A stretch of DNA of 60,595 bases from an uncultured Oscillospiraceae bacterium (GTDB lineage Bacteria; Bacillota; Clostridia; Oscillospirales; Oscillospiraceae), in contig CANQQO010000001.1 of the NCBI GenBank assembly GCA_947625965.1, positions 1 through 60,595 of the forward strand, given 5' to 3'. Below are positions 1 to 60,595 of this stretch, piece by piece. Below the pieces are notes generated by a model. That model searched no databases, was not told where the DNA came from, and worked only from the letters and a program-made list of their open reading frames with translations. Made by a program: the position numbers and the translations under genes. Numbering within the stretch: the stretch's first letter is position 1; each line of letters opens with the position of its first letter.

Positions 1-48
1 CTCCGGGCCAGCAAAAATCTGAAAAGAATCAAGAAGGAGTCATGAATC

Positions 49-432
49 ATGGAAGAAAAGAACGAGACCTTTACCTATACCTATTCTGCCAAGGAGCAGG
101 AGGAGATCAAAAAGATTCGGGGCAAATACGCACCCCCGGCAAAAGAGGGGACCTCCATGGAGCAGCTTCGCCGCCTGGACGCAAGCGCCACCAGGGGAGC
201 CGCCGTCGTCTCGCTGATCGTTGGGATCCTCAGCGCCCTGCTGCTGGGTGTGGGGATGTGCTGCACGATGGTCCCCGGATGGGAAGCCTATTTCATTCCG
301 GGCGTTGCGGTAGGCGTGGTCGGCATTGTCGGTGTGATCGCGGCCTATCCGATCTACAACCACATGGTAAAACGCAAGCGGGCAAAGCTGGCCCCGGAGA
401 TCATGCGGCTGTCGGACGAACTGATGAAGTGA
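49..432 (+). CDS. Small two-TM membrane protein of unknown function
   Basis: A 127-residue protein that I do not recognise. It begins with a hydrophilic, Lys/Glu-rich stretch of about 55 residues. Two hydrophobic segments follow (about residues 53-75 and 80-105), then a short basic tail with KRKRAK just after the second segment, which places the C-terminus in the cytoplasm. There is no signal peptidase site and no catalytic motif. The start has a good ribosome binding site (AAGGAGT, bases 34-40). Whatever lies upstream is cut off by the window edge, so it may be the last gene of an operon. Small two-TM proteins of this kind are common and mostly uncharacterised in Clostridia. Confidence 0.75.
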   Translation: MEEKNETFTYTYSAKEQEEIKKIRGKYAPPAKEGTSMEQLRRLDASATRGAAVVSLIVGILSALLLGVGMCCTMVPGWEAYFIPGVAVGVVGIVGVIAAYPIYNHMVKRKRAKLAPEIMRLSDELMK

Positions 433-578
433 CATTCGCGATTTCTCGATTGCTTGTATAAGGAGGCAGTTTCCAGCTTCAAGTATCAGCTCCATAACTG
501 CTCCAAACGCGCAGGCAAAGACAACTGCCCGCTTCTTGATTGTTCTGTCCGGCTTTTTCACCAGGAAAGGTTTTTATT

Positions 579-668
579 TTGGAAAACGGCGGCTATACGG
601 AACTTTCCTACGAGGAATTCTGCCGCCGGAAAGAAACGGATACGTCCTACGTGGACAATGGAATATGA
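579..668 (+). pseudogene. 5-prime remnant of a mobile-element sigma-70-like gene
   Basis: A 29-codon frame starting with TTG, preceded by AGGAAAGG. Its middle, ELSYEEFCRRKETD, resembles the N-terminus that I remember for the short sigma-70-like proteins of integrative conjugative elements in Clostridia (YEEYCRRKETDPxY...). It ends at TGA after about 29 residues, where those proteins continue for another 120 or so. The rest of the gene is not visible downstream in any frame. The reading is therefore of a truncated leftover from an excised or decayed element. The family match is from memory, not from a search. Confidence 0.4.
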
Positions 669-779
669 CGACTCCATCTTGCGCCAAATCTTCGAATGTG
701 TTATAATAGAGGTCCAAAGAGCGGATAAAGGTTGTCTTTACCGGCGGGCTCGAAGGGAAACAGCCGCTTTACTAAAAAA

Positions 780-800
780 GCGGCTGCCTTCCGCAGCCGC
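780..800 (-). terminator. Hairpin terminator, minus strand
   Basis: Perfect 8-base arms GCGGCTGC/GCAGCCGC with a 5-base loop. The plus strand has AAAAAAG immediately before the stem, so on the minus strand the stem is followed by a run of T. It would act as a second stop for transcripts coming from the DUF6054 gene. Confidence 0.55.
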
Positions 801-889
801 CACCGAATCCGAAAGCACAAGACATTTTCGGAGAGGGTTCAAGCCTACATCCCAAATCGCCGAAAATATCTTTTGTAGCGGTTGACATA

Positions 890-944
890 AAAAGCCAACA
901 TCCTGGACGCATTTTCAAAAAGGTGCGTCTTTCTGTTGGCTTTT
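890..944 (+). terminator. Nested double hairpin
   Basis: Outer arms AAAAGCCAACA/TGTTGGCTTTT enclose an inner stem GACGCA/TGCGTC, and the plus strand ends in TTTTT. The outer A and T tracts make it able to act on both strands. Confidence 0.5.
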
Positions 945-954
945 TGCTGTTCAT

Positions 955-990
955 AAAAAGCTGGGGTCAGTTTTGCTGGCCCCAGCTTTT
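955..990 (-). terminator. Terminator of the DUF6054 gene
   Basis: Arms AAAAGCTGGGG/CCCCAGCTTTT lie just past the stop codon of the minus-strand gene at 1005. The A/T tracts on both sides make it potentially bidirectional. Confidence 0.7.
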
Positions 991-1004
991 CGGAATGGGC
1001 TTTT

Positions 1005-1331
1005 TTATTCAAACAGCTCCCGAAGTTTGTCCAGGAACGCTTCCTCGCCAAAGGTGTTTACCTTGAAGAACATCGCCTGACTGCCGCCGGTGGCGGCGGC
1101 GAAGAGCTTGATCACCCCGTCTGCCTGGAACAGCGTCACACTCAGGCTCACACGGTTGGAGCCCAGGTAGCTGTACCGCTCGAAGATCCGCACGGCGCAC
1201 CGGGCCGAGGCGGTCTGGTAATCGACGCTTTCCTCCAACGAGGCGGAGATGCTGGAATTGAGGATCCCGTCTTCGATCCTGGTGAGAATTTCGTTGAAAT
1301 TTCCCGTCAGAGTTTTTCCAAACTGAGCCAT
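1005..1331 (-). CDS. DUF6054 family protein
   Basis: A 108-residue soluble protein that matches the DUF6054 pattern as I know it: an N-terminal GNFNEILTRIEDGILNSS block, a central RCAVRIFERYSY block, and a C-terminal FFKVNTFGEEAFLDKL block. No function is established for the family. There is no signal peptide or membrane segment, so it is cytoplasmic. The start has a strong AAGGAGGGAG site, and a good promoter lies just upstream (1355-1383). It is transcribed alone and ends at a clear terminator. It is divergent from the response regulator gene at 1463. Confidence 0.75.
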   Translation of the reverse strand: MAQFGKTLTGNFNEILTRIEDGILNSSISASLEESVDYQTASARCAVRIFERYSYLGSNRVSLSVTLFQADGVIKLFAAATGGSQAMFFKVNTFGEEAFLDKLRELFE

Positions 1332-1354
1332 TATCGCTCCCTCCTTTGAGATCT

Positions 1355-1383
1355 ATTATAGCACGCCCCGGCGGGGAATGCAA
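1355..1383 (-). promoter_or_regulatory. Promoter of the DUF6054 gene
   Basis: On the minus strand TTGCAT (1378-1383) is followed after exactly 17 bases by TATAAT (1355-1360), about 24 bases before the start codon. Confidence 0.6.
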
Positions 1384-1462
1384 CCTTCGAGGGAATGTGA
1401 CGGTTTTTTTATGGATTTTTTTCCAAAAAGGTGCTATCATAGGCCCCAAAGGGGGCTTTTTT

Positions 1463-2128
1463 ATGACGCGAATTTTGTTGGTTGAGGACGATCCCACCAT
1501 CCTGCGGACCCTGTCGGCCTTTCTGGAGGGGGAGGGCTTCGCCGTGACTCTGGCGAGCGGTGAGGAGGCGGCGGTCCGGGCGATGGACGCGGAAAAACCG
1601 GAGTTGGCTCTGGTGGACCTGTGTCTGGAGCAGGGGGACGGCTTCGGCGTCTTCCGGGAGGCGAAAAAGCGGGACCTGGGGGTGATCTTCCTCACCGCCT
1701 CCGGGGATGAGTACAGCGTTTCGAACGGCTTGGATATGGGGGCCGAGGACTATGTGGCTAAGCCCTTCCGTCCCCGGGAGCTGGTGGCCCGGATCCGGTC
1801 CGCCCTCCGACGGCGGGGCAGCCGCCAGGTGGTCCGGCTGGGGGAGCTGACGGTGGACACGGAGCGGGCCGCCGTCACCCGGGCGGGGCAGGAGCTCTAC
1901 CTCTCCGCTTTGGAATACCGGCTGCTGCTGGTGTTCCTCAACAACCGGGGCCGGGTCCTGTCCCGGGCGCGGCTTTTGGAGGAGATTTGGGACAGCGCCG
2001 GGGAATTTGTCGAGGACAATACCCTGACGGTCTACATCAAGCGCCTCCGGGACAAGATCGAGGCCGATCCCCAGGACCCCAGGCTCATCAAGACCGTCCG
2101 GGGCCTGGGCTACCGGCTGGAGGGCTAG
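1463..2128 (+). CDS. OmpR/PhoB-family response regulator
   Basis: A 221-residue regulator with an N-terminal receiver domain (about 1-115) and a C-terminal winged-helix DNA-binding domain (about 125-220). Visible are the acidic pocket VEDD, the phosphoacceptor Asp52 (LALVDL), the conserved Thr in FLTAS and Lys in AKPFRPRE. The DNA-binding domain ends in the classic TVRGLGYRL. The start at 1463 follows AAAGGGGG. An upstream in-frame ATG at 1346 would add 39 residues with no family counterpart and run through the promoter of the divergent gene, so I reject it. The gene is followed 3 bases later by its kinase, and the ABC transporter downstream is the likely target. Confidence 0.92.
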   Translation: MTRILLVEDDPTILRTLSAFLEGEGFAVTLASGEEAAVRAMDAEKPELALVDLCLEQGDGFGVFREAKKRDLGVIFLTASGDEYSVSNGLDMGAEDYVAKPFRPRELVARIRSALRRRGSRQVVRLGELTVDTERAAVTRAGQELYLSALEYRLLLVFLNNRGRVLSRARLLEEIWDSAGEFVEDNTLTVYIKRLRDKIEADPQDPRLIKTVRGLGYRLEG

Positions 2129-2131
2129 ACG

Positions 2132-3121
2132 ATGACCATGGAGCCGGAAATCAGACGGGAGCTGGCGATTCTGCTGGCTCTCAGCGGGATCTTTACCACC
2201 GCCGCCTTTTTCGCCGGTCCCGGCTGGGGGCTGGCGGCGTTGGGCTTCTGCCTGGCGGGGCTGGGGGTCCGGGTCTTCTTCGCCGGGAAGCGGCAGCGGC
2301 GGTTGGAGAAGCTGAGCGAAAACCTGGAAAAGCTGCTGCTCTACGGCGAACCGCTGTCCATCCCCGCCTACCAGGAGGGGCAGATCGCCATTCTCACGGA
2401 CCAAATTCAAAAAATGACCCTTCGCCTTCAGGAGGCGGCCCAGAAAAGTCAGGAGGAACGGGAGCGGCTGGCAAACTCCCTGGCGGACATCTCCCACCAG
2501 CTCCGCACCCCGCTCACCGCCATGGCGCTGACGGTCTCCCGGCTGTCCGATCCGGCCCTGGGAGAGGAGGAGCGGGCAAAATGCTGCCGGGAGCTGCAAA
2601 GCCTGCTCTCCGGGACCGAGTGGCTGGTGGAGACGCTGCTAAAGCTCTCCCGGCTGGACGCCGGGACCGTGACGCTGACGCCCCGGGTCCTCTCCGCGCG
2701 GGAGCTGGCGGAGCGGGCGGCCGCCCCTCTGGCTATTTCAATGGAGCTGCGGGAGCAGACCCTTGTGCTGCGCTGCGGCGGGGCTATGCTCCGGGCGGAC
2801 CCGGTGTGGACGGCGGAGGCCCTGGGGAATTTGCTGAAAAACTGCATGGAGCACACCCCCGCAGGAGGGACCGTCACCGTCACCGCCCGGGAGACGCCCC
2901 TTTATACCCGCCTGACCGTGGAGGACACGGGGCCGGGCTTCGCCAAGGAGGACCTGCCCCATCTGTTCCAGCGGTTTTACAAGGGGAAGGACGCCCCGGG
3001 CTACGGCATCGGACTGTCCCTGGCCCGGCGGATCGTGGCCGCCCAGGACGGGACCCTGGAGGCGGAAAACGGGCCCCAGGGCGCCCGATTCATCGCCACC
3101 TTTTACAAACAGACCGTATAG
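2132..3121 (+). CDS. Intramembrane-sensing sensor histidine kinase
   Basis: A 329-residue kinase. Two hydrophobic segments (about residues 11-27 and 33-50) are separated by only a handful of residues, so there is no extracellular sensor domain. This is the layout of intramembrane-sensing kinases of the BceS type, which read the state of an ABC transporter or of the membrane. The phosphoaccepting His122 is in the H box SHQLRTPLTA. The ATPase domain shows the N box NLLKNCMEH, DTGPGF and GYGIGLSLARRI. It follows the response regulator with 3 bases between stop and start. The FtsX-type permease and ATPase begin about 180 bases downstream. Confidence 0.92.
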   Translation: MTMEPEIRRELAILLALSGIFTTAAFFAGPGWGLAALGFCLAGLGVRVFFAGKRQRRLEKLSENLEKLLLYGEPLSIPAYQEGQIAILTDQIQKMTLRLQEAAQKSQEERERLANSLADISHQLRTPLTAMALTVSRLSDPALGEEERAKCCRELQSLLSGTEWLVETLLKLSRLDAGTVTLTPRVLSARELAERAAAPLAISMELREQTLVLRCGGAMLRADPVWTAEALGNLLKNCMEHTPAGGTVTVTARETPLYTRLTVEDTGPGFAKEDLPHLFQRFYKGKDAPGYGIGLSLARRIVAAQDGTLEAENGPQGARFIATFYKQTV

Positions 3122-3227
3122 GAGGGCTCGGGACCCAAAAAGGTTGCCGGGGAAGGGGAGGAAGGGCCGGAGGAATCTCTCAGTTCCTTCGACGGCGGGC
3201 GTCATTACGCGCGAAAATGACGGAACC

Positions 3228-3270
3228 GTCACCGGACTGTCACCTGGGCGTAAGGTTTTTGAGGGATAAT
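3228..3270 (+). promoter_or_regulatory. Candidate regulated promoter of the ABC transporter
   Basis: Two GTCACC hexamers (3228-3233 and 3239-3244) are spaced 11 bases apart, the period typical of OmpR/PhoB-family binding sites. They cover the -35 region of a promoter whose -10 would be GATAAT (3265-3270). The -35 itself (about 3242-3247) is poor, as expected for an activated promoter. An inverted repeat CGTCATT...AATGACG lies just upstream (3200-3222). Confidence 0.45.
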
Positions 3271-3299
3271 GGGGACAAACCATTTCGGGAGGGAAACCT

Positions 3300-6131
3300 A
3301 TGAAGCTGCTGCGAAGTCTCACCTGGCGCACCATGCGCCAGAACCGGGCAAGGAGCCTGGCGACGCTGGCGGGCATTCTCCTGTCCGTGGCTATGTTCAC
3401 CGCCGTGACCACCGTGGGCGTCAGCGTATGGGATTATGTCTACCGAGCCACCGCCGAGGACCGGGGGGACTACTACATCTGCTTCCCGCGCCTCACCCAG
3501 GAGCAGCGGGACCGGCTTTTGACGGAGGGGAATCTGCGGGAGGCCGCGGAGTGCCGAAATCTGGGGTATCTCCGCTTCGCCTACGAGGGGAACGCGGGCT
3601 ACGCGGTGGACCCCATCGCGGCGGTGGACGAGGAATACTTCTCCGCCCAGTCCGTGAGTACCTCCCTGGGCCGGCTGCCGGAGAACGACCGGGAGCTGAC
3701 CGTGAGTATGGCGGCCTATCGGTATCTGTGCCGGCAGGGCTATGACCTGGGGGACACCGTAGAGCTGACCCTCTACGACCGGCTGCCCCTCCACTTCTAC
3801 GAGGAGCTGGTGCCGGACCCGGAGGAGGTCGCCTTCACCAGGGAATATACCCTGGTGGGGGTCCTGGACTATGGGATCTTCTTTTCCCAGGAAAACCTGA
3901 TCAACGACGGAGAAAACCAGCAGCTCCAGACCGCCTGCCTGACCCGGATGGGGGCAGGGGACCAGCCGATCTGGTATCGGATCTACGGGAAAACTGCCGA
4001 TCCCAGGGCGGTCTACGATCTGCAAAACGGGGGATATGGAGAGACCATACTCAACGACGCTTTGCTGAGCGTCTGCGGCGCGGGAAGCGACGGGGCGTTC
4101 CCCCTGTCCCTGGGGGCGATCTACGGGGCGCTGATCGGGGTGGTTTTGATCGCCGCCGTGTGGGTGATCTCCAACGCTTTTTCCATCTCCGTGTCCCAGC
4201 GGGCCCGGGAGTTTGGACTGCTGGCCAGCGTGGGGGCCACGAGAAAGCAGATCCGGGCCTCGGTCTTCACGGAGGCGGCCATCCTCTACGCCATGGGCCT
4301 TGTTGGCGGCCTGGCGGCGGGGCTGGGGCTGAGCTGGCTTTGCAAGGCGCTTTACGGCTCCTGGCTGGAAGGGCAGTTCAGTCTGGGCGGGACGACCCCG
4401 GTGCGGGTGGTGATCTCCCCGCCGGCGCTGCTCCTGGCGGCGGGGATCAGCGGGGCGGCGGTGCTGCTCTCCGCCTGGAAGCCCGCCCGCCTGGCCGGGA
4501 AAATGTCCCCCATCGAGGCCATCCGCCATTCGGAGGAGACGCGGAAGCTGCCAAGGCGACAGGGTATCCGGCCCTGGACCTACCGGCTCTGGGGACTGCC
4601 GGGGGTGCTGGCGAAAAAATATTACGCCGTCCACCGGCGGCGCTACCGGTCAACGGTGGCGTCCCTGGCCGTCAGCGTGAGCCTGCTCCTGTGCGTGTGG
4701 ACCGGCTGCGACATGGTGACCTCGGCCGCCGAGGCTTCCTGGGACCTGCATACCGCCGATTTTGAATGCTTCGCCCTTGCGGGCAGCGAGGGAATGCCCC
4801 AGGAATTGGGGGACTACTTTGCCAGGGTGGAGGCCCGGCCGGAGGTGGAGGAATCCTGCCGGTTCGTGTCGCGAACCGTCTCGATGACGGTCCAGGCGGA
4901 GAGCCTCAGCGAGCCCTACCGGCGGTATCTTGCGGGGACGGGACCGGAGGCTCTGCCGGAGACGGGGGAGATCCTGGTGGAGGCGGAGGTGGTCTATGTC
5001 CAGGACGGGGCGCTGGAAGCCGCCCTGGCCCAGCAGGGACTTTCCCTGGACCCGTCCAAGGCCCTCGTCCTTCGGCAGCGGTACACCTATCCCGATACCG
5101 TGGATGGCAGGACCCGGACCCGCACGGTAGAGGGCAGCCCCTTTGCCGACGCCCCCGGGGCCGTAACGGGCCGGGTGGGGAGCAAGTTTGACATCATGCA
5201 GCGGGCGGCGGAGGAGCTCATGCCGGGGAAGAGCCTCCTTTGGGACGGGGAGGAGCACATTGGGCCCGGCGGAGAAAGTTATGTAACCTTCCTGGAGTTT
5301 GGGGGCGCCGGAACCGGCGAGCTGGACCACACCTATCTTCCGGAGGTGGCGGGAGATCAACTGCGGCTGTACGCCTACGACCCGGCCACCGGGGAGGCCG
5401 CCGCCCAGCCGGACCTGGAGATGGACATTGGGGAGCCCCTGACGCTGACCCTGGGGCCGGAGCTGGAAAACGCCCCCCTGGGCGTGCAGACAAAGAACAG
5501 CCTGACCCTAATCTACCCCCTCTCCGCCCTGGAGGGCGAGGACGTGGAGCCCCATCTGGCCATTCGGGTGAGCCGGTATGCCTCCATGCGGAGCTACCTG
5601 GGGGAAGAACGGCGGCTGGCCCTTTTGCAGGTAAATCTGGGGACGAGAGAAACCGGTTCCCGCATCTTTTTGCCGGATTATACGGACTATTTGGAAAACG
5701 AGGCGTCCCTCCGGGGGACCCTGGCGCTGGTGCGGGGACTGTCCTACGGCTTCGCGGCGCTGATCGCCCTGCTGGCGACGGCCAGTGTGTTCAATACCGT
5801 CTCCACCTCGCTGCTGCTGCGGCGGCGGGATCTGGGGATGCTGCGGAGCGTGGGAATGGACGCCGGGCAGACGTATCGGATGATGCTCAGCGAGAGCGTG
5901 ATCTATGGAGTCCGGGCGCTGCTTTGGAGCGTACCGGCGAGCTTGGCGCTGTGCTATGGGTTTTATCTGTGGAGCGGCGCGGTGAATCATATCGACTTTT
6001 CCATGCCCTGGGGGGCGCTGGGGATTGCGTGCTTCGGGGTCCTGGCGTTGGTGCTGGCAACCACGGTCTATTCCGTGGCCCGGCTGCGGCGGGAGGTCCC
6101 TATGGAAGCCATTCGCAGCGACGGAATATAA
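3300..6131 (+). CDS. FtsX-family ABC transporter permease, duplicated
   Basis: A 943-residue permease made of two FtsX/MacB-like halves. The first TM is at about residues 17-38, followed by an extracytoplasmic domain to about 260. A bundle of three TMs follows (about 265-395), with the FtsX signature QRAREFGLLASVGATRKQI between them. A fifth TM sits near 450-470, a second very large extracytoplasmic domain reaches about 810, and three final TMs follow with RRRDLGMLRSVGMDAGQ as the second FtsX signature. BceB-type permeases have one large external domain, so this one with two is closer to MacB/LolE-like duplicated permeases. It probably exports, or removes from the membrane, a lipid or peptide. 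It is followed 16 bases later by its ATPase and lies downstream of a two-component system that probably controls it. Confidence 0.9.
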   Translation: MKLLRSLTWRTMRQNRARSLATLAGILLSVAMFTAVTTVGVSVWDYVYRATAEDRGDYYICFPRLTQEQRDRLLTEGNLREAAECRNLGYLRFAYEGNAGYAVDPIAAVDEEYFSAQSVSTSLGRLPENDRELTVSMAAYRYLCRQGYDLGDTVELTLYDRLPLHFYEELVPDPEEVAFTREYTLVGVLDYGIFFSQENLINDGENQQLQTACLTRMGAGDQPIWYRIYGKTADPRAVYDLQNGGYGETILNDALLSVCGAGSDGAFPLSLGAIYGALIGVVLIAAVWVISNAFSISVSQRAREFGLLASVGATRKQIRASVFTEAAILYAMGLVGGLAAGLGLSWLCKALYGSWLEGQFSLGGTTPVRVVISPPALLLAAGISGAAVLLSAWKPARLAGKMSPIEAIRHSEETRKLPRRQGIRPWTYRLWGLPGVLAKKYYAVHRRRYRSTVASLAVSVSLLLCVWTGCDMVTSAAEASWDLHTADFECFALAGSEGMPQELGDYFARVEARPEVEESCRFVSRTVSMTVQAESLSEPYRRYLAGTGPEALPETGEILVEAEVVYVQDGALEAALAQQGLSLDPSKALVLRQRYTYPDTVDGRTRTRTVEGSPFADAPGAVTGRVGSKFDIMQRAAEELMPGKSLLWDGEEHIGPGGESYVTFLEFGGAGTGELDHTYLPEVAGDQLRLYAYDPATGEAAAQPDLEMDIGEPLTLTLGPELENAPLGVQTKNSLTLIYPLSALEGEDVEPHLAIRVSRYASMRSYLGEERRLALLQVNLGTRETGSRIFLPDYTDYLENEASLRGTLALVRGLSYGFAALIALLATASVFNTVSTSLLLRRRDLGMLRSVGMDAGQTYRMMLSESVIYGVRALLWSVPASLALCYGFYLWSGAVNHIDFSMPWGALGIACFGVLALVLATTVYSVARLRREVPMEAIRSDGI

Positions 6132-6147
6132 GTTGGGAGGGTACACA

Positions 6148-6828
6148 ATGGATATTTTACGGACTGAAAACCTGACAAAACGCTATGGACAGGGGGACAA
6201 TGCGGTGACGGCGCTGGACCGGGTGTCGTTTTCTGTCGAAAAGGGGGAGTTTCTCGCCATTGTGGGCCCCTCCGGCTCGGGGAAATCCACCCTGCTCCAT
6301 ATTTTGGGGGCGGTGGACAGGCCCACGGAGGGGAAGGTGTTCCTGAACGGGCAGGACGTGTTCGCCCAGAACGAGGACCAACTGGCCATCTTCCGCCGGC
6401 GGCAGGTGGGGCTCATTTACCAGTTCTACAATTTGATCCCGGTGCTGAACATCCGGGAGAACATCACCCTGCCCGTGCTCCTGGACGGGCGGAAGGTGAA
6501 TCGGCGGCGGCTGGAGGACCTGATGGACCTGCTGGACCTCCGGGGCCGGGACGACCATCTGCCCAGCCAGCTCTCCGGCGGCCAGCAGCAGCGGGTGTCC
6601 ATTGGCCGGGCGCTGATGAACGCCCCCGCCATCGTCCTGGCGGACGAGCCCACCGGCAACCTGGACAGCAAAAACAGCCGCCAGATCGTGGAGCTGCTGA
6701 AGGATTCCAACCGGCGCTTCGGGCAGACTCTCATCGTCATCACCCATGACCCGGCCATCGCTTTGCAGGCGGACCGCATTATTACCCTGGAGGATGGGAG
6801 GATCGTCAAGGACGACAAGGTCCAATGA
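6148..6828 (+). CDS. ABC transporter ATP-binding protein, MacB/LolD type
   Basis: A 226-residue nucleotide-binding subunit. It shows Walker A GPSGSGKST (about 36-44), the Q loop YQFYNLIP, signature LSGGQQQRVSIGRAL, Walker B IVLADEPTGNLD and the H-loop ITHD. The YQFYNL and DEPTGNLD wording is typical of the LolD/MacB/BceA group that pairs with FtsX permeases. The start at 6148 has GGGAGG 8 bases upstream; the upstream in-frame codons overlap the permease gene and are not family-like. It should be co-transcribed with the permease. The frame stays open for about 50 codons after the TGA stop, but without a start codon. Confidence 0.93.
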   Translation: MDILRTENLTKRYGQGDNAVTALDRVSFSVEKGEFLAIVGPSGSGKSTLLHILGAVDRPTEGKVFLNGQDVFAQNEDQLAIFRRRQVGLIYQFYNLIPVLNIRENITLPVLLDGRKVNRRRLEDLMDLLDLRGRDDHLPSQLSGGQQQRVSIGRALMNAPAIVLADEPTGNLDSKNSRQIVELLKDSNRRFGQTLIVITHDPAIALQADRIITLEDGRIVKDDKVQ

Positions 6829-6992
6829 ATCCGGGAGCTGGCCGGGATCGGGTCCTTGCGATTCGCGCTTTTTACGGCCAGGCAGATCCTGTTGGCCGGA
6901 TGTATCAAAGGAATCGGGAAAACGATTGGTGTGATCTGGCAAAAGCGTCACGTTCAGGCGCCCGAGCGCATAGCCTTGTAAGAGGTGATCGG

Positions 6993-7433
6993 ATGATGCG
7001 GGACAAAATACCGACAGCCGCCGCGTATGTATGCGGCGGAGACGCCTGCCCGGGGCTCCATGGGACCGTCCAGTTTTTCCAAAGGTGTGACGGCGTTCTC
7101 GTGGTCGCGGATGTTTGCGGCCTGCCGGATTCGGAGACTGGCTTTTTCGCTTTCCACATCCATGAAGGCGGGGACTGCGAAGGGAGTGGGTTTCCCAATA
7201 CCGGCGGGCACTACAATCCCGGCGATACCGGACATCCAAACCATGCCGGGGATCTTCCGCCCCTGCTGTCGGCGAATGGAAAGGCGTACCTTGCGGTGGT
7301 GACAGGCCGATTTCGTGTAGACGATGTAATGGGCAGAACGGTTGTGATCCACGGCGGCCCGGACGATTTTACAACGCAGCCCGCCGGGAACGCCGGTACA
7401 AAGATTGCCTGCGGGATCATCCGCAGGGTATAA
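6993..7433 (+). CDS. sodC: Cu/Zn superoxide dismutase without signal peptide
   Basis: A 146-residue protein with every metal ligand in place. The copper ligands are His55 and His57 in FHIHEGG, His73 in GGHYNP (the bridging ligand) and His120 in VIHGGPDDF. The zinc ligands are His73, His81, His84 and Asp87 (HPNHAGDLPPL). The conserved disulfide pair is Cys62 and Cys140. The loop between the second and third zinc ligands is shorter than in eukaryotic enzymes. There is no signal peptide, although bacterial SodC is normally periplasmic or secreted, so this form is probably cytosolic. The start is set by AGAGGTG 5 bases before the ATG. It would protect an anaerobe from superoxide during oxygen exposure. 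Confidence 0.88.
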   Translation: MMRDKIPTAAAYVCGGDACPGLHGTVQFFQRCDGVLVVADVCGLPDSETGFFAFHIHEGGDCEGSGFPNTGGHYNPGDTGHPNHAGDLPPLLSANGKAYLAVVTGRFRVDDVMGRTVVIHGGPDDFTTQPAGNAGTKIACGIIRRV

Positions 7434-7470
7434 AAATAGAGCGCGGATCGTGAGATCTGCGCTCTATTTT
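7433..7470 (+). terminator. Terminator after sodC, probably bidirectional
   Basis: Arms AAAATAGAGCGC/GCGCTCTATTTT with a 14-base loop. The A and T tracts on both sides would also stop the converging sugar operon. Confidence 0.8.
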
Positions 7471-7542
7471 TGAAAATACGGACCCGAATTCGATAGGGGG
7501 CGTCGGAAGGGAAGCTGGCGGCGCGCTGGGCCGACTTGGGCG

Positions 7543-9030
7543 CTACGCAAAAGGATTTTCCGTGGGGTAGGGGAGGCTCTTGGGCTGATTGTAGGAGATG
7601 TCTCCCACGCCCAGGAACTTGAACACCTCGAAGAGCGCCTTGCCGTAGTGCCCAAAGGCCACGGCCCCGTGGTGGGGATAGTGCTTCTGGATCAGGACGT
7701 GGCGGTAGAACCGGCCCATCTCTGGGATCGCGAAGACGCCAATGCCGCCAAAGCTCCGGGTCGCCACATTCAGGACTTCGCCCTGGGCAACGTAGGCCCG
7801 GAGAACGCCCTGGCTGTCGCATTGGAGACGGTAGAAGGTGATGGCCCCGGGGGCAATGTCCCCTTCCAGGGTGCCCCGGGTGAAGTCGGGCTCCGAATCC
7901 TTGGGCTCCAGGAGCCGGTGCTGGATCAACTGGTACTTGACCGCCCGGTCGGAGCAGAGTTTGCACGCCGGCGTGTTGCCGCAGTGGAAGCCCATGAAGG
8001 TGTCGGTGAGCTTGTAATCGTACTTTCCGGCAATGTCCGCGTCGTAGATGGACTTGGGCACGGAGTTGTTGATGTCCAGCAGGGTCACCGCGTCGGCGGA
8101 GACGCAGGCGCCAATGTACTCGCTCAGAGCGCCATAGATGTCCACCTCGCAGGCCACGGGGATGCCCCGGGCGGCCAGGCGGGAGTTTACATAACACGGT
8201 TCAAAGCCGAAAGCCTCTGGGAAAGCGGGCCAGCACTTGTCAGCAAAGGCGACGTATTTCCGGGCGCCTTTGTGGTTCTCCGCCCAGTCCAGGAGCGTCA
8301 GCTCGAATTGAGCCATCCGGGCCAGCAGGTCGGGGTAGTATTTTCCCTCGCCCATTTCGGCGGCCATATCGGCGCAGACCCCGGGGATTCGGGGGTCCCC
8401 GGCGTGGGCCTTGTAGCTCACCAGCAGGTCCAGCTCGGAGTTTTCCTCGATCTCCACCCCCAGCTCGTAGAGCCCCTGGATGGGCGCGTTGCAGGCGAAG
8501 AAGTCCTGGGGCCGGGGGCCGAAGGTGATGATCTTCAGATCCTTTACGCCGATCAGAGCCCGGGCAATGGGCACGAAGTCAACAATCATCTCCGCCACGT
8601 CTTCCGCAGTACCCACGGGGTACTCGGGAATGTAGGCGTTCAGATGGCGCAGGCCCAGATTGTAGGAGCAGTTCAGCATCCCGCAGAAGGCGTCCCCCCG
8701 GCCGTTGATCAGGTCGCCGTCCCCTTCCGCGGCGGCGGCGTACATCACCGGTCCGTCAAAATTCCGGGCGATCAGGGTCTCCGGCGTCTCCGGGCCGAAG
8801 TTGCCCAGGAACACCACCAGGGCGTTGCACCCGGCGGAGCGGACCTCCGCCACGGCCTTGAGCATATCCCGCTCGTTTTCCACGGTGGTCTGGGCCTCGT
8901 AGAGGGACAGTCCCTTTTCTGCGCAGGCGGCCACGATGGCGCTCCGGCGGCGCTGGGACAATGAGATCACGAAGCAGTCGCGGCTTACGGCGATGATGCC
9001 CAGTTTGACCTGGGGAATGTTGCTTTCCAT
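7543..9030 (-). CDS. L-fucose/L-arabinose isomerase family protein
   Basis: A 495-residue protein of the FucI/AraA fold that interconverts an aldose and a ketose using Mn2+ or Mg2+. Candidate metal ligands in the expected order are a Glu near residue 295 (ACEVDIYGALSEYIGA), an Asp near 317 (VTLLDINN) and a His near 451 (YPHHGAVAFGH). The length is AraA-like (about 500), shorter than E. coli FucI (about 590). It is first in order from the 3-prime end of a three-gene operon with a DUF4867 protein and a xylulokinase. The product is therefore probably a ketopentose phosphorylated by that kinase, such as D-xylulose. The true aldose substrate cannot be read from the sequence. The start has GGAGG 9 bases upstream. 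Confidence 0.85.
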   Translation of the reverse strand: MESNIPQVKLGIIAVSRDCFVISLSQRRRSAIVAACAEKGLSLYEAQTTVENERDMLKAVAEVRSAGCNALVVFLGNFGPETPETLIARNFDGPVMYAAAAEGDGDLINGRGDAFCGMLNCSYNLGLRHLNAYIPEYPVGTAEDVAEMIVDFVPIARALIGVKDLKIITFGPRPQDFFACNAPIQGLYELGVEIEENSELDLLVSYKAHAGDPRIPGVCADMAAEMGEGKYYPDLLARMAQFELTLLDWAENHKGARKYVAFADKCWPAFPEAFGFEPCYVNSRLAARGIPVACEVDIYGALSEYIGACVSADAVTLLDINNSVPKSIYDADIAGKYDYKLTDTFMGFHCGNTPACKLCSDRAVKYQLIQHRLLEPKDSEPDFTRGTLEGDIAPGAITFYRLQCDSQGVLRAYVAQGEVLNVATRSFGGIGVFAIPEMGRFYRHVLIQKHYPHHGAVAFGHYGKALFEVFKFLGVGDISYNQPKSLPYPTENPFA

Positions 9031-9055
9031 ATGTAGTTCCTCCGTTTTTATGGAT

Positions 9056-9691
9056 TTAGATGTCGCCCGAAAGGTCGATGTTGGGGCCGGTCAGGGCAAT
9101 TTTCGCGCCCTGGGCGGCCTCGTCGCTGTCCGGGTGCGCCAGGAGCCATTTGTTGCAGGCGAAGAGATAGGCGTCTTCCGCGCTCTGGACCGAGATCTCC
9201 GGCTTGGGGCCGTTGGTGCCCCTGGGCAGGGCCACCAGGACCCGGAAGCCCGCTCCCGGCTTTTCGGAACAGGGGGCGTAGTGCAGAGTCGTCGCGTAGA
9301 CCTCCACCAGCGCCCCGGCGGGAACGAGAAACGCCTTGACCTTCCCGGTGTCCAGCGTCCCCGCCTCGATCTCATCCTCCCTGGCTAAAAGAAGGATAAA
9401 ATCCGTGGTTCCGCAGTTGATCTCGCTGTCCCGGTGGTATTCCAGGCAGTTCAGCCTCGTATTGCGGCCCCAGCACATACCGAGCTGCACCGGCATCCCG
9501 CCATAGACGTTGTTTTGGAGCAGTCCATAGGTACAGGTCGCCTCCAGAGCGGGGATGCTGGGCCGGTAGGCCGTGCCGGACATCGGCATGGGGATGGTGT
9601 TCATGGCGGTGAGCAGGCAGGCGGTGTCGTAACCGGTCAGTACCTTGCCGTAGGGGGCGAATGCCGGGTCAAATACGCTTTTGATCTCCAT
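9056..9691 (-). CDS. DUF4867 family protein
   Basis: A 211-residue soluble protein that I recognise as DUF4867 from its opening FDPAFAPYGKVLTGYDT, the NCLEYHRDSEINCGTTDFILLL block and VEVYATTLHYAPC. The CLEYHRDSE and TTLHYAPC blocks hold His and Glu residues of the kind that line a cupin-like metal site, so a sugar mutarotase or isomerase-like accessory role is possible. This is my inference; no function is established to my knowledge. It lies between the isomerase (25 bases downstream) and the xylulokinase (11 bases upstream), so it acts in the same sugar pathway. Confidence 0.8.
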   Translation of the reverse strand: MEIKSVFDPAFAPYGKVLTGYDTACLLTAMNTIPMPMSGTAYRPSIPALEATCTYGLLQNNVYGGMPVQLGMCWGRNTRLNCLEYHRDSEINCGTTDFILLLAREDEIEAGTLDTGKVKAFLVPAGALVEVYATTLHYAPCSEKPGAGFRVLVALPRGTNGPKPEISVQSAEDAYLFACNKWLLAHPDSDEAAQGAKIALTGPNIDLSGDI

Positions 9692-9702
9692 GGGTTCCTC
9701 CT

Positions 9703-11223
9703 TTACAGCCCCGCCAGGGTGTGATAGATATCCTTCAGGGCGGGGTACACCGTTCGGTAAAGCTGATAGTAGGGCTCATAAGCGGCGGCGTCTTCCGGGT
9801 CGGGCCGCTGGGTCGGACCTGCCTGGACCGCCACTTGACAGCCCTGGGCCACAGTTTCGTAGACTCCCGCGCCCACCCCCGCCAGAATGGCGGCTCCCAG
9901 AGCCGGGCCCTGCTCCGAGGCGATCGTCTTCACTGGGCAGCCGTACAGGTCCGCCAATATCTGCCGCCAGAAGGGACTGCGCCCGCCGCCGCCGCAGACG
10001 GCCATGTCGGCAACGTCTACCCCCATCTCCCGGAACACGTCCAGGCACTGGCGCTGGGAGTAGGCCACCCCCTCCATCACGGCGCGGATCATGTCGCCCT
10101 TGGTGTGGATGTTGGACAGGCCCACAAAGGCCCCCCGGGCGTCGGAGTCCAGCAGGGGAGACCGCTCCCCCATCAGATAGGGCAGGTACAGCAGCCGGTT
10201 GGCCCCGATGGGGCTCTTTTGGGCGACGTCTGTCATCAAATCGTAGACGTCCCGGCCCTGGGCGGCTGCCAGCCCCTCCTCGGCCCCGCAGAACTGGCTG
10301 CGGAACCACTGGAGGGACAGCCCGGCGGCGAGCGTGCAGCTCATCACCGTCCAGGCCCCCGGCACGGCGGAGCAGAAGGTGTGGACCCGGCCCTTGGGGT
10401 CGATGGTCACCCGGTCGGAGTGGGCGAAGATCACGCCGGAGGTGCCCAGGGTGGTGAACGCCTTGCCCGTCTCCACCACGCCGGTGCCGATGGCGGCGGC
10501 GGCGTTGTCCCCGGCCCCGCCCACCACAGGGGTGCCGGGAAGGAGGCCCGTTGCCTCCGAGGCGGCGGGAGTCAAAACGCCGGTGACCTGGCAGGATTCG
10601 TACATCTTTCCCAAAAGGCCGGGGTCGATGTCCAGCTTGGAGAGGACCTCCCCGCTCCACCGGCGGTTGGTCACATCCAGCAGGTTCATCCCGGAGGCGT
10701 CGGAGACCTCGGTAGCAAATTCCCCGGTGAGCTTGTAGCGGATGTAGTCCTTGGGCAGGAGAATGTGGCGGCACTTCTCATAGATTTGGGGCTCATGCTC
10801 CCGGACCCACAGGATCTTTCCGGCAGTAAACCCCGGCAGGGCCGGGTTGGCGGTGACGGAGATCAGCGCGTCTCCCAGGAGGCCGGTGATCTCGTCGCAC
10901 TGTTTTTGAGTGCGCCCGTCACACCAGAGGATGGCGCTGCGAAGGACATGGCCCTGAGCGTCCAGCATGACCAGGCCGTGCATCTGGCCGGAGAGGCCCA
11001 CGGCCTTGACCTCCTCCGGCTTGACGCCGCTCTTGGTGAGGACCGCCTGAATGGTCTGCAGCACCGCCATCCACCAGTCGTGGGGGTCCTGCTCCGCCCA
11101 GCCGTTTTGGGGCTGACAGAGGGGATACTCGATGGTGTGGCTGGCGAGCGGGACGCCCGCCTCGTTGAACAGCACCGTCTTGGTCCCGGAGGTGCCAATG
11201 TCGATGCCAAGCAACCGCGCCAT
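9703..11223 (-). CDS. xylB: Xylulokinase, FGGY family
   Basis: A 506-residue sugar kinase of normal xylulokinase length. The N-terminal phosphate-binding motif GIDIGTSGTKTVLFN is intact. The substrate-side motif QMHGLVMLD, the FGGY-type GGAGDNAAAAIGTG and the C-terminal CGGGGRSPFWRQILAD block all match XylB. It should phosphorylate D-xylulose, or a related ketopentose made by the neighbouring isomerase, to feed the pentose phosphate pathway. It is the first gene of the operon, with a near-ideal AAAGGAGGTCATCCC leader. A strong promoter and a palindrome lie just upstream (11255-11293). Confidence 0.92.
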   Translation of the reverse strand: MARLLGIDIGTSGTKTVLFNEAGVPLASHTIEYPLCQPQNGWAEQDPHDWWMAVLQTIQAVLTKSGVKPEEVKAVGLSGQMHGLVMLDAQGHVLRSAILWCDGRTQKQCDEITGLLGDALISVTANPALPGFTAGKILWVREHEPQIYEKCRHILLPKDYIRYKLTGEFATEVSDASGMNLLDVTNRRWSGEVLSKLDIDPGLLGKMYESCQVTGVLTPAASEATGLLPGTPVVGGAGDNAAAAIGTGVVETGKAFTTLGTSGVIFAHSDRVTIDPKGRVHTFCSAVPGAWTVMSCTLAAGLSLQWFRSQFCGAEEGLAAAQGRDVYDLMTDVAQKSPIGANRLLYLPYLMGERSPLLDSDARGAFVGLSNIHTKGDMIRAVMEGVAYSQRQCLDVFREMGVDVADMAVCGGGGRSPFWRQILADLYGCPVKTIASEQGPALGAAILAGVGAGVYETVAQGCQVAVQAGPTQRPDPEDAAAYEPYYQLYRTVYPALKDIYHTLAGL

Positions 11224-11254
11224 GGGATGACCTCCTTTGCAAAAAATGAAACTG

Positions 11255-11293
11255 AATTGATTTCAATTTATCATAATCCCCATATTTTGTCAA
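11255..11293 (-). promoter_or_regulatory. Sugar-operon promoter overlapped by a palindrome
   Basis: On the minus strand TTGACA (11288-11293) is followed after 17 bases by TAAATT (11265-11270). A perfect palindrome AATTGA-TT-TCAATT (11255-11268) covers the -10 box and the start site, and a looser dyad TGAAA-N9-TTTCA (11247-11265) overlaps it. This is the position expected for a repressor operator. No regulator gene lies next to the operon. Confidence 0.65.
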
Positions 11294-11477
11294 GAAAAAT
11301 TCATCTGCTCCGTCATTTCCTCCAAAAGCGGCCCCGGCGTTTCTGTAGGACGCCCCCTTGGGAACGTCTGCCCCTGGCGGGGCAGGAATAGCGGAGGATG
11401 GTGCGGCGCGTCCGTTCAGACGGGCGCGGGGATCGGATGCTGACGCCGCGACGGCCCGCGCTCCGGGCATAAACGCA

Positions 11478-11508
11478 CCCCCTCGGGCATAACGTTTGCC
11501 CAAGGGGG
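11478..11508 (+). promoter_or_regulatory. Hairpin that buries the ribosome binding site
   Basis: Arms CCCCCTCGGGCA (11478-11489) and TGCCCAAGGGGG (11497-11508) pair with one mismatch. The second arm contains the only Shine-Dalgarno candidate, AAGGGGG, 7 bases before the ATG at 11516. It could control translation, or it could be a weak terminator because TTGATTT follows. Confidence 0.45.
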
Positions 11509-11515
11509 TTGATTT

Positions 11516-12529
11516 ATGGAAGGAAATTACGACGTGTACCTGGACGGGAAACCCGTCGGCAAGGTGGAGGTGACCCGGCAAGGGCTGTACTACCGGTTTG
11601 ACTGCCGCTGCACGTTGCCGGGGAACGATATCTACCGGCTGCGGCTCCAATGCGGGGACCGGGAGGAAAACCTGGGAGTCTGCGCCCCTGTGGGATCGGC
11701 CTACGGCGTCACGACCCGGATCCCGGTGAAGCGGATCGGGAAGGGGAAACCGGAATTCCAGGTCCATACCGGGAAGGGAAAGCCCGTCCCTGCGCCAATC
11801 CCGGAGCCCGCGCCGGACCCCATGCCCATCAAAGCGTCGGATACTAAGCGGCTTTCGGACCCGCAAGGGAAGAAGACCGCGCCGGACCCCGTGCCTGAGC
11901 CCGCCCCAGAGCCCTGCCCGGAGCCGGAACCGATCCCGGAGCCTGTATCATGTGTGGAACCGGAGCCGGAACCGACCGCAGAGCCGGAATTATGCGTGGG
12001 GTCGGAACCGGAAGCAACCGCAGAGCCGGAACCGTGCGTGGAACCGGGGCCGGAACTGGCCGCAGAGCCGGAATCTTGCGCGGGACCGGGGCCAGAACTG
12101 GCCGCAGAGCAGGAACCGTGCGTGGAACCGGAGCCGGAACTGGTCGCAGAGCCGGAATCTTGCGCGGGACTGGGGCCGGAACCGCTCCCAGAGTCGGAAC
12201 CATGTGCGGGACTGGAGCCGGAATCAATCCCGGAATCGGAACCCTGCGCGGAGTCTGAGCCGGATGCGGCGGTATGGGGGGAGCTGTCTCCAGAGCCGGG
12301 CTCCGATCAGGGGGAGACTGGCGAGGCTGCGTCCGAGTCAGGGCCCGGCGAGGACCGCCAGTTCCTACCCATCTCCCCGGACCAGCCCTTTGAGGCGCTG
12401 GACCGTCTGACGGAGGCCCGCTTTGCCCAGCGGGACGGGACGCCCGGGGTGATCTTGCCGCCGGAGGCTCAGACCGGGGACCATTCCAGCCCCACGGGAC
12501 AGTGGTCGGAGCCAAGCACCTCGGAGTAG
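11516..12529 (+). CDS. Protein with 14-residue Cys/Pro/Glu repeats
   Basis: A 337-residue protein. The first 90 or so residues look like a folded domain ([43 protein letters not shown]), a type I recall only as unannotated proteins in Oscillospirales. A Pro/Glu linker leads into eight consecutive 14-residue units, each starting with Cys (residues 146, 160, 174, 188, 202, 216, 230, 244), of the form C-[VA]-x3-P-[ED]-x2-[AP]-E-x-E-x. The tail is acidic. There is no signal peptide or membrane segment, so it is probably cytoplasmic, and the regular Cys spacing is unexplained. Its last 61 bases overlap the 3-prime end of the convergent exonuclease gene. Its ribosome site is inside a hairpin. Confidence 0.65.
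11951..12286 (+). repeat. Eight tandem 42-base coding repeats
   Basis: Eight imperfect in-frame 42-base units inside the gene at 11516, each opening with a Cys codon followed by GTG/GCG and then runs of GAGCCGGAA-like codons. The central units are most alike; the last two drift toward Ser-Glu. Confidence 0.85.
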
Positions 12530-13227
12530 ATGGGGGCGGAGGCAATGCCTCCCGCGGTCCGGCGGGACACCAGGAAGTAGTCGATGCGCCATCCCGCATT
12601 GTTCTGCCGGGCCTTGAACATATAGCTCCACCAGGTGTAGGCCCCCGCGAGGTCGGGATTCAGATGGCGGAAGGTGTCGGTAAAGCCGGCGTCCAGAAGC
12701 CGGGTGAAGCTCTCCCGCTCCTCATCGGAGAAGCCGGCGTTGCCCCGGTTGGCGGCGGGGTTTTTCAGGTCGATGGGCTGATGGGCCACGTTCAGATCCC
12801 CGCAGGCGACGACGGGCTTTTTCCCGTCCAGGTCCTGAAGGTATTCCCGGAACGCGGCGTCCCATTTGAGCCGGTGATCGATCCGGGCCAGCTCCCGCTG
12901 GGCGTTGGGGGTATAGCAGTTCACAAGAAAGAAATCCGGGTATTCCAGGGTGATGAGCCGCCCCTCGGTGTCCAGTTCCGGGACGCCCAGGCCGTAGGAG
13001 GCCGACAGGGGCGCCTCCTTGGCGAAGACGGCGGTGCCGGAGTAGCCCTTCTTCTCGGCGCAGCACCAAAACTGGGTGTAGCCGGGCAGATCCAATTCGA
13101 TCTGTCCCGGCTGGACCTTTGTCTCCTGTAGGCAGAAAAAGTCGGGATGCAGGGCGTCGAAGACCTCCAAAAAGCCCTTGCCGATACAGGCCCGGAGGCC
13201 GTTTACGTTCCAAGAGATGAATTTCAT
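12469..13227 (-). CDS. xthA: Exodeoxyribonuclease III
   Basis: A 252-residue AP endonuclease/3-prime exonuclease of the Mg2+-dependent EEP fold. It shows SWNVNGLRA (catalytic Asn), FCLQETK (metal Glu), the CGDLNVAH block (Asp and Asn of the active site), [23 protein letters not shown] and the C-terminal SDHCPV with the catalytic Asp-His pair. The length is normal. It acts in base excision repair of abasic sites, which fits with the uracil-DNA glycosylase gene 5 kb away. It lies 9 bases after the GerMN lipoprotein gene and is the last gene of the two-component operon on this strand. Its end overlaps the convergent repeat-protein gene. Confidence 0.95.
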
Positions 13228-13236
13228 AGCGTTTCC

Positions 13237-13743
13237 TCATTCTGCCCCGGTGCTGGCCGGGGGCGTTTGCGCGCTCTGGTCCACCAGGACCAGACAGCTT
13301 TCGTCCATTTGAATGTAGCGTTCCCCGTCCAGAGTCTCTTCCTGGGCCTGGATCCGAACCTGCTCCACCGGGAACAGGTCCAGGCAGGTCAGAGTCAGGC
13401 AGGCACAGCCCAGGGTCAGGTCCAGACCCGTCAGCCGGGCCAGGTCGTCTGAGAAGGTCAGGGTGAGCAGATCCCCCTCCACCTCCGCCTCCATCAGGGC
13501 CGTGCCCGAGGGGAGGATGGAACGGAGAGAATCGCTCTGGGGCCCGTGGAGATACTGGGCCAGCAGATAGAAGAAGTCTCCCTCGTGGCCGAAGGTCTCC
13601 CGGGACTCGCTGCCAATGACGGCCTGGGCGCCCTCCGTGCGGAGATAGTAGAAGTTGCCGGGGGCCTGCATTTTCGTTTCCTGGTACTGGCAGCCCGCGA
13701 AAAGCAGGCAGAACATCAGAAGCAGACAGACGATCCGTTTCAT
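13237..13743 (-). CDS. GerMN-domain lipoprotein
   Basis: A 168-residue lipoprotein. The signal peptide ends in the lipobox LFAG-C18, so the mature protein is tethered to the outside of the membrane. The rest fits a GerMN domain (EGDFFYLLAQYL..., then DLLTLTFSDDLARLTG). That domain occurs in spore germination protein GerM and in lipoproteins linked to two-component systems that control envelope or sporulation genes (for example LpqB-like partners). Its ATG overlaps the kinase stop (ATGA), so the two are translationally coupled. It may report on, or modulate, the kinase. The GerMN assignment is by eye and moderately sure; the lipoprotein nature is clear. Confidence 0.75.
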   Translation of the reverse strand: MKRIVCLLLMFCLLFAGCQYQETKMQAPGNFYYLRTEGAQAVIGSESRETFGHEGDFFYLLAQYLHGPQSDSLRSILPSGTALMEAEVEGDLLTLTFSDDLARLTGLDLTLGCACLTLTCLDLFPVEQVRIQAQEETLDGERYIQMDESCLVLVDQSAQTPPASTGAE

Positions 13744-15116
13744 GCTTCCTCTTCTCCCTTCTGCCTGGGGAAGGTGACGGTGAAGGTGCTTCCCTGGCCA
13801 ATGCGGCTGGCCACCTGGATATGGCCCCGGTTCCGCTCCACCATGTTTCGGACGATGGACAGGCCCAGGCCGCTGCCGCCGGACTTCCGGGAGCGAGCCT
13901 TGTCCACCCGGTAGAAACGCTCGAAAACATGGGGCAGGGCGTCCTCCGGGATGCCCACGCCGGTGTCCATGACCTCCAGCCTGGCGCTGTCCTCTCCTGT
14001 GTGCAGCGCCAGGGTGACCCGGCCGCCGGGGGCGGTGTATTTGATGGCGTTTTCCGCCAGATTGAAGGCGATCTGGTACAGATCGTCCTCCGGCACCTGG
14101 ACCGGGGCGTCCTGGTCCAGGTCCAAGGTCAGTTGGATCTGATTCTTCTCCGCCAGGGCGGAGAGCATCCGTGCGACCCGCTGAATGGTGGGCGCCATGG
14201 GAATGGGGGGGACCTCCTCGCCCCGGCTGCCCTCGCTGCGGGTCAGGGTCAGCAGCTTTTGGGACATACGGTTGAGCCGGTCGGCCTCGCTGCCGATGTC
14301 GCTGACGAATTCCCGGACCGTGGCGGGGTCCATGTCGTTTTGCAGTATGGAGTCGGTCAGCAGCTTGATGGAGGCCAGGGGGGTTTTCAGCTCGTGAGAG
14401 GCGTCGGAGACGAACTGACGGCGCTTGTGCTCCGAGGTTTGGAGCCGTTCGGTCAGGTCGTTGAATTCGTCCCCCAGCACGGTCAACTCGTCGTGGCCGC
14501 CCATGGACACCTTGTGGGAGTAATCGCCCTCCCGAATGATCCGCATGGAGGCCATGATCCGCCGCAGGCGGATGGAAAAGGCGTTGGAGAAGAGAATGCT
14601 GAACACCAGCACCCCCAGCTCCAGGCTCAGGGTCACGGACAGGATGCTGTTGATCAGGGAGCGCATCAGCATACCCTGCATCTCGTCGTATTCCAGCATA
14701 TACACGCAGCCGTTCAGGACCCCGTAGGACATCACCGGCGTGGCCGCCATGGAGCGCATGGCCCCGTCCTGGTAGTACCAGGAGAACACGTCGTAGCCTC
14801 CCAAAGCCTGGCAGATCTCGGGCAGAAGTACATATTTCCCAACGGCGGACTGGCCCTCCGGCAATGAGTCGTAGACCGCCACCCCCGCCCGGTCGGTGAC
14901 GATGATCCGAGTGGCCTGCATACTCCGCATCTGGCCGATCAGATCCGTGACGGTGGCGGTGCTCATGACCTCCAGATTGGCCACCTCGGAGGAGGCCAGG
15001 AGGCATTTTTCAATCATGGCGTTTTCCTTGCTCTGATAAAACAGCCGCTGGCTGGTCCGGGAGCTGTAAATGTTCAGGAACAGAAGCACCGCCGTGGTCA
15101 CCAGCACGTACACCAC
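13740..15116 (-). CDS. HAMP sensor histidine kinase, WalK/PhoR type
   Basis: A 458-residue kinase as called from the first GTG. TM1 is at the very N-terminus (about 2-16), an extracellular sensor domain follows (about 20-155), then TM2 (about 157-180), a HAMP domain (about 180-232), His241 in the H box SHELKTPLASI, and an ATPase domain with NLAENAIKY, DTGVGIPEDALPHVFERFYR and GSGLGLSIV. No in-frame ATG exists upstream. The frame is open back to 15197 and would add a short cytoplasmic leader before TM1. The only position there with a good ribosome site is an ATT at 15174-15176, 5 bases after GGGGGGTGGG. The true start is therefore uncertain. The gene follows its regulator and precedes the lipoprotein gene. 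Confidence 0.9.
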   Translation of the reverse strand: MVYVLVTTAVLLFLNIYSSRTSQRLFYQSKENAMIEKCLLASSEVANLEVMSTATVTDLIGQMRSMQATRIIVTDRAGVAVYDSLPEGQSAVGKYVLLPEICQALGGYDVFSWYYQDGAMRSMAATPVMSYGVLNGCVYMLEYDEMQGMLMRSLINSILSVTLSLELGVLVFSILFSNAFSIRLRRIMASMRIIREGDYSHKVSMGGHDELTVLGDEFNDLTERLQTSEHKRRQFVSDASHELKTPLASIKLLTDSILQNDMDPATVREFVSDIGSEADRLNRMSQKLLTLTRSEGSRGEEVPPIPMAPTIQRVARMLSALAEKNQIQLTLDLDQDAPVQVPEDDLYQIAFNLAENAIKYTAPGGRVTLALHTGEDSARLEVMDTGVGIPEDALPHVFERFYRVDKARSRKSGGSGLGLSIVRNMVERNRGHIQVASRIGQGSTFTVTFPRQKGEEEA

Positions 15117-15162
15117 CGCGTAGCGGAACAGGGAGCTTCCGTACAGGGGGAAACGGTCCGAT

Positions 15163-15840
15163 TTATTTGCGGAAATAGTAGCCCACCCCCCATTTGGTCA
15201 TGATGTAGTTGGGTTCCGCGGGATTTTCCTCCAATTTCTCCCGCAGGCGGCGGATGTGAACGTCCACGGTGCGGATGTCGCTGCGGTACTCGTAGGCCCA
15301 GATGGTGTCCAGCAGCGCCTCCCGAGAATAGACCCGGTTGGGGTTCCGCATGAGAAACTCAATGACGTCGAATTCCTTGGCCGTCAGATCGGCCAGGACC
15401 CCGGAGCGATAGGCGTTCCGGGCGTCCAGGTCCAGGGTGATGGAGCCAATGGTCAGGCAGTTGGCGCCGGTCTGGGCGGAGGACTTGGTCCGGCGGAGCA
15501 GAGCCCGTATCCGGGCTTTCAGCTCCAGAATGTTGAAGGGCTTGGTCATGTAGTCGTCCACGCCGTGGTCGAAGCCGATGAGCTTGTCCATGTCGTCGGA
15601 CTTGGCGGTGAGCAGAATGATGGGGACGTCGGAAAACTCCCGGATCTTGGCGCAGGCCGTCAGGCCGTCCATTTCCGGCATCATCACGTCCAGCAGTACC
15701 AGGTCCGGCTTCTGGCTTTGGGCCAATTGCACCGCCTCCAGGCCGTTGGAGCCGGTAATGACGTCGTAGCCTTCGTTCTGCAAATTGAAACGGATGCCCT
15801 TGACCAGCAGTTCCTCATCGTCTACCACAAGAATTTTCAT
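15163..15840 (-). CDS. OmpR/PhoB-family response regulator, WalR/PhoP-like
   Basis: A 225-residue regulator with a receiver domain (about 1-118) and a winged-helix domain (about 130-224). It shows VVDDEE, phosphoacceptor Asp51 (LVLLDVMMPEMDG), the Thr of LLTAK and the Lys of TKPFN. The DNA-binding half contains LTAKEFDVIEFLMRNPN and ends WGVGYYFRK. The style is close to WalR and PhoP, which control cell-wall and phosphate genes in Bacillota, but the target cannot be read here. It starts 5 bases after the ComEA-like gene, and the kinase follows, so the three are one operon with the lipoprotein and xthA. Confidence 0.93.
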   Translation of the reverse strand: MKILVVDDEELLVKGIRFNLQNEGYDVITGSNGLEAVQLAQSQKPDLVLLDVMMPEMDGLTACAKIREFSDVPIILLTAKSDDMDKLIGFDHGVDDYMTKPFNILELKARIRALLRRTKSSAQTGANCLTIGSITLDLDARNAYRSGVLADLTAKEFDVIEFLMRNPNRVYSREALLDTIWAYEYRSDIRTVDVHIRRLREKLEENPAEPNYIMTKWGVGYYFRK

Positions 15841-15844
15841 AGCG

Positions 15845-16324
15845 TTAACCTCCTACTGTCACCAGCTCGCGGATGGCCGCGAACCGCTTCTCGCCAATGC
15901 CGGAAATCAGCATCAGCTCTTCGATCCTGGTAAAGGCCCCGTGGGCGGTCCGGTAGTCCACGATCCGCTGGGCCAGCACATCGCCGATACCGGGCAGAGT
16001 CTTGAGCTCCGCCACGGTGGCGGTGTTGATATTAATTCGCCCGCTGGAGCTCCCGGCGTTCTCCGTGGCCGGCGGCTGGGAGGCCGGGGGCTGGGTGGAA
16101 AGCTGAGCAGCCGGCTGGGTCTCCGGGACCGTGGTCCCGGCGGTGGGAGCGGTGGTCTCCGGGGCGGGGAGGGTAGTGGGGACCGTGGGAGCCTCGGTCT
16201 GGGCGGGGAGCATCATCACGGTCACCGGCGCGGCGCTGCCTCCGCCGCCGAGGAACAGCCCCACGGTGAAAGCGGCGACGACGGCGGTGACGGCGAACAG
16301 GATATACCCTCCGGCTTTTTTCAT
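15845..16324 (-). CDS. comEA: ComEA-like helix-hairpin-helix DNA-binding protein
   Basis: A 159-residue protein. It has an N-terminal membrane anchor (about 5-25), a Pro/Thr/Ala-rich spacer (about 40-95) that would cross the wall, and a C-terminal double helix-hairpin-helix domain starting ININTATVAELKTLPGIGDVLAQRI. This is the architecture of ComEA, which binds DNA outside the membrane during uptake. No other competence genes are in the window, and similar proteins exist in species not known to be competent. It is first in the operon, with promoter 16382-16410. The start has GGGAGGTG 8 bases upstream. Confidence 0.82.
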   Translation of the reverse strand: MKKAGGYILFAVTAVVAAFTVGLFLGGGGSAAPVTVMMLPAQTEAPTVPTTLPAPETTAPTAGTTVPETQPAAQLSTQPPASQPPATENAGSSSGRININTATVAELKTLPGIGDVLAQRIVDYRTAHGAFTRIEELMLISGIGEKRFAAIRELVTVGG

Positions 16325-16344
16325 GGGACGGCACCTCCCGGGAA

Positions 16345-16373
16345 TTGACTCTTACGGGAAAAGCTGATATAAT
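16345..16373 (+). promoter_or_regulatory. Promoter of the carboxypeptidase gene
   Basis: TTGACT (16345-16350), 17 bases, TATAAT (16368-16373). It is back to back with the minus-strand promoter at 16382-16410, so the two start sites overlap and may interfere. Confidence 0.7.
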
Positions 16374-16381
16374 ACCACTAT

Positions 16382-16410
16382 ATTATACACGATATTTTCC
16401 CGCCGGGCAA
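16382..16410 (-). promoter_or_regulatory. Promoter of the comEA/two-component operon
   Basis: On the minus strand TTGCCC (16405-16410), 17 bases, TATAAT (16382-16387). Confidence 0.65.
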
Positions 16411-16438
16411 GACCGGTTTCTCAGGATAGGAGAAAAAC

Positions 16439-17950
16439 ATGAAAAAAATCCGCCGAATCTGCCTGCTGCTCTGCCTGGCTCTGGCGCTGAATCTGCTCCC
16501 AACGGCCTACGCCGCCTCGCCGGAGGAGACTTCGGACCCAACGGACGCCACCCAGGAGACCACGGAGCCCCAGCCCACGCCGCCCCCGGGGACCCTCCCG
16601 CCCCTGGACCCCAACACGGGGTACAATCTGGATGTGACCAACGGCTGCCACTCGCCGGACGCCGCCGCGCCCATGCGGCAGGAGGTCCTGGCGGGCACCG
16701 CCCGCGCCGCCCTGCTTTATGATGAGAACAGCGACACCATGATCTACGGCTGGAACCTGGATCAGAAGGTGGACCCCTCCAGCCTGGTGAAGATCATGAC
16801 CAGCTTGATCGCTTTGGAGCACATGGACCCCGGCCAGGAGATCACCGTCACCCAGTCGGCCATCGACCATGTCCCCTCGGGGGCCCTGAGCCTGGGCTTG
16901 AAGCCGGGGGAGAAGCTGACGCTGGAGCAGCTCCTCTACTGCCTGATGGTCTACTCCGACAACGACTCGGCCCTGGTCATCGCCGAGGCAGCCGGCGGCA
17001 GCGAGGCGACCTTCGTCTCCTGGATGAACGAAAAGGCCCGGGAGCTGGGCTGCACCGGCACTAACTTCGTCAACTGCCACGGCATCGACGATCCCATGCA
17101 GTATTCCACCGCCCGGGACCTGCTGAAGATCCTCCTGGCCGCCCTGGAATATCCGGTGTTTCGGACGGTCTACGGCGCCTACCACTACGACCTGCCGCCC
17201 AACGACGTCTATCCCGAGACGCGGACCCTCTACTCCTCCCACTTTATGCTCAGCGACCTGAGCGTGGAGGGCTATTACGATTCCAGGACCACCGGCGGCA
17301 AGACCGGCATCACCGGCGAGGGCCGCCACTCGGTGCTGGTCTCCGCCGAGGAGGATGGTCTGGCGTTGATTGCCATGATCTTGGAGGCGGAGCCGAACAT
17401 CGACGAAAACGAATACGTGGTGACCTACCGGGAGTTTGACGAGGCGGAGGCCCTGCTGAACATGGGCTTCGGCCACTATGCCTACACCCAGATCATCTAT
17501 CAGGGCCAGATCTTGGGCCAGCAGACCGTCACCAACGGGGAAAACGCCGTGGCCATCGGCGCCGGGCGGACGGTGTCGGCGGTGCTGCCCACGGGGGTCC
17601 AGATGAAGGACCTGGTCCTGCGCTATCAGCAGGGCGGGCGGGTGCTGACCGCCCCGGTGGAGAAGGGCCAGCGGATAGATATTTTGCAGATTTGGTACGG
17701 CTCTGTCTGCGTGGCGCAGACGGAGGTCCTGGCTATGAACACCGTTCGCGTCAAGACCCAGTCCCAGGACCTGAACGGCCCGGGCCAGGAGGAGGGGGAC
17801 GCGGTGACCCGGGGCCTGATCTTCGCCGGGGCCCTGGTGCTGCTGATCCTGGCCCTGGTGGGGGTGCTGTACCTGGTCCGGATCATTCGGACGGCGGCCT
17901 ATCGGGCAAGGAAAAGAAAGCGGCGGCGGAGCCGCCGGAGGAGTCGGTGA
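16439..17950 (+). CDS. dacF: D-alanyl-D-alanine carboxypeptidase, DacF/PBP5-like
   Basis: A 503-residue low-molecular-weight penicillin-binding protein that trims the terminal D-Ala from peptidoglycan stem peptides. A signal peptide (about 1-26, ending AYA-A) is followed by a Pro/Thr linker. The catalytic SxxK is Ser115-Leu-Val-Lys118, SxN is in YSDNDSA, and KTG is in GGKTGIT. A C-terminal TM (about 463-485) and a very basic tail (RKRKRRRSRRRSR) anchor it, where PBP5 uses an amphipathic helix. It is about 100 residues longer than PBP5 because of the linker and anchor. The uracil-DNA glycosylase gene starts 1 base after its stop, so they are co-transcribed. Confidence 0.92.
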   Translation: MKKIRRICLLLCLALALNLLPTAYAASPEETSDPTDATQETTEPQPTPPPGTLPPLDPNTGYNLDVTNGCHSPDAAAPMRQEVLAGTARAALLYDENSDTMIYGWNLDQKVDPSSLVKIMTSLIALEHMDPGQEITVTQSAIDHVPSGALSLGLKPGEKLTLEQLLYCLMVYSDNDSALVIAEAAGGSEATFVSWMNEKARELGCTGTNFVNCHGIDDPMQYSTARDLLKILLAALEYPVFRTVYGAYHYDLPPNDVYPETRTLYSSHFMLSDLSVEGYYDSRTTGGKTGITGEGRHSVLVSAEEDGLALIAMILEAEPNIDENEYVVTYREFDEAEALLNMGFGHYAYTQIIYQGQILGQQTVTNGENAVAIGAGRTVSAVLPTGVQMKDLVLRYQQGGRVLTAPVEKGQRIDILQIWYGSVCVAQTEVLAMNTVRVKTQSQDLNGPGQEEGDAVTRGLIFAGALVLLILALVGVLYLVRIIRTAAYRARKRKRRRSRRRSR

Positions 17951-17951
17951 T

Positions 17952-18515
17952 ATGCTTACCTGGGAAGAATTGGAAGGAGAATGTCTGCGCTGCACCCACT
18001 GCGGCCTGTGCCGGACCCGGCACAATGTGGTTTTCGGCGTGGGGCCCAGGGACGCGGACGTGATGTTCGTGGGCGAAGGGCCCGGGGAGCAGGAGGACCT
18101 GCGGGGGGAGCCCTTTGTGGGCCCGGCAGGGAAGCTCCTGGACGATATGCTCTGCATCATCGACCTGGGCCGTCACAACTGCTACATTGCCAACATCGTC
18201 AAGTGCCGTCCGCCCCGGAACCGGGACCCCCAGGAGCCCGAGCAGGAGGCGTGCATCGGCTATCTGCGGAACCAGGTGGCTCTGGTGAAGCCCAAAATCA
18301 TCGTCTGCCTTGGCCGGATCGCCGCCATGAAGCTGATCCAGCCGGACTACCGCATCACCCGGGACCATGGGACCTGGACGGAGAGGAACGGCGTCAGCCT
18401 CACGGCCATCTACCACCCCTCGGCTCTCCTCCGGGACCCGTCCAAGCGGCCCGAGACCTTCGAGGACCTGCTCTCCCTCCGGGAACGGATCCGGAAGGTC
18501 AACGCGAAAGTATAA
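17952..18515 (+). CDS. Uracil-DNA glycosylase, family 4 (Fe-S)
   Basis: A 187-residue enzyme that removes uracil from DNA. The N-terminal cysteine cluster (Cys11, 14, 17, 20) supplies ligands for the 4Fe-4S cluster, with further Cys in NIVKCRPP and IIVCLGRI. The active-site motif GEGPGEQEDLRGEPFVGPAG and the DNA-intercalation motif HPSALLR are both typical of family 4. It is slightly shorter than the thermophilic enzymes. It follows the carboxypeptidase gene directly and is closed by a terminator. Together with xthA nearby it provides two steps of base excision repair. Confidence 0.92.
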   Translation: MLTWEELEGECLRCTHCGLCRTRHNVVFGVGPRDADVMFVGEGPGEQEDLRGEPFVGPAGKLLDDMLCIIDLGRHNCYIANIVKCRPPRNRDPQEPEQEACIGYLRNQVALVKPKIIVCLGRIAAMKLIQPDYRITRDHGTWTERNGVSLTAIYHPSALLRDPSKRPETFEDLLSLRERIRKVNAKV

Positions 18516-18517
18516 CA

Positions 18518-18541
18518 TTCCCCCGCCTTTTGGCGGGGGAA
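18518..18541 (+). terminator. Shared terminator between convergent genes
   Basis: Arms TTCCCCCGCC/GGCGGGGGAA with a TTTT loop, between the stops of the glycosylase and the glycosyltransferase. The T-rich run that follows on the plus strand (ATTTATTTTT) favours that direction. Confidence 0.7.
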
Positions 18542-18545
18542 ACAT

Positions 18546-19484
18546 TTATTTTTCCTCGTAATCCAAAACTTCCTTGGCGATATAAATGGGTCGGTCCTTG
18601 CTCTGCTCGAAGATCTTCCCCACATATTCGCCGATGATGCCGATGCAGAAGAGCTGCATCCCGCCCAGCAGCAGGATCAGCACGATGATGGTGGCGTACC
18701 CCGGGATATCGATGCCGGCGATGAGCTTTTGCAGCACGACCACCACCAGATAGACCATGGCGGCCAGGGCCGTGGCGCAGCCCAGGTAGGTCGCCAGCCG
18801 CAGCGGGGCGGTGGAGAAGCCAATGATGCCCTCGATGGCGTAGTTGGCCAGCTTTCGGAAATTCCACTTGGAGGTCCCGGCGGCCCGGGCCTGGGCGGTG
18901 TAGGGGAGGAAGGAGGTGCTGTACCCCACCCAGGCGAAGATGCCCTTGGAAAACCGGTGGTATTCCCCCAGGGACAAAATGCTCTCCGCCACGCTCCGCC
19001 GGAAGGTGCGGAAATCGCTGGCGTCGGGGTGGAGCTTGACCTTGGACAGGCAGTTGATGAGGCTGTAAAAGCACTTTTTGAAAGCGGAAAGGATCTTTCC
19101 CTCCCCCCGCCGGTCCTGGTAGGCGGCGACCACGTCGTATTCGGGCTGTTGGTCCAGGATCTCCACCATATCCCGGACGATCTCCGGCCGCTGTTGCAGA
19201 TCCGCGTCGATCAGGGACAGATACTCCCCGGAGGCGTGCTGGAGGCCCGCGTAGAGGGCGGCCTCCTTGCCGAAGTTCCGGGAAAAGCTGATCACCTTCA
19301 CCGGGCACGCCTGGGCGGCGTGGAGCTTTTTCAGATTGTGCAGGGTGGCGTCCCGGCTCCCGTCGTCCACAAAGACGATCTCATAGTCATACCCGCACCC
19401 GTCAAAGGCGCCGATGACCGCCTCCTGGAAGGCCGCTACGTTTTCCGCCTCGTTGTAGCACGGCACGATCAAAGACAGCTTCAT
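18546..19484 (-). CDS. Family 2 glycosyltransferase, GtrB/dolichol-phosphate type
   Basis: A 312-residue membrane-bound glycosyltransferase. The GT-A domain has LIVPCYNEAENV, FVDDGSRDAT, SFSRNFGKEAALYAGL and LIDADLQQRPE (the DxD metal site). Two C-terminal TM segments (about 225-250 and 262-285) follow. This is the GtrB/DPMS layout that moves a sugar from a nucleotide donor to undecaprenyl phosphate, probably for cell-envelope decoration. The start is set at 19484 (MKLSLIVP). The upstream ATG at 19512-19514 lies between the -10 box and the transcription start, so it cannot be in the mRNA. The gene is transcribed alone. Confidence 0.9.
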   Translation of the reverse strand: MKLSLIVPCYNEAENVAAFQEAVIGAFDGCGYDYEIVFVDDGSRDATLHNLKKLHAAQACPVKVISFSRNFGKEAALYAGLQHASGEYLSLIDADLQQRPEIVRDMVEILDQQPEYDVVAAYQDRRGEGKILSAFKKCFYSLINCLSKVKLHPDASDFRTFRRSVAESILSLGEYHRFSKGIFAWVGYSTSFLPYTAQARAAGTSKWNFRKLANYAIEGIIGFSTAPLRLATYLGCATALAAMVYLVVVVLQKLIAGIDIPGYATIIVLILLLGGMQLFCIGIIGEYVGKIFEQSKDRPIYIAKEVLDYEEK

Positions 19485-19514
19485 ATTCCTCATCCTCAAA
19501 AAGTAGATGCTCAC

Positions 19515-19543
19515 ATTATACCCCCAACGGCCCCGGCCGTCAA
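19515..19543 (-). promoter_or_regulatory. Promoter of the glycosyltransferase gene
   Basis: On the minus strand TTGACG (19538-19543), 17 bases, TATAAT (19515-19520). The predicted RNA start near 19508 decides the start codon of the gene. Confidence 0.7.
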
Positions 19544-19741
19544 GCGGGAAAAGCGGCTATCCAGGCCATCCTGAGCGTTTCCACTCTGTCTGGCGGATCC
19601 TGTCCGGACTGCTTGTCCAGGAACAGATCTCCCTCCGGGAGGCCACACGCCGCCGGCGCCCTGCGTTGACGGGCTTCCTTTTGATCTACGCAGGACAGGC
19701 GAATATTGCCTGGGTTATTTCCATTTTTCCTCCCAAAGCGC

Positions 19742-19769
19742 AAAAAAACGGCGGCTGAAACAGCCGCCG
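19742..19769 (-). terminator. Terminator of the holin gene
   Basis: Arms CGGCGGCTG/CAGCCGCCG with a 3-base loop, followed on the minus strand by TTTTTTT. The stretch 19544-19741 between this and the glycosyltransferase promoter shows no gene that I can support. Confidence 0.75.
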
Positions 19770-19778
19770 CCAAAAAAA

Positions 19779-20189
19779 TTATTTTCGCTCCTTCTGGAGC
19801 TGTTCCAGCGCCTCCGTGATCGCCTTCGGCATGGGAATGCCCACCAGCCCCAGATTTTCCACAATGGAAATGATCTCATTGGCGCAGAAGCCGATGCAGA
19901 CCGCGTCCCGGGCGTAGCTGATCCCCAGAAGCCGGTCAATCTGGACCGCCACCAGGACGAACAGGAGCATCAGCCCCTTTTTGCACAGCCCCTTCAGGCC
20001 GTAACCGGAGTCGTAGGCTCCGGAGGGGGTTTTCTGGCTTTTGTGGAATACCAAAGCCACGATGCTGCCGGACAAATAGTCCACACCCATGCACACCAGC
20101 AGGGCCGCCAGCGCCGCGTCCCATCCGCCAAAGGCCCAGGCCGCCGCGCCGCCCAGAACGCCGAGAAAAGTGCAGAGCGTTTGCCGCAC
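19779..20189 (-). CDS. Phage-type holin (holin 4/TcdE-like family)
   Basis: A 136-residue small membrane protein with about three hydrophobic segments (8-22, 27-48, 72-90) and a charged C-terminal tail. The blocks GVDYLSGSIVALVF, GLKGLCKKGLMLL and ANEIISIVENLGLVGIPMPK are those of the holin family that includes TcdE of Clostridioides difficile and many phage holins. It would form membrane lesions that release the partner amidase. The start is a GTG with GGTGAG upstream, 5 bases after the amidase stop. No other phage genes surround the pair. Confidence 0.85.
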   Translation of the reverse strand: MRQTLCTFLGVLGGAAAWAFGGWDAALAALLVCMGVDYLSGSIVALVFHKSQKTPSGAYDSGYGLKGLCKKGLMLLFVLVAVQIDRLLGISYARDAVCIGFCANEIISIVENLGLVGIPMPKAITEALEQLQKERK

Positions 20190-20194
20190 GTATC

Positions 20195-20860
20195 TCACCC
20201 CCGTCCCAGGAGGGCCTTGAATGCTACAAGGACCTCGGCGGCCTCCTGGCGGGTCAGAGCGCCGTTCCAATTCGTCTCCTTGGGGAACAGGCCCCAGGTC
20301 ACGGCCTGGTCCCTGGGGTCCACCGGGACCTCCGGGACCCAGCTCCGGCCGTCGATGGCCACGACGGCCTTGGCGATGGCCTCCGCCGCGTCGGCCCGGC
20401 GCGTGGTGAGAAATTCCACGCCCACCGCCGAGTCGTGGAAGTCCACCTCCAGCAGACAGGCGGTGGCTTCCGGCGCCCGCAGTTCGAAGAGCCCGGGCCG
20501 GGACTGTACGCTGCTGGCCCGGTTGGTTTTCTGCCCCGTGGCGGCCAGCTCCTGGATGAGCCGTTCCGCCAGCGCTTTCCCGCCGGTGTGGTAGAAAGCG
20601 ATGGGCCCCCAAGCGCCTCCGTTGCCCCCGGCGTTGGAGTGGAGGGCCAGATAGTAGTCCGCCATCATCTTGTTGGCCTCGGCAGGCCGGTCGTCGATGG
20701 GGGTGGACTTTGCCGCCCGGAAGTACGTTACGCCACACCGGTCCAGGTGGGGCGTAATGGCGTCGAGCAGCAGGTTCATCTGCTCCATCTCCGTGCCATA
20801 GCCGTTGATGCCGATGTTTCCATCCTGATCCGAGGGGCTCAGATACCAAAGATTTGCCAT
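20195..20860 (-). CDS. N-acetylmuramoyl-L-alanine amidase (endolysin-like)
   Basis: A 221-residue enzyme of the Amidase_3 type that cuts between MurNAc and the stem peptide. Visible are ADYYLALHSNAGG with a zinc-ligand His, and the C-terminal CLLEVDFHDS with the catalytic-acid Glu. The opening LWYLSPSDQDGNIG replaces the usual DPGHGG, as in a clostridial endolysin subgroup. The C-terminal 45 residues (about 178-221) resemble one S-layer-type or phage wall-binding repeat (WGLFPKETNWNGALTRQEAAEVL). There is no signal peptide, so export must go through the adjacent holin. The start has GGAAAGGAG 6 bases upstream. An ATG 34 codons upstream is not family-like. Confidence 0.85.
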   Translation of the reverse strand: MANLWYLSPSDQDGNIGINGYGTEMEQMNLLLDAITPHLDRCGVTYFRAAKSTPIDDRPAEANKMMADYYLALHSNAGGNGGAWGPIAFYHTGGKALAERLIQELAATGQKTNRASSVQSRPGLFELRAPEATACLLEVDFHDSAVGVEFLTTRRADAAEAIAKAVVAIDGRSWVPEVPVDPRDQAVTWGLFPKETNWNGALTRQEAAEVLVAFKALLGRG

Positions 20861-20955
20861 ACGAAACTCCTTTCCGATAGATTTGGGGGGATCCCCCTTC
20901 ATCCCTATGCGCCGGACCGACAAAAGTTGCCTCCATTCGTGCAACCAAGCGCGTC

Positions 20956-20984
20956 TTGACAATTGGGCCGGAACGTGGTATATT
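20956..20984 (+). promoter_or_regulatory. Promoter of tRNA-Ser
   Basis: TTGACA (20956-20961), 17 bases, TATATT (20979-20984), 11 bases before the tRNA. Confidence 0.8.
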
Positions 20985-20995
20985 TTCAGTCACAG

Positions 20996-21084
20996 GGAGA
21001 GATGTCCGAGTGGTTTAAGGAGCCAGTCTTGAAAACTGGTGACGCGGCAACGCGCCGTGGGTTCGAATCCCACTCTCTCCGCCA
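20996..21084 (+). tRNA. tRNA-Ser (anticodon TGA)
   Basis: An 89-base class II tRNA. The acceptor stem GGAGAGA/TCTCTCC is perfect, with G73 and an encoded CCA. The anticodon loop CTTGAAA carries TGA at 21030-21032, reading UCN serine codons. The long variable arm (GACGCGGCAACGCGCC) and GGTTCGAATCC T-arm are typical of tRNA-Ser. Confidence 0.97.
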
Positions 21085-21086
21085 TC

Positions 21087-21126
21087 GTCGTCGCGGACTT
21101 TGTATCGTTCGCGACGACTTTTCTTT
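21087..21126 (+). terminator. Terminator after tRNA-Ser
   Basis: Arms GTCGTCGCG/CGCGACGAC followed by TTTTCTTT. Confidence 0.75.
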
Positions 21127-21296
21127 GAAAAGTCATCTCTCACGCACGCCGTCGCTCCTCCTCACCGCAAAAAGCCGATGGTATCGCCTTTTTTGGGATT
21201 TCTGACGGGTAAAAAAGCAGGATATGCGCCGCGAGAGCGTGGAAAGGCAATTTCCCTGATTTGGAAAAGAAAAGAAACGTCTTCCCACAAAGCCTC

Positions 21297-21325
21297 TTGA
21301 TTTCCGCTGCCTTTGGTAGTATAAT
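21297..21325 (+). promoter_or_regulatory. Promoter of the ferritin gene
   Basis: TTGATT (21297-21302), 17 bases, TATAAT (21320-21325). Nothing resembling a Fur or PerR box is obvious over it. Confidence 0.7.
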
Positions 21326-21351
21326 GTTTCAACAGAAAGGGGTGTTTTTTC

Positions 21352-21870
21352 ATGTTAGATCAGAAAATCGCAGAGCTGTTAAACGACCAGGTCAACAAGG
21401 AGCTTTATTCGGCCTATCTCTATTTGGATTTCGCAAATTACTACGCGGACGAGGGATTGGACGGATTCGCTCACTGGTATGAGGTCCAGGCCCAGGAGGA
21501 GCGGGATCACGCTTTTATGATCCGCAGATACCTGATCAACAATGGCGTGAAGGTGGTATTTCAAGCGGTCGATAAGCCCGATAAAGTGTTTGCCGATCAT
21601 CTCGCGCCCCTGGAGGCGGGATACGCCCATGAGCAGTATGTGACCTCGCTCATTACGGAGATCTATCACGCGGCCTTTGAGCGGAAAGATTACAGGACCA
21701 TGCAATTCCTGGATTGGTTCATCAAGGAGCAGGGTGAGGAGGAGACCACCGCCGACGATATGGTCAAGAAAATGAAGCTCTTTGGAAAGGACGCCAAGGG
21801 ACTTTACGCCTTAAATCAGGAGCTGGCGGCAAGAGTGTATGCCCCGTCCACCACAGGTCCGGCAATGTAA
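21352..21870 (+). CDS. ftnA: Ferritin (bacterial FtnA type)
   Basis: A 172-residue iron-storage protein forming a four-helix bundle that assembles as a 24-mer shell. The ferroxidase ligands are visible: Glu17 in NKELYSAYLYL, Glu50 and His53 in QEERDHAF, Glu94 in HEQYVTSLITEIY and Gln/Glu near 127 in KEQGEEETTADD. The length is normal. The AGAAAGGGGTG leader sets the start. It is transcribed alone and closed by a strong terminator. It limits free iron and so complements the Cu/Zn superoxide dismutase in oxidative-stress defence. Confidence 0.95.
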   Translation: MLDQKIAELLNDQVNKELYSAYLYLDFANYYADEGLDGFAHWYEVQAQEERDHAFMIRRYLINNGVKVVFQAVDKPDKVFADHLAPLEAGYAHEQYVTSLITEIYHAAFERKDYRTMQFLDWFIKEQGEEETTADDMVKKMKLFGKDAKGLYALNQELAARVYAPSTTGPAM

Positions 21871-21966
21871 GTGAGCATTTGGCGGTCCCTTTCGCATCGC
21901 GGGAGGCGCTTTGCCGACGCGATCCATGGAATGGCCGAAAATAGACTGTCATTTGTGAGGAACCCG

Positions 21967-21999
21967 AAAAAAGCAGCCCCATGTGGGGGCTGCTTTTTT
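21967..21999 (+). terminator. Ferritin terminator
   Basis: Arms AAAAAGCAGCCCC/GGGGCTGCTTTTT around an ATGTG loop; a strong and potentially bidirectional terminator. Confidence 0.85.
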
Positions 22000-22177
22000 T
22001 GACGGAAAGGATGGGTGCGTTCCGGCGTGGGCGTTGGGAGCGGACTTCGCTTCACGCGGGCGCCGCCTTGCGCTTTTCTGAGAAAAGGCCAAGGGATCGC
22101 AGGGAAGTACGGCATCCCCGACGATCGGTATGCCATATTGAAATAGGAAAATATATGAAAATAAATGAAAACATAGG

Positions 22178-22206
22178 TTGACAAAGGAAAACTTGCGTGT
22201 TATACT
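22178..22206 (+). promoter_or_regulatory. Promoter of the MerR/excisionase-like gene
   Basis: TTGACA (22178-22183), 17 bases, TATACT (22201-22206). Confidence 0.75.
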
Positions 22207-22261
22207 GAAGCCATCCTCCGGGAAGCGCGCCCCGGCGGAACTTTCGAAAGGAGGAATCGCA

Positions 22262-22747
22262 ATGAGCATTCCCGAAAAACTGTATTCCGTGGAGGATCTG
22301 GCAAAAATCACCTATCTCTCCACCCGCACCATCCGCAACTATCTGCGGGACGGCTTGCTGACCGGCCGAAAAATCGGGGGTCAATGGCGCTTTGCCGAGG
22401 AGGACATCGAAAAATTCCTGACGCAGGGGAAGGTCCGGTCCGACATGGCTTCGGAGCAGCGCCAGCAGGTCCTGGACTTTATGGACGGCCTAAACTCCGA
22501 TGTTCCCGGCCCCACTCAGATCTGTACCATCGTGGACCTCTACCTTCCCCGGCCGGAGGTGGAGGACAAGATGAACGCCGTCTGCGGCATCGCGGAACAG
22601 TGCAAAGGGTACATGACCTTCAAGTACGACTATTCAGATGACGAGGGGAGGGGAAGATTCCTGTTTTTCACCTCCGATCCTGTCTTCCTGGAAAAGGCAA
22701 TGGCGGCCCTGAAAGGGAAAAATGTCCCCGACGGCAGCGGCGCATAA
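22262..22747 (+). CDS. MerR/excisionase-like HTH protein with C-terminal effector domain
   Basis: A 161-residue protein. The N-terminal 60 residues form an excisionase/MerR-type winged helix (LYSVEDLAKITYLSTRTIRNYLRDGLLTG...IGGQWRFAEEDIEKFL) that binds DNA. The C-terminal 100 residues (about 65-155) look like a separate alpha/beta domain with a Cys pair (QICTIVDLY, VCGIAEQCKGY). I do not recognise it, but it could sense a small ligand. The start at 22262 has AAAGGAGGAATCGCA upstream. It is transcribed alone. It is not next to an integrase, so it is more likely a transcription factor than a true excisionase. Confidence 0.75.
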   Translation: MSIPEKLYSVEDLAKITYLSTRTIRNYLRDGLLTGRKIGGQWRFAEEDIEKFLTQGKVRSDMASEQRQQVLDFMDGLNSDVPGPTQICTIVDLYLPRPEVEDKMNAVCGIAEQCKGYMTFKYDYSDDEGRGRFLFFTSDPVFLEKAMAALKGKNVPDGSGA

Positions 22748-22810
22748 GGTAGTATCGACAATAAACTGAAACAGGGTATTTTGTTTGCGTTTCGTCAATT
22801 TGGGAATCGT

Positions 22811-22848
22811 CCGATTTTTGCCACCACGGCCATTGTAGCAAAAATCGG
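22811..22848 (+). terminator. Hairpin after the HTH gene
   Basis: Perfect 11-base arms CCGATTTTTGC/GCAAAAATCGG with a 16-base loop. It lacks a terminal T run, so its role as a terminator is uncertain. Confidence 0.4.
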
Positions 22849-22860
22849 GAATTTCGGCAA

Positions 22861-22893
22861 AAAAGAGCCCCCGGACGGCATCCGTCCGGGGGC
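22861..22893 (-). terminator. Terminator of the 459-residue protein gene
   Basis: Arms GCCCCCGGACGG/CCGTCCGGGGGC with a short loop, followed on the minus strand by CTCTTTTTTG. Confidence 0.85.
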
Positions 22894-22898
22894 AAGGC

Positions 22899-24278
22899 TC
22901 AGATCAGCGTTACGTTTCGGACCTCCCGATCCAGCGTAGACCACTCCGCCAGCCATTCCACCCGCTCCGGCGGGAAACGCCGGGGCTTGGAGCAGATCCA
23001 ATGGCCCGGAGAGTGGGGGGCGGACAGGATGAGAGCCACGGGCCCATCGGCCCCCGGCCTGGGGGGATCGTCGGGGGAGACGTCCCGGAGCCGGAGGCCC
23101 CGGGTCTCCGGGTCTAGGCGGTAGGCCATTTGGGTGAAGGACAGGGTCCCAAGGTCCTGCCGGGAAATGGACTGCTGTTCCGCTTCTTCCACGGTCAGCA
23201 CCGTCTCCGCCCCGGTGAGGGGGTGGCGCAGAGATAGGGAACCTCCCGCTTCCGGGGTGAGGAACCGGTCCCCGGGCAGCCAGATGGGCCGGGGCCGGAG
23301 GGTAAGGGAGAGGGCGGAGAGCTTTTTCGGCCGCGCCTCCCAGGGGAAGCGGACCCGGTAGAGGACCCAGACCTGGCTGGGATCCAGGCCGTAGTGCTCC
23401 AGGACCCACTTGGCGTCGCCCTCCTCCCGCCCGGGGACAGAGGCGGCGCCATAGCTGCCTGCCGAGGGGAGGACCTCCGTGCCCAGGGCGGCTTCACAGC
23501 AAAATTCCAGGTCAAGGGGATCTTCCGCCTCCGCCAGGCGCTGTTCCTCCGGCGTCAGATCCCGATCCCCCCATTTTTCCCAGAAGGCCCGGTACCGCTC
23601 CGGCGCGATTTGGACGCAGAGGTCCGCCACCAGCCCCTTAGCGCAGAGGTAGACCGCCGGAACGTGCCAGATCTCCCGGCCCCAGGGGAAGGCGACGTTT
23701 ACAGGCACCTCCTTGCCAGCCCGGCCCGTTCCGCCGAAGAAGCCGCCGTCATAGCGGACCTTCCACGCGGGCTTTTGAGGCGGGGAGGGGAGGGAGTCGT
23801 AATACTCCGGCGGAAAACGGAGCCGCTTCAGGTCCAGCTCCGCCCCGACTTCCTTCAGATAGGCGTAGGGCTCCGGCATGGGCGTCAAGCCGAAGGTTCC
23901 CCGAAGCCGGCCCAGCGTCTCCGCCTGTTCCGCCGTGGGCGGATCGTCTGCCAAAAACTGCCGGAACTGGGCCTCATCCAGAAACCATGCCTGCTCCAGG
24001 GCGGCGGTGTGGCCGCAGGCGAGGAGCAGGCGGAGAAAATCTTCAAAGGAACGGGCGATTAAGTTTACATAATTTCCTGTTCCATTCATCGGCCCAACTG
24101 CGAAGACCTGCTCTCCAAAGTCGGGGACCAGACAGAAGTGGCCCCCGTCCACCCCAGTCCAGCCGACGACACGGGCGCCAAGGGGCGTGCAGAAATACCC
24201 GCCCGTCTCGGGCCCGGCCGAAAAGCCCAGGCAGTCAAGGGAAAGCCCCGCCTTCCGATATTCCGAATATGTTACCAT
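22899..24278 (-). CDS. Protein of unknown function, 459 residues
   Basis: A soluble protein without signal peptide or membrane segment. I cannot assign it. The first 100 residues contain MNGTGNYVNLIARSFEDFLRLLL, which is reminiscent of SMI1/KNR4 (SUKH) domains where a SFEEFL block is common, but the resemblance is weak. The centre is rich in Pro/Trp/Arg. The C-terminal third has beta-strand-like segments (SALSLTLRPRPIWLPG; ALILSAPHSPGHWICSKPRRFPP). It lies downstream of the M23 peptidase gene, separated by a hairpin, and has its own terminator. No ribosome site is strong: GGAAAATG sits directly at the start. If the SUKH reading is right, it could be an immunity-type or cell-wall protein. Confidence 0.7.
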   Translation of the reverse strand: MVTYSEYRKAGLSLDCLGFSAGPETGGYFCTPLGARVVGWTGVDGGHFCLVPDFGEQVFAVGPMNGTGNYVNLIARSFEDFLRLLLACGHTAALEQAWFLDEAQFRQFLADDPPTAEQAETLGRLRGTFGLTPMPEPYAYLKEVGAELDLKRLRFPPEYYDSLPSPPQKPAWKVRYDGGFFGGTGRAGKEVPVNVAFPWGREIWHVPAVYLCAKGLVADLCVQIAPERYRAFWEKWGDRDLTPEEQRLAEAEDPLDLEFCCEAALGTEVLPSAGSYGAASVPGREEGDAKWVLEHYGLDPSQVWVLYRVRFPWEARPKKLSALSLTLRPRPIWLPGDRFLTPEAGGSLSLRHPLTGAETVLTVEEAEQQSISRQDLGTLSFTQMAYRLDPETRGLRLRDVSPDDPPRPGADGPVALILSAPHSPGHWICSKPRRFPPERVEWLAEWSTLDREVRNVTLI

Positions 24279-24298
24279 TTTCCGCCTCCGAAAACCAG

Positions 24299-24325
24299 GG
24301 CCGGTCCCTTTCGGACCGGCCCCAA
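24299..24325 (-). terminator. Hairpin after the M23 peptidase gene
   Basis: Arms GGCCGGTCC/GGACCGGCC around TTTC, followed on the minus strand by CTGGTTTT. It would stop or attenuate transcripts before the next gene. Confidence 0.65.
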
Positions 24326-24329
24326 AAAG

Positions 24330-25694
24330 CTATGTGATGAAGGGCATGGGATTGATGTACTCCCCATTATACATGATCGCGAAGTGCAGATGGGGCCCGG
24401 TGACGCCGCCGGTGGCGCCGGAGTAGGCGATGAGCTGCCCTGCGGAGACATACTCGCCCTCGGAGACCACGTAGTAGGACAGGTGCATATACGCCGAAAC
24501 GTATCCGTCCCCGTGGTCCAGCATGACGTAGATGCCCGCGCCGCCGTCCTCGGTGTCGGTGAGCCAGACCACGCCGCTGCGGGTCGCGTACACCGGGGTG
24601 CCGATGTCCGCGTCCAGATCCACGCCGTAGTGCATCCGCCCGCCGCCGTAGACCGGGTGCTCGTCCCGCCAGCCGAAGACGTCGTTGACCGCCGCGATAA
24701 AGGGTAGGGGATAGAGCCACTCTCCGCTGCTGCCGTACCCGGCGGAGCCGGAGCCGGTATTGGAGCCGCCACCGGAGCTGGGCTCGGTGTCGCCGCCGGA
24801 GGAGGACCCGCCGCTCCCCTCGCCGTCGCCGGTGTTGGCGCCGGAGTCGCCCACGCCGGAGGTGGGAGCGGTGGTGGGCTGCGTTGTGGGGGGCTCGGAG
24901 GTGGCCAGCCATTCCAGGAAGGCGGCCCGGTCATAGTCCGCCTCCATCTGGGCCAGCCGTTCATGGAGCTCGTTTTCCTTGGCATGGCTCTCGTTCAGAT
25001 ATTGCTGGTATTCCACCTGACGGGACTGCAACTGTAGGAGCAGCGCGTCGGACTGCGTGCGCTTGTCCGCCAGGGTGGTCTGGGTGGCGGTGAGCTGGAT
25101 CCGGGCGTTTTGCAGATTGTCCCGCTCGGTCTCCAGGTCTTGGCGGGCGGCATCCACCTGCCGGGCGGCCTCCCGGAGGGCGTCCAGACGCCGCTGGTCC
25201 GCCGCGGCGATCTCCTCGATCATGTTCAGACGGTCCAGGAAGTCGGCAAAGCTGTTGGCCTTGAACAGAACGGACCAATAGGACAGCTTTCCGTTTTCCT
25301 CCATGGCCCGGATCCGCTCCCGGTTCTTTTCATTCAGTTCCGCCAGCCGGTCCTGGGCGGCGGTGAGCTCGTCCTGCTTGTCCGCGATGAGGACCGCGTA
25401 GGCGGAGAGCTGTTCGTTGATATTGTCGATTTGGCGGTTCAGCAGAAAGACCTGTTGGTCCAGGCGGCTTTTCTGGTCCACGATCTGCTGCATATTGGTC
25501 AAATTCTCCGCCATCTGGGACTCCAGATCGGCCATTTCCTGCCCAAGGGACGCCTGCTCCTCCTCAAGAGCGTCGATCTGCTCCCGGATCTCGCTGGAAG
25601 TGGCGGCCTGGGCGGCGGGCGCGGTGGGGCAGAGCCCCAGCAGAAGGGCGGCGGACAGGATCAGCGCCAGAAATTCGCGGTGATGACGCTGCAT
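24330..25694 (-). CDS. EnvC/NlpD-like M23 peptidase with coiled coil
   Basis: A 454-residue secreted protein. A signal peptide (about 1-28, ending PAAQA-A) leads into a long coiled coil (about 30-245, Glu/Gln/Leu heptads). A Gly/Ser/Thr linker (about 265-315) follows, then a C-terminal M23 (LytM) domain (about 330-450). The zinc and catalytic residues are visible in MHYGVDLDADIGTP, LDHGDGYVSAYMHLS and GPHLHFAIM, so it is probably an active endopeptidase rather than a pure activator. The EnvC-like layout suggests a role at division or during wall remodelling, possibly with an FtsEX complex. It has promoter 25727-25756 and an AAAGGAGGCAG leader. Confidence 0.92.
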   Translation of the reverse strand: MQRHHREFLALILSAALLLGLCPTAPAAQAATSSEIREQIDALEEEQASLGQEMADLESQMAENLTNMQQIVDQKSRLDQQVFLLNRQIDNINEQLSAYAVLIADKQDELTAAQDRLAELNEKNRERIRAMEENGKLSYWSVLFKANSFADFLDRLNMIEEIAAADQRRLDALREAARQVDAARQDLETERDNLQNARIQLTATQTTLADKRTQSDALLLQLQSRQVEYQQYLNESHAKENELHERLAQMEADYDRAAFLEWLATSEPPTTQPTTAPTSGVGDSGANTGDGEGSGGSSSGGDTEPSSGGGSNTGSGSAGYGSSGEWLYPLPFIAAVNDVFGWRDEHPVYGGGRMHYGVDLDADIGTPVYATRSGVVWLTDTEDGGAGIYVMLDHGDGYVSAYMHLSYYVVSEGEYVSAGQLIAYSGATGGVTGPHLHFAIMYNGEYINPMPFIT

Positions 25695-25726
25695 ATATGC
25701 TGCCTCCTTTAGATAGGATCGCTACA

Positions 25727-25756
25727 ATTGTAACACTTTGTAACTGCCTTTGTCAA
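25727..25756 (-). promoter_or_regulatory. Promoter of the M23 peptidase gene
   Basis: On the minus strand TTGACA (25751-25756), 18 bases, TACAAT (25727-25732). Confidence 0.6.
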
Positions 25757-25806
25757 TAGCGGATCGAAATCAACTGTAAATAAATTGTAAACCCGGAAAA
25801 AACCGC

Positions 25807-25861
25807 TTGACAAATCCGTCTACTGGTAGTAGACTATACCCAGAGTCTACTGCCAGTAGAC
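25807..25861 (+). promoter_or_regulatory. BlaI-type promoter with two operators
   Basis: TTGACA (25807-25812) and TAGACT (25830-25835) form the promoter with 17 bases between them. Two palindromes share the arms GTCTACT/AGTAGAC: 25818-25834 (7-base arms, inside the spacer and -10) and 25845-25861 (GTCTACTG-C-CAGTAGAC, 8-base arms, at the RNA start). Their centres are 27 bases apart, the arrangement of an autorepressed BlaI/MecI/CopY promoter. Confidence 0.8.
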
Positions 25862-25877
25862 GGGAGGAGGGAACAGC

Positions 25878-26246
25878 ATGGAACAGATGCGATTGGGTCC
25901 GGTGGAGTCCCGGTTCGCGGACATGATCTGGCGCAGCGAGCCCGTGACCACGTCGGCCCTGGTGGCCGAGGCGGAGGAGGCCCTGTCCTGGAAGCGGACC
26001 ACCACCTACACCATTCTCAAGCGGCTTTGCCAGCGGGGGATGTTCCAGAACCAGGGCGGCACCGTGACCAGTCTGGTCTCCCGGGAGGAGTTCTACGCCA
26101 GGCAGAGCGAAAAATTCGTGGAGGAGACTTTCCAGGGCTCCCTGCCCGCCTTTCTGACGGCCTTCGGCTACCGAAAGCGGCTCTCCGCCGAGGAGATCGC
26201 CGCTCTGGAGACCCTCGTGGAAAAGATGCGGGGGTGCCGGGAATGA
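25878..26246 (+). CDS. blaI: BlaI/MecI/CopY-family repressor
   Basis: A 122-residue winged-helix repressor. The N-terminal domain (RLGPVESRFADMIWRSEPVTTSALVAEAEE...KRTTTYTILKRL) is typical, and the C-terminal dimerisation helix (EETFQGSLPAFLTAFGYRKRLSAEEIAALETLV) matches family members, including the SAEEI block. The usual partner is a BlaR1/MecR1-type M56 peptidase that cleaves the repressor when a cell-wall antibiotic is sensed. Here the next ATG overlaps the stop (ATGA), but the reading frame closes after five codons. The start has GGAGGAGGG upstream. Two operators in its own promoter indicate autorepression. Confidence 0.93.
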   Translation: MEQMRLGPVESRFADMIWRSEPVTTSALVAEAEEALSWKRTTTYTILKRLCQRGMFQNQGGTVTSLVSREEFYARQSEKFVEETFQGSLPAFLTAFGYRKRLSAEEIAALETLVEKMRGCRE

Positions 26247-26439
26247 ACGATGTTTTTTGAAAGTTCTCCGCGTGAGCCCACCGCCGGCCCGGTGATCCCG
26301 CTTCTGCCGCCGGTGCGGCGGGGGCGTGGGAAACGCGGAACAAATGGTCTTCCGCTGGGGGTCCGGCGGGACGGAGACGGTGGTTTTCCGCTCTCGCTGG
26401 GCGCCTTTACACAATTCACTGTTGCATGAAAGAGGATTG
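26243..26439 (+). pseudogene. Probable remnant of a BlaR1/M56 antirepressor gene
   Basis: An ATG overlaps the BlaI stop and reads MNDVF then TGA, caused by a run of six T. One more T would give MNDVFLKVLRVS, which resembles the N-terminus MNDxFLxVLNxS that I remember for M56 antirepressors after blaI. Further on, a frame from about 26301 ends ...FPLSLGAFTQ, where intact M56 genes read roughly CPFSLESAF. Only about 190 of the expected 1000 or more bases remain, in several frames. This is a hand comparison from memory, so the reading is tentative. Confidence 0.4.
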
Positions 26440-27762
26440 ATGACGATGAAACATTCCAAAACGACCCATTTCCTTCGCTTCCTGGCCCTGGCTCTGGCGG
26501 CGCTGCTGCTGTGCGGCTGCCACCAGGAGCCAGCGCCCACCGAGACGGAGGCCCCCACCACCGTCGCGCCCACCGAGACGACGGCCCCCGAGACCAAGCC
26601 CACCGGCATGACCGTGGGACCCGACTTCCAGGTCGTGCGGGAGCCGGAGGCGGTTTCCATCTACCCCTTCACCGACGAGGAGCTTGCCGCCGCCCGGCAG
26701 GCGGCCATGGCGGAGGTGGGGGCGCTCCAGGCGGAGCCGGGGCTCCTGAGCTTCCGGCTGGACCTGCTGGCCTTCGATCCCATCGCAACGGATGTGGCGG
26801 TCCGGCAGCAGATAGCCTCCGGCTGGTATCCCGAGTGGACCGAGGAGGATTTCTACAGCCGCCACTGTATCTTCACCCTGCTCTACACCGCGTCCTATGA
26901 CCACGATGTCACCAGTCTGCCCGACGTCGAGTGGGAGCCCCGGATCGTCCACCTCTACCGGCCCGACAAGGACCAGCCCTGGCAGGTGGGCGGCTTCGGA
27001 GCTTCGGATTCTCAGTATCCCGCCCGGCTGCGGAACGTGACGGACCTGCCCGTGGAGGGCCAGATCCTGGCCTCCTACGACCTGGGCAAGGGGGAGTATC
27101 TGGCCTACGTCCGGGACAGCGCGGGAAATATCACCTTCCAGCACCTCACCGACGTGGTGGCTCCGGAGCTTCAGGAGATGTACCGCCAGAATGAGGACAT
27201 GGTGGGCTGGCTCAGCTTCCCGGACAGCGAGGACATCATCATCGACTACCCCGTGATGCACCACCCGGAGGAGAAGGACTACTACCTCCACGCCAATTTC
27301 CAGGAGGAGTACAGCAACCACGGCACCCTCTACATCAAGGAGGACTGCGACGTCTTCCTCCCCACGGACAACGTGGTCATCTACGGCCACAACATGAAGG
27401 ACGGCTCCATGTTCGCCGGCCTCCTCCAATACCAGAGCAAGGACTTCTGGGAGGACAACCAGACCTTCGTCTTCCAGACCCTGACGGAGAAGCACACCTA
27501 TCAAATCTTCGCCGTGTTCATCACCTCGGGATACTACGGCATCGGATATCCCTTCCATATGTTCGTAACCGCTGAGAGCGCCGAAGATTTCAACCAGTTC
27601 GTGGCGGATGTGAAGGACCTGGCCCTCTACGACACGGGCATCTCCGCCGAGTACGGGGATAAGCTCATCACCATGTCCACCTGCGAATACTCCCTGGACA
27701 ACGGCCGCCTGGTGGTCGTAGCCAAGCGGATCGACGATCCGGCCACGCCCGCCGCGTCCTGA
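26440..27762 (+). CDS. Lipoprotein with C-terminal class B sortase domain
   Basis: A 440-residue protein. The signal peptide ends LLLCG-C27, a lipobox, followed by a Thr/Pro/Glu linker. A middle region (about 75-230, with EDFYSRHCIFTLLYTASYDHD and EWEPRIVHLYRPDKDQPWQVGG) is not part of known sortases to me. The C-terminal 200 residues are sortase B-like, with His317 in YGHNMKDGSMF, Cys415 in MSTCEYS and Arg423 in NGRLVVVAKRI forming the transpeptidase triad. Sortases are normally held by an N-terminal TM; lipid anchoring plus an extra domain is unusual. The start is set by AGAGG before ATG 26440. Co-transcription with blaI is possible, since no terminator separates them. Confidence 0.85.
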   Translation: MTMKHSKTTHFLRFLALALAALLLCGCHQEPAPTETEAPTTVAPTETTAPETKPTGMTVGPDFQVVREPEAVSIYPFTDEELAAARQAAMAEVGALQAEPGLLSFRLDLLAFDPIATDVAVRQQIASGWYPEWTEEDFYSRHCIFTLLYTASYDHDVTSLPDVEWEPRIVHLYRPDKDQPWQVGGFGASDSQYPARLRNVTDLPVEGQILASYDLGKGEYLAYVRDSAGNITFQHLTDVVAPELQEMYRQNEDMVGWLSFPDSEDIIIDYPVMHHPEEKDYYLHANFQEEYSNHGTLYIKEDCDVFLPTDNVVIYGHNMKDGSMFAGLLQYQSKDFWEDNQTFVFQTLTEKHTYQIFAVFITSGYYGIGYPFHMFVTAESAEDFNQFVADVKDLALYDTGISAEYGDKLITMSTCEYSLDNGRLVVVAKRIDDPATPAAS

Positions 27763-27854
27763 CCGGCGCGCTGGCTGTTTGATGGATGGGTACGATTTTG
27801 TGGGATGATTCATCCGGCCAGAGAATATCCCGCCGCAAGAAAGGATGCTTTCCA

Positions 27855-28841
27855 ATGGACCGAACGTTCCGACGCTTTTGCGTGGTCTTGCTCGCGATCC
27901 TGAGCTGTGGATTCTTGTGGGGCTGCGACGGGGCTTCCCCCCAGTCGTCCCTGCCGCCCCATCTGGATCTGGATGGGCCCCCTGCCGGCCCCACGGACGC
28001 CCCAGGGGCTCCTGCCGAACCCTCCCCGCCGCCGCATACTCAGGAGACGGCGGAGCCTACGACCGAGCCGACGGCGGAATCTACGGAGTCCACCACGGAG
28101 CCGCCGGTCTCCCGCCAGCCGGGGGATACCACGGACACCTTCGACCTGTCCCGGGCGGAGGCGTATCCCGCCGACGCGGACTGCGGGGAGCTGGAGCTGC
28201 TGGAAAAATGGATGGCGGTGGAGGGCCTTACCTGGGCCGATTTGGAGGAGCGGGACTGCCACCAATTGGTGCTGTGCGTGGCCCGTTCCGACGATCCCAT
28301 CCGCACCCGGACCACCTGCTATGAAAAGGGGCCGGAGGGCTGGGCCGCCGTGGAGGGCTTGACCCGGATGGCCGGATTTGTGGGCCGGGAGGGGGTCCTC
28401 CACGACCGGGTGGTGGGGTCCTACACCTCCCCGGCGGGCCTCTGGGCCCTGGGCATGGCCTTCGGCAACGAGGCCCGGCCCGAGGGGCTGAAGCTGCCCT
28501 GGCGGGACGTGACGGAAAACTCCGACTGGGTCTGTGACTTTGCCTCCCCCTATTACAACACCTGGCAGGAGCGGGGGGACCCCAACGTGGAGCCCTGGGA
28601 CCAGGACGAGGTGGAGCATTTGGAGGACTACCCCGTGAGCTACGCCTATGCCTGTGTCATCGAGTTCAACACGCCGCCCTACACCGTCCCGGAGCGGGGG
28701 AGCGCCATCTTTTTCCACTGTGCCTCGGACTATACCGCCGGCTGCGTGGGCCTGCCCCGGGAGGACCTGCTCACCACATTGCTCTGGCTGGACCCAGCGG
28801 AAAATCCCTATATTCTCGTCACCGGCTGGCCGAAGGCTTAG
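27855..28841 (+). CDS. Lipoprotein L,D-transpeptidase, YkuD family
   Basis: A 328-residue protein. The signal peptide (about 5-23) ends before Cys24, a likely lipidation site. A Pro/Thr/Glu-rich linker (about 30-95) follows. The C-terminal domain carries the YkuD catalytic signature HCASDYTAGCVGLP with His288 and Cys297, preceded by the family block TSPAGLWALGMAFGNE. Such enzymes make 3-3 crosslinks in peptidoglycan, which resist most beta-lactams. The linker composition resembles that of the sortase lipoprotein just upstream (TTEPTAES versus TETTAPETKP). Together with the BlaI regulator this may be a wall-stress locus. The start at 27855 is set by AAAGGATG. Confidence 0.87.
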   Translation: MDRTFRRFCVVLLAILSCGFLWGCDGASPQSSLPPHLDLDGPPAGPTDAPGAPAEPSPPPHTQETAEPTTEPTAESTESTTEPPVSRQPGDTTDTFDLSRAEAYPADADCGELELLEKWMAVEGLTWADLEERDCHQLVLCVARSDDPIRTRTTCYEKGPEGWAAVEGLTRMAGFVGREGVLHDRVVGSYTSPAGLWALGMAFGNEARPEGLKLPWRDVTENSDWVCDFASPYYNTWQERGDPNVEPWDQDEVEHLEDYPVSYAYACVIEFNTPPYTVPERGSAIFFHCASDYTAGCVGLPREDLLTTLLWLDPAENPYILVTGWPKA

Positions 28842-28865
28842 AAGGGAGGAGGAGCGCTATTTCCC

Positions 28866-29022
28866 GGAAACAGACTGCTGCTACACGTCCCCGGGCGGGA
28901 TCGAGTACGCGGAGGGATTTCTCTTTACGGACGGTTCCTATGATGCGGCGACCCATCTTGTGCGGCGATACATGAAATGGACCTACCGCCAGGCAGGTCC
29001 ATTCCCTTATACTTATAATTGA
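28866..29022 (+). pseudogene. Unidentified coding-like fragment
   Basis: A frame without start codon reads RYFPETDCCYTSPGGIEYAE then GFLFTDGSYDAATHLVRRYM and ends KWTYRQAGPFPYTYN. The sequence is protein-like, with good codon use, but I do not recognise it. It is preceded by GGGAGGAGG. An imperfect hairpin ATGGACCT/AGGTCCAT (28977-29002) sits at its end, between convergent genes. It may be the tail of a lost gene. Confidence 0.3.
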
Positions 29023-29726
29023 CCGAAGACGTCTCCCAGACTTTCATGGAGCACCAGGTCCGCCTGACTGTCGTAGGGGGTGGCGTCCCGGTTGATGAGG
29101 ACCAGACGGCGGCCACGGTAGTATTGCAGAAGCCCGGCGGCGGGGTACACCGTCAGGCTGGTGCCCGCTACGATCAGCATATCCGCCTTGCGAATGGCGG
29201 AGATGCTTTTTTCCAGGGTGCTATAGTCCAACTGCTCCTCGTAGAGGACCACGTCGGGCTTGACGATGCCGCCGCAGTCGCATCTGGGGACGCCCTTGCT
29301 GTCCCGGATGAACTCGGCGGGGTAGGACTTCCCGCATTTGACGCAGTAGTTGCGAAGCACGCTACCGTGAAGCTCGTAGACGTTCTTGGAGCCGGCCTTT
29401 TGGTGCAGGCCGTCGATGTTCTGCGTCACCACCGCCAGGAGCTTGCCTTCCTTCTCCCACTGGGCCAGCTTGCGGTGGGTCACGTTGGGGGAGAAGCCAA
29501 GGGGCAGCATCTTTTCCCGGTAGAAGCGGTAGAAATACTCCGGGTTCCGCTGGAAAAAGCTGTGACTGATGATGGTCTCCGGGGGATACTCGAATTTCTG
29601 ATGGTACAGCCCGTCCACGCTCCGGAAATCCGGGATGCCGGACTCGGTGCTGACCCCCGCGCCGCCGAAAAAGACGATCTTCTTACTCTCCGCGATCCAT
29701 TGCTTCAGAGTTTCCAGGTGTTCCAT
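29013..29726 (-). CDS. cobB: NAD-dependent protein deacylase, sirtuin (CobB/Sir2)
   Basis: A 237-residue sirtuin that removes acyl groups from lysines while consuming NAD+. It shows FFGGAGVSTESGIPDFR, the catalytic QNIDGLHQKAG, the ELHGS active-site His, the zinc ribbon Cys in NYCVKCGKSYP and RCDCGG, GTSLTVYPA and LVLINRD. The start is at 29726, after GGAGGAGG. It overlaps the end of trmD by 44 bases in another frame, so it belongs to the ffh-trmD operon. The name cobB refers to the deacetylase, not to the cobalamin pathway further along. Confidence 0.95.
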   Translation of the reverse strand: MEHLETLKQWIAESKKIVFFGGAGVSTESGIPDFRSVDGLYHQKFEYPPETIISHSFFQRNPEYFYRFYREKMLPLGFSPNVTHRKLAQWEKEGKLLAVVTQNIDGLHQKAGSKNVYELHGSVLRNYCVKCGKSYPAEFIRDSKGVPRCDCGGIVKPDVVLYEEQLDYSTLEKSISAIRKADMLIVAGTSLTVYPAAGLLQYYRGRRLVLINRDATPYDSQADLVLHESLGDVFGQL

Positions 29727-30459
29727 CTTCCTCCTCCATTTCCCGCAGCAGCTTTTTGTCTTCCTTGCCGCTGAGATCCAATTTTTCGTACATATCGGGC
29801 CGCCTTGCCCGGGTCCGGCGGAGAGACTGCTTCCGCCGCCAGCGGGCCACCCTGGCGTGGTCCCCGGAGAGCAGGATCGGGGGGACCGCCCGGCCGTGCC
29901 AGACCGCCGGGCGGGTGTACTGGGGATATTCCAGCAGCCCGGCATAGTGGCTCTCCTCCTGGAAGCACTCCGGGTCCGACAGGACCCCGGGCACCATGCG
30001 GCACACCGCGTCGGCCACCGCCATGGCGGCGATCTCCCCGCCGGTGAGGACAAAGTCCCCCAGGGAGATTTCCTCGTCCACGCACTCGTCGATGAAGCGT
30101 TGGTCCACGCCCTCGTAGTGGCCGCAGACCAGGACCAGATCGTCCAGTTTGCTCAGACGGATGGCGTCGGCCTGGGTGAAAGTGCGACCGCAGGGGGAGA
30201 GGAACACCGTGTGGACCGGGGCCCCGGCCTCGTCGCAGACCGCCTCCCAGCAGCGGTACAGAGGGTCCGCCTGCAAAATGGCGCCCCGGCCGCCGCCGTA
30301 GGGGTAGTCGTCCACCTGCATCTGACGGCTGGCGGTGTAGTCCCGGATCTGCCAGGCCTCGATGCGGAGAATGCCCCGGTCCTGGGCCCGGCCCAGGATG
30401 CTGTCCGCCAGCACGTCGGCCACCGAGTCGGGGAAAAGCGTTAAAATATCAATCCGCAT
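29683..30459 (-). CDS. trmD: tRNA (guanine-N1)-methyltransferase
   Basis: A 258-residue SPOUT methyltransferase that makes m1G37 in tRNAs and so prevents frameshifting. It shows MRIDILTLFPDS, DDYPYGGGRGAILQADP, LVLVCGHYEGVDQRFID, SLGDFVLTGGE and the C-terminal YTRPAVWHG...PPILLSGDHARVARWRR. The last 25 residues (KEDKKLLREMEEEDGTPGN...) extend beyond the usual end and are the part that overlaps the sirtuin gene. Its start overlaps the end of rimM by 11 bases. Confidence 0.97.
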   Translation of the reverse strand: MRIDILTLFPDSVADVLADSILGRAQDRGILRIEAWQIRDYTASRQMQVDDYPYGGGRGAILQADPLYRCWEAVCDEAGAPVHTVFLSPCGRTFTQADAIRLSKLDDLVLVCGHYEGVDQRFIDECVDEEISLGDFVLTGGEIAAMAVADAVCRMVPGVLSDPECFQEESHYAGLLEYPQYTRPAVWHGRAVPPILLSGDHARVARWRRKQSLRRTRARRPDMYEKLDLSGKEDKKLLREMEEEDGTPGNSEAMDRGE

Positions 30460-30940
30460 CGTCTTCCATCCCTTCGATGAGCCGGACCTCCATCCGGTTG
30501 GCCTCCACGTCGGTCCGAAGGATAAATTCCCTCACCGCCGGGATGAGGTAGCGCTTTTCCCCCCGGACGGCGTAGACCTTGTTGCCAGGGTAGTCCAGCA
30601 CCTCCTCCAGGACGCCGAGCTTTTCCCCCTGGGCGTAGACCTCCATCCCCTCCAGCTCCGAAACGAACAGAGCTTCCGGAGCCGCGTCGGCCCGGTAGAC
30701 CTCCACGGTCTTCCCCCGGAGGGCCTGGGCGGCCTCCACCGTGTCCACGCCCCGGAGCTTGAGAAGGTCGCAGGTCTTCTGGACCCGGCACTTTTCCACG
30801 GCGTATTCCGTCCCGTCTATCCGCACCCGGGAAAAGGCCGTGAGAAACTCCGGCCCGTCGGCCCAGGGAAGGACCTTGACCTCCCCACGGATGCCGTGGA
30901 CGGAGACGATCTGCCCCGCCTGCAAAAAATCCACTTTCAT
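30449..30940 (-). CDS. rimM: Ribosome maturation factor RimM
   Basis: A 163-residue protein for 30S subunit maturation. It shows the N-terminal AGQIVSVHGIRGEVKVLPW and the PRC-barrel half with FVSELEGMEVYAQGEKLGVLEEVLDYPGNKVYAV...EKRYLIPAVREFI. The start at 30940 (MKVDFLQAG) follows TTGGAGGAGCGGAC. An ATG 16 codons upstream would overlap this site and is not conserved. It stands between khpA and trmD as usual in Bacillota. Confidence 0.95.
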   Translation of the reverse strand: MKVDFLQAGQIVSVHGIRGEVKVLPWADGPEFLTAFSRVRIDGTEYAVEKCRVQKTCDLLKLRGVDTVEAAQALRGKTVEVYRADAAPEALFVSELEGMEVYAQGEKLGVLEEVLDYPGNKVYAVRGEKRYLIPAVREFILRTDVEANRMEVRLIEGMEDDAD

Positions 30941-30994
30941 GTCCGCTCCTCCAAAAGAGAAATGCGTGACGCGCCCGGCGTCACGCATAATCCG

Positions 30995-31225
30995 TCAATC
31001 CATGATCTCTACCGTGACCTTTTCCCCGGTGCGCTGGGCGACGGTCTTGACAATGGTGCGGATCTCACGGGCAATGCGGCCCTGACGGCCGATGACCTTG
31101 CCCATGTCTCCGGGAGCCACCCGAAGCTCCAAAACCGTCTCTCCGGCGTCCTTGGATTCGGTCACGGTGACTGCCTCTGGATCATCCACCAAATTCTTTG
31201 CCAAGTACAGCAAGAGTTCTTTCAT
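30995..31225 (-). CDS. khpA: KH-domain RNA-binding protein KhpA
   Basis: A 76-residue single KH domain. The RNA-binding GxxG loop is visible in GDMGKVIGRQGRIAREIRTIV, and the opening MKELLLYLAKNLVDDPEAVTV is typical. It binds RNA with KhpB/Jag in many Bacillota and affects cell elongation. It lies between rpsP and rimM, the conserved position. Confidence 0.95.
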   Translation of the reverse strand: MKELLLYLAKNLVDDPEAVTVTESKDAGETVLELRVAPGDMGKVIGRQGRIAREIRTIVKTVAQRTGEKVTVEIMD

Positions 31226-31246
31226 TCCGATTCTCCTTTGGGTTCC

Positions 31247-31486
31247 TTACAGCACGCCGGCCTTTTTCAACAGACCCCGGACGGTGTCCGTGGGCTGCGC
31301 GCCGTTCTTGATCCAGGACTGGGCCTTCTCGGCGTCCACGGTAATGGCGGCCGGGTCGGCGAGGGGGTTGTAGGTGCCGATCTCCTCGATGCAGCGGCCA
31401 TCCCGGGGAGAGCGGGAATCCGCGACCACGATGCGGTAGTAAGGCGTCTTCTTGGCGCCCATTCTTCTGAGCCGGATCTTGACCAT
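31247..31486 (-). CDS. rpsP: 30S ribosomal protein S16
   Basis: A 79-residue S16 protein starting [25 protein letters not shown] and ending GLLKKAGVL. The start at 31486 has GGAGGTG 10 bases upstream; the in-frame ATG 6 codons earlier lies on that site. It is 62 bases downstream of ffh in the same operon. Confidence 0.97.
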
Positions 31487-31548
31487 GAGTGTATTCACCT
31501 CCATCGTAAATCTCTATATCGCAAAGCAATTTGCTTTCAGCGAACCGA

Positions 31549-32898
31549 TTAAAATCCGAAGCCTCCGGGGAATCCGCCAAAGCCCCGCATACGCTTCCGC
31601 TTCTTTCCGGCCCCCGGGCCGGAGAACTGGCGGATCAGGGTCCGCATCTGCTCAAAGGATCTGAGCAGCCGGTTTACATCCTCCACCCGGAGCCCCGCGC
31701 CGGCGGCGATCCGCTTCTTCCGGCTGGCGCCGATGATGTTGGGATTTTCCCGCTCCCGGGGGGTCATGGAGAGGATGATGGCCTCGGTGTGGGCCATGGC
31801 CTTCTCGTCGAGCTGCACGTTTTTCAGGCTCGCGCCGCCGGGGATCTGGGCCAGTATGTCCTGCATGGAGCCCATGCCCTTGAGCTGGACGAGCTGGTCG
31901 TAGAAATCCTGGAGGGTAAAGCGGTTGGATTTCAGCTTTTCCTCCATTTCGGCGGCCTTTTTGGCGTCGTAGGCCCGCTCGGCCTTCTCAATGAGGGTCA
32001 GCACGTCCCCCATGCCCAGGATGCGGGAGGCCATCCGGTCGGGGTGGAAGACCTCGATGTCCTCCAGCTTTTCGCCGGTGCCGGCAAACTTGATGGGTTT
32101 TCCGGTGACGGCCCGGACCGACAGGGCCGCGCCGCCTCTGGCGTCGCCGTCCAGTTTGGTCAGCATCACGGAGTCGATGTCCAGCCATTCGTTGAAGCTC
32201 TGGGCGGCGTTCACCGCGTCCTGGCCGGTCATGGCGTCCACCACCAGCATGATCTCGTCGGGCTTCACGGCGGATTTGATGTTTTTCAGCTCCTCCATCA
32301 GCGTCTCGTCGATGTGGAGCCGGCCGGCGGTGTCCAAAAACACCATGTCGTGACCCCGCTGGCGGGCGTAGCGCACCGCCTCCTTGGCGATGGCGACGGG
32401 GTCTTCCTGGCCCATCTCAAAGACCGGGATGCCCAGCTTCTCCCCGCAGACCTTGAGCTGGGTGATGGCGGCGGGGCGGTAGATGTCGCAGGCCACCAGA
32501 AGGGGATTCCGGCCCTGGCGCTTCATGAGCCCGGCCAGCTTGGAGCCGTTCGTGGTCTTGCCCGCGCCCTGGAGGCCCACCAGCATGACCACTGTGGGCC
32601 CGTTGGGGTTCATGGTGATGTGCCTGGCCTCGCTGCCCATGAGCTTGGTCAGCTCCTCGTTCACGATCTTCACGATCATCTGGGCGGGGGTCAGGGATTC
32701 CAGAACGTCCGCGCCGATGCAGCGCTCCGTTGCGGCCTTGGTAAAGTCCTTGACCACCTTGTAGCTCACGTCGGCCTCCAGCAGGGCCATACGGATCTCC
32801 CGCATGGCCTCCTTCACGTCGGCCTCTTTTAGCCGGCCCTTGCCCCGGAGCTTTTGAAAGGCGGCGGATATTTTTTCGGTGAGTCCTTCAAATGCCAT
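31549..32898 (-). CDS. ffh: Signal recognition particle protein Ffh
   Basis: A 449-residue SRP54 GTPase that targets membrane proteins. It has the N-terminal four-helix domain (MAFEGLTEKISAAFQKLRGKG...), GTPase motifs GLQGAGKTT, DTAGRLHID, TKLDGDARGGAALS and FAGTGEKLEDIEVFHPDRMASRILGMGD, and a Met-rich M domain (about 300-430). The C-terminus is Gly/Phe-rich (MRGFGGFPGGFGF). ylxM lies 3 bases upstream. Confidence 0.98.
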   Translation of the reverse strand: MAFEGLTEKISAAFQKLRGKGRLKEADVKEAMREIRMALLEADVSYKVVKDFTKAATERCIGADVLESLTPAQMIVKIVNEELTKLMGSEARHITMNPNGPTVVMLVGLQGAGKTTNGSKLAGLMKRQGRNPLLVACDIYRPAAITQLKVCGEKLGIPVFEMGQEDPVAIAKEAVRYARQRGHDMVFLDTAGRLHIDETLMEELKNIKSAVKPDEIMLVVDAMTGQDAVNAAQSFNEWLDIDSVMLTKLDGDARGGAALSVRAVTGKPIKFAGTGEKLEDIEVFHPDRMASRILGMGDVLTLIEKAERAYDAKKAAEMEEKLKSNRFTLQDFYDQLVQLKGMGSMQDILAQIPGGASLKNVQLDEKAMAHTEAIILSMTPRERENPNIIGASRKKRIAAGAGLRVEDVNRLLRSFEQMRTLIRQFSGPGAGKKRKRMRGFGGFPGGFGF

Positions 32899-32901
32899 GG
32901 C

Positions 32902-33246
32902 TTACTCCTCAAGCGTTCCGACGGCGGACAGAATGGTCCCGGCAAGGGCCCGGACCTCCTGGTCCTCCATTTTCAAAAGTCCCTCCGCCGCCTCATGGAT
33001 GGTCCTGGCCGCCTGGCGGCAGGCCCGGTCCCGACGGAGACAGCCGGCGGTTTCCTCCCAATCCCTCAGTTGGGCCTCCGCCCGGGCCAAAATATCATGG
33101 ACTCCCTGGCGGCTGACCTGGAGCTCCTGGGCCATCTCCCCCAGGGAAAGGTCCTGGTTGTAGCGCATATCGATGCACCGCCGCTGCTTTTCCGTGAGCA
33201 GATCGCCGTAGTAATCAAACAGCAATGTCATTTCCACAGCTTCCAT
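32902..33246 (-). CDS. ylxM: SRP-associated HTH protein YlxM (UPF0122)
   Basis: A 114-residue helix-turn-helix protein with LLFDYYGDLLTEKQRRCIDMRYNQDLSLGEMAQELQVSRQGVHDIL, the YlxM signature. It binds or modulates the SRP in some Bacillota. It is the first gene of the ffh operon, with a clear promoter upstream. The C-terminal part (about 70-114) is rich in Ala/Arg/Glu helices. Confidence 0.94.
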   Translation of the reverse strand: MEAVEMTLLFDYYGDLLTEKQRRCIDMRYNQDLSLGEMAQELQVSRQGVHDILARAEAQLRDWEETAGCLRRDRACRQAARTIHEAAEGLLKMEDQEVRALAGTILSAVGTLEE

Positions 33247-33258
33247 GGCGGCCTCCTG

Positions 33259-33312
33259 TCAAGGCAATTCCTTGATAGTTGGTATTATACGGCATTGGGA
33301 CGGGTTTGTCAA
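33259..33312 (-). promoter_or_regulatory. Promoter and leader dyad of the ylxM-ffh operon
   Basis: On the minus strand TTGACA (33307-33312), 17 bases, TATAAT (33284-33289). In the leader a dyad TCAAGG-AATTG-CCTTGA (33259-33275) sits just before the GGAGG of ylxM. It could be an operator or a small leader hairpin. Confidence 0.65.
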
Positions 33313-33323
33313 GTGTTTTTCCT

Positions 33324-33968
33324 TTACATTTCCCCGATTTTGTACCACCGGGATAGGACCTCCCGCTTCCGGAACCCCAGCCGGGCATAGAGAGCCAGGG
33401 CCTTTTCGTTGGCGGAGGCCGCGTCCAGGGTGATCTCCGGCCCTTCCAGCGCCGCCGCCAGGGCCAAAACGGCCTCTCGCCCCCCGCCGGGGGCCAGGGC
33501 GGCGACGGCGTGGATCTCGTTTTCCGCGCCCTTTGCGATCCCCACGGTCCGCCCCTCCCGCCGGACGAAGTACGCCTCCCCGGCTTTCAGAATGGCCTGC
33601 CCCAGGGCGTGACTCAGCCACACGGCGTTGGGGACGGCGCGGAACTTCCGGTTGTAGAGTGCCACCCACTCGGGCAGCGTCTCCGCCTCTACAGGGACCA
33701 GCTCCGCCCCGGTGGGGGGCAGGGCGTCCTTGAGGGCCACCATCCGCCAGATCTCCGTGGACACCGGCCAGGCCGCCAGCTCGGGGCACCCTGTGGCGTA
33801 CACCGCCTCCGCCCCGGCGGCGCGGCAAAACTGGGCGCACTCGGCGGCCAGCGCTTTCCCGTCCCGGGCCGAGAGGACCCGGACATAGGCGGTCCCAAAC
33901 CCCGGGACGGAGCCCAGGATCAGGTTTGCGGCGCCGTTTTCGGTGGTAAACAGCGGAATGTCCTTCAT
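33324..33968 (-). CDS. GNAT-family N-acetyltransferase
   Basis: A 214-residue protein. The C-terminal half carries a GNAT core: AYFVRREGRTVGIAKGAENEIHAVAALAPGGGREAVLALA holds strand 4 and a weakened acetyl-CoA loop, and DAASANEKALALYARLGF is the classic motif B. The N-terminal half (about 1-100) may be a second, degenerate GNAT domain. The substrate is unknown. The start at 33968 has AAAGGAGGGG upstream. It is divergent from the HAD phosphatase gene. Confidence 0.8.
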   Translation of the reverse strand: MKDIPLFTTENGAANLILGSVPGFGTAYVRVLSARDGKALAAECAQFCRAAGAEAVYATGCPELAAWPVSTEIWRMVALKDALPPTGAELVPVEAETLPEWVALYNRKFRAVPNAVWLSHALGQAILKAGEAYFVRREGRTVGIAKGAENEIHAVAALAPGGGREAVLALAAALEGPEITLDAASANEKALALYARLGFRKREVLSRWYKIGEM

Positions 33969-33991
33969 GTTTCCCCTCCTTTCTCCGGGAT

Positions 33992-34021
33992 TTGACAAAT
34001 CCCGAGCCCATGTGCTATAAT
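33992..34021 (+). promoter_or_regulatory. Promoter of the HAD phosphatase gene
   Basis: TTGACA (33992-33997), 18 bases, TATAAT (34016-34021). Confidence 0.7.
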
Positions 34022-34047
34022 CCCCCCAGAAAAGGGGGCGTTTTCAA

Positions 34048-34713
34048 ATGGAACGGGCGGTATTTTTCGATCTGGACGGGACCCTCACCGATTCCGGGGA
34101 GGGGATCCTCAACTGCGCCGAGCTGACGCTGCGGCATTTTTCCCTGCCGGTACCGGACCGGGAGGCCATGCGGGTCTTTGTGGGCCCGCCACTGCGGGAT
34201 ACCTTTCTCCGCTTCGGCGTCCCGGCGGAGCGGATGGAGGAGGCCATCGCGGTCTATCGGAGCCGGTACAACACCGTGGGAAAATTTGAAAATTTCCCCT
34301 ATCCCGGCATCGAGGCCGCCCTGCGGCGGTTGAAGGACGCGGGACGGACCCTCTATGTGGCCACCTCCAAGCCGGAGGCGCTGTCCATAGAAATTCTGAC
34401 CCATTTCGGCCTTTCCAAGTATTTTGACCGCATCTGCGGCGGCACCCCCGACGGCAGCCGGGACGCAAAGGACCGGGTCATTGCCTATCTGCTCTCCCAG
34501 ATCCCGGCGTCGAAGACCGTGATGGTGGGGGACACCGCTTTCGACGTTCTGGGCGCGGCGGCCCACGGCATTCCAACGGTGGGCGCCTCCTGGGGCTATG
34601 GGGAAGTCGGCGCCATGGAGGCGGCCGGCGCGGCGGCCATTGCGGACACGCCGGAGGAGCTGACGGACCTTCTTCTGGCGGAAAAACTGTGGAAAGAACC
34701 TTGTGGGCGCTGA
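34048..34713 (+). CDS. HAD-family phosphatase, phosphoglycolate phosphatase-like
   Basis: A 221-residue hydrolase. Motif I FFDLDGTLTDSGEG supplies the nucleophile and acid Asp, the cap domain is alpha-helical (C1 type, about 15-85), motif II is VATSK, motif III the Lys in SRDAKDRVI, and motif IV VGDTAFDVLGA. This is the Gph/PgpB/5-prime nucleotidase-like subfamily, and the substrate cannot be told. It is monocistronic, with its own promoter and a terminator overlapping the stop codon. Confidence 0.9.
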   Translation: MERAVFFDLDGTLTDSGEGILNCAELTLRHFSLPVPDREAMRVFVGPPLRDTFLRFGVPAERMEEAIAVYRSRYNTVGKFENFPYPGIEAALRRLKDAGRTLYVATSKPEALSIEILTHFGLSKYFDRICGGTPDGSRDAKDRVIAYLLSQIPASKTVMVGDTAFDVLGAAAHGIPTVGASWGYGEVGAMEAAGAAAIADTPEELTDLLLAEKLWKEPCGR

Positions 34714-34727
34714 AAGCAGCGCCCACA
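34702..34727 (+). terminator. Terminator overlapping the HAD gene stop
   Basis: Arms TGTGGGCGCTG/CAGCGCCCACA with a 4-base loop, then GATTTTATTT. The stem contains the stop codon. Confidence 0.8.
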
Positions 34728-34731
34728 GATT

Positions 34732-36372
34732 TTATTTCAGCCGTTCCAGGGCCGCCCGGACCCGGCCGTTGGCCCGGTCCCAGCCCAGGACGCGGATCAC
34801 CGTGTAAAGATCCGGGGAATTGGTCTTCCCGGTGATGGCCACCCGCAGGAAGCCCGACACATCCGCCACGGTGCCGGGGAACGCCTCGGGATCGGCCTTG
34901 TAGGCCCGCATATCCGTGGTGAAGCCGATCTCCTCCGTGATGGCCTTGATTCTGTCAAACCAGGCTGCGGCGTCGTCCGCCGGGTCGCCGGTCTCCAAGT
35001 ACCGGGCCAGCACCTTTGCCACCGTCTCCCTGGGGAATTTGGGGTCAAATTCCGGGGCCGCCAGGTATTCGTCGTAGAAAAAGCCCATGTATTCCTTGGC
35101 GTCCTTCCAGGTGGCTAGGTCCTTCCGGGGCTTTTTTCCGCCCCGGCCGATGGCGAAAATGGCCTCGACATAGGCGGGGTCGGCGGCCAGCTTGGCCCCA
35201 AACGCCGGGTCATACTGCTGTGCCCACTGGGTCAGCAGCGCGCAGACCTTCTGAGCGGGCATCTTGGCGATCTCATTTTTCGACACGTCGGTGAGCTTGG
35301 CGTAGTCGAACAGATTCCCGGCGGGATTCAGCTTTTTCGCGCTGAAGGGGAAGTCTGCCGCGTCGGCAACAGGGTTGGCCCGCCGCCAGTCCTCGTAGTT
35401 GGAGTTTAGGAGGGTCATGATGTATTCATACACCGCCTCCACCGGGAAGCCCTCCGCCTGGTAGTAGGTCAGGGCCAGCTCCGGGTCCTTCCGCTTGGAC
35501 AGCTTCCGCTTGGAGGCCCCGTCCATCTTCATCAGCGGGCCGATGTGGACGTATTTGGGCAGCTTGAAGCCCAGGGCCTGGAACAGTTGAATGTGAAAGG
35601 GCAGGCTGGGCAGCCACTCGTCTCCCCGGACCACGTGGGTGGTCCGCATCAGGTGGTCGTCCACCGCGTGGGCAAAGTGATAGGTGGGGATGCCGTCGGC
35701 CTTCAGAAGGACGTGGTCCACATCGTTTTCCGTCACCGTCAGGGTCCCCTTCACCAGATCGTTGAATTTGAACTGGCGGCTGCTGTCGCCCGGGCTGCGG
35801 AACCGCAGGACCCAGGGCTTCCCGGCGGCGAGAGCGGCCTTCACGTCCTCCATGGGCCGGTCCCGCCAAAGGGCGTAGTGCCCATAGTAGCCGGTGGTCT
35901 CCTTGTTGGCCTCCTGCCGCTCCCGCATGGCGGACAGCTCCTCCTCGGTGCAGAAGCAGGGGTAGGCCATGCCCTTTTCCACCAGGAGCTTGGCATAGAC
36001 GTGGTAAATTTCCGCCCGCTGGCGCTGGCGGTAGGGGCCGTAATCTCCCCGGTCCCCGTTCACGGCGGCGCCCTCGTCGAAGGCGATGCCGTAGTGCTTC
36101 AGACTTTCGATCAGGACCTCCACCGCCCCGGGGACCTCCCGCTTGGCGTCGGTATCCTCCACCCGGAGGAACAGCACGCCGCCGGTGCGGTGGGCCATCC
36201 GCTCGGCGGTCAGGCCCTGGACCAGGTTGCCCAGGTGGACAAAGCCGGTGGGGGAGGGGGCCATCCGGGTCACCACCGCCCCCTCGGGCAGGTTCCGGGG
36301 GGGATATTTTGCCTCCAGGTCCTCCGGCGTCATGGTCACCTGGGGAAATAAGAGCTGAGAAAGGGTCTCCAT
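34732..36372 (-). CDS. gltX: Glutamate--tRNA ligase
   Basis: A 546-residue class I aminoacyl-tRNA synthetase. It shows the HIGH-type motif MAPSPTGFVHLGN, FLRVEDTDAKREV, YHFAHAVDDHLMRTTHVVRGDEWLPS and the KMSKS-type KLSKRKD. It is longer than the usual 480-500 residues, with an extended C-terminal anticodon-binding region. The start at 36372 is set by GGAAGG 8 bases upstream and by the promoter at 36401-36429. A frame open further upstream would cross that promoter. Confidence 0.96.
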   Translation of the reverse strand: METLSQLLFPQVTMTPEDLEAKYPPRNLPEGAVVTRMAPSPTGFVHLGNLVQGLTAERMAHRTGGVLFLRVEDTDAKREVPGAVEVLIESLKHYGIAFDEGAAVNGDRGDYGPYRQRQRAEIYHVYAKLLVEKGMAYPCFCTEEELSAMRERQEANKETTGYYGHYALWRDRPMEDVKAALAAGKPWVLRFRSPGDSSRQFKFNDLVKGTLTVTENDVDHVLLKADGIPTYHFAHAVDDHLMRTTHVVRGDEWLPSLPFHIQLFQALGFKLPKYVHIGPLMKMDGASKRKLSKRKDPELALTYYQAEGFPVEAVYEYIMTLLNSNYEDWRRANPVADAADFPFSAKKLNPAGNLFDYAKLTDVSKNEIAKMPAQKVCALLTQWAQQYDPAFGAKLAADPAYVEAIFAIGRGGKKPRKDLATWKDAKEYMGFFYDEYLAAPEFDPKFPRETVAKVLARYLETGDPADDAAAWFDRIKAITEEIGFTTDMRAYKADPEAFPGTVADVSGFLRVAITGKTNSPDLYTVIRVLGWDRANGRVRAALERLK

Positions 36373-36400
36373 AGCAATACCTTCCTTTTCCGTTTGCCAT

Positions 36401-36429
36401 ATGATACCATTTTCTCCGGGGAAAGTCAA
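36401..36429 (-). promoter_or_regulatory. Promoter of gltX
   Basis: On the minus strand TTGACT (36424-36429), 17 bases, TATCAT (36401-36406). Confidence 0.65.
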
Positions 36430-36437
36430 TTTCTTCG

Positions 36438-36466
36438 TTGCGTTTTTCGGTCCGCTGTGGTAAAAT
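36438..36466 (+). promoter_or_regulatory. Promoter of trpS
   Basis: TTGCGT (36438-36443), 17 bases, TAAAAT (36461-36466), divergent from the gltX promoter. No T-box leader is present: only 27 bases separate the -10 box from the gene. Confidence 0.6.
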
Positions 36467-36493
36467 ACAGAAAAAGGGAAAGAGGGGATTTCC

Positions 36494-37495
36494 ATGGATG
36501 AAGCCAGAAAGACGATGCTCTCCGGCATCAAGCCCTCCGGGGACCTGACCCTGGGGAGCTATTTGGGGGCCATCAAGAACTGGGCGGCCCGGGCGGAGGA
36601 ATACGACTGCTATTATTTCATGGCGGACCTGCACGCCATCACGGTCCGGCAGAATCCGGTGGACCTTCGCCGCAGGACCCTGGAGCAGCTTGCCCAGTAT
36701 ATCGCCTGCGGCCTGGACCCGGAGAAGAACACCCTGTTCGTCCAGAGCCACGTCCACCAGCACGCGGAGCTGGGCTGGGTCCTGAACTGCTACGCTATGT
36801 TTGGCGAGCTGAGCCGGATGACCCAGTTCAAGGACAAGAGCGCAAAAAACGCGGACAATATCAACGGCGGCCTGTTCACCTATCCCTGTCTCATGGCGGC
36901 GGACATTCTGCTCTACCAGCCGGACTATGTGCCTGTGGGGGAGGATCAGAAGCAGCACGTGGAGCTGTGCCACACCATCGCCCGCCGGTTCAACGGCATT
37001 TACGGCGACGTGTTCAAGCTCCCCGAGCCCTATATCCCCAAGGTGGGGGCACGGATCATGAGTCTGGCGGACCCCACCTCCAAGATGTCCAAGTCCGAGG
37101 AGGAGAACGGCGGCGCCGTGCTGCTGATGGACCCGCCGGAGACCATTGCCCGCTTGTTCAAGCGGGCGGTGACGGACTCGGAGACCAGCGTCCGCTTTGA
37201 CCGGGAGAACAAGCCCGGCGTGTCCAACCTGATGACCATTTACTCCGCCTGCACCGGCAAGACCTATGAGCAGATCGAGGCGGAGTTTGCCGGCCAGGGC
37301 TACGGCAGTTTCAAGACCCAGGTGGGCCAGGCGGTGATCGAGACCCTCCGCCCCATCCGGGAGGAGGCGGGCCGCCTGATGAAGGACAAGGCGTACCTGG
37401 AGGGCGTCTACCGCGCCGGGGCGGAAAAGGCCGGCCGGATCGCGGAGAAGACCCTGCGGAAGGTGTACAAGAAGGTGGGCTTCGTGGCCCGTTAG
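36494..37495 (+). CDS. trpS: Tryptophan--tRNA ligase
   Basis: A 333-residue class I synthetase. It shows SGIKPSGDLTLGSYLGA (the HIGH-like region), YYFMADLHAIT, MAADILLYQPDYVPVGEDQKQHVEL and the KMSKS motif DPTSKMSKSEEENG. The length is normal. The AAAGAGGGGA leader sets the start. It is transcribed alone. Confidence 0.97.
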   Translation: MDEARKTMLSGIKPSGDLTLGSYLGAIKNWAARAEEYDCYYFMADLHAITVRQNPVDLRRRTLEQLAQYIACGLDPEKNTLFVQSHVHQHAELGWVLNCYAMFGELSRMTQFKDKSAKNADNINGGLFTYPCLMAADILLYQPDYVPVGEDQKQHVELCHTIARRFNGIYGDVFKLPEPYIPKVGARIMSLADPTSKMSKSEEENGGAVLLMDPPETIARLFKRAVTDSETSVRFDRENKPGVSNLMTIYSACTGKTYEQIEAEFAGQGYGSFKTQVGQAVIETLRPIREEAGRLMKDKAYLEGVYRAGAEKAGRIAEKTLRKVYKKVGFVAR

Positions 37496-37514
37496 ACCCG
37501 AAAAACAAGAAAGC

Positions 37515-37547
37515 GCCGCCTCCCCAGGCCCGGGGAGGCGGCTTTTT
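37515..37547 (+). terminator. trpS terminator
   Basis: Arms GCCGCCTCCCC/GGGGAGGCGGC followed by TTTTT. Confidence 0.9.
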
Positions 37548-37557
37548 CATGAGGATA

Positions 37558-37583
37558 TCAAAAACCTCCCCGACGGGGGAGGG
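37558..37583 (-). terminator. Terminator of the first HTH gene (copy 1 of a repeat)
   Basis: TCAAAACCTCCCCGACGGGG... forms arms CCTCCCC/GGGGAGG on a short loop, followed on the minus strand by TTTTGA. It is nearly identical to the element at 37906-37930. Confidence 0.7.
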
Positions 37584-37590
37584 GGTGTTT

Positions 37591-37809
37591 TCAGAGGGTC
37601 TGGTCCGAGTCGCTGGGGACGTATTGGAGGATCGCGGTGACCGGGCAGTCCAGGGCGCGGCACAGGTCGTTGAGGGTGGTGGTGGTAATGGGCTTATTTT
37701 TGCGGAGCTTATCCAGGGTGGAGCTGGAAATGTGATAGTGCTTGATAAGGGTGTAGGTGGATTCCCGGGAGTTTTTCAGCGTTTCCCAAAAGGGCGTGTA
37801 GACGATCAT
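37591..37809 (-). CDS. Small Cro/C1-type HTH regulator
   Basis: A 72-residue protein made of one helix-turn-helix domain: FWETLKNSRESTYTLIKHYHISSSTLDKLRKNKPITTTTLNDLCRALDCPVTAIL. This is the YozG/HTH_26 style of small Xre-like regulators. The start at 37809 follows GGAGGGACCGAT. Its promoter (TTGTCA 37860-37865, 17 bases, TATCAT 37837-37842, minus strand) contains the hexamer CGTTAT, also found in the operator upstream of the surface-protein gene. It is more AT-rich than the housekeeping genes and probably belongs to the island. Confidence 0.85.
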   Translation of the reverse strand: MIVYTPFWETLKNSRESTYTLIKHYHISSSTLDKLRKNKPITTTTLNDLCRALDCPVTAILQYVPSDSDQTL

Positions 37810-37836
37810 ATCGGTCCCTCCTGTCATGATGAAATT

Positions 37837-37865
37837 ATGATAGGGGGGAATCGTTATCTTGACAA
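37837..37865 (-). promoter_or_regulatory. Promoter of the small HTH gene
   Basis: On the minus strand TTGTCA (37860-37865), 17 bases, TATCAT (37837-37842). The plus-strand hexamer CGTTAT (37853-37858) lies in the spacer. Confidence 0.55.
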
Positions 37866-37905
37866 TAGTCGATATAGTGACCATAATGTATTCCAAGGGA
37901 GGGCG

Positions 37906-37930
37906 TCAAAAACCTCCCCGACCGGGGAGG
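37906..37930 (-). terminator. Terminator of the second HTH gene (copy 2 of a repeat)
   Basis: CCTCCCC/GGGGAGG arms around GACC, with TTTTTGA following on the minus strand. Compare 37558-37583. Confidence 0.75.
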
Positions 37931-37932
37931 CG

Positions 37933-38259
37933 TCAAGTATGATAGGAGAGCAGGAAGTCCCAGAATCTTTCCAAAGTCCGGCGGTCCTCCGGCGAGAGCC
38001 GCTCCCAGCGCGCCAGGAGGGCCCTTTGGTCCTCGGAAAGGGGGAGGGCGACCGGCTCGGACCCGAAAAACTGGCTGAGGGTGATCCCGAATCCGCTGCA
38101 AATGCGGCTCAGGGTATAGATGGAAGGGGCGTAGGTCTTCCTGAGCATCGTGCAGAGGGTCGAATAGGCGATCCCGGTTTCCTTTGCCAGCCGGTAGACA
38201 GACCAGCCCCGCTCCTCGCAAAGTGCATGGATGCGCCGAATCACTTCACTATCCTCCAC
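37933..38259 (-). CDS. Xre-family HTH regulator, divergent from the surface proteins
   Basis: A 108-residue regulator. An Xre-type helix-turn-helix fills about residues 4-62 (IRRIHALCEERGWSVYRLAKETGIAYSTLCTMLRKTYAPSIYTLSRICSGFGITLSQFF). A Glu/Arg-rich C-terminal helix (about 70-105) probably dimerises it. The start is taken as the GTG at 38257-38259 because AGGTG lies 6 bases upstream; a GTG three codons earlier would have no ribosome site. It is divergent from the cohesin-dockerin gene and separated from it by a region with shared CGTTAT elements. It is therefore the likely repressor of that gene and of itself. Confidence 0.85.
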   Translation of the reverse strand: MEDSEVIRRIHALCEERGWSVYRLAKETGIAYSTLCTMLRKTYAPSIYTLSRICSGFGITLSQFFGSEPVALPLSEDQRALLARWERLSPEDRRTLERFWDFLLSYHT

Positions 38260-38283
38260 TGTAATCACCTCGCTTTATTGTAC

Positions 38284-38359
38284 CCGTTATGACGTTTTGC
38301 CGATAGGTAATATTTTATGCTATAATCCTCTTGACATTATAACGGAATTACGTTATAAT
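38284..38359 (+). promoter_or_regulatory. Divergent control region with a perfect palindrome
   Basis: The surface-protein promoter is TTGACA (38331-38336), 17 bases, TATAAT (38354-38359). A perfect inverted repeat ATTATAACG-GAATTA-CGTTATAAT (38336-38359, 24 bases) fills the spacer and covers the -10 box. A further CGTTAT (38285-38290) lies near a minus-strand TACAAT (38274-38279) that could be the -10 box of the regulator gene. Confidence 0.75.
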
Positions 38360-38420
38360 TTGAACGTAAACAGACGCAAAAGCGATATACTGTGGGAATT
38401 TTGAAATGAGGTGTGATTTA

Positions 38421-41099
38421 ATGCGACAATTCAAAAGTTTAGTGTGCATTTTGCTGATTCTTGCTCTTGTTTTTGCAGTATGCCCAAATTATACGGCTTA
38501 TGCTGAGGAAGAGCAAGATGTGGCAGATAGTGGAGGCAGCCGGCAAGTTGATGACTTGCTAGGAAACAAAGGTATGCCTGATTCCAGCGAGGCAGAAGGC
38601 CAAGCAGTTTTGCAGGCTCTTAATGAGAATAATGCCTATGACACAATGGCAACCACAACCTCCACAGGCCTGAGCCTAGACCAATTGAGGGAAAAGTTTC
38701 CGGCGGGGAAGTATTGGAATCATGCTGATAGACCAGGTAACTCCAATGCTGTGAATAATCAAGACGGGTATACTTCAATACCTTGTCCTAAGCACGGCAA
38801 CGTAGGTTCCTCTTCTCAGACTTGTAATGGATTTGTTCCGTATGGTTCAACACAATTATCGTGGCAATGCATGGGCTTCGCTGAGAAACTCGGTTTTGAC
38901 GCAACTGGCTATAATCCAAGAGATAATGCCCATGGATGGTATACATACACAAATTCTTCTGCTTTGGACAACTTAAAACCGGGAGATATTGTTCGGTTCC
39001 ATAATTTCAGCGGGTATGATCATTCAATTTACGTTATACGAGTAGACGGCGACAAGGTAGTTTATGCTGATTGCAATCATGATGGACACTGTATCATTCG
39101 GTGGGACAATTGGATTTCTAAAGAAACCTTGCGAGGGAGATTTATTCATGTCCGTTCTGCACCTAGCCCGGTAAGCACATCTTGTAGTTGCTCTACTTCG
39201 TATGCAGGACTGTATATTTGCACTTCCAATGATACCTTATTAATCCGCAATGGACATGGTACGTCGTACACAGCAATTGGAAGTATCCCACATTGGGCTG
39301 GTACATGGGTAACGAAAGCAAGTGGTACGGGAAGCTCTGACTGGGCGCACGTTACTTATAATGGTATTACTGGATTCAGCAGTATGCAGTATTTGGCAAA
39401 GGCACAACTCAGAGTACATGCCTACATTTCAAATACAAAGATGGGTGCTGCGGCAACGATAAATCAGGGAGATAATGCCTATCTTTGCTATCGCTTTTAT
39501 GAAAACCTGACTGACAAAAATATAGATCAGTTACACACTTACAACTACACTGTTAAAGAAACAATATACAATCCTGACGGTACGGTTGCCAATACGTGTA
39601 CCTACACTAATGACAATAACTGGATTAGTGTAAGATGCAATATAGCAGGAACATATACATTTAAAATCGAGGTTACTGGTGATATTGGCGGGACAGTTAA
39701 TGGTTCCTTTACGGTAAAAGCAGCCTCGCCAAAAGAAATACACGTTTCTAGTTCTTCTGTGAATCTGGTTATTGGTGGTACGGATAGTCAGACAATTGAA
39801 GTGTGGACTACAGGTTTTTATTCTAAGCAAACAAAGCTTTGGTGGGGAACCGATAACGATGATAATGTGGCTTGTGCTTGGGGAGATCAAACCTCTGATG
39901 GGAAGTATAAATTAACCTTTACTGCCAAAAAGGTTGGAACGACCAACGTAACGGTTGCAGTAGCAGATAAAGAAACAGAGGCAGTACTCAGCTCTTGCGT
40001 TGTCAAAGTTACTGTAACAGCAAAGACCTATACTGTTTCTTATAATGCTAATGGTGGAAACAACCCACCAGCATCCCAAACCAAAACACATGGGGTTGCG
40101 CTGACCTTGACCAAAGCGACTCCGACTCGGTCTGGATATACCTTCCAAGGTTGGGGAACTTCGTCGGGAGCGACGTCTCCGACTTATCAACCAGGCGGCA
40201 CGTACACGGCCAACGCCAGCGCAACGCTCTATGCAGTCTGGAAGCAAAACGCAGTCACTCTTACCAAAATTGAGATTGCGACCAAGCCTTCTAAACTCAC
40301 GTATGAGGTTGGAGAAAGTCTGAACACCGCCGGCTTGACGTTGAAAGCGACCTACAGCGATAACTCAACGCGAACCATTACCAGCGGGTTTACCACCAGC
40401 GGTTTCAGCTCGGATTCGCCCGGGACCAAGACCGTCACCGTGAATTATCAAGGCAAAACCGCTAAATTCGAGGTAACGGTTAAGGCTAAGTCCGATTCGA
40501 ATACCCCCAAGGTTGTTGCAACTACAGTAAACGGAAAACCCGGCAGCCTGGTCCAGGTGAAGATCATGCTTGAGAAGAACCCAGGCATTGCTTCGCTGAA
40601 ACTGCTAGTTACGCTTGATCCCCAACTGACAGCGGAGTCGGTGGTTTACAACGAGTCCATTGGCGGGATGTTTATGCAGCCCCAGACGATGAAAAGCCCC
40701 CTGATTCTCAACTGGTTTAACGGCGCGGCGGACTTGAAAGAAGCAAATCCCCTGTTCGCGACGCTGAACATCCGGATCTCTGGAAGCGCCAAGACCGGAA
40801 GCACCTTGCCCATCACCATAAGCTATGAGCAGAACAACGTCTACAACATCCGGGAGGAAGACGTCTATCTGGAAGTGGTGAACGGCGGCGTAAAGGTCGC
40901 GGAGTACATGAGCGGTGACATGAATGGGGACAACGTTGTGGACAACAAGGACTTGACCCGCCTGTTCCAATACCTGTCCAGTTACAGCGGCGCGGATTTG
41001 GCGGTCTCTGGCGATGTAAATAAAGACGGCAAGGTGGACAACAAGGATTTGACCCGGCTGTTCCAGTACCTTTCCGGCTGGCAAGTTCAAATTTACTAA
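38421..41099 (+). CDS. Secreted CHAP/NlpC-like enzyme with cohesin and dockerin
   Basis: An 892-residue secreted protein in modules. Residues 1-28 are the signal peptide (ending AYA-E). Residues about 88-250 form a cysteine-peptidase-like domain with Cys150 in SWQCMGFAEKLGF, LKPGDIVRFH, His201 in YDHSIYVIRV and Asn219 in YADCNHDGH, the CHAP/NlpC order. SH3-like (about 258-325) and Ig-like regions follow, then an InlB-type repeat (about 536-608, SYNANGG...GYTFQGWG), a Big_3 Ig domain (about 613-690), a cohesin (about 696-827) and a type I dockerin (about 831-888) with two calcium loops (DMNGDNVVDNKD, DVNKDGKVDNKD). The start at 38421 follows AGGTG. The 5-prime two thirds are strikingly AT-rich. 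The enzyme probably cuts peptidoglycan or a peptide; the target is inferred only. Confidence 0.85.
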   Translation: MRQFKSLVCILLILALVFAVCPNYTAYAEEEQDVADSGGSRQVDDLLGNKGMPDSSEAEGQAVLQALNENNAYDTMATTTSTGLSLDQLREKFPAGKYWNHADRPGNSNAVNNQDGYTSIPCPKHGNVGSSSQTCNGFVPYGSTQLSWQCMGFAEKLGFDATGYNPRDNAHGWYTYTNSSALDNLKPGDIVRFHNFSGYDHSIYVIRVDGDKVVYADCNHDGHCIIRWDNWISKETLRGRFIHVRSAPSPVSTSCSCSTSYAGLYICTSNDTLLIRNGHGTSYTAIGSIPHWAGTWVTKASGTGSSDWAHVTYNGITGFSSMQYLAKAQLRVHAYISNTKMGAAATINQGDNAYLCYRFYENLTDKNIDQLHTYNYTVKETIYNPDGTVANTCTYTNDNNWISVRCNIAGTYTFKIEVTGDIGGTVNGSFTVKAASPKEIHVSSSSVNLVIGGTDSQTIEVWTTGFYSKQTKLWWGTDNDDNVACAWGDQTSDGKYKLTFTAKKVGTTNVTVAVADKETEAVLSSCVVKVTVTAKTYTVSYNANGGNNPPASQTKTHGVALTLTKATPTRSGYTFQGWGTSSGATSPTYQPGGTYTANASATLYAVWKQNAVTLTKIEIATKPSKLTYEVGESLNTAGLTLKATYSDNSTRTITSGFTTSGFSSDSPGTKTVTVNYQGKTAKFEVTVKAKSDSNTPKVVATTVNGKPGSLVQVKIMLEKNPGIASLKLLVTLDPQLTAESVVYNESIGGMFMQPQTMKSPLILNWFNGAADLKEANPLFATLNIRISGSAKTGSTLPITISYEQNNVYNIREEDVYLEVVNGGVKVAEYMSGDMNGDNVVDNKDLTRLFQYLSSYSGADLAVSGDVNKDGKVDNKDLTRLFQYLSGWQVQIY

Positions 41100-41119
41100 T
41101 TAATATGGAGGAATTAAAA

Positions 41120-42592
41120 ATGTCTATTAAAAAAGCGTCTCTTGCCCTTCTTCTGATTGTGGCGATCTTGTTGACGGCTTTGCCCGCCTTTGCGGATGGG
41201 GACCCTACCTTTGCGGTGGATGAAGTTAGCGCCAAGCCCGGCGACACTGTTACGGTTAAAATCAATGTTGTCAATAATCCGGGCATTGCCTCTATCAAGC
41301 TGGAAATGACCTTCGATGATGACCTGACCCTCGAGACGATTGAATATAACAAAGATATTGGCGGCATGAGTATGCTACCCCAGACGAATGACAGCCCCGT
41401 GATTCTCAACTGGTTCAACGGTGCCGCCAACTCCGAGGGTGACTGGACCTTTGCTACGCTGACCTTTACGGTGGCGGACAATGCCAGGACCGGCGAGCAT
41501 CCCATCAACATCACCTATACCCAGAATAATGTGTATAACATTGACGAGGAAGACGTGTATTTCGCCATCCAAAACGGCTCCATCACCGTCTCTGTGGATC
41601 CCACCGGTGTGAATCTGAGCGAGACGGACCTCAAACTGCACCAGGGCGCCTCCAAGACCCTGACCGCCACCGTCACGCCGCCCAACGCCAGCCAGAGCGT
41701 GACCTGGAAGTCCGACCATCCCAATGTGGCTACCGTGGACGCCTCCGGTAAGGTCACCGCCGTCTCCGGCGGCGCGGCCACCATCACCGCCACCACCGCC
41801 GACGGCAAGCGCTCCGCCTCCTGCGTCGTCACCGTGGAGCCCCACACCTTCACCGGCGCCTACCAGACCGACGCCGAAAACCACTGGCAGCTCTGCGCCT
41901 GCGGCGAGCAGGGCCCCAAGACCGCCCACACCTTCGAATGGGTGGTGGACAAGCCCGCCACCTCGGAGGACACCGGTCTCAAGCACGAGGAATGTACCGT
42001 CTGCGGCTACAAGCGAAACGAAAACACCGTCATTCCCAAGCATGAGCACACCCTGGAAAAGGTCCCGGCCAACCCCGCCACCCACTTCGCCGACGGCAAC
42101 ATCGAATACTGGAAATGCACCGAGTGCGGCCAGCTCTTTGCCGACCCGGAGGGGAAGACCCCCATCTCCAAGGAGGATACCATCGACCCCATGATTCCCC
42201 ACACCTTCGGCGAGGAATGGACCTCCGACGCCACCAACCACTGGCATGAATGTACCTGCGGCGAAAAGAGCGACGTGGCGGCCCACACCTTCGGCGAGTG
42301 GGAAGTGACCAAAGAGGCCACCGCCAACGAGAGCGGCAGCCGGAAGCGGATATGCACTGTCTGCGGCTACGAGCAGGTGGAGACCATCCCCGTTGACCGC
42401 CCTGTGCTGCCCGACCTTCCCGTCCCCACGACCGCTCCCTCCGCCACCTCCCCCGCCTCTCCCTCCACCACCCCCAGCGATCCGCCTAAGACCGGCGATC
42501 CCGCCGCGCCCGCCCTCTGGGCGAGCCTCGCGGGCCTCTCCGTCCTGGCGGCCCTCGCTGTGGCCCTTCCGCGCAGAAACAAGCACGAATAA
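41120..42592 (+). CDS. Cohesin protein with C-terminal sortase signal
   Basis: A 490-residue surface protein. The signal peptide (1-25, PAFA-D) is followed by a cohesin domain (about 29-155) very like the cohesin of the gene upstream (NPGIASIKL, IGGM, LNWFNGAA, QNNVYNI-EEDVY are shared). A Big_2 Ig domain (about 160-238) follows, then four or so HTF-type segments with CxCG/CxxCG pairs (about 240-435), a Pro/Ser/Thr wall-spanning linker, and a sorting signal PKTGD (456-460) with hydrophobic stretch and RRNKHE tail. It would be linked to peptidoglycan by a class A or similar sortase and could hold dockerin proteins. It starts 20 bases after the dockerin gene, behind ATGGAGGA. The first 450 bases are AT-richer than the rest. 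Confidence 0.88.
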   Translation: MSIKKASLALLLIVAILLTALPAFADGDPTFAVDEVSAKPGDTVTVKINVVNNPGIASIKLEMTFDDDLTLETIEYNKDIGGMSMLPQTNDSPVILNWFNGAANSEGDWTFATLTFTVADNARTGEHPINITYTQNNVYNIDEEDVYFAIQNGSITVSVDPTGVNLSETDLKLHQGASKTLTATVTPPNASQSVTWKSDHPNVATVDASGKVTAVSGGAATITATTADGKRSASCVVTVEPHTFTGAYQTDAENHWQLCACGEQGPKTAHTFEWVVDKPATSEDTGLKHEECTVCGYKRNENTVIPKHEHTLEKVPANPATHFADGNIEYWKCTECGQLFADPEGKTPISKEDTIDPMIPHTFGEEWTSDATNHWHECTCGEKSDVAAHTFGEWEVTKEATANESGSRKRICTVCGYEQVETIPVDRPVLPDLPVPTTAPSATSPASPSTTPSDPPKTGDPAAPALWASLAGLSVLAALAVALPRRNKHE

Positions 42593-42601
42593 TCCGCGCG
42601 G

Positions 42602-42634
42602 CGCCCCCGGCCAAATGCCGGGGGCGATTTTTTT
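42602..42634 (+). terminator. Terminator of the cohesin-dockerin operon
   Basis: Arms CGCCCCCGGC/GCCGGGGGCG followed by ATTTTTTT. Confidence 0.85.
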
Positions 42635-42675
42635 CTCGCTTTTTCAAAAAAGAAGGGGCAGTTTCCACAATATAG

Positions 42676-42703
42676 TTGACTTTTTTCCAAAAAAGTGTAT
42701 ACT
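42676..42703 (+). promoter_or_regulatory. Promoter of glyA
   Basis: TTGACT (42676-42681), 16 bases, TATACT (42698-42703). Confidence 0.65.
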
Positions 42704-42766
42704 ATTTGCATAACAAGTCCGGCGGCCCCGCCTGATTTTTGATTTTATGTGAAGGATGTGTCGATC

Positions 42767-44023
42767 ATGTACGGAAAGCTACTGGGAGCCATTGATTTTG
42801 TGTCCCGCTCCGACCCCGACCTGGCTGCCATGATGGGCCGGGAACTGGACCGGCAGTTGAACGGGCTGGAGCTCATCGCCTCGGAGAATTTCGCGTCCCC
42901 GGCGGTCATCGCCGCCATGGGCTCCGTGCTCACCAATAAATACGCCGAGGGCCTCCCCGGCAAGCGCTACTATGGCGGCTGCCAATTCGTGGACGAGGTG
43001 GAGAGCCTCTGCATCCAGCGGGCCAAGGATCTGTTCGGGGCGGAATTCGCCAACGTCCAGCCCCATTCCGGCGCCCAGGCCAACGCCGCGGTGCAGCTCG
43101 CTTTCCTTCAGCCCGGCGATACCTTGATGGGCATGAGCCTGGCAAACGGCGGCCACCTGTCCCACGGAAGCCCCGCCAATATCTCCGGCAAATACTATAA
43201 AGTCGTGTCCTACGACGTGGACCATACCACCGGCCGCATCGACTATGACCAGGTCCGGGATTTGGCCAGAAAAAGCTGCCCCAAGCTCATCATCGCCGGG
43301 GCCTCCGCCTATCCTCGGGAAATCGACTTCTCCATCTTCGCCGACATCGCCCACGAGGTGGGGGCCGTGCTGATGGTGGACATGGCCCATATCGCGGGTC
43401 TGGTGGCCGGCGGGGTCCATCAGAGCCCCGTTCCCTACGCGGATGTTGTCACCACCACCACCCACAAGACCCTCCGCGGCCCCCGGGGCGGCCTGATCCT
43501 GGCAAAGGAGGAGTACGCCAAGAAGCTGAACTCCGCCGTCTTCCCCGGCACCCAGGGCGGCCCCTTGGAGCACGTCATTGCAGCCAAGGCCGTGTGCCTG
43601 AAGGAGGCCATGAGCGACGATTTCAAGACCTACGCCAAAAACGTGGTGTCTAACGCCAAGGTCCTGGCCCAGGCCCTGCTGGAGGAGGGCTTCGACCTGG
43701 TCACCGGCGGCACGGACAACCACCTGATGCTGGCGGACCTGCGGCCCATGGGCATCACCGGCAAGGAGCTGCAAAACCGCCTGGACGCCAACCACATCAC
43801 GCTGAACAAGAACGCCATCCCTGGGGACCCGGAGAAGCCTGCCGTCACCAGCGGCGTCCGGATCGGCACCGCCGCCGTCACCACCCGGGGCCTGGGGGCG
43901 GAGGAAATGCGGATCATCGCCAGGTGCATCGGCATGACCGCCCGGGACTTTGAGGGCACCGGCGAGGAGGTCCGCGCCACCGTGGCGGACATCTGCCGGA
44001 AGTACCCTCTTTATCAGCTATGA
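42767..44023 (+). CDS. glyA: Serine hydroxymethyltransferase
   Basis: A 418-residue PLP enzyme that converts serine and tetrahydrofolate to glycine and methylene-tetrahydrofolate. It shows [56 protein letters not shown] and the PLP-lysine motif [14 protein letters not shown]. The start is taken at ATG 42767 because GAAGGATG lies 10 bases upstream; a GTG at 42749 has no ribosome site. Its stop overlaps the next start (ATGA). Confidence 0.97.
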
Positions 44024-44889
44024 CCTCCCAGGCGCTGGGATTCCGGTTTTACGCCTCCATTTCCGATTTCTTCCGGGACCGGAAGATCCCCCTCCCGGAG
44101 GGAGTGGAGCAGCGGCGGAATCTGACCTATGGCCCCCATGGCCGGGCGAACCGCCTGGACGTATTCTATCCCCGGACCGCCGAGGGAAAACTGCCCACGA
44201 TCGTAAACGTCCACGGAGGCGGATATGTCTATGGCAGCAAGGAGATCTATCGCCGCTACTGCATGGACCTGGCCCGGCGGGGCTTCGCGGTGGTGAGTTT
44301 CAACTACCGGCTGGCCCCAAAATGGAAATTTCCCACGCCCCTGGAGGACCTGAACCGGGTCTTGACCTGGCTGACGGAGGCGGAGCCCGGCCTGCGCCTG
44401 GACCCGGACCGTGTGGCGCTGGTGGGGGACTCGGCGGGGGCGCAGCTTGCCAGCCAGTATGCCGCCATTTGGGCGAATCCAGAGTATGCATCGCTTTTCT
44501 CCTTCCGGACGCCCCGGGTCGCCATCCGCGCGCTGGGTCTGAACTGCGGAATGTACGATCTGGCGAAGCGGGCGAAAAAGCCCCGGGAGGGGGTCCAACT
44601 GGACTACTTCGGGGACCTGCCCGAGGACGACCCCCGTCTTCGGGAGCTGGACGCCATTGGGGGGAACTATCCGCCGGCCTATCTCGCCACCGCCTGCCAT
44701 GATTTCCTCCGGGACGCGGCGGAGCCCATGTGCCGTTTCCTCCGGGAGAAGGGCGTGGAGGCCCAGTGGAAGTGCTACGGCTCGGAGGACCGGGAGCAGG
44801 TGGCCCATGTGTTCCATGTGAATCTGCTCCTGCTGGAGGCGGGCGCCTGCAACGACGACGAGTGCGCTTTCTTCCGAAAATACCTGTAA
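44020..44889 (+). CDS. Alpha/beta-hydrolase, hormone-sensitive-lipase-like esterase
   Basis: A 289-residue hydrolase. It shows the oxyanion motif [11 protein letters not shown], the nucleophile elbow GDSAGAQLA, and a C-terminal Asp/His region (CHDFLRDA..., VAHVFHVN). That is the HGGG/GDSAG pattern of the hormone-sensitive-lipase family, acting on short acyl esters. There is no signal peptide, so it is cytoplasmic. It is translationally coupled to glyA by a 4-base overlap, which is unusual, and no metabolic link between the two is obvious. Confidence 0.88.
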
Positions 44890-44896
44890 CGACCTT

Positions 44897-45119
44897 CCAA
44901 ATGGGACCCGCTTCGCTGGGCTCCCATTTGGAGGGGATTGCAGGCTGACCCGCGCACGCGCCGGTCTTTCGCCCGGCTCGCACACTCTCAGCCTGAGAGG
45001 TATTTTTTGCCAGGTACACGCCCTGGCAAAAAATGATTTAGATTGATTTGCTGTCTGCGGATGGCAAACTCGGAAAAGCTATTTGACAAGCTGTCCCGCC
45101 CCTCGAAAGAGGGGCGGGA
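44897..45119. terminator. Three hairpins between convergent genes
   Basis: 44897-44931 (CCAAATGGGA/TCCCATTTGG), 45002-45034 (ATTTTTTGCCAGG/CCTGGCAAAAAAT, A and T tracts on both sides, so bidirectional) and 45094-45119 (TCCCGCCCCTC/GAGGGGCGGGA). The last two should end the esterase and deaminase transcripts. No gene is visible in this stretch. Confidence 0.65.
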
Positions 45120-45135
45120 AACATATTTAATATCC

Positions 45136-45531
45136 TTATATCCACCATTCCGGTGTCAGCTCACCCAAGGTCACGGTCCTGCCGGTTTCGTAGTCCATCA
45201 TGATCTCGATGTCCCGATAGGTTTCGGGCATGAGCTGGACCATCAGTTCCCGACAGGCCCCGCAGGGAGCGCCGGTCCTGCCGTTGTCCATGAGGGCCAG
45301 GACCTTCACGATCTCGCTCTCCCCGCAGGTGAGCATCTGAAAAATGGCGTTTCGTTCCGCGCAGATGCCCAGAGTGGAGCAGGTGTCCACGCAGACCCCG
45401 GTATAGATCTTTCCAGACCGGGAGAGAATGGCTGCGGCCACGCCGCCGGCCTCCACATACGGGGAGATCTTCCGCCCGTTCTGGACCGCCCTGGCCGCCT
45501 GATACAGTTCTTTCCAAATGGTGTCCATCAT
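45136..45531 (-). CDS. cdd: Cytidine deaminase
   Basis: A 131-residue zinc deaminase. The active-site motifs are CAERNAIFQ (Cys and catalytic Glu) and PCGACRELM (two zinc Cys). N-terminal YVEAGGVAAAILSRSG and ICAERNA fit the homotetrameric Cdd family, and the length is normal. It salvages cytidine to uridine. A blasticidin-S-deaminase-like specificity cannot be excluded. It lies 19 bases after the UPF0597 gene on the same strand and is probably co-transcribed with it. Confidence 0.9.
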   Translation of the reverse strand: MMDTIWKELYQAARAVQNGRKISPYVEAGGVAAAILSRSGKIYTGVCVDTCSTLGICAERNAIFQMLTCGESEIVKVLALMDNGRTGAPCGACRELMVQLMPETYRDIEIMMDYETGRTVTLGELTPEWWI

Positions 45532-45550
45532 TCCTCCGAAGTTTACTGGA

Positions 45551-46837
45551 TCAACAAGGCGAATTGCCGTCGATCATAATGTGGATGATCTCCTTATCCG
45601 TCTCCTTCATGCCCACCCGGGCCAGACGGCCCACATTGGCGATGGTGTTTTCCACGCCCTTGACCAAGATCCCGTCCCCGCCGTAAAACTGGGTCCCCTG
45701 CATCTGCATCTGCATCCCCAGCAGCCCAGCCTCCACCGCCGAGGCGATCTTGGCGGCGCAGCTTGCCTTGGCCCCGTCGCAGATCATGCCGGAGTTGATG
45801 GCCACGGCGTTGACCACGGTGTGAGCGACTTCATGGGACCGCCCGCCGTAGAGGTAGGTGATGCCGGCGGCGGCTCCGCATCCGGCGCTGGTGGCCCCGC
45901 AGTAGGCGGAGAGGCACCCGATGCCGGTTTTTAGATGAATGGTGGTGAGGTTGGCCACGACCAGGGCCCGAAGCAGCAGCTCCCGGCTGGCGTGCAGTTC
46001 CTCGGCGTAGACGATCACGGGCAGGGAAGTGGTGAGCCCTTGGTTTCCGCTGCCGGAGTTGATGACCACCGGCAACTCGCACCCGCTCATCCGGGCGTCG
46101 GACCCGGCGGCGGCCATGGCCTTGGCCCGGTTGTGGACGTCCTTTCCATAGGCCCGGAGCAGGACCTTCCCGATGCCCGCCCCCCAGTCGCCCCGGAGTC
46201 CTTCCCGGGCGATGGCGGTGTTGTACGCGATCTGCCGGTCCAGAATGGGGGCCGCCTCCTCCAGGCTTACCCGGCCGGCGAAATCCACGATCCGCTCGAT
46301 GCTCAGCTCCTCCCGCCCCGGGGCTGCCGTCTGGGCGGTCTCGACCCAGGGCTTTTCCAGAAGGACCTCGCCGTCCCGCTCCACCCGGATGACGTTGGTA
46401 TGCTTTCCGGCGATCTGGACAAAGGCCCGGTGTTCCCCGGCCCGAACCTCCACCTGAATGTCAAAGACATATCCCGACTCAGAGGGCAGCACCCGGATGG
46501 GCGTCTCCTCCAAATACCGGGCCATTTCCCCGATCTGCGCCTCGGTCACCCGGGACAGGACCTGCAGCTCTGCCTCGGCGTCTCCGGCCACGATCCCGGC
46601 GGCTGCGGCGGCGGGAATGCCCCTCAGCCCCCCGGTGTGGGGGACCACCACGCTCTTCACGTTTTTGACGATATTGGCGCTGACGAACAGGGTCGCTTCC
46701 CGAGGGATCGTCCCCAGCGTCTCCCGCGCCAGCGCGGCGGCATAAGCCACGGCGATCGGCTCGGTACACCCCATGGCGGGCACCAATTCCTGACGAAGGA
46801 TGTCGAGAAACAGGGCGTCAAGCTGCGCGTCGGTCAT
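45551..46837 (-). CDS. UPF0597/CyuA-like L-cysteine desulfidase or serine dehydratase
   Basis: A 428-residue protein of the UPF0597 group, related to the alpha subunit of Fe-S L-serine dehydratases. It shows PAMGCTEPIAVAYAAA, NVKSVVVPHTGGLRG, INSGSGNQGLTTSLPVIVYA, IGCLSAYCGATSAGCGAAAGI and a C-terminal GMICDGAKASCAAKI. The Cys in these blocks would bind a 4Fe-4S cluster. Members (YhaM/CyuA) break cysteine to pyruvate, sulfide and ammonia; a serine substrate is the alternative. The start at 46837 has AAAGGAGGACG upstream. Confidence 0.9.
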   Translation of the reverse strand: MTDAQLDALFLDILRQELVPAMGCTEPIAVAYAAALARETLGTIPREATLFVSANIVKNVKSVVVPHTGGLRGIPAAAAAGIVAGDAEAELQVLSRVTEAQIGEMARYLEETPIRVLPSESGYVFDIQVEVRAGEHRAFVQIAGKHTNVIRVERDGEVLLEKPWVETAQTAAPGREELSIERIVDFAGRVSLEEAAPILDRQIAYNTAIAREGLRGDWGAGIGKVLLRAYGKDVHNRAKAMAAAGSDARMSGCELPVVINSGSGNQGLTTSLPVIVYAEELHASRELLLRALVVANLTTIHLKTGIGCLSAYCGATSAGCGAAAGITYLYGGRSHEVAHTVVNAVAINSGMICDGAKASCAAKIASAVEAGLLGMQMQMQGTQFYGGDGILVKGVENTIANVGRLARVGMKETDKEIIHIMIDGNSPC

Positions 46838-46867
46838 AGCTTCGTCCTCCTTTGGCTGTTTGGGACT

Positions 46868-46896
46868 ATTATAGGGGAAGGAACGGGAAAAAGCAA
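46868..46896 (-). promoter_or_regulatory. Promoter of the UPF0597-cdd operon
   Basis: On the minus strand TTGCTT (46891-46896), 17 bases, TATAAT (46868-46873). Confidence 0.65.
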
Positions 46897-46998
46897 GAAA
46901 AAAATCCCTGCCCTTTTTGGGGGAAAATGTCCAAAAGTGTACTTTTTGACAGAATATAATTCCCTTTTCTGCCACCGATCCCATCAAGAAAGCGGTTT

Positions 46999-47022
46999 GC
47001 CGCCCCCGTCTGGGGGCGGCAA
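46999..47022 (-). terminator. End of the cobalamin operon
   Basis: Arms GCCGCCCCC/GGGGGCGGC just after the cbiP stop. The following T run is weak, so termination may be partial. Confidence 0.55.
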
Positions 47023-47025
47023 AGT

Positions 47026-48489
<1,464 letters not shown>

Positions 48490-48499
48490 GGGACGCACC

Positions 48500-50458
48500 T
48501 CAGTTTTCAAGGGTAAAAATGTAGATCGGATTCTGGCCGGTCATCAGATGGTAGGGCCCCGCCTTCCGGCCCCGGGCCACCGTCAGGCTGACCACCTCGG
48601 ACTTGGCCCAGCCGGCCATGGCCTCGCTGAGCCGGCCCACCGATTCAATGGCAATGGCGGTGGCGACGATCTTTACCGCCGGATTTTTCGCCCGGAGGGC
48701 CTCCAAAATGGCGGGCAGCTCGCTGCCCGCGCCGCCGATGAAAACATGAGTGGGCGGCGGAAGGGGCGCTAGGGCCGCCGGGGCCTTTCCGGAGACCACC
48801 GTCAGATTGTCCAGGAAGAAGCGCTTCCGGTTTTCCTCCAGGAGGGCCGCCGCATCTTCCCTTTGCTCGATGGCGTAGACCCGCCCCCCGGGGACCTGAA
48901 GGGCCATCTCCACAGAGACGGACCCCGTCCCCGCGCCGATGTCGTAGCAGACCGCGTCCTCCGGCAGGGCCAGCTTGGACAGGCACACGGCCCGGACCTC
49001 GCTTTTGGTCATGGGCACCACATTGCCCTCGGCGCCGCCCCGGAGGAACGCCTCGTCCGGCAGACCCGCGGGCAGACGCCAGCTCCGGCTGTGCTCGATG
49101 AGTACCGCGCTGAGGGAGGCGAAGGGGCGGCCGACCCAGTCCTTTGCCTGGGCGGAGAGGACGGCTTCCTCCGGGTAGCCTAGGTTTTGGCCCACGGTGA
49201 CCTTGGCCCCGCCGAAGCCCCCCTGGGTCAGCCTTTCACAGAGACGGGATACCCCGTCCTCTCCGCCTACCAGAGCGAAGACCCGCCGGTGGCGGAAGAC
49301 GTGGGGGAGGATGTCCGTGTCTCTGCCATGGAGGCTCACGGGATGGACGTCCTCATAGGAAGTTCCCAGTCTGGCACAGAGGGCGCTGAGACTGCTGACC
49401 CCTGGAAGGACCTCCACGCGGCAGCCGTCCAGCAGGGGCAGCAGCTTTTTTGTGCCGCTGAAAAAGCCCGTGTCCCCGGACATGACCACGGCAAACCGGG
49501 AAAACTCCCGGTGGCCGGCGATGACGTCCCGGATCGCCTCCGGGGCGATGGCGGTGTGGACTTCCTGGCCGGGAGCGGCCAGGGCCAGCATCCGTTTGGC
49601 GCCGATTAGGCACTCCGCCTCTCGGAGCGCGCGGTGGACCTCCAGGGTCACGCCGTCGGGGCCTCCGGGGCCGATGCCCACGATCTTGACGCTGGGGCGG
49701 CGGACCAGCCCGAAGCGCTCCGTCAGACGGTCCAGCACCGCCTCTAGGGAGAGGCCCTCCCCCTGGGGCGGGCGGCCAATGACCACCAGCGCGGCTCCCG
49801 CATCCCTGGCGGCGGCGGCCTTTTCCCCGAAGCCCCCGGCGGGACCGGCCTCCTTGGTGACCAGGAATCTGGCACCGATCATGCGGAGGGTGGCGGCGTT
49901 CATTTCCTGGGAAAAAGGCCCCTGCATGGCCAGAATATGGGCCGGGGCAAGTCCGGCCTCCCGGCAGGCGGCGAGGCTGGACTCCATGGGCAGGACCCGG
50001 GCGTAGACCCGCTGGGAAAAGTCCGGGATGGCGGCGAATTTTGCCAGATCCTTGCTGCCAGTGGTCAGCAGGATCGGTCCCTCCGTTTCCCCTAAGTAGT
50101 TCACGGCGGCGGGAATGTCGGAAAAATACAGCCCCTCCCCGCCGCCGCCCTTCTGCCGCAGGAGCCGGAGGTACTCGGTGCCCGTCTCCCGGCAGGCGGC
50201 CCGGAGATTTTCCGTCACCGCCTGGGCGTAGGGGTGGGTGGCGTCGATGACCAGATCGAAGGCCTCCGCCGAGAAAAGTGCCGCCATTTCCGCCCGGTCC
50301 ATCCGTCTTGCGGAGAGGGTGAGATTTTCGCCCTGGGGAAGAAGGGCCTCCCCGTATTCCGTGGCCACGCAGACGGTGACGGCCACCGGCTGCCCTGCCA
50401 GAAAGGACACCAGACGCCGTCCCTCCGTGGTTCCGGCGAAGACGCAGAGCTTAGACAT
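48500..50458 (-). CDS. Triple fusion CbiJ-CbiE-CbiT
   Basis: A 652-residue protein joining three corrin enzymes. CbiJ/CobK, the precorrin-6x reductase, fills about 1-245 ([42 protein letters not shown]). CbiE, the C5-methyltransferase, fills about 254-455 ([41 protein letters not shown]). CbiT, the decarboxylating C15-methyltransferase, fills about 475-650 ([41 protein letters not shown]). CbiET fusions (CobL) are common; adding CbiJ in front is rarer. Its start overlaps the cbiH end by 8 bases. Confidence 0.95.
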
Positions 50459-51182
50459 TGGGGTATCCTCTGGGCGTCACCAGCTTGCCGCCGATGATCT
50501 GGGTGGTGGAATTGCCCACAAAGGCGGTGCAGAACATATCCGCAGGATAATCCCGGAGCCGTTCCAGGGTCAGCAGCTCCCAGCTTTCGCCCTCCCGACC
50601 CACGTTGCGGACAATGCCGCAGGGCCGGTCCGCCGGGAGGCGTTTCAGCAGACGCTGGCAGGCCAGCCGGAGGGTGTCGGGGCGGGCGCCGCTGGCGGGA
50701 TTGTAGAGGACCAGGGCATAGTCTCCGGAGACGGCGGCGTCCAGCCGCTTTTCAATGAGCTCCCAGGGGGTCAGCCGGTTGCTGAGACTGAGGACGCAGA
50801 AATCGTGGGTCAGAGGGGCGCCCAGCAGGGCCCCGCCGCTGAGGGCCGCCGTCAGCCCGGGGATCACCTCGATCTCCGGCTCCCGGTCCGTGCCCCGGAG
50901 CTCATACAGGAGCCCCGCCATGCCGTAGACCCCGCTGTCCCCGGAGCAGACCATGGCCACCCGCTTTCCCTCCCGGGCGGCGGAAAGGGCCATGCGGCAG
51001 CGCCGGGCCTCCCCTGTCATGGGGGTGGTGATGATCTCCTTGCCGGGGTAACGGTCCTTTACTAAGTTTACATAAACTGTATACCCTGCCAGGACCTGAC
51101 ATTCCCGGATGGCCCGGTCGGCCAGAAAGGTCATATTCGCATCATTTCCTGGGCCAATGCCCACGACCGTTACTTTTCCCAT
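50451..51182 (-). CDS. cbiH: Cobalt-precorrin-3B C17-methyltransferase
   Basis: A 243-residue SAM methyltransferase that carries out ring contraction. It shows VTVVGIGPGNDANMT, AMVCSGDSGVYGMAGLLYEL, EVIPGLTAALSGGALLGAPLTHDFCVLSLS and VGNSTTQIIGGKLVTPRGY. The start at 51182 follows GGGAGGTTTCTTC. It overlaps cbiG by 13 bases. No CobG is seen, consistent with the oxygen-independent route. Confidence 0.96.
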   Translation of the reverse strand: MGKVTVVGIGPGNDANMTFLADRAIRECQVLAGYTVYVNLVKDRYPGKEIITTPMTGEARRCRMALSAAREGKRVAMVCSGDSGVYGMAGLLYELRGTDREPEIEVIPGLTAALSGGALLGAPLTHDFCVLSLSNRLTPWELIEKRLDAAVSGDYALVLYNPASGARPDTLRLACQRLLKRLPADRPCGIVRNVGREGESWELLTLERLRDYPADMFCTAFVGNSTTQIIGGKLVTPRGYPNV

Positions 51183-52189
51183 GAAGAAACCTCCCAATTT
51201 TGTTCGGCCACCGCCACCGTGACGCCGGCGCGGGCCGTTTTTTTCACCAAAAGGCGGCCGCCCCGCCAAAGGGCGGCCCGCTCGCAGACATTGTCCACCC
51301 CGGTGACCTGGCGGACAAAGGCGGAGGGGGTGAAGTCCCCCGGAACGCGCAGCAGCTCTTCCGCAGAGGCAAAGCGAATGGGGATGCCCGCTTCCCGGCA
51401 GAATTCCAGAAGACCCGCTTCGTCCTTCTTGAGGTCGATGGAGGCGGCTTCCCGAAGGGCCTCCATCCGAAGCCCCGCTTCGCCGAGGACCGCCGTCACC
51501 GCCTCCCAGAGGGCTTCTTTTGAAATTCCCCGGCGGCAGCCGATGCCCAGGGTGAGGACCTTGGGGATCAGCAGCAGGGTCCGGCGGTAGGGCCTTTCGT
51601 CCCGGCAGGAGACGCGGATGCCCAGGTCCCCGGTCTCCCCGGCGATCAGGCCCGCCGGTAGGGGAGCGGGGAGGGGTCTGTCCGCGGAAATGGGGACCTG
51701 TCCCTCCAAAACGGTGGCGGAGACCGCCTTGGCCAGGTCCATATCGGACAGGACCATGCCGTGGGCGGCGGCCCAGGCGTCCACGGAGAATCTGTGGTGG
51801 ATGTCCGTGGCGGTGGTGATCACCGCCGTGGCGCCCAGGGCCCGGGCCAGCTTGGCGGCCAGGGCGTTGGCACCGCCGATGTGGCCGGAGAGCAGGGGAA
51901 TGACGAACCGCCCCAGCTCGTCCACCGCCACCACCGCCGGGTCGAACCGCTTGTCCCGGACGTGGGGGGCGATGGCCCGGACGGCGATCCCCGTGCTGCC
52001 TACGAAGATCAGGGCTTCACAGCTCTGAAAATAGGGCCCCACAAATTCCGAAAGGGGAGAGGCGGTGGGGGCAAATTCCGGCAGGTGAAACTTTTCCGGG
52101 GCGAAAAGACGGGTATCTCCCTCCAGCGCCGCCCGGATTCGCAGGGCCGTGCGGCTCCCCTGGCGGCTGAAGGCGAAGAGGGCGATCAT
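51170..52189 (-). CDS. cbiG: Cobalt-precorrin-5A hydrolase
   Basis: A 339-residue protein that opens the delta-lactone of cobalt-precorrin-5A and releases acetaldehyde. It shows FVGSTGIAVRAIAPHVRDKRFDPAVVAVDELGRFVIPLLSGHIGGANALA, the CbiG signature, and a C-terminal domain with LTLGIGCRRGISKEAL and TGVDNVCERAALW. CbiG is specific to the anaerobic cobalamin route, which fits an anaerobe. Coupled by overlap to cbiF and cbiH. Confidence 0.96.
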   Translation of the reverse strand: MIALFAFSRQGSRTALRIRAALEGDTRLFAPEKFHLPEFAPTASPLSEFVGPYFQSCEALIFVGSTGIAVRAIAPHVRDKRFDPAVVAVDELGRFVIPLLSGHIGGANALAAKLARALGATAVITTATDIHHRFSVDAWAAAHGMVLSDMDLAKAVSATVLEGQVPISADRPLPAPLPAGLIAGETGDLGIRVSCRDERPYRRTLLLIPKVLTLGIGCRRGISKEALWEAVTAVLGEAGLRMEALREAASIDLKKDEAGLLEFCREAGIPIRFASAEELLRVPGDFTPSAFVRQVTGVDNVCERAALWRGGRLLVKKTARAGVTVAVAEQNWEVSSWEK

Positions 52190-52944
52190 GCCTTTTCCCC
52201 GGCCCGGAAGCCGGTGGAGAAGTCTGGGGCGTAGAGCCGGGAGCGGAGGTACTCCGGCCCCATGCAGCCGCCCACGATGATGAGGGCGGTGCTGCGGATC
52301 CCGCTTTTTTCCACAGTTTCGTGGAGGGTCCCCACCGTGCAGGGGAAGATCTTCTCGTCGGGCCAGGTGGCCTTGTAGACGACGGCTGCCGGGGTCTGAG
52401 GGGCATAGCCGCCGGAAAGAAGCTCGCTTTGGAGTTTTTCCGTCAGGCCGGTGCTGAGGAAGAGGACCATGGTGGCCCCATGCCTGGCAAAGGAGGCGAT
52501 GTCCTCCCCCTCGGGCATGGGGGTCCGTCCGGCGGTGCGGGTGATGATGACGCTCTGGCTCACCCCGGGCAGGGTGTACTCGGCCCTTAGGGAGGCCGCC
52601 GCCCCGCAGAAGGCGCTGACGCCGGGGCAGACGTCATAGGCAACGCCCCGCCTGTCCAGCTCGTCAAACTGCTCCCGGACCGCGCCGTAGATGCTGGGAT
52701 CCCCGGAGTGGAGCCGGACGGTGGTCTTGCCGGCGGCCTCCGCCGCCTCCACGACGGCGAGGACCTGCTCCAGGGTCATGCGGGCGCTGTCATGGAGCTC
52801 CGCGCCGGGCCGGACGTATTCCAGCAGCTCCGGGTTGACCAGGGAGCCGGCGTAGATCACCACGTCGGCCTCCGAAAGGAGCTTTGCCCCCCGGACGGTG
52901 ATCAGATCCTTGGCGCCGCAGCCGGCGCCCACGAAATGAACCAT
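52186..52944 (-). CDS. cbiF: Cobalt-precorrin-4 C11-methyltransferase
   Basis: A 252-residue SAM methyltransferase. It shows VHFVGAGCGAKDLITVRGAKLL, YAGSLVNPELLEY, RLHSGDPSIYGAVREQ, CPGVSAFCGAAASLRAEYTLPGVSQSVIITR and PMPEGEDIASFA, all typical of CbiF/CobM. It lies 3 bases after cbiD and overlaps cbiG by 4. Confidence 0.97.
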   Translation of the reverse strand: MVHFVGAGCGAKDLITVRGAKLLSEADVVIYAGSLVNPELLEYVRPGAELHDSARMTLEQVLAVVEAAEAAGKTTVRLHSGDPSIYGAVREQFDELDRRGVAYDVCPGVSAFCGAAASLRAEYTLPGVSQSVIITRTAGRTPMPEGEDIASFARHGATMVLFLSTGLTEKLQSELLSGGYAPQTPAAVVYKATWPDEKIFPCTVGTLHETVEKSGIRSTALIIVGGCMGPEYLRSRLYAPDFSTGFRAGEKA

Positions 52945-52947
52945 ATT

Positions 52948-54075
52948 CTATTCCTCCTGAATCGATTTCAGCAGAGCCTGGGCGTTTTCCGACTGACCCA
53001 GGATGCCGTAGACTTTGGAAAACAGGACGCAGCCGACCTCCATTTCCCCCGCCCGCCGGGCGAGGGCTTTCGCGGCCCGCTCCGTCACCCGGGAGAGCAT
53101 TTGGTCCGCGACCCCCGCCTCCCGGGCAATGCGGATGGCGTCGTCACAGGTGACGGCCTCCAGCATGGCCTGGGCGGCCCCGGCGGACAGACCGCAGGCG
53201 GCGGCGTGGGCGGTCAGCAGCTCCATCCGGCAGTCGCCGTACTTGGAGTGGGTGTTCAGCATCCCGCCGGAGAGCTTCACCAGCTTCCCCACATGGCCCA
53301 CCAGCAGGGCGCCCCGGAAGCCCAGCTCCCGGCACAGGTCCAGGCTGTCCCCAATAAAATTGGAGGTCTGGACCGCCTTGGCCGGGTCCATGCCCAGACC
53401 CTCCCGGAGGAAGTCCGCACCGTAGTTTCCAGGGGTCAGCAGGGCGTATTCCGCCCCCGACGCCCGGCGCTGTCGCAGCTCCACCCGGATGGTGTCGATG
53501 AGGGCCTGTTCGCTCATGGGCTCCACAATGCCCGTGGTGCCCAAGATGGAGATGCCCCCCTCGATCCCCAGCCGGGGATTGAAGGTTTTCTTGGCGAGGG
53601 CCTCCCCCTCGGGAACGGAGATCGTGACGGAGAGGCCCCCCGTCTCGTCCAGAAGACGGCAGACCTCCTCCACGTTTTCCCGGATCATCCGCCGGGGGAC
53701 GGAGTTGATGGCGGCCTGGCCCACGGGCTGGTCCAGCCCCGGCTTGGTCACCCGGCCCACGCCCTGGCCGCCTTCGATGTGGACGCCGGGCCGGGCCGTC
53801 CGGGCCACCCGGGCTATGATGTGGGCGCCGCTGGTGATGTCCGGGTCGTCGCCCCCGTCCTTGACGACGGCGCAGGTGACGGCCTCCGTCTCCCGGCGGA
53901 TGACAGCGACCTCCAGCTCCAGGCGGATGCCCTTGGGGGTGGTCAGGGAGATCTCCCGCCGCTCCCTTCCGGTCAGCAGCATCCAGGCCGCCGCCTTGGC
54001 CGCCGCCGCGGCGCAGGAGCCGGTGGTGTATCCCAGACGGAGGCGCTTGCCCTCTTTGACGATGTATTCTTCCAT
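52948..54075 (-). CDS. cbiD: Cobalt-precorrin-5B C1-methyltransferase
   Basis: A 375-residue enzyme of the anaerobic route. It shows LRLGYTTGSCAAAAAKAA, CAVVKDGGDDPDITSGA, GVGRVTKPGLDQPVGQAAINSVPRRMI, LGTTGIVEPMSEQA and NFIGDSLDLCRELGFRG...GHVGKLVKLSGGMLNTHSKYGD. The start at 54075 is at the ATGA overlap with cbiC. A frame open further upstream belongs to the cbiC region and is not coding here. Confidence 0.97.
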   Translation of the reverse strand: MEEYIVKEGKRLRLGYTTGSCAAAAAKAAAWMLLTGRERREISLTTPKGIRLELEVAVIRRETEAVTCAVVKDGGDDPDITSGAHIIARVARTARPGVHIEGGQGVGRVTKPGLDQPVGQAAINSVPRRMIRENVEEVCRLLDETGGLSVTISVPEGEALAKKTFNPRLGIEGGISILGTTGIVEPMSEQALIDTIRVELRQRRASGAEYALLTPGNYGADFLREGLGMDPAKAVQTSNFIGDSLDLCRELGFRGALLVGHVGKLVKLSGGMLNTHSKYGDCRMELLTAHAAACGLSAGAAQAMLEAVTCDDAIRIAREAGVADQMLSRVTERAAKALARRAGEMEVGCVLFSKVYGILGQSENAQALLKSIQEE

Positions 54076-54698
54076 CAGCGCGAGATCTGATAGAGCAGGG
54101 CGTTGCAGATGGCGGCGGCTACGTTGCTGCCGCCCTTCCGGCCCACGGCGACGATGTAAGGGGCCGGATCGCCCAGGATCAGCTCCTTGCTCTCCACCAC
54201 GTTGACGAAGCCCACGGGCACGCCGATGATGAGCTGGGGACGGACCTTTCCCGCCTCCATCAGACGGTGGAGGGCGATCAGGGCCGTGGGGGCGTTGCCG
54301 ATGGCGAAGACGCAGGGGGCGTCCAGCTCCGCGGCCTTTTCCATAGCCACAGCGGCCCGGGTGACGCCCCGGGACTTGGCCTCGGTGGCCACGTCGGGAT
54401 CGGCGATGAAGCAGTGGACCTGGCCCCCCAGCTTGGAAAGGACGGTCTTGTTGATGCCGGAGAGGGCCATGGTGGTGTCGGTGACGATGTGGCACCCGGC
54501 CCGAAGGACCTCGACGCCCTTGGCCACCGCTCCGGGGGAGAAGCGGAGATTGTCCGCGTAGTCAAAGTCGGCGGTGGTGTGGATCACTCGCTTGATGACG
54601 GCCTCGTTCTCCGGGTCCAGGGCCCGGTCCCCCAGGAGCTCCGTGATGATGGCCATGCTGCGGCGCTCGATCTCCATGGGCTTTACGATCTCAAACAT
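54075..54698 (-). CDS. cbiC: Cobalt-precorrin-8 methylmutase
   Basis: A 207-residue enzyme that moves a methyl group from C11 to C12. It shows IERRSMAIITELLG, VIKRVIHTTADFDYADNLRFSPGAV, ATEAKSRGVTRAAVAMEKAA, FAIGNAPTALIALHRL and PQLIIGVPVGFVNVVESKE. The start has GGAGGAGAAAAACC upstream and overlaps cbiA by 8 bases. Confidence 0.97.
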   Translation of the reverse strand: MFEIVKPMEIERRSMAIITELLGDRALDPENEAVIKRVIHTTADFDYADNLRFSPGAVAKGVEVLRAGCHIVTDTTMALSGINKTVLSKLGGQVHCFIADPDVATEAKSRGVTRAAVAMEKAAELDAPCVFAIGNAPTALIALHRLMEAGKVRPQLIIGVPVGFVNVVESKELILGDPAPYIVAVGRKGGSNVAAAICNALLYQISR

Positions 54699-56322
54699 GG
54701 TTTTTCTCCTCCAAACAGGCGCGGTAAAAGTTTTCCGCCAGAGACGGACAGGCGTAGAAATGAAAATGGGGGAATCCGGCATACAGCCGGTCCGTCGCCC
54801 AGGCGCAGTCCCAGCGCCGCCCGTTTGCCTTCCTGGCGGAGAAAGCGCCGCCCGGGTCCGGCAGGTCATAGTAGTGAAATTCGTGGGCGGGAAAGGCTTC
54901 CCCAGCCTTACAAAGCAGATTGTCCGCCTTGGCGGTGAGGGTGACATACCCAAAGCGAGAGAGACGGCCCGTATTCACGGCCTCCCCGGGGAGAAAACCC
55001 ACCATGGGCCGGCCCTCCAAAGCCTGCGCCAGGTACAGGAAGCCGCCGCACTCGGCGATACAGGGCAGTCCCCCCGCCAGGGCCCTGCGGATGTCCTCCC
55101 GAAGGGAGACATTCTCGCTGAGACGAAGCGCGTAGAGCTCCGGGTATCCGCCCCCCAGGTAGAGCCCCTGGACGTCCTCCGGCAGGGCGGGGCTCTCCAG
55201 GGGACTGAAGGGCACGATCTGGGCCCCCAGCTCCCGCAGAGCGGCAAGGTTGTCCTCATAGTAGAAGCAAAACGCCTCGTCCTGGGCCACGGCGATCCGA
55301 ACCGGGGGCAGCTTTGGAAAGGTCACGGGCGTGTAAGAGAGGGCCGGGGCGGACCGGGCCAGCTCCAGCAGGCCGTCCAGGTCCAGGCTCTTTTCCGCCT
55401 GCTCCGCCAGGAGGGCCAGCTTGCCCTGGAGGTCCGACACCTCTCCGGCGGTGACCAGTCCCAGGTGGCGGCTCTCCAGGGCCGCCTCCGGCAGTCTGGG
55501 CAGGTAGCCCAGAGGCCGGACCCGGCTGCCAAACCGCTCTCCGATGGCCTTTGCCAGGGCCGGGTACGTTGCGGCGCCGCACTGATTCAGGATCACGCCC
55601 CGGATGCCGCTGTCGGGCCGGAAGGAGACAAAGCCCTCGATGGAAGCCAGGACGGACAGGGAGGCCCCCCGGGCGTTGACGACGAGGACCGTGGGGGTCG
55701 AGGTGGCCTTGGCGATCTCGTAGGTGCTGCCTTGGAGGGAGTCCAGCCCCCGGCCGTCGTAATAACCCATGACCCCTTCCAGAACGCTCACGTCCCGGTC
55801 CCGGCTGTTTCTGGACAGGAGATACCGGGCGGTGTTTTCCGAGAAGAAAAAGAGGTCCAGATTGGCGCTCTTGGCTCCAATGACCCGGCTGTGAAACATG
55901 GGGTCGATGTAGTCCGGCCCGCATTTGAAGGCCCCCAGGGCCAGCCCCCGGTTTTTCAGAGCCTGGAGGACGGCGCAGGTGACGGTGGTCTTGCCGCAGC
56001 CGCTGCCCGTCCCCGCCAGCAGGACCCGAGGCGTGCCGGCGGGCCCGGCGGGGGCCTCCGGCGGCCGGCTGGCCAGGGCCGAGATGTCGGAAAACCGGCT
56101 CAGGACCCGCTGATAGCCGCCGGGGCTGTGGGGGACCAGACAGCCGGAGCAGTCCTTGATCCCCTTGGCGGTGTAGCGGAAATTGCCGCCGCACCGGTCC
56201 CCCAGGGCGTAGAGGGGGCAGTAGCAGAACAGACAGTTGAAGTCCTCCGGGTGCTGGGTCGAGTGGCAGGGGAAGTATTTGCAGGCTTGGTTTTGAAAAA
56301 AGGAATAGTCGTTATTCGGCAT
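54691..56322 (-). CDS. cbiA: Cobyrinate a,c-diamide synthase with Cys-rich N-terminal domain
   Basis: A 543-residue protein. The CbiA part (about 85-540) shows the ATP motif GTGSGCGKTTVTCAVLQAL, FKCGPDYIDPMFH, EGVMGYYDGRG, GLYLGGGYPELYA and the glutaminase Cys in AECGGFLYL. In front of it, residues 1-70 hold eight cysteines (14, 19, 30, 33, 35, 44, 58, 61) in a pattern resembling the Cys-rich small domain (PF04071 type). That domain is often encoded near cobalamin genes and may bind a metal. Most CbiA proteins lack this extension. The start at 56322 follows GAAGGTGC. The enzyme uses glutamine and ATP to amidate side chains a and c. Confidence 0.95.
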   Translation of the reverse strand: MPNNDYSFFQNQACKYFPCHSTQHPEDFNCLFCYCPLYALGDRCGGNFRYTAKGIKDCSGCLVPHSPGGYQRVLSRFSDISALASRPPEAPAGPAGTPRVLLAGTGSGCGKTTVTCAVLQALKNRGLALGAFKCGPDYIDPMFHSRVIGAKSANLDLFFFSENTARYLLSRNSRDRDVSVLEGVMGYYDGRGLDSLQGSTYEIAKATSTPTVLVVNARGASLSVLASIEGFVSFRPDSGIRGVILNQCGAATYPALAKAIGERFGSRVRPLGYLPRLPEAALESRHLGLVTAGEVSDLQGKLALLAEQAEKSLDLDGLLELARSAPALSYTPVTFPKLPPVRIAVAQDEAFCFYYEDNLAALRELGAQIVPFSPLESPALPEDVQGLYLGGGYPELYALRLSENVSLREDIRRALAGGLPCIAECGGFLYLAQALEGRPMVGFLPGEAVNTGRLSRFGYVTLTAKADNLLCKAGEAFPAHEFHYYDLPDPGGAFSARKANGRRWDCAWATDRLYAGFPHFHFYACPSLAENFYRACLEEKNHV

Positions 56323-56323
56323 T

Positions 56324-57253
56324 TTAAGCACCTTCTTTGACGAAAACCGGCTGTAGCCAGTCCAGATGCCGGCCGGTCCGGGGATCGGTGGCATGGTCGG
56401 CGGTGACCCGGACGCCGTGGCGGGAGGCCAGCAGAGGCGGCAGAACGGTGGCGTCCGCACGCATTAAAAAGTCCCGTTTTTCCTCGGGGGAGAGGCGGTG
56501 GGAGGCCTCGTCCGCACCGTTGAGATGGAGCAGAACAAAATCGTATTTTTCCGCCGCTTCCAGGGCGGCCCGGGTCTTGGCGGACAGGTCCGTGTCCGTA
56601 TCCCCGGTGGCACCGGGGACGTTTCTCAGCTCCATGCCCAGGAGCCGGGCGATCCCCTTGAGGATGGGCGCGGCGCAGACGGCGGCCGCAGGGACCGGGA
56701 AGGGGGGAACGGCCGTTTTCCGAGCCTGGGCCCAGGGAATGGGGCAGCGGCCCAGGGCAAGCTGCCCATCGAAAAAGTCCTCCAAAGCCCGGAACCCCAG
56801 GGGCCGGAAGAAGACCGCCGGGACCCCATGGCAGCCCAGGGGCGGCCGGGTGGTCAGGTATTCCAGCCGGTAGGCCTGGCCGGGAAAGAGGAGCAGGCTT
56901 TGATAGTCCCGGAGAATATGATGCCGCAGTCCCGGCTGTCCGGGCAGCGCCGGGGCGGGGATGGGGACGGTGCAATGCCCGGCGCTGTCCACTCCGTACC
57001 AGCTCAGCCGGAGCAGCAGATCCTCCTCCGCCGCCTCCACGCCCCCGCCCAGGGCCTCGACGTAGGCCCGGAGATCCCCGGGCACCGGCCGGATCCCCAG
57101 CAGGTAGAGGGTGCAGTTCAGCGTCTCCGGCGCCATCCCCGGCGGGGTGTGGCGCTCGGGACCTGTCATGGTCATGGTACGCAGATGGGGATAGTCCTCC
57201 GGGGAAAAGCCGGGCCCCGTCATGCCGTCGATCAGGCAGAGGATCCGGCTCAT
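56324..57253 (-). CDS. ApgM-like phosphatase in the cobalamin operon
   Basis: A 309-residue member of the alkaline phosphatase superfamily that looks like a shortened archaeal-type phosphoglycerate mutase (ApgM). It opens SRILCLIDGMTGPGF, which corresponds to the metal-binding DG motif. The middle has GMAPETLNCTLYLLGIRP, where ApgM has PGSDVANLSLLGYDP, so the nucleophile Ser appears to be replaced by Thr. The C-terminal metal ligands are seen in LHLNGADEASH and TADHATDPRTGRH. It is about 90 residues shorter than ApgM. It sits between cobD and cbiA with overlaps on both sides, so a cobalamin role is likely, for example as an alpha-ribazole or aminopropanol phosphate phosphatase. This is an inference. 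Confidence 0.8.
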   Translation of the reverse strand: MSRILCLIDGMTGPGFSPEDYPHLRTMTMTGPERHTPPGMAPETLNCTLYLLGIRPVPGDLRAYVEALGGGVEAAEEDLLLRLSWYGVDSAGHCTVPIPAPALPGQPGLRHHILRDYQSLLLFPGQAYRLEYLTTRPPLGCHGVPAVFFRPLGFRALEDFFDGQLALGRCPIPWAQARKTAVPPFPVPAAAVCAAPILKGIARLLGMELRNVPGATGDTDTDLSAKTRAALEAAEKYDFVLLHLNGADEASHRLSPEEKRDFLMRADATVLPPLLASRHGVRVTADHATDPRTGRHLDWLQPVFVKEGA

Positions 57254-58305
57254 AGGCGGCCCTCCGTCAGCGCCGCCAGGGCCGTCAGGAGGGCTTCGTT
57301 TGCCTCCCGGGTGCGGACGGCGATCCGGTAATCCCGGTCCGTCAGGCCGGGGTAGTTGGCGCAGGAGCGGATCAATATCCCCCGGTCCAGCAGGGCCTTT
57401 CCCCAGTGGGGCTCCCCCTGGAGCATCATGAAATTGACCCGGCTGGGGAGATAGGGGATCTTCAAGCGCTCCAGCCCCCGCTCCAAAAACCGCCGCTCCC
57501 GGGCAATGGTCTCCAAACTTTCCCGGGCGAAATCCCGGCAGTCCAGCGCCGCCAGCCCCGCCGCCTGGGCGGGGGAGGAGACGTTCCAGGGTTGCTGAAG
57601 GCGGCACATCCTTTCCAGGATATCCGGGTCCCTGCTGACGCAGAAGCCCAGCCGGAGGCCCGCCAGCCCATAGAGCTTGGTGAAGGCCCGGAGGATCACC
57701 GCCGGGTCCCCCGGCTCCAGGCAGGGCAGCAGGGAGAAAGCGGCCTCCGGGTCCGTCAGGCTGAAAAAGCACTCGTCCAGAAACAGCCAGGTCCCCGTCT
57801 CCCGGCACCGCTTCAAAATGGCCAAGAGCAGCTCCCGGTCGACGAGCTGGCCGGTGGGATTGTTGGGGTTGCAGAGGAACAGCGCCCCGGTCTCCGGGGT
57901 AATGCGTTCCAAAACCGCCTCCGTCAGACGGAGCTCCTGTTCCCGGAGAAGGGGGTAGGGCTCGATCTCACAGCCCGCCGCCTCCAGGGCGGCGGTATAT
58001 TCCGAAAAGGAGGGGACCGGCACCAGGGCCCGCTGGGGCCGGAGCGCCAGGGCAAACTGGAAGATCAGCTCCGCTGCTCCGTTGCCGCAGAGGATAGTCT
58101 CCTCGGGCGTCCCCAGAGCGGCGGACAGCCCGGCCCGGAGGGCGGAGCAGTAGGGGTCCGGGTAGGGGCTCAGGCTTTCCGCGGACTGCCGGACGGCCTC
58201 CCGGACCGCCTGGGGGGTCCCCAGGGGATTGATGTTGGCGGAAAAATCCCAGACCACCCGGTTGCGGTAGATATCGCCTCCGTGGCCGTAGCTTCCCAGG
58301 ACCAA
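57250..58305 (-). CDS. cobD: Threonine-phosphate decarboxylase-like aminotransferase
   Basis: A 351-residue PLP enzyme of the HisC/CobD class. It shows GSYGHGGDIYRN, FSANINPLGTP, YPDPYCSALR, CGNGAAELIFQ, NPNNPTGQ, FLDECFFSL and the PLP-lysine in AFTKLYGLAGLRLGF. CobD makes (R)-1-amino-2-propanol phosphate for the nucleotide loop. HisC activity is the alternative, but the operon position favours CobD. The start is a TTG at 58303-58305, 5 bases after GGAGGTG. A longer in-frame reading to 58515 would run through the riboswitch and terminator. First gene of the operon. Confidence 0.92.
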   Translation of the reverse strand: MVLGSYGHGGDIYRNRVVWDFSANINPLGTPQAVREAVRQSAESLSPYPDPYCSALRAGLSAALGTPEETILCGNGAAELIFQFALALRPQRALVPVPSFSEYTAALEAAGCEIEPYPLLREQELRLTEAVLERITPETGALFLCNPNNPTGQLVDRELLLAILKRCRETGTWLFLDECFFSLTDPEAAFSLLPCLEPGDPAVILRAFTKLYGLAGLRLGFCVSRDPDILERMCRLQQPWNVSSPAQAAGLAALDCRDFARESLETIARERRFLERGLERLKIPYLPSRVNFMMLQGEPHWGKALLDRGILIRSCANYPGLTDRDYRIAVRTREANEALLTALAALTEGRL

Positions 58306-58321
58306 AGCAGCACCTCCAAAG

Positions 58322-58349
58322 AAAAAAGCGGCAGCAAACGCTGCCGCAG
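58322..58349 (-). terminator. Riboswitch-controlled terminator
   Basis: On the minus strand GCGGCAGC-GTTT-GCTGCCGC is followed by TTTTTTC. It stands between the aptamer and cobD and is the likely expression platform. Confidence 0.8.
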
Positions 58350-58385
58350 CCGGTTTTCTGCGTCGAGACGGCCCGTTTGGGCCCA

Positions 58386-58565
58386 GGTTTAAGCAGGTCT
58401 TCTGACTCGCGCATCCCCGGCCCGCCGGCGGCCTTCTCAGCTTGCGCCAATGACCGACTTTCGTCTCTGCGGGGGCCTCCGCGCACACAGCGGCGGTACC
58501 GTTCCGGGTTTTCACCGGATTCCCTATTCTCCCCGGGGCCCCAGCCGGGCCGGGGGCACTTAAAC
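58386..58565 (-). ncRNA. Cobalamin riboswitch aptamer
   Basis: On the minus strand the leader contains GGGAATCCGGTGAAAACCCGG, then GGTACCGCCGCTGTG, and ends AGTCAGAAGACCTGCTT, the conserved cores of class I cobalamin (B12-element) riboswitches. With the terminator at 58322-58349 it should switch the ten-gene operon off when adenosylcobalamin is plentiful. The exact ends are approximate. Confidence 0.93.
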
Positions 58566-58581
58566 GATGATCTTGAAAACT

Positions 58582-58610
58582 ACTATATCATTTTTCGATG
58601 ACTTTGTCAA
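58582..58610 (-). promoter_or_regulatory. Promoter of the cobalamin operon
   Basis: On the minus strand TTGACA (58605-58610), 17 bases, TATAGT (58582-58587), directly upstream of the riboswitch. Confidence 0.8.
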
Positions 58611-58619
58611 TCAAAAGCG

Positions 58620-58655
58620 AAAAAGTGCCGTCCGGAGGATCAGCCCGGACGGCAC
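58620..58655 (-). terminator. Terminator of the AraC-family gene
   Basis: Arms GTGCCGTCCGG/CCGGACGGCAC, followed on the minus strand by TTTTTCGCTTTT. It insulates the cobalamin promoter. Confidence 0.85.
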
Positions 58656-58664
58656 AGCGGTGGA

Positions 58665-59558
58665 TCACTTCCTGCTTCGGTACTGCCCCGGCGTCATGGC
58701 GTAGGCGGCGTAAAAGAGGCGGTGGAAGTAGCTGATATTTTCGTAGCCCACCTGGCGGGCAATGTCGTTGACCCGCATATCCGTTTCCCGCAGGAGCTTG
58801 GCGGCGTGGGCCATCCGCTGCTCCTGGACCAGCTCGGTGTAGGTCCGGCCCGTCCGGCGGTGAAGCTCCCGGGAGAGGAAGCTCACGTCCCGGCCCAGCA
58901 GCTCCGAGAGCTTGGTCAGGCTGCCGTGGACATAGTTCTGCTGGATGTATTCCAGCATCCGCCACACCAGCCGGTCCTGCCGCCGCCAGGGGATGGTATC
59001 CGAGCGGCCGAAGAGCTTTGCCAGCAGCAGCGCCGCGGTCATACGGTTGACGCTCTCCTGATGCGGCTCCTCCACCAGGGCGGCGAGGAGGTTGTCCACC
59101 AGGTTTTGGATGGAGGTATCCTCCGCCACCTGGAAGTGAAGACAGCCCTGGCCGCCGCTGCGGGCGAACAGGCAGTCCAGCATAAACTGGGTTTGAGGGA
59201 TCGGCGGCGAGGCGGAGCGGATCAGCCCGGAGACGAACTCCATGGGGATCCAAAAATGGGCCGCCGCGTTGCCGGGACCGGTCTTCTGCACTCTGCGGGC
59301 CACCTCGGGGCCCATCATCAGCAGCTCTCCCTGCCTCAGGCGGACCGGTCCGCCGCCCACGACCCAGTCGCTCTTCCCGGAGCGCTGGTACACCAATTCC
59401 AAACCATCCAGTGCGTTCTGCGGAGATCCTCCGCTCGGTGTTTCCGACAGGAGCAGGATCCGCTTACCGCCGTCCAAAGGTGTCTGGCTGTTATCCAGAC
59501 GACCCTGGGTCCCGGCGCCGGGCTTCTCCTGCCGTTTCGATAGCTCGCCGCTAGGCAT
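58665..59558 (-). CDS. AraC-family transcriptional regulator
   Basis: A 297-residue regulator. The C-terminal 100 residues contain the two AraC helix-turn-helix motifs (TKLSELLGRDVSFLSRELHRRTGRTY and RVNDIARQVGYENISYFHRLFYAAYAMTPGQYR). The N-terminal part (about 45-130) has a cupin-like sensor pattern (GPVRLRQGELLMMGPEV). The ligand and the target genes are unknown; the cobalamin operon downstream is separated by a terminator and is already controlled by a riboswitch. The start at 59558 has AAAGGAGGAAC upstream, and the promoter lies at 59609-59637. Confidence 0.92.
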   Translation of the reverse strand: MPSGELSKRQEKPGAGTQGRLDNSQTPLDGGKRILLLSETPSGGSPQNALDGLELVYQRSGKSDWVVGGGPVRLRQGELLMMGPEVARRVQKTGPGNAAAHFWIPMEFVSGLIRSASPPIPQTQFMLDCLFARSGGQGCLHFQVAEDTSIQNLVDNLLAALVEEPHQESVNRMTAALLLAKLFGRSDTIPWRRQDRLVWRMLEYIQQNYVHGSLTKLSELLGRDVSFLSRELHRRTGRTYTELVQEQRMAHAAKLLRETDMRVNDIARQVGYENISYFHRLFYAAYAMTPGQYRSRK

Positions 59559-59608
59559 AGCCAGTTCCTCCTTTCCGCGCCGACAAATGGCCACGGTTTT
59601 GTAGTTGT

Positions 59609-59637
59609 ATTATACATGGATAATAATTTTTTGTCAA
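59609..59637 (-). promoter_or_regulatory. Promoter of the AraC-family gene
   Basis: On the minus strand TTGACA (59632-59637), 17 bases, TATAAT (59609-59614). Confidence 0.75.
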
Positions 59638-59801
59638 ATATCTGGTGCCAAAAAACATTATTTTTGTCAGAAATCACAATTTTCTCTCACTTTCTTGAGC
59701 AAAATGGCCGTTTCCTTCGGCAGGATTTGGGCAGAAGGGCAAAAAAAGACATCATTTTTTACCGGATATGGGAAAAACACCGCATTTTTCGTGAAAAGGT
59801 A

Positions 59802-59830
59802 TTGACAAACCGGCAAAAGAGGTATATAAT
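59802..59830 (+). promoter_or_regulatory. Promoter of tRNA-Ala
   Basis: TTGACA (59802-59807), 17 bases, TATAAT (59825-59830): consensus at both boxes. Confidence 0.85.
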
Positions 59831-59858
59831 CCCTCATGCGGCAAAGGGCCGCGTAAAT

Positions 59859-59934
59859 GGGCTTGTAGCGCAGTTGGGAGCGCACCACATTCGCATTGTG
59901 GGGGTCGAGGGTTCGAATCCCTTCAAGTCCACCA
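59859..59934 (+). tRNA. tRNA-Ala (anticodon CGC)
   Basis: A 76-base tRNA with encoded CCA. The acceptor stem GGGCTTG/CAAGTCC contains the G3:U70 pair that identifies alanine tRNAs. The anticodon stem CCACA/TGTGG encloses TTCGCAT with CGC at 59892-59894, reading GCG codons. Having a dedicated CGC species fits the GC-rich codon use. Confidence 0.95.
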
Positions 59935-59971
59935 AAAATCGGCAAGCGCCTTTCGGAGCTTGCCGATTTTT
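59935..59971 (+). terminator. Terminator after tRNA-Ala
   Basis: Arms AAAAATCGGCAAGC/GCTTGCCGATTTTT; strong. Confidence 0.9.
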
Positions 59972-59998
59972 ACTTGTCGCTAAAGCCGCAAAAAAATC

Positions 59999-60028
59999 TC
60001 CCGGAAAAGCCAGGCTTTTCCGGGAGAA
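59999..60028 (-). terminator. Terminator of the small membrane protein gene
   Basis: Arms TCTCCCGGAAAAGCC/GGCTTTTCCGGGAGA, followed on the minus strand by TTTTTTTGC. Confidence 0.85.
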
Positions 60029-60033
60029 CTTTT

Positions 60034-60453
60034 TTACGCGGGATACAGATTCGTAAGCAGCAGCAGGACCGGAAGGACCAGGGAGAACAGGCTGATGATC
60101 CAGGGATACATGGTCCGCCGGGAACAGAACATCAGCACCAGGCACAGCACCGTCAACACCAGGGGACCCATGACGGCGGTGTTCCGGGAGATCATAATGG
60201 CATATTCTCCCGTGGTTTGCAGGTCCAGCCCCACCTGCTCCGGCAGGTGGTTCATATTGTATTGGGCCAGATACACCGCCGCGAACAGCACCGGCGCGCT
60301 GAGCAGCAGCTTCTGCATCCGAAACAGATATGTAATCACCAGCTTGATCCCGTGGCCGATGCCCCCCAGGACGCTGCCTGCGGAATCCAGCCCTGGCTGG
60401 AGCTTTTCCCGGAAAGCAAGATACCGTCCGGTCATGGTGTTTTCATCGCGCAT
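60034..60453 (-). CDS. Small membrane protein of unknown function
   Basis: A 139-residue protein with three hydrophobic segments (about 48-63, 92-110 and 116-135) after a hydrophilic, Gly-rich N-terminus of about 35 residues. I do not recognise a family. The start has GGAGGTGGCGTC upstream, and the promoter is at 60501-60529. It is monocistronic between its promoter and a terminator. Confidence 0.8.
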   Translation of the reverse strand: MRDENTMTGRYLAFREKLQPGLDSAGSVLGGIGHGIKLVITYLFRMQKLLLSAPVLFAAVYLAQYNMNHLPEQVGLDLQTTGEYAIMISRNTAVMGPLVLTVLCLVLMFCSRRTMYPWIISLFSLVLPVLLLLTNLYPA

Positions 60454-60500
60454 GACGCCACCTCCTGGCCCGGAAGACCGGGCATAACCGCTTTTCTCTT

Positions 60501-60529
60501 AGTATAGCACATCTTTCGGCGGGATGCAA
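60501..60529 (-). promoter_or_regulatory. Promoter of the small membrane protein gene
   Basis: On the minus strand TTGCAT (60524-60529), 17 bases, TATACT (60501-60506). Confidence 0.7.
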
Positions 60530-60595
60530 GTAACAGAAATTGGAAGAAACCATGAATTGGTCCAATCTGACGGACCATTTCTGTGCTATCCTAGA

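Follow-up and report, generated by a model that had tools for sequence, protein, structure and literature searches.

Introduction

Cohesin and dockerin modules have been described chiefly as the connectors of cellulosomes, in which one scaffold serves many enzymes. In R. flavefaciens, the single-cohesin, LPXTG-anchored protein ScaE receives the dockerin of RflaF_05439 (given there as unpublished results; PMC2930009, PMC3573020). The R. bromii amylosome includes Amy4, an enzyme carrying both a cohesin and a dockerin, together with Sca2 and Sca5, which bear sortase signals (PMC5814915). Passages of a recent survey describe monovalent adaptors and nonSLH-anchoring scaffoldins, for example in Paenibacillus guangzhouensis (PMC11557425), and the relevant section of another article reports one GH31 protein of C. 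perfringens with both a cohesin and a dockerin (PMC12997984).

Genes A and B, which lie in a window of 60,595 nucleotides (the whole stretch of DNA analysed) from an uncultured Oscillospiraceae bacterium, are a variant of such sortase-anchored single-cohesin systems. As in ScaE and RflaF_05439, a single cohesin, here predicted to be sortase-anchored, is accompanied by the dockerin of a cysteine-peptidase-like (NlpC/P60-like in RflaF_05439) protein. Here, cargo and socket are encoded by adjoining genes, and the genome has two dockerins; ScaE, by contrast, is part of a cellulosome system that numbers more than 220 dockerin proteins, and RflaF_05439 comprises two NlpC/P60-like modules and an X-dockerin dyad, without a cohesin. 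As in Amy4, for which self-aggregation via its cohesin and dockerin on a surface foot was proposed (Figure 4 legend; PMC5814915), one enzyme bears both modules; R. bromii, by contrast, has starch enzymes with sockets common to several of them, Amy4 being one of five dockerin amylases. The adaptors of the survey likewise have a single dockerin–cohesin pair, often with an enzyme, and its scaffoldins are anchored single cohesins with LPXTG or a C-terminal membrane helix; its passages on these proteins mention neither dedicated pairs of adjacent genes, nor cargo that lyses cell walls, nor an exchange of cohesins (PMC11557425). In the sections of PMC12997984 concerned, the Limousia mucinolysome is a further non-cellulose gut cohesin–dockerin system, with cSca5 as its sortase-anchored scaffoldin, but it has scaffoldins with multiple cohesins and as many as 22 mucin-directed CAZymes with dockerins. 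The same sections describe Clostridium perfringens glycosidases, which also carry single cohesins or dockerins on enzymes with no multi-cohesin scaffoldin; all five cohesin proteins there contain glycoside hydrolase domains, and an anchored socket is not mentioned in the relevant section. We interpret genes A and B, with a probability of roughly 0.7, as a two-part surface protein in which an enzyme is clipped to the producer's own wall.

Structure of Gene A

The features of gene A are as follows.

38421..41099, + strand: gene A, coding for a secreted CHAP-like peptidase that carries both a cohesin and a dockerin (open reading frame, Pfam, start-site inspection)
38853..39077, + strand: CHAP-like catalytic domain with Cys155/His206/Asn224 (Pfam score below cut-off, invariant residues, AlphaFold2 model)
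39231..39419, + strand: bacterial SH3 domain (E 1e-5 match to 2kq8, a solved chain named "cell wall hydrolase")
40029..40238, + strand: Flg_new (InlB B-repeat) domain (Pfam E 5.4e-14)
40284..40481, + strand: Big_3 domain (Pfam E 3.8e-12)
40503..40901, + strand: cohesin (alignment to the gene B cohesin, AlphaFold2 model)
40914..41072, + strand: type I dockerin with two near-identical repeats, DNKDLTRLFQYLS (Pfam E 2.4e-8)

GAGGTG lies a short way 5′ of the start codon at 38421, and the gene stops at 41099. Flg_new, Big_3 and Dockerin_1 (E 2.4e-8) exceed the Pfam cut-off, and CHAP scores under it (20.4 versus 26 bits, E 7.5e-4). Cys155, His206 and Asn224 are invariant in an alignment of gene A with 22 relatives out of 120 listed, all 22 of which align over both the CHAP and the dockerin parts. 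In the AlphaFold2 model of residues 85-345 (mean pLDDT 86.5), the Cys is located at a helix start, the His in the second strand after it and the Asn just past the next strand; this predicted order of helix and strands fits the Cys-His-Asn/Asp catalytic set of the papain-like CHAP fold, which is tentatively assigned from sequence and predicted secondary structure. CHAP enzymes vary in the bond that they cleave. As for the SH3 domain, PF08239 is present in many relatives of gene A.

The gene A cohesin has no Pfam match above threshold; it aligns with the gene B cohesin at E 1.6e-38 (55% identity) and, at E 0.0075, with 4uyp, a solved chain named "cellulosomal scaffoldin anchoring protein C", and the AlphaFold2 model of residues 690-897 (mean pLDDT 82.7, pTM 0.73) consists of strands followed by dockerin helices. 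The dockerin is of type I as judged from its two repeats with predicted calcium-binding Asp/Asn loops, and the Asp positions are conserved in both repeats among relatives. Gene A combines one cohesin and one dockerin on a single enzyme, in the manner of Amy4 and the monovalent adaptors. A full-length relative of gene A was found in no other genome by a protein search of 400 genomes of the family (best two candidates per genome), which yielded partial matches, e.g., to CHAP, Flg_new or cohesin–dockerin; furthermore, a scan of the named genomes' contigs with gene A returned five loci, each matching parts only.

Structure of Gene B

Gene B and its candidate sortase comprise the following features.

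41120..42592, + strand: gene B, wall-anchored cohesin protein (open reading frame, Pfam, start-site inspection)
41207..41590, + strand: cohesin (Pfam E 7e-10)
41561..41579, + strand: shared stretch ending the cohesin, where divergence stops and near-identity begins (sequence comparison)
41603..41830, + strand: Big_2 domain (Pfam E 1.4e-17)
41855..42394, + strand: ribbon-like repeats (match to solved structure 9qa6)
42482..42592, + strand: sorting signal, PPKTGD, hydrophobic stretch and basic tail RRNKHE (sequence)
26326..27762, + strand: sortase-family gene, candidate for anchoring gene B (PF04203, E 2.2e-11 at 27244-27729)

The start at 41120, preceded by GGAGGA, lies 20 bases past the gene A stop. 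Gene B consists of a single cohesin with a cell-wall sorting signal, as expected for an anchoring scaffoldin of the ScaE type; the LPXTG_anchor model matches weakly (E 0.35), PPKTGD being a variant motif. Residues 298-430 align with 840-974 of 9qa6, a solved IgA protease (protein E 4.2e-40), and these ribbon-like repeats possibly form a stalk. The genome contains two sortase matches, the second on another contig, and a sortase would tie gene B covalently to peptidoglycan. The original prediction had described a secreted cysteine-peptidase-like enzyme ending in a cohesin and a type I dockerin, followed 20 bases on by a cohesin protein with a PKTGD-type sorting signal, with no glycoside hydrolase in either gene; Pfam, the alignments and the start site bear out this description, and no glycoside hydrolase family is listed by Pfam for gene A or gene B.

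Proposed Mechanism of Attachment

In the two-part reading, a sortase would fix gene B in the producer's own wall with the cohesin outward, and the gene A dockerin would plug into this cohesin. The CHAP enzyme, probably a peptidoglycan peptidase or amidase, would be kept at the cell surface through a non-covalent joint that depends on calcium and stands in for fusion of the enzyme to the anchor; both the binding of gene A to gene B and its need for calcium are expected from the modules. A second gene A molecule can probably plug into the first because gene A has a cohesin of the same type, and short chains would then stand on gene B.

Among 85 cohesins, those of genes A and B are reciprocal best matches (53%), and hence both may bind the one dockerin of gene A. 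Cohesins of one type occur within the locus in 11 of 16 comparable loci (0 of 20,000 permutations) and not in the other five; ten of the 16 loci are from the genus and six (L134, L135, L136, L138, L141, and L146) from other genera of the family, L137 having been dropped as a duplicate of L135. Recent duplication or gene conversion could also produce such likeness with no specificity in common. As both cohesins are of one type, a head-to-tail chain is compatible with the data and has a published precedent in R. bromii Amy4, and we place the growth of gene A chains slightly below even odds.

Alternatively, the gene A dockerin might fold onto its own cohesin until gene B or a signal opens the molecule, and no chains would form. 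The roughly four residues between the two modules (by eye), their moderately defined predicted arrangement (pTM 0.73) and the recurrence of close cohesin–dockerin pairs in many proteins would suit such a closed monomer; however, a linker this short should hinder the dockerin from reaching the binding face of its own cohesin, and the neighbouring cohesins of the same type suggest binding to a partner, which makes self-closure unlikely.

Cargo and Substrate

In a survey of 136 genomes of the genus (probably Faecousia), 58 have both cohesin and dockerin, three cohesin only, ten dockerin only and 65 neither. The cargo was scanned in 39 of the proteins behind 202 dockerin matches, picked from pair regions and S8 genes rather than at random (L220 6657-9515, with a dockerin by a custom-built profile only, stands outside this count). 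The 39 include five lysozymes, one M23 peptidase and four deacetylases, and seven of them carry CHAP, Phage_lysozyme or M23; no glycoside hydrolase family besides Phage_lysozyme is listed among them. From its family and the company of this cargo, the gene A substrate is quite likely peptidoglycan. If the wall-lytic cargo is real, these hydrolases would be displayed on a releasable tether, which raises the question of gut competition or self-remodelling.

The enzyme might instead act on a target other than peptidoglycan, e.g., host mucin or secreted immunoglobulin, the pair serving as a host-interaction display. The cargo of the genus also includes LRR proteins, S8 and M6 peptidases and an esterase protein, and the gene B repeats match part of an IgA protease, as such a display might lead one to expect. 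Against it stand the combination of CHAP and SH3 in gene A and, in other species of the genus, the lysozyme with SH3 and the M23 peptidase as dockerin cargo, and we consider a host target improbable.

Pairing of Cohesin and Dockerin in the Genus

At least 52 of the 132 cohesin matches have a listed dockerin match no more than 600 bp away, compared with about 0.55 expected under an even spread over 1.9 Mb; the count is a lower bound as 150 of the 202 dockerin matches were used, and it includes cases within the same protein. The dockerin is just upstream of the cohesin in 31 of the 52, which comprise 22 cases of two separate neighbouring genes and nine without assignment to separate genes; the two-gene layout thus recurs side by side at 22 resolved loci of the genus. 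A membrane segment followed by basic residues ends 26 of 28 N-terminal-cohesin genes with readable 3′ ends. This count leaves aside one gene with unreadable bases and one cut by the end of its contig or fetched region, as well as the 190-residue cohesin-only L253, cohesins that are not N-terminal, other genera and gene B itself.

The more two dockerins differ, the more the cohesins paired with them differ as well (Mantel r 0.65 for 28 loci and 0.58 for 23 loci); the 28 loci were chosen by hand, four are outside the genus, the L231 dockerin was used in part only, and the correction for shared ancestry consisted of dropping cohesins of at least 45% identity and nothing beyond. L178-L197 were omitted from the anchor count, the cohesin comparisons and the Mantel analysis: 18 of these 20 repeat larger fetched regions, and L192 and L196 are not repeats but show no cohesin. 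Plug and socket apparently change together in relatives. The cohesin of R. bromii Sca5 binds three dockerins strongly (PMC5814915); because cohesins can accept several dockerins, neighbourhood pairing is not proof of partnership. The pairs are a possible source of new, mutually selective cohesin–dockerin joints.

The Locus in Related Species and Exchange of the Cohesin

In two relatives (G455 and G428), trpS and an HTH gene are followed by a one-piece LRR protein that ends in the sorting signal of gene B, and in three other species the same locus holds a dockerin cargo and a cohesin anchor. In one of these, G399, an LRR-CBM_X2-dockerin gene precedes a cohesin gene, whose protein product shares 95% identity over its last 40 residues with the end of the G455 protein and 84% with that of G428. 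The natural occurrence of both one-piece and two-piece forms at this locus suggests that a peptide bond can be replaced by the joint. As 18 of 20 trpS regions, at least four of them short, show neither the pair nor the HTH gene, the locus is patchy.

Between gene B and its counterpart in G399, identity is 40% in the cohesin and 92% in the domain that follows. Furthermore, P0122, a protein from a metagenome, and P0123 of G417 share 97-99% identity except in the signal peptide (24%) and the cohesin (38%), from which it follows that the cohesin has been exchanged; the P0122 cohesin is 81% identical to that of gene B. Exchange of the cohesin together with the cargo is seen for the window versus G399, G524 and G417 only. 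Such mosaic anchor genes lend themselves directly to testing how specific the pairs are.

The proposal that the wall-anchored cohesin serves as a foot for a dockerin enzyme is strongly supported by these sequence comparisons, namely the one-piece counterparts, the cohesin exchange and the gene pairs across the genus. That gene A is simply released, gene B being an unrelated receptor and the two neighbours by history only, is very unlikely in view of the exchange, the one-piece counterparts and the 22 resolved loci with a dockerin gene directly 5′ of a cohesin gene.

Relation to Cellulosomes

Of the two dockerins in the genome itself, one belongs to the CHAP enzyme and the other to an S8 subtilase; the genome's cohesins are one Pfam match and the sub-threshold cohesin of gene A. 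In this assembly, which is 92% complete, no multi-cohesin scaffoldin and no large set of dockerin-bearing plant-polysaccharide hydrolases was found; with two dockerins and no such scaffoldin, genes A and B are not part of a cellulosome, in line with the original prediction, which many further dockerin enzymes and a separate scaffoldin would have contradicted. A role as an ordinary cellulosome component of a fibre degrader, which the type I dockerin and cohesin modules might recall, is ruled out for practical purposes by these counts, the genus median of two dockerins per dockerin-bearing genome and the 39 scanned proteins lacking glycoside hydrolase families beyond Phage_lysozyme. The earlier label of a cellulosome-like array is a poor one, as the locus looks like a dedicated pair of one cargo and one socket rather than a many-enzyme scaffold; since dockerins are few in the genus and none of the scanned proteins is a plant-fibre cargo, cohesin and dockerin look here like private clips. 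The second dockerin (C30, L133) is unlikely to mark a further cargo of gene B, given that the subtilase bears its own TPKTGD signal and that its repeats differ by eye.

A wider model may be put forward tentatively, its parts being less likely to hold jointly than to fail. The cohesin–dockerin joint would be a general, exchangeable substitute in this genus for the peptide bond that otherwise links a surface protein to its wall anchor, with a private socket for each cargo, often an enzyme that cuts peptidoglycan; recombination within the socket gene would carry plug and socket together from species to species, and enzymes bearing both modules would stack into wall-lytic fibres whose gene order gives tip, link and base.

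Promoter, Terminator, and Neighbouring Regulator

The surroundings of the pair contain the following features.

38331..38359, + strand: predicted promoter for genes A and B, TTGACA-17-TATAAT (12/12 consensus match only)
38338..38357, no strand: palindrome TATAACG-N6-CGTTATA overlapping the promoter (sequence)
42602..42626, + strand: terminator-like hairpin and T run 3′ of gene B (sequence)
37933..38268, − strand: divergent HTH_26 regulator gene (Pfam E 1.9e-9)

The palindrome, a putative operator, is absent in the window's form from the other five loci compared; the TTGACA-17-TATAAT sequence lies 5′ of the first gene in all six. Genes A and B are bracketed by one predicted promoter and one predicted terminator. 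The HTH_26 gene is kept at the locus in five relatives (L128, L223, L221, L198, and L199; tblastn 73-80%).

Architecture of the Two Genes

The proposal that the cohesin of gene B serves as the foot for the dockerin of the neighboring gene A is well supported by comparative evidence, comprising one-piece and two-piece forms of the locus, cohesin exchange, and genus-wide dockerin–cohesin pairs. The features concerned are located in the window as follows:

26326–27762, frame with a sortase match
37933–38268, minus strand, divergent HTH_26 regulator gene (HTH gene)
38331–38359, predicted promoter (12/12 match)
38421–41099, plus strand, gene A, secreted CHAP-like enzyme with cohesin and dockerin, start codon preceded by GAGGTG
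41120–42592, plus strand, gene B, wall-anchored cohesin protein, start preceded by GGAGGA
42602–42626, strong hairpin with a T run

The modules, gene order, and sorting signal of the original prediction are borne out by Pfam matches, the match between the two cohesins, and the sequence. Briefly, the gene A product begins with a signal peptide (recognized by eye), which CHAP-like and SH3 domains follow; after a part without a Pfam family come Flg_new and Big_3, and cohesin and type I dockerin modules close the protein. Flg_new, Big_3, and Dockerin_1 exceed the Pfam cut-off, and CHAP lies under it (20.4 vs 26 bits). The gene A cohesin is not detected by Pfam; it matches the gene B cohesin (E 1.6e-38, 55% identity, or 53% in a comparison of 85 cohesins) and also the solved chain 4uyp (E 0.0075). 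The SH3 domain is similar to the solved chain 2kq8, which is named cell wall hydrolase, and no variation is seen at Cys155, His206, and Asn224 when gene A is aligned with 22 of 120 listed relatives. In the AlphaFold2 model of residues 85–345 (mean pLDDT 86.5, pTM 0.66), the Cys opens a helix, the His lies in a later strand, and the Asn is right behind the next strand; the model of the cohesin–dockerin end has a mean pLDDT of 82.7 and a pTM of 0.73. Peptidoglycan is likely as the putative substrate.

In the gene B product, the cohesin is followed by Big_2 and ribbon-like repeats, and the protein closes with PPKTGD, a hydrophobic stretch, and a basic tail. The repeats (41855–42394) are similar to residues 840–974 of the solved IgA protease 9qa6. 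The assembly (GCA_947625965.1) contains two sortase matches, one of them inside the window, and the N-terminus of the latter sortase-family protein resembles a lipoprotein signal (LCGC) by eye. Palindromes of the ACG-N6-CGT type lie close to the promoter in the window (38338–38357) and, by eye, upstream of the relatives' loci L128, L223, L198, and L199, at positions differing between the window and the relatives; they are possible candidate operators for the divergent HTH protein.

Dockerin–Cohesin Pairs in the Genus

The genus is probably Faecousia, since the tryptophan-tRNA ligase encoded by trpS is 86% identical to that of Candidatus Faecousia intestinigallinarum, the sole named organism among the 120 listed relatives. 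Of 136 genus genomes, 61 have at least one cohesin match and 68 at least one dockerin match (both in 58, cohesin only in 3, dockerin only in 10, neither in 65). Dockerin-bearing genomes have a median of 2 dockerin matches and at most 20. When 150 of the 202 dockerin matches are used for distances, at least 52 of the 132 cohesin matches lie within 600 bp of a dockerin match, and about 0.55 would be expected from per-genome counts. The dockerin is immediately upstream on the same strand in 31 of these 52, the cohesin is upstream in 15 (one protein holding both modules being seen in 10 of them), and the two are on opposite strands in 6. Further cohesin matches lie at 0.6–2 kb (9) or 2–6 kb (22) from a dockerin match, and 45 of the 132 have no listed dockerin match on the same contig. 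The two-gene layout, which had been suggested as something to seek in other genomes, recurs: fetched DNA has the dockerin gene right before the cohesin gene at 22 of the 31 loci, window included.

Of 28 fetched genus genes that have a cohesin at the N-terminus, lack a dockerin, and are readable at the 3′ end, 26 terminate in a membrane segment followed by basic residues, the exceptions being L129 (an SLH protein by eye) and L231. As only a subset of these genes carries a sorting-like motif, part of the cohesin sockets may be membrane-anchored. Other layouts were also observed. In six genus genomes (L132, L245, L246, L247, L248, L249), an N-terminal-dockerin gene is divergent from a membrane-anchored cohesin gene, and the dockerin protein is a polysaccharide deacetylase by Pfam in all four scanned. 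At L130 (4923–13457), a single S8 subtilase polypeptide carries dockerin, SLH, and cohesin, the last detected by a custom profile.

One-Piece and Two-Piece Forms and Cohesin Exchange

The window and the relatives' genomes G399 and G524 have in common the HTH gene and the block up to trpS, the latter at 89–90% DNA identity (2.9 and 3.8 kb). In G417, whose contig stops short of trpS, both the HTH gene and the pair are present. In all three relatives, the first gene encodes a dockerin-ending protein, with LRR and CBM_X2 in G399 and CBM_X2 in G524 and G417, and the second a cohesin protein resembling gene B. In G455 and G428, the same trpS and HTH gene accompany one protein of 817 or 1017 residues with LRR repeats (by eye) and a PPKTGD signal directly at its end, and neither dockerin nor cohesin was found in these single proteins. 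Compared with the two G399 proteins, the single G455 protein has 95% identity to the cohesin protein over the C-terminal 40 residues, and parts of it have 27–32% identity to the dockerin protein in its LRR and CBM_X2 portions. It looks as if dockerin and cohesin had substituted for a peptide bond, or the reverse. The promoter is present upstream in all six compared loci. In the other 18 fetched trpS regions, at least four of which are short, trpS alone was detected among seven window proteins tried.

Between gene B and the G399 protein, cohesin identity is 40% and identity of the directly following Big_2 is 92%. The metagenome protein P0122 and the G417 protein (P0123) are nearly identical in Big_2 (99%), repeats (97%), and tail (97%), but their cohesins are 38% and their signal peptides 24% identical, and the P0122 cohesin is 81% identical to that of gene B; judged from these identities, therefore, one anchor gene bears two cohesin alleles. 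The diverged part stops at a common stretch (window 41561–41579). Furthermore, gene A resembles the first G399 gene only from residue 803 on, in the dockerin region (42%), the window dockerin being of a DNKDLTRL-like type and the G399 one of a DTRDATRL type, and comparison of the window with G399, G524, and G417 suggests that cargo and cohesin change together.

Cargo of the Dockerin Proteins

In a Pfam scan of 39 genus dockerin proteins including gene A, peptidoglycan-hydrolase families were found in seven: CHAP in gene A (under the cut-off), Phage_lysozyme with SH3_3 in L218, L227, L230, L232, and L234, and M23 in L231. The other cargo comprises BspA-type LRR_5 (7), polysaccharide deacetylase (4), S8 (4), CBM_X2 without LRR (2), M6 (1), and GDSL plus SASA (1), and 13 proteins have none of these families. 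Phage_lysozyme is the only glycoside hydrolase family among the 39. L231 consists of M23, a ricin-type lectin, Flg_new, Big_3, cohesin, and dockerin with a cohesin gene next, a layout that, by its predicted modules, is close to that of gene A.

Possible Chain Formation

Head-to-tail linkage of gene A molecules through their own cohesin and dockerin is plausible by analogy, a precedent having been published in another system. Amy4 has both modules, and its self-aggregation is proposed in PMC5814915. Among the 85 cohesins, those of genes A and B match each other best (53%), vs only 43–45% between the gene B cohesin and its syntenic counterparts. At 16 loci (10 genus, 6 family) with a cohesin–dockerin protein beside another cohesin protein, the neighbor's cohesin is the best of 16 in 11, and mean cohesin identity is 41.4% within loci vs 28.7% between them, with 0 of 20,000 permutations reaching the observed value; five loci (L136, L138, L236, L252, L253) do not fit. 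Dockerin divergence tracks neighbor-cohesin divergence (Mantel r 0.65, 28 loci; r 0.58 over 23 loci once cohesins of at least 45% identity are dropped), p being 0.0002 both times, the minimum possible with 5,000 permutations. Both patterns would be expected if the two cohesins of a locus accept a single dockerin type; they could also be due to shared history. Under chain formation, the order of the L236 operon (dockerin only, cohesin–dockerin, cohesin) would fit tip, link, and base. At L250, L252, L253, L254, and L256, C-terminal-cohesin genes lie near genes starting with a cohesin–dockerin pair and possibly represent another chain type; the three that were scanned (L252, L253, L254) are collagen-like.

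Relation to Cellulosomes and Known Systems

Noncellulosomal cohesins have also been studied. A literature search, mostly without subscription papers, found no paper on dedicated dockerin–cohesin gene pairs with wall-lytic cargo. Four aspects stand out as unusual: private pairing, natural split vs one-piece forms, cohesin exchange, and recurring wall-lytic cargo. In the published accounts, Ruminococcus flavefaciens has ScaE, an LPXTG protein with a single cohesin, and dockerin proteins including peptidases and leucine-rich repeats (PMC2930009); the dockerin of an NlpC/P60-like protein is reported, as unpublished, to bind ScaE (PMC3573020); two scaffoldins have putative peptidases (PMC4217186); and the Limousia mucinolysome and Clostridium perfringens are covered (PMC12997984). 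PMC11557425 describes enzyme-bearing monovalent adaptors as well as anchored single cohesins; "lysozyme" is absent from it, and its sole mention of peptidoglycan concerns SLH anchoring.

The original prediction held that many dockerin enzymes with a separate scaffoldin would make the pair an ordinary cellulosome part. Dockerin matches in the assembly (2.03 Mb, 110 contigs, 92% complete) number two, in gene A and within an S8 subtilase, and the only Pfam cohesin match is gene B; a search of it with the gene B cohesin found nothing beyond itself and gene A. With these counts, the cellulosome reading was dropped. The S8 subtilase (L133 1093–8691, contig 30) carries a TPKTGD signal of its own besides the internal dockerin. 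No cohesin was found in the 16 kb of surrounding DNA fetched; the S8 subtilase genes with an internal dockerin in G195 (L129) and G049 (L131), from the 2–6 kb group, by contrast adjoin a small cohesin gene. In another genus of the same family, the genomes G001 and G107 (1.5–1.7 Mb) each give 30 or more dockerin matches against 5 and 3 cohesin matches, respectively, which is a large dockerin system within a small genome.
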